DNA from: Dehalococcoidales bacterium
GTDB taxonomy: Bacteria; Chloroflexota; Dehalococcoidia; Dehalococcoidales; RBG-16-60-22
DNA length: 12,791 nt
Direction: 5' to 3'
Assembly: GCA_030615475.1 (NCBI GenBank)
Contig: JAUWZF010000009.1
Span: 1-12,791, forward strand
The notes under the pieces were generated by a model. It saw only the letters and a list, made by a program, of their open reading frames with translations, searched no databases and was not told the DNA's origin. The position numbers and the translations under genes were made by a program. Shown here one piece after another: positions 1-12,791 of the stretch (the first letter of the stretch is position 1; each line of letters begins with the position of its first letter).

Positions 1-80
1 ATCTTTTCCCACCTTTATCCTTCCCGTTAGGGTAGGACAGCCGCCCTCGTATCGTCCGCGGCTTATCCCGTAAGTATGTG

Positions 81-125
81 CCCCACCACCCCGTGGGGTG
101 TCCGAGAGGGGCGCCAGCCCCTCTC
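81..125. repeat. Two adjacent GC-rich hairpins upstream of ligA
   Basis: The first dyad is CCCCAC (81-86) with GTGGGG (93-98); an alternative pairing is CACCCC (87-92) with GGGGTG (95-100). The second is a perfect 9-bp stem, GAGAGGGGC (104-112) and GCCCCTCTC (117-125), with a GCCA loop. No U-tract follows on either strand, so it is not a textbook intrinsic terminator. It may be a dispersed intergenic repeat or a terminator-like end for an upstream gene. Bases 1-80 hold no gene that can be supported; one frame is open from base 2 to a TAA at 71-73 and could be the tail of a gene outside the window. Confidence 0.5.
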
Positions 126-150
126 AAAGAAATAAGCCATGTAACTATAT

Positions 151-179
151 TTTTTCACAATGTAACCCTGTGTTATACT
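151..179 (+). promoter_or_regulatory. Extended -10 promoter for ligA
   Basis: TGTTATACT at 171-179 is an extended -10 (TGn followed by TATACT). The -35 is weak: TTTTTC at 151-156 with a 17-base spacer, or TTCACA at 154-159 with a short spacer. Predicted transcription start is near 186, giving a leader of about 25 bases before the GTG at 211. Confidence 0.6.
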
Positions 180-195
180 TGAGGAAAGAAATTAG

Positions 196-2834
<2,639 letters not shown>

Positions 2835-2845
2835 CACCCGATAAA

Positions 2846-3184
2846 ATGGTCAATAAACAGGTATTTTTCATCAAACTTATTCATTCCATCATATTTTTTA
2901 TTATGGTAATATGCCTGTTTTACGTTCTTTACGGCGCTTTTACCAGGACTTATAACGTGATACTGCTTATAGCTCTTGCCGCCATATTCCTCGAAGGGCT
3001 GGTACTGCTTTTAAATCGCTGGCAATGTCCTCTGACCAATCTCGCCAAGAGATACGGCGATAAAACGGGAACAATAACGGATATTTTTCTTCCCGCTTGG
3101 CTGGCTCCGCATACTTTCAAGATTTTTGGGGTCCTATTAGCCATAGGGCTCGTCATGCTGGGTTTTGGCTATTTCATGAAATGA
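2846..3184 (+). CDS. Small three-helix membrane protein, DUF2784-like motif
   Basis: A 112-aa hydrophobic protein with three likely membrane helices (about residues 6-28, 35-57 and 91-110). The cytoplasmic or periplasmic loop between helices 2 and 3 carries WQCPLTNLAKRYGDKTG. The Trp-x-Cys-Pro-Leu-Thr piece resembles the short motif of the DUF2784 family of small membrane proteins; this comparison is from memory and is only tentative. Function is unknown. It begins 11 bases after pth with no clear Shine-Dalgarno and probably rides on the ligA-pth transcript. Base composition is more AT-rich than its neighbours, as expected for a hydrophobic protein. No terminator is evident after it. Confidence 0.75.
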   Translation: MVNKQVFFIKLIHSIIFFIMVICLFYVLYGAFTRTYNVILLIALAAIFLEGLVLLLNRWQCPLTNLAKRYGDKTGTITDIFLPAWLAPHTFKIFGVLLAIGLVMLGFGYFMK

Positions 3185-3202
3185 CTGCCGTTAATACTAT
3201 CT

Positions 3203-3232
3203 TTGCTACAGCTCAATCTCAGGTGATATAAT
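3203..3232 (+). promoter_or_regulatory. Promoter for the SLOG-like gene and eno
   Basis: A perfect TATAAT at 3227-3232 is preceded by TGA (3224-3226), making an extended -10. TTGCTA at 3203-3208 is a fair -35 with an 18-base spacer. The predicted start near 3239 leaves a leader of about 18 bases that contains the GAAGGA ribosome site. Confidence 0.75.
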
Positions 3233-3256
3233 TTGAATATCTGAAGGAAATTCACG

Positions 3257-5054
<1,798 letters not shown>

Positions 5055-5080
5055 CTAAAGCAGGAACCTGGCCACCGGGT

Positions 5081-5200
5081 GTCATTCCCGTGTAAGCGGG
5101 AATCCAGAAAATAAGAGAGTAATATAATGAAATCCTATATGGAAAGAATTATATGCAAATTTCGGCTCATTTCTGGATTCCCAATCATGTTGGGAATGAC
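5081..5200. mobile_element. MITE-like palindromic element, 120 bp
   Basis: The left arm has GTCATTCCC (5081-5089), a loop, then GGGAATCCAGAAA (5098-5110). The right arm (5170-5200) is its inverted copy: TTTCTGGATTCCC (5170-5182) and GGGAATGAC (5192-5200). Each arm is itself a hairpin (ATTCCCG with CGGGAAT; ATTCCCAA with TTGGGAAT). The interior (5111-5169) is AT-rich and non-coding, with a TATAAT at 5123-5128 but no convincing -35. No target-site duplication is obvious. The GTCATTCCC...GGGAATCCAG arm resembles a widespread class of bacterial intergenic repeats. It is non-autonomous and encodes no transposase. It separates eno from the next gene. Confidence 0.75.
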
Positions 5201-5247
5201 GAGCGAGAAATTCAGAAAAGTGAAGTGAAGTATAGAAAAGAGAAGAA

Positions 5248-6237
5248 ATGACTGAAATTACACCGGGAATCCACTGGATTAAGCTGCCGATAGATGCCGT
5301 GGGAGGGCCGGCGCATATCAATTCTTACCTTATTCGCGGGGATATTGGATATCTCCTCGTCGATTCCGGCTGGAACACGGACTCATCGTTCGGCACTATG
5401 CATAACAGTCTGGTGAAAAACGGGCTGGGATTCGAGGATATTTCTCAGATACTGGTCACCCACGTCCACCCCGACCACTACGGCATGGCCGGTCGTATCA
5501 AGAAACTCTCCGGGGCCACCATCGCCATGCACCCCATCGAAAAAGAGCTCATCGAACCCAGGTATGTCCACATGGAGGAGCTGCTCCACCAGACCGACCG
5601 GATGCTCGTCGATAACGGCTTGCCCCACGACGAGATGGTCAAACTGAGGGACGCTACCGTGGGACTGGAGCAGTATATCATCCCCACCCCACCCGATATC
5701 ACCCTCCGCGACGGGGAAACCGTCACCACCGGCGAGTTCACCTTCCGGGTTATCTGGACACCGGGTCACTCGTCGGGGCATATATGCCTTTATGAACCTG
5801 AGAAGAAAATCCTGCTCTCCGGCGACCACATCCTGCCGAAAATCACGCCCAATATCAGCGTCCACCCGCAGTCCATCGAGAATCCCCTCGGCCGGTATGT
5901 GAAGTCGCTCCAGGAGATGAGGCAGCTGGACGCCGAGCTCATCCTGCCCGGCCATGACCAGCCTTTCACCGGACTCAGGCCGCGCATCGACGAAATTATT
6001 CAGCACCACGAGCAAAGAAACCGCGATATCCTGGCGGTGATGGGGGGCCAGGCCAGAACGACCTACCAGATAGCCCAAGAGATAACGTGGGGAGTCAGGT
6101 CCCGGTGGCGTGACCTGCCCGATTTTCACCGAAGAATGGCCATCTTTGAAACGCTGGCCCACCTGGAGATGATGGCTACCGACAGCCGGATAGATAAGCT
6201 GCCCGGAAAAGGCATTAATTATTACCGGCAAAACTGA
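5248..6237 (+). CDS. MBL-fold metallo-hydrolase with C-terminal winged helix (LACTB2-like)
   Basis: A 329-aa metallo-beta-lactamase-fold hydrolase. The metal motif THVHPDHYG gives H72, H74, D76 and H77. The other ligands are H164 (TPGHSSGH), D183 (SGDH) and H236 (LPGHDQPF), so a complete two-metal (usually zinc) site is present. Residues from about 260 on form a short helical tail (TTYQIAQEI ... ETLAHLEMM) that looks like the winged helix of the LACTB2/hydroxyacylglutathione-hydrolase-like group. There is no signal peptide, so it is cytoplasmic. The substrate cannot be read from the sequence: thioesters, lactones or RNA are possible in the family. The ATG at 5248 follows a purine run AGAGAAGAA. 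It sits just downstream of the MITE-like repeat and 14 bases before the dehydratase-like gene. Confidence 0.92.
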   Translation: MTEITPGIHWIKLPIDAVGGPAHINSYLIRGDIGYLLVDSGWNTDSSFGTMHNSLVKNGLGFEDISQILVTHVHPDHYGMAGRIKKLSGATIAMHPIEKELIEPRYVHMEELLHQTDRMLVDNGLPHDEMVKLRDATVGLEQYIIPTPPDITLRDGETVTTGEFTFRVIWTPGHSSGHICLYEPEKKILLSGDHILPKITPNISVHPQSIENPLGRYVKSLQEMRQLDAELILPGHDQPFTGLRPRIDEIIQHHEQRNRDILAVMGGQARTTYQIAQEITWGVRSRWRDLPDFHRRMAIFETLAHLEMMATDSRIDKLPGKGINYYRQN

Positions 6238-6243
6238 TATAAT
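6215..6243 (+). promoter_or_regulatory. Extended -10 promoter, possibly leaderless start
   Basis: TGATATAAT at 6235-6243 is a perfect extended -10 overlapping the stop codon of the MBL gene. The -35 (TTAATT, 6215-6220, 17-base spacer) is weak. Transcription would start near 6250, at or within two bases of the ATG at 6252, which itself lacks a Shine-Dalgarno. Confidence 0.45.
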
Positions 6244-6251
6244 AAGACCGG

Positions 6252-7271
6252 ATGAAGAAAATCGGCATCACCACTACCGTCCCCGTAGAGGTTCTGATAG
6301 CCGCCGGTTATCAGCCAATCGACCTGAACAACGTCCTCGTTGCCGACCCCGATCCCGGAAGGCTCATTACCATCGCCGAGAGGGCCGGCTTTCCCCTCAA
6401 CTGCTGCAGCTGGATTAAGGGAATCTACGGCGTCTGCCTGGACTACGGTATCAATGATGTCATCTGCGTTACCAGCGGCGACTGCTCCAATACCATCATG
6501 CTCATGGAGACCCTGAAACTCAAAAGTCTGAACGCCGTACCCTTCGCCTACCCGGACAGTCCCTACCCCCACCTTATGCAGCCTAAGCTGGAGGAGCTGG
6601 CAGCGACTCTCGGCACCACGCTGGAAGACGCTGATAAAGTCAGGGACGAACTCAAAGCAGCCCGCGACCTGGCGCTGAAACTGGACGAGCTTACCTGGCA
6701 GCAGAATACGGTCAGCGGTTGGGAAAACCACCTCTGGCTCGTCTCCGCCTCCGACTTTAACGGGGATTTTCGTAAATACCGGCGGGAGTTACAGGGCTTA
6801 TTGGAAGCCTGCTCAAATCGCCAGCCTTACCCCGCCGGACAACTCAGGCTGGCCTACATCGGCGTGCCCTCGGTATATGCCCGCGAGTTATACCCCTTTA
6901 TTGAAAAACACGGCGCCAGGGTCGTCTTTAACGAGGTCCAGCGCCAGTTCGCCCTGCCCGGGCCCGGCAAATCCCTGGCCGAGCAGTATTCCAGTTACAC
7001 TTACCCCTACTCCATCCACGAGCGTCTCAGGGACATAAAAACAGAACTAAACCGCCGGCAGGTGGACGGCGTTATCCACTACGTGCAGGCGTTCTGCCAC
7101 CGCGGCATCGGCGATATTATCTTCCGGGATGCCATCGACCTGCCCGTGCTGACGCTGGAGGGCAACGACGACTTCTTCCTGAACAGCCACATCAAGACGC
7201 GCATCGAGGCTTTCCTGGACATGATACAGCGGAGCCGACAGCGGAAATACAGTCAGGCTCTGAAAAAATAA
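6252..7271 (+). CDS. 2-hydroxyacyl-CoA dehydratase family protein (HgdB-like, lone subunit)
   Basis: A 339-aa protein with the layout of the HgdB/FldC-type D-component (PF06050-like). Cysteines are in typical places: NCCSWIKG (C51, C52), VTSGDCSNT (C78) and VQAFCHRGIGD (C282). In characterised dehydratases three such cysteines hold a [4Fe-4S] cluster used for radical-type removal of water from 2-hydroxyacyl-CoA. The C-terminal part (PVLTLEGND) is also typical. However, the partner subunit and the ATP-dependent activator (HgdC-type) are not in this window, so the activity is uncertain. It might instead act in reductive chemistry or cluster handling. No clear Shine-Dalgarno precedes the ATG; an extended -10 lies just upstream. 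gap follows after 30 bases. Confidence 0.85.
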   Translation: MKKIGITTTVPVEVLIAAGYQPIDLNNVLVADPDPGRLITIAERAGFPLNCCSWIKGIYGVCLDYGINDVICVTSGDCSNTIMLMETLKLKSLNAVPFAYPDSPYPHLMQPKLEELAATLGTTLEDADKVRDELKAARDLALKLDELTWQQNTVSGWENHLWLVSASDFNGDFRKYRRELQGLLEACSNRQPYPAGQLRLAYIGVPSVYARELYPFIEKHGARVVFNEVQRQFALPGPGKSLAEQYSSYTYPYSIHERLRDIKTELNRRQVDGVIHYVQAFCHRGIGDIIFRDAIDLPVLTLEGNDDFFLNSHIKTRIEAFLDMIQRSRQRKYSQALKK

Positions 7272-7301
7272 TCGATAAAATATTTACTCAGGAGGCAGAA
7301 A

Positions 7302-8315
7302 ATGAAAACCAGAATAGGCATTAACGGCTTCGGACGCATCGGCCGGCTGACCCTCAGGGCCATGAAACAGTACCACCGTGACGACCTGGAAGTGGTCGCC
7401 GTCAACGACCTGGCCGATACCAGGACCAATGCCCACCTGCTGAAATGGGACAGCGTCTTCGGCCGCTATCCCGGCGAGGTCGGCGCCACCGAAAAAGCCA
7501 TCGTCGTCGACGGCCAGGAGATTAAGGTAATCTCGGAGCGCGACCCCGCCGCCATTCCCTGGAAGGACCACGGCGTCGATATCGTCATCGAGTCCACCGG
7601 CCTTTTCACGGACGCCACCAAGGCCGTCGCCCATCGCAACGGCGGCGCCAAGAAAGTAATCATCTCGGCACCCGCCAAGAACGAGGACATCACCATCGTT
7701 CTCGGCGTCAACGAAAAGACGTACGACCCCGCCAAACACAATGTTATCTCCAATGCCTCCTGCACCACCAACGGCATCGCCCCTCCCGTCAAGGTGCTGC
7801 ACGATAATTTCGTCATCAGCAAGGGACTGATGACTACCATTCACTCATATACCAACGACCAGGTGGTACTGGATACCATTCACACGGACCCGCGCCGGGC
7901 GCGCGCCGCCGCCCTGAACATGATTCCCACCACCACCGGGGCCGCCAAGGCCGTGACCCAGGTCATCCCGGCGCTGCAGGGCAAGATTCACGGCCTGGCC
8001 TTCCGCGTGCCGACGCCCACCGTCTCCGTCATCGACTTTGTCTGCGACCTGGAAAAAGAGGTCACGGTGGAGCAGGTCAACCAGGTCTTGAAAGCCGCCG
8101 CTGCTGGGCCGCTTAAAGATATCCTCGAATACTGTGAGGAGGAGCTGGTCAGCATGGACTTCAAGGGCAATCCCCACAGCTCCATCATCGATGGTCCCAG
8201 TACCATGGTCATCGGCGGCAACATGGTCAAGATACTGGCCTGGTACGATAACGAATGGGCCTACAGCTGCCGCCTCGGCGATTTAGCGGTCTATATGGCT
8301 TCCAGGGGGTTGTAA
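7302..8315 (+). CDS. gap: Glyceraldehyde-3-phosphate dehydrogenase, class I
   Basis: Oxidises glyceraldehyde 3-phosphate to 1,3-bisphosphoglycerate, reversibly, in the cytoplasm. At 337 aa it is the normal length. The N-terminal Rossmann motif GINGFGRIGR (6-15) and VNDL with D36 suggest NAD+ preference. SNASCTTN gives catalytic C154, H181 (TTIHSYTNDQ) activates it, and the C-terminal WYDNEWAYSCR closes the active site. An unusually good ribosome site, AGGAGG (7290-7295), lies 6 bases before the ATG, which fits high expression. It may be read from the dehydratase-like promoter or from an unseen one in the 30-base gap. No clear terminator follows. Confidence 0.98.
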   Translation: MKTRIGINGFGRIGRLTLRAMKQYHRDDLEVVAVNDLADTRTNAHLLKWDSVFGRYPGEVGATEKAIVVDGQEIKVISERDPAAIPWKDHGVDIVIESTGLFTDATKAVAHRNGGAKKVIISAPAKNEDITIVLGVNEKTYDPAKHNVISNASCTTNGIAPPVKVLHDNFVISKGLMTTIHSYTNDQVVLDTIHTDPRRARAAALNMIPTTTGAAKAVTQVIPALQGKIHGLAFRVPTPTVSVIDFVCDLEKEVTVEQVNQVLKAAAAGPLKDILEYCEEELVSMDFKGNPHSSIIDGPSTMVIGGNMVKILAWYDNEWAYSCRLGDLAVYMASRGL

Positions 8316-8342
8316 GGAAAAGAGCTAAAAAAATTACCACCG

Positions 8343-8388
8343 CGTACATAAGTACGGATTGACAAGCAGTTGCGGAATTGCGTAAAAT
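8343..8388 (+). promoter_or_regulatory. Consensus promoter with dyad for the tubulin-like gene
   Basis: TTGACA (8359-8364) and TAAAAT (8383-8388) are separated by 18 bases, a near-consensus sigma-70-type promoter with a predicted start near 8395. Two bases upstream of the -35 is a dyad, CGTAC (8343-8347) and GTACG (8352-8356), that could be a regulator site. Confidence 0.8.
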
Positions 8389-8415
8389 AGGAAAGCTACC
8401 TGATTAGGGTGAGTT

Positions 8416-9591
8416 ATGAAGTTAGTTGTTGTTGGCTTCGGACAATGCGGCGGCAGAATCGCCGATGAGTTCGCCCGACTTAATGGAAGAGCCCGTGGTT
8501 TACGCGGGCTAAATATTGTCACCGGCGCCTATGCGGTTAATACCGACATCGCGGACCTGAGCGGACTGAACACCATAAAGTCAGATTACAACCACCGCAT
8601 TCTCATTGGCAACAAAAAAACCGGCGGCCATGGCGTCGGGAAAATCAACGAGCTCGGCGCCGAGATTGCCAGAGAAGACGCCGACAAGGTCATCGAGACG
8701 GTAAGGAACACCAAGCACTTCCAGGAAACGGATGCCTTCCTGCTGATTGCCGGGGCTGCCGGCGGCACCGGCTCCGGCGCGATTTCCGTAATGACGCAGC
8801 AGATAAAGGAGCGTTACGTAGACAAGCCGGTCTACAATCTTATCATCCTTCCTTTCGAACATGAAGAGGCTACCGAGGACAGGACAGTCTATAACGTGGC
8901 CACCTGCCTGAAATCAAGCTACCTGGTTGCCGACGCCATATTCCTGGTCGATAACCAGCGGTACGTCAGCAAAGACGCCTCCCTCAAGCATAACCTTGAC
9001 AAGATAAACGCCTCAATCACGCAGCCCTTTTTTAACCTGCTCTGTGCCGGCGAAGAAAAGAAGTCCAGATACATCGGCGCCAAGATGCTCGATGCCGGTG
9101 ACATCATACAGACACTGGTAGGCTGGACCACCCTGGGCTACGGTCGTTCTCATACCTCGGCACTCAAATCGTTCTTTACCTCAGCCCGCAATTTTAGAGA
9201 CAAAGCATCGGAAACCCAGAAGGGAGTCCAGGCGCTTGACGAAGCTATCAGCGGACTATCGATTAAATGCAATCCCCTGGACTCAAAGAGGGCCCTCTAT
9301 CTCGTTTCCGCCCCTGCCAGGGAAATCAATGTTGACCTGATTAAAGAGCTCGGCACCTATATCAAAAACATGGCCCCGGAAGCAGTCATAAGGAGCGGTG
9401 ACTACCCCAGGGCAAAAGGCTCCATGGACATCACCATAATGCTTTCGGAAATGAGCGATGTGGAAAAGGTCAGGAACTACTTCACCAAAGCCATTAACCT
9501 CATGGTGGAACTCAAGAAGCGCCAGGAAGGCGTGGTAAGCACACAGCGAGGGATTGACATTACGATAAAAGACATTCCCTCGCTGCTATAG
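8416..9591 (+). CDS. Tubulin/FtsZ-superfamily GTPase, non-canonical
   Basis: A 391-aa GTPase of the tubulin/FtsZ superfamily that is not an ordinary FtsZ. Seen in order: VGFGQCGGRIADEF at the N-terminus (T1 loop), VNTD (41-44), and the G-box GAAGGTGSG (113-121), which matches the tubulin signature ending GGTGSG. PFEHEEATEDRTVYN follows (about 146-160). A T7-like loop, MLDAGD (224-229), keeps the two acidic residues that complete GTP hydrolysis in the neighbouring subunit, but has Met where FtsZ has Asn. The protein ends in KDIPSLL, which resembles the FtsZ C-terminal anchor core (DIPxFL) without the usual long linker. It should polymerise with GTP; its role in division or another cytoskeletal task is unknown. 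AGGGTGA (8406-8412) is the ribosome site. CetZ or TubZ kinship cannot be excluded. Confidence 0.88.
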   Translation: MKLVVVGFGQCGGRIADEFARLNGRARGLRGLNIVTGAYAVNTDIADLSGLNTIKSDYNHRILIGNKKTGGHGVGKINELGAEIAREDADKVIETVRNTKHFQETDAFLLIAGAAGGTGSGAISVMTQQIKERYVDKPVYNLIILPFEHEEATEDRTVYNVATCLKSSYLVADAIFLVDNQRYVSKDASLKHNLDKINASITQPFFNLLCAGEEKKSRYIGAKMLDAGDIIQTLVGWTTLGYGRSHTSALKSFFTSARNFRDKASETQKGVQALDEAISGLSIKCNPLDSKRALYLVSAPAREINVDLIKELGTYIKNMAPEAVIRSGDYPRAKGSMDITIMLSEMSDVEKVRNYFTKAINLMVELKKRQEGVVSTQRGIDITIKDIPSLL

Positions 9592-9616
9592 TTAGACTAT
9601 TCAGTTAAATAACCCG

Positions 9617-9715
9617 TCTACCGCTTCGGAAGACCCCGCTCCATGACCTCTACCCCGGGTAACGATTACCCGATATAAGGTTCTACCAGCACCCCTGGAG
9701 AAAGCGGCCTCCGAA
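9617..9715. other. Structured element between convergent genes
   Basis: The 146-base gap between convergent genes holds nested inverted repeats. TTCGGA (9625-9630) and CCGCT (9636-9640) can pair with TCCGAA (9710-9715) and AGCGG (9703-9707). Inside lies a perfect 7-bp hairpin, CGGGTAA (9656-9662) and TTACCCG (9666-9672), with a CGA loop. TCTACC also occurs three times at 32-33 base spacing (9617, 9649, 9682). ATATTTTA follows on the + strand, so it may act as a bidirectional terminator; a small structured RNA or repeat element is also possible. Confidence 0.5.
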
Positions 9716-9737
9716 ATATTTTACCCGAATCTTATAA

Positions 9738-10250
9738 TTATCTGGCTATCTTGGAATAGATTTGCCAGGCCTGTTCGATGGTGTCATCGCGTACTTTCCA
9801 GGCTTTACCTATATTCTCTTCACGGACACTGGCAGCCTCAGCTATAGTCGACTCATAAGCTCTACTGGCTGCCTCTTCGGCGCTCCTGAAGGCTTCCTCA
9901 GCCCGCGCTAGTACATTCTCCCGGGCTTTGGCGGCTTTGGCTAACGCCTCATCCCGGTCTTTCATAGCCTGAGCCACTTTAGCCTCATAAGCTCTACTGG
10001 TCTGCTGCTCCGCCCGCTTATAGGCTTTAGCTACCTGCACTTCATTCTCATGGTAAGCCTTGGCGACCTGACGCTCGGCGTCCATGTAGGCAGCGTAAGC
10101 CCTCTCGGCTTGGCTCATAACCTCGTCAAGCGGACTTTTCGGTCGCTCTTCTTCTGCTGCTGGAGTCTCCTCGACCTCCTCAGATGGAGTTTCAGCTTCC
10201 AACTCTACCGGGGTAGAGGACTGCTTGGTTCGCTCTTTCTGGTTAGCCAC
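9738..10250 (-). CDS. Hendecad-repeat helical protein, 170 aa
   Basis: I do not recognise a family. The N-terminal 46 residues are polar, acidic and probably disordered (ELEAETPSEEVEETP). From Q47 to K167 the protein is eleven consecutive 11-residue repeats with no gap, for example AERQVAKAYHE, NEVQVAKAYKR, ALAKAAKAREN and AEEAASRAYES. Repeat position 9 is Y, F or R in all eleven, and position 8 is mostly Ala or Val. Such hendecads make long, nearly straight amphipathic helices, as in some coiled coils and surface-binding proteins. There is no signal peptide or membrane span, so it is cytoplasmic. Translation starts at GTG after a very strong AAGGAGGTG (10255-10263), and it has its own near-consensus promoter, so it is probably abundant. 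It lies downstream of the longer repeat protein on the same strand and is convergent with the tubulin-like gene. Confidence 0.88.
   Translation of the reverse strand: MANQKERTKQSSTPVELEAETPSEEVEETPAAEEERPKSPLDEVMSQAERAYAAYMDAERQVAKAYHENEVQVAKAYKRAEQQTSRAYEAKVAQAMKDRDEALAKAAKARENVLARAEEAFRSAEEAASRAYESTIAEAASVREENIGKAWKVRDDTIEQAWQIYSKIAR
9750..10112 (-). repeat. Eleven tandem 33-base units (11-residue repeats)
   Basis: Residues 47-167 of the 170-aa protein divide evenly into eleven 11-mers, leaving only IAR at the C-terminus. Position 9 reads Y, Y, Y, Y, R, R, F, Y, R, R, Y through the array. The DNA units have diverged, so this is an old protein-level repeat and not a fresh tandem duplication. 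Confidence 0.85.
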
Positions 10251-10341
10251 CAGACACCTCCTTCAATTAACATTATTAGTTTCACAGCTTCATTGGCTTG
10301 AAATTAATGGGTTATAAATACCGGGCCACCACTTAGTGCCA

Positions 10342-10370
10342 AGTATATTGCTCACCCTGTAAAAAGTCAA
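10342..10370 (-). promoter_or_regulatory. Near-consensus promoter for the 170-aa protein
   Basis: Read on the minus strand, TTGACT (10370-10365) and TATACT (10347-10342) are 17 bases apart. Predicted start is near 10335, giving a leader of about 85 bases. A dyad CACTTAGTG (10330-10338) overlaps the predicted start and could be an operator. Confidence 0.8.
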
Positions 10371-10455
10371 GCAATCTTTACACTTCTCACACCGGTAATT
10401 TCCTAAACTTTTGAAAATATTTTAAAATCCTGTACAACGGTTAAAGCGTAGCGGA

Positions 10456-12645
10456 TTAATCCTCTTCTGTATTGGCATCTTCAGCGTCGGTCCCTTTTTC
10501 GCCCTGGGCCTTCTTGGCCTCGTACATCCTGGCCAGGGATTCCAGACGCGCTTCCATTTTGCCCTTGGGCCCTTTGCCCGCTTCCTTCAACCTTTTCTCT
10601 GTTTTGTCTGTTTTTTCTGCCTTATCTTCTTTGTCTACCTTATCCACCGCCTCCGTTACGGCATCTATCGCCGCTTCCGCAGCCTCAAAGGCCACCTCCC
10701 TTTCCCCCTCGACTTTATCCAGCACCTCGGTCAGGGCTTCCTCCGAGATTTCAGTTTCTTCCTCACCCTCTTTTATCTGGCCCTTGGCCAGGGTCTCCTC
10801 ATAGGCCCTAAAGGATGCTTCGGCGGTTTCCCTGGCGACCTGACCGGTAGCTTCGGCCCGACTTATCGCTTCTTTAAAGGCGGATATAGATACTCCGGCC
10901 GCCTCCCTGGCCACCCTGGCTGATGCTTCCGTCGCTTCCTTAACGGCTTTTACCGTTCTCTCTGCCGATTCTCTGGCGGCTTTTATCAGTGCATCCGTCA
11001 CTTCCCTGGCCGTCTTTACCGCAGCTTCAGCCGTCTTCTTGGTCTCCCGGCTTATCTCCTCAGCCCGGGCCATGGCCCCCTGGATTTCCTTCTCCGAAGC
11101 CTCCGATGCCTCCCTGGCAGTAGTAATGGCGGCTTCAATGGCTTCCTGGACGACTCTCATTGACTCTTCGGCGGTCTCTTGAGCTGTCCTGCCTATCTCC
11201 TCGGCTTTAGCTACCGCCTCATCGGACTCCTTCTTTGTCACTTCAACAGCTTCCTGAGCCGCTCTGGCTGATTCTTCGGTGGCCGCTTTAGCCGCGTTAC
11301 TTATCTCCTCCATTCTGGTAATAGCTTTCCGATACTCACTGGCCGACGCCTGGGCATTATCCCTGGCTTCTGTACCTATTTCCTCGGCCCTGGAGATTAC
11401 TTCCCGCGATTTCTCTATTGATTCCTCGGAGGCCTCTTGAGCAGCTCTGGCAGACGCTTCAGCCACCTCCTGGGCTTTCCTCCCCTCTTCTTCCGCCTGA
11501 GCTATCGCCTCCTGAATCTTATTTACCGATTCCTCAGCAGTCTCCCTGGTTTCCCGGCTAACCTGCTCAACCCTGGCTACCGCTTCCCAGAACTGCTTCG
11601 CGGACAGTGCGGCTTCTTCTTTAGCTGCCTTATTTATCGATTCGACCCTGGCTGTGGCTTCCTGCGATACCTTTATTGAGGCCTCGGAGGCTTCTTGAGC
11701 CGTTTTAATGGCTGCAGCTGTCGTCGTCCTTGTTTCCCTGGATATCTCTTCAGCCTTGCGCATTGTTTCCTGGGCAGCCCTTTTTGAGGCCTCATTAGAG
11801 AGCTTGGCTTCCCTGTCAATCGCCTCGACCCGGTTCAGCGTTTCCCGGGATGACCTCTGCGCAGCCTCGGCAACCTCCTTGGCGACCTTGCTTATTGTCT
11901 CCGCCCTGCCAGCCACTTCCTCGGCCGCTCTGGTCGCAACCTCGGCGGCTTCCCGGGTTGATTTACTCGTCTTCTCAGCCCGGCTTACCGTGTCTTTGGC
12001 TGCTTTATTGGTGGCTTCAGCGGCATCCCTGGTTTCCCGGGCCATCCTGCCCGCCCGGCTGGCAGCTTCTTTAGCCGCTTTAATCGATTCGTCGGCGGTC
12101 TCCTTGGCCGTCTTGACCGACGCCTCGGCCGTACTCACCGCTTCCTGTGCCGCTTCTTTCGCAGAATCAGCTGTTTTTTTAGCTTCACGGCTTAACTCAT
12201 CGACACGGCTCAGACCTTCCTGAGACAACATCAGCGCCGACTCCGCCGCGTGCATCGCCTCGCCGCTTATCTTTTCAGCCCGCGCAATAGCCTCCTCAAA
12301 CGCCTTCGCCATCGACTGCGCGGTTTCTTGCGGTCTCCTGGCAACTTCTTCCGCCCGGCTGATGGCTTCATTGGCGGCCCTTATCGCCTCCTCGGCGGCT
12401 TCCCTGGCTTCCTGGCTTATCTTCTCCGCCCGGCTGACCGCCTCCTGTGCCGCTCTGGACGCGGACTCAGCCGCTTCTCTGGACGTCTTGCCAATCTCCT
12501 CAGCCCGGTGTGCCGCATCCATGGCGGTTTTCGTCGATTTCTCGGACGCTTCCCTGGCCGCCCGACTCAGTGTTTCGGCCCGGGCTACCGCCTTTTCGAA
12601 GTCACCGATACTTCCTTCTATATCTTCTTTTAACTCAGGAGACAT
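10456..12645 (-). CDS. Giant Ala/Glu-rich helical repeat protein, 729 aa
   Basis: I do not recognise a named family. After 21 N-terminal residues, residues 22-620 are twenty repeat modules. Each is a 14-residue part like RAEEISREARETAE (two heptads) plus one or more 11-residue parts like ESIRAAQEAIS. Residues 621-729 form a charged tail (VDKVDKEDKAEKTDKTEK ... GTDAEDANTEED). Ala, Glu, Ser, Arg and Lys dominate; large hydrophobics are sparse (I, V or L at module position 5 and near the end) and only one Trp is present. A long amphipathic or coiled-coil helix is expected, without a signal peptide or membrane span. Its 11-mers recall group-3 LEA, apolipoprotein and similar proteins in pattern only. 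ATG at 12645 lies 8 bases after AGAGG; an in-frame TTG at 12648 is an alternative start (730 aa). The role is unknown: a filament, scaffold or lipid-surface coat are candidates. Confidence 0.88.
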   Translation of the reverse strand: MSPELKEDIEGSIGDFEKAVARAETLSRAAREASEKSTKTAMDAAHRAEEIGKTSREAAESASRAAQEAVSRAEKISQEAREAAEEAIRAANEAISRAEEVARRPQETAQSMAKAFEEAIARAEKISGEAMHAAESALMLSQEGLSRVDELSREAKKTADSAKEAAQEAVSTAEASVKTAKETADESIKAAKEAASRAGRMARETRDAAEATNKAAKDTVSRAEKTSKSTREAAEVATRAAEEVAGRAETISKVAKEVAEAAQRSSRETLNRVEAIDREAKLSNEASKRAAQETMRKAEEISRETRTTTAAAIKTAQEASEASIKVSQEATARVESINKAAKEEAALSAKQFWEAVARVEQVSRETRETAEESVNKIQEAIAQAEEEGRKAQEVAEASARAAQEASEESIEKSREVISRAEEIGTEARDNAQASASEYRKAITRMEEISNAAKAATEESARAAQEAVEVTKKESDEAVAKAEEIGRTAQETAEESMRVVQEAIEAAITTAREASEASEKEIQGAMARAEEISRETKKTAEAAVKTAREVTDALIKAARESAERTVKAVKEATEASARVAREAAGVSISAFKEAISRAEATGQVARETAEASFRAYEETLAKGQIKEGEEETEISEEALTEVLDKVEGEREVAFEAAEAAIDAVTEAVDKVDKEDKAEKTDKTEKRLKEAGKGPKGKMEARLESLARMYEAKKAQGEKGTDAEDANTEED
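10786..12582 (-). repeat. Twenty modules of 14 + 11n residues
   Basis: Module lengths from the N-terminus are 25 residues (eleven times), 36, 25, 25, 36, 25, 36, 47, 69 and 25, totalling 599. Every length equals 14 + 11n, with n = 1 (15 modules), 2 (three), 3 (one) and 5 (one). In the long modules the extra 11-mers align with the normal one: module 19 (10861-11067) reads AAVKTAREVTD, ALIKAARESAE, RTVKAVKEATE, ASARVAREAAG, VSISAFKEAIS after its 14-mer. Extra 11-mers occur only in the C-terminal half. Confidence 0.88.
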
Positions 12646-12684
12646 CAATCAAACCTCTCTATATAGTCCCGCTAAACCACTCCC

Positions 12685-12723
12685 AGTATAGCATATTCTA
12701 TTATAGACTCATCAGTTTTTCAA
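12685..12723 (-). promoter_or_regulatory. Promoter region for the 729-aa repeat protein
   Basis: Two overlapping options are visible on the minus strand. TTGAAA (12723-12718) and TAGAAT (12700-12695) are 17 bases apart. An extended -10, TGCTATACT, lies just downstream (TATACT at 12690-12685). Either gives a leader of about 30-45 bases. Bases 12724-12791 are AT-rich with no supportable gene. Confidence 0.6.
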
Positions 12724-12791
12724 TAAATATATGAGTATTTACGAAGTAACAGCCCTAATGTAACATAGGTAATAGTACTAAAATATATCAT

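Follow-up and report, generated by a model that had tools for sequence, protein, structure and literature searches.

A family of long modular helical rod proteins in Dehalococcoidia and its probable role in a little-studied bacterial skeleton

The window analysed here, a stretch of 12,791 nucleotides from a Dehalococcoidales bacterium, encodes a 729-residue protein, LONG. It belongs to a hitherto undescribed family of long, rod-like helical proteins found in Dehalococcoidia and probably contributes to a bacterial skeleton about which little is known. Its neighbours are S170, a 170-residue helical protein, and TUB-D, a CetZ-like GTPase. The most likely explanation, which we hold with moderate confidence, is that LONG and S170 form a coiled-coil scaffold of variable length for a CetZ-type cytoskeleton that exists alongside FtsZ, the binding itself being what we infer. 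Behind it stand a repeat rule, a constraint on helix register, predicted helices, a motif conserved near the C-terminus and genes linked to a single clade of tubulins. The window's draft genome (G000; G and L numbers denote genomes and loci) comprises 1.41 Mb in 265 contigs and is 77.65% complete. The three genes are as follows.

8416 to 9591, plus strand: TUB-D, CetZ-like GTPase of the tubulin/FtsZ superfamily, transcribed towards LONG and S170 (Pfam domains, clade support)
9738 to 10250, minus strand: S170, 170-residue partner with a disordered head and one hendecad helix (autocorrelation, AF2 model, adjacency to LONG)
10456 to 12645, minus strand: LONG, 729-residue modular helical rod protein, whole ORF (ORF, composition, AF2 model, homologs)

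Module spacing and helix register in LONG

The LONG ORF is read on the minus strand from an ATG at 12645 to a stop codon at 10456-10458. Its product contains 169 Ala (23%) and 140 Glu (19%) and carries a net charge of -40. It is divided into a head, a rod and a tail, and five modules of the rod are longer than 25 residues.

12595 to 12645, minus strand: N-terminal head, residues 1-17, preceding module 1
10798 to 12594, minus strand: rod of 20 modules of 14+11n residues, residues 18-616 (anchor spacing)
11662 to 11769, minus strand: 36-residue module (14 + 2x11), residues 293-328 (anchors 297 to 333)
11404 to 11511, minus strand: 36-residue module, residues 379-414 (anchors 383 to 419)
11221 to 11328, minus strand: 36-residue module, residues 440-475 (anchors 444 to 480)
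11080 to 11220, minus strand: 47-residue module (14 + 3x11), residues 476-522 (anchors 480 to 527)
10873 to 11079, minus strand: 69-residue module (14 + 5x11), residues 523-591 (anchors 527 to 596)
10459 to 10797, minus strand: C-terminal tail, residues 617-729, with a linker, a short helix, the conserved motif and an acidic end (AF2 breaks at 620-635 and 687-693)
10510 to 10548, minus strand: C-terminal motif RLExLARMYEAKK, residues 700-712, proposed docking helix (conservation, AF2 model)

The first-pass annotation had described twenty modules made of two heptads plus n hendecads, and this spacing is confirmed. Anchors, each the R of an R-A-E triplet or the residue equivalent to it, occur at positions 22, 47, 72, 97, 122, 147, 172, 197, 222, 247, 272, 297, 333, 358, 383, 419, 444, 480, 527 and 596. 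All 19 spacings between these 20 anchors equal 14+11n: fourteen of 25 residues, three of 36, one of 47 and one of 69, with a last 25-residue module bringing the total to 20. A simple pattern recovers 17 of the 20 anchors; the weak ones at 147 (RVD), 172 (TAE) and 197 (RAG) were set by eye as seeds of an anchor profile. The profile also marks two anchors in the tail, at spacings of 48 and 25, the former of which breaks the rule. The probability that all five non-25 spacings fall on 14+11n is ~4e-4 if helical phase is required (19 permitted lengths between 26 and 75) and ~3e-6 without that requirement. Identity autocorrelation of LONG peaks at lags 25 (z 14.9), 50, 36, 75, 86, 61, 111 and 11, and its small and hydrophobic residues recur with a period of 3.58.

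The rule also fits most of the family. The anchor profile, seeded from LONG and run on 30 family members including LONG, gave 489 spacings, of which 413 are of the form 14+11n (320 are 25). A further 37 (50, 61, 72, 83, 116 or 171) represent two merged modules, four (75) represent three, and 14 are half-anchor pairs of 8 and 17 that sum to 25. The other 21 include matches in the tail as well as genuine exceptions (32 in L013 and 40 in L005, for instance). That head, modules and tail add up exactly to the protein length, as had also been pointed out, carries no weight as evidence, because the tail is whatever remains. The expectation of an almost straight helix pack is fair, with 25/7 = 3.57 residues per core step against 3.63 per turn for an undistorted helix, the value given in the accessible part of PMC9858780.

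Growth solely by whole 11-residue steps, as the first-pass annotation proposed, did not survive comparison with homologs. Rod indels between relatives at least 55% identical measure 11 and 22 residues, but also 4, 7, 14, 18, 25 and 29, and all of these latter sizes save 25 are multiples of neither 11 nor 25. We also compiled indels from 33 disjoint pairs (66 of the 85 family rows, identity at least 45%), a design that avoids recounting one event; doubtful or fragmentary rows (L059.10, L059.11, L088.9, L029) are in none of these pairs. Among 36 rod indels, 11 is the commonest single size (10 indels), six are 14 and 15 are multiples of 11, although a few of the 36 are neighbouring gaps perhaps split by the aligner (30+55+25; 28+103). 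Sizes that are multiples of neither 11 nor 25 again include 4, 7, 14 and 29, and a strict 11n law is thus ruled out by the pairwise alignments and the disjoint pairs alike.

The accompanying claim, that the helix face stays in register, was borne out. With limits of our own choosing (a tolerance of 0.65 residue, a tail counted from 115 residues before the C-terminal motif onwards, 45% identity), 30 of the 33 rod indels no longer than 60 residues come within tolerance of whole 3.6-residue turns (38% by chance; p ~4e-10, from pairs that may not be phylogenetically independent), versus 13 of 44 tail indels. Six indels in the first 15 residues were omitted as belonging to the head. In-phase rod indels drop to 23 of 33 at a period of 3.5 and to 19 of 33 at 3.667, and one of the 44 tail indels is a multiple of 11. 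As the tail indels are unconstrained and the rod indels in phase, selection preserves helix register in the rod, with 11 a favoured step and not a law. The rod is thus a natural experiment on permissible length change, register-bound within it and free in the tail.

The DNA shows units of matching size. Tandem Repeats Finder returned 111 overlapping rows for the 85 LONG gene stretches, each with a period that is a multiple of 3: 75 bp (25 residues) in 41 rows, 21 bp (7 residues) in 19, 33 bp (11 residues) in 15 and 150 bp in nine. Periods that are multiples of 75 bp occur in 19 LONG genes and multiples of 33 bp in 12. The window's own genes have tandem repeats of 8-9 bp only. L006, a locus from the same genus, has a 33-bp repeat located at or beside its 22 additional residues. 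Relatives differ by 22, 55, 66 and 110 residues around LONG positions 390-410, and the module at 11404 to 11511 overlaps the interval ~11401-11478, where relatives have additional 11-residue units.

The 11-residue component of the period raises the question of a stress protein. Group 3 LEA proteins are charged and Ala-rich and have 11-residue amphipathic helical repeats. LONG could be such a LEA-like protein or hydrophilin, with a helix of 11-mers rich in Ala, Glu and Lys that becomes folded when dried or when bound to membranes; its position beside a tubulin gene would then be accidental. Its strongly charged, Ala/Glu-rich composition and the modest confidence of its monomer model would fit, and most core positions are alanine, which is also compatible with a lone helix or a hydrophilin. 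We nevertheless consider this very unlikely. The basic unit of LONG is 25 residues and not 11; PF02987, which we take to be the LEA group 3 family, gave no match to LONG at E <=0.1 in Pfam-A, nor did any other LEA family; a conserved head and C-terminal motif are unexpected in a space-filling protein; and LONG is linked to one tubulin clade and co-occurs with CetZ-like tubulins. The 25-residue unit, conserved ends, tubulin linkage and lack of a family match likewise set LONG apart from group 3 LEA proteins as a known system.

Linkage with one clade of CetZ-like tubulins

Pfam assigns TUB-D the domains PF00091 (Tubulin, 111.2 bits; cut-off 33) and PF21011 (CetZ_C, 64 bits; cut-off 21.6). Against the FtsZ equivalog TIGR00065 it scores 54 bits, below the cut-off of 295.2, while a separate FtsZ of the same genome, on contig C246, scores 411.2 bits. 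Judged by these profile scores, TUB-D is not the division FtsZ. Its best PDB matches, 4b46 and 4b45, are titled cell division protein FtsZ, but we take them to be Haloferax CetZ structures. All 56 TUB-D sequences, the window's included, form one clade apart from a second CetZ-like gene, TUB-U (support 0.997; FastTree, midpoint-rooted). In the tree of the survey described below, with the loci chosen for LONG included, the clade has 80 tips and a support of 0.999. Two positions (170 and 356) discriminate TUB-D from the other tubulins, too few to characterise the difference between the clades.

Genome searches showed LONG homologs, ~425-910 residues long, spread across Dehalococcoidia. All 65 named relatives are MAGs, and they carry the labels Dehalococcoidales, Dehalococcoidia, Dehalococcoides sp. 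or Chloroflexi/Chloroflexota. Omission of two tail fragments leaves 63 named loci, which were found via LONG, so that linkage among them is conditional on LONG. A full-length TUB-D gene lies within three ORFs downstream of LONG in 55 of the 63, TUB-U lies upstream in 26, and both are present in 24. The usual order is TUB-U (leftward), LONG and S170 (rightward) and TUB-D (leftward), with L082 differing in orientation. Apart from a few loci, LONG and TUB-D point towards each other and hence are not co-transcribed. The window's genome has a single CetZ-like match, and TUB-U is not seen in the window because the contig ends 146 bases upstream of LONG.

Since loci selected by LONG bias the linkage, we surveyed 31 regions from 26 genomes that have a CetZ-like gene and no LONG match. 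The class sample has 40 such genomes, of which 20 were used, and a nearer sample has eight, of which seven were used, G052 being in both. The survey took a selection of the CetZ-like copies of these genomes; the 31 tubulins have at least 340 residues, a broken copy in L125 being excluded. The TUB-D clade took in four of the 31. LONG is present beside the one in L122 and a divergent form of it beside the one in L160, L116 has S170 adjacent but no LONG, and L159 lies where its contig ends. None of the 27 other tubulins had LONG beside it in the stretches taken.

Co-occurrence at the genome level points the same way. In 294 genomes of the class, LONG was matched in 25, all among the 65 with a CetZ-like match (E <=1e-30), and in none of the 229 without one (Fisher p ~6e-19, kinship ignored). 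In three of the 25 (G106, G146, G275) the match is not adjacent to a tubulin gene and may be another Ala-rich protein. In the nearer sample, LONG was present in 46 of 61 genomes and a strong CetZ-like match in 54; the other seven were without LONG. The LONG counts are lower bounds, because the search overlooked the copies of G204 (L122) and G043 (L160), which were recognised on inspection. Conversely, BLAST labelling without a low-complexity filter also gave the LONG label to coiled-coil proteins with no relation to it, among them an SMC/Rad50-like ORF in L113, and the C-terminal motif and gene position were therefore also used to call LONG.

LONG and TUB-D could also be neighbours by frozen synteny of a conserved chromosomal block, with LONG serving an unrelated role such as nucleoid or envelope spacing. 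Many loci do share a larger conserved block (RecR-YbaB-DnaX, TUB, GAPDH, enolase, Pth, LigA), and the linkage could partly reflect old synteny. As a full explanation this appears quite unlikely. LONG and TUB-D occur together, with differing other flanks, in loci whose examined stretch shows no such block (among them L059, L065, L066, L070, L081, L089 and L110-L113). Conversely, in L117, L126, L127, L156 and L158 the block is kept (GAPDH, one or two CetZ-like genes, DnaX) while LONG, S170 and TUB-D are jointly missing from it, an absence that refers to the block locus, as further CetZ-like copies in G309 and G056 were not classified.

Predicted helices, the C-terminal motif and a candidate scaffold

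The AF2 model of LONG, built with 22 sequences, consists of a single helix (residues 13-619), a linker and two further helices (636-686 and 694-714). Its confidence is modest (mean pLDDT 57.2), with blocks above 70 only at residues 21-80 and 701-710, and it is a monomer model, in which oligomers are not visible. The helix at 694-714 contains the conserved motif, with a pLDDT of 76 over residues 701-710. R700, L701, L704 and Y708 of the motif are invariant in the 22 sequences. The strict motif pattern matches 67 of the 85 family rows; in the remaining 18, eleven have a variant (RLNFLARMY, RLQFLAKMY, RLDFLARTY, RLEFLARKY and others) and seven are cut by contig ends or doubtful. At the other end of the protein, a GDFEKAV-type start is conserved in the head (alignment A2, eight sequences).

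S170 has a purer hendecad signature. Across 53 homologs its autocorrelation has maxima at 11, 33 and 22, and the AF2 model shows one helix at 40-169, with pLDDT of at least 90 for 123 of the 170 residues. In 24 disjoint pairs, helix indels measured 11 (four times), 22 (once) and 6 (once), and head indels had many lengths. S170 adjoins LONG in 51 of the 63 named loci. It was not seen beside LONG in the other 12 or in L110-L112, showing that it is not essential to the pair formed by LONG and TUB-D.

A hendecad period (3.67) suits the pitch of long helices that lie on membrane surfaces, and the aromatic residues Y52, Y66, Y77 and W162 of S170, invariant in 23 sequences, are regularly placed. LONG and S170 might accordingly be amphipathic helices that form a surface coat on a membrane or lipid body in the manner of apolipoproteins or perilipins, possibly tethering the tubulin to a membrane. 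We regard this as unlikely, given that the face of LONG is mostly alanine with a net charge of -40, that its ratio of 25/7 = 3.57 and measured period of 3.58 are nearer a coiled-coil core, and that neither protein matches an apolipoprotein family in Pfam.

For the coiled-coil scaffold, we infer for LONG a cytosolic place, oligomerisation, docking and a cytoskeletal role. LONG would be a cytosolic Ala-rich coiled-coil rod of 25-residue units (two heptads and one hendecad) with additional hendecads spliced in. Side-by-side oligomerisation through a nearly untwisted Ala stripe would yield a stiff rod with a length of at most ~90 nm (1.5 A for each of the 607 residues predicted to be helical). The C-terminal helix RLExLARMY, on its flexible tail, would dock on a fixed partner, most likely TUB-D filaments, although the motif may bind another partner. 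S170 would provide a second, shorter rod in the complex. Rod length would be altered by gain or loss of module-sized DNA units, with selection retaining mainly the changes that preserve the helix face. A more tentative extension is that Dehalococcoidia have a tubulin cytoskeleton apart from FtsZ in which LONG is a modular spacer or ruler between CetZ-type filaments, or between filament and envelope; we consider this possible, if doubtful. Bacterial CetZ-like tubulins seem little studied, and a partner tied to one tubulin clade across the class makes the system testable.

Database searches and comparison with known systems

LONG matched no Pfam family at the cut-off and nothing in NCBIfam, and the window had no Rfam match at gathering scores. 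Matches below the Pfam cut-off (BORCS6, Alanine_zipper and S_tail_recep_bd for LONG; Sds3 and P35 for S170) were taken as compositional. Protein-database searches with LONG and with profile A1 gave weak results, with two and five matches from ~8000 pre-selected candidates each; the matches include histidine kinases that share the 25-residue repeat. The family was assembled by genome search rather than by protein-database search. A PDB profile search with LONG returned 12 sequences at E <=0.01, mostly designed proteins, and one with S170 returned two weak matches (E 0.013 and 0.019); neither result was relied on. The sole solved structures that match the LONG profile are for the most part designed helical bundles (PDB 4tql, 4uos and others). 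They differ from LONG in being mostly artificial, and the match is probably compositional and uninformative on ancestry.

In the literature searched, which was mostly open access and in part abridged, nothing was found on LONG or S170, neither of which has a name to search by, and no dedicated partner for bacterial CetZ-like tubulins was named. CetZ-like sequences from Chloroflexota-Dehalococcoidia, and coiled-coil genes near archaeal tubulin-like genes, are mentioned in the accessible part of PMC9871819, and DET0343, DET0589 and DET0636 of Dehalococcoides are called FtsZ in that of PMC5102406. TUB-D resembles archaeal CetZ and the CetZ-like group of Dehalococcoidia in carrying Tubulin and CetZ_C domains above the cut-offs. 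The LONG locus differs from described CetZ systems in that the available text of PMC9871819 names no LONG, S170 or paralog split.

The first-pass annotation knew of no described family with such a rule. This holds for the Pfam and NCBIfam searches, but heptad rods expanded by hendecads have been described: FilP and Scy, Ala-rich bacterial rods tied to growth and division, are presented as such in the accessible part of PMC9858780. Like these actinobacterial DivIVA-like coiled coils, LONG is a long Ala-rich rod of heptads and hendecads. A relaxed pattern for the DivIVA motif (N-terminal, GYDxxEVD-type), derived from that same text, matched none of the 85 LONG rows. Unlike FilP and Scy, LONG has a unit of 14+11n residues, occurs in another phylum and has a CetZ-like tubulin as its neighbour.

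Gene block around the tubulin gene

Five loci (L117, L126, L127, L156 and L158) retain the surrounding gene block but are devoid of LONG (the modular rod protein), its hendecad neighbor S170 and the CetZ-like tubulin TUB-D altogether, as if the three had been lost jointly. Close to the tubulin block, several relatives also have a gene pair found in the window:

5248-7271, + strand, MBL-fold hydrolase and adjoining 2-hydroxyglutaryl-CoA dehydratase D-component (HGD-D) gene

The 1.47-Mb genome G157 harbors two FtsZ genes scoring over the equivalog cut-off and two CetZ-like genes, with these coordinates given for the set:

C1:327479-328447
C1:588463-589440

Repeats of the LONG type in other proteins

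Repeats of this kind occur in a 1613-residue protein of genome G106:

L118:3876-8714, - strand, repeat protein

It lacks the C-terminal RLExLARMY motif, and the 11.4 kb fetched at L118 contain no tubulin gene. The 499-residue metagenome protein P0001, possibly a misassembly, starts with LONG-type repeats followed by unrelated sequence. Four other metagenome proteins (P0002, P0004, P0005 and P0006) combine histidine-kinase domains with the 25-residue Ala-rich repeat of LONG, with the top autocorrelation at lag 25; in these kinases the repeat apparently forms a stalk.
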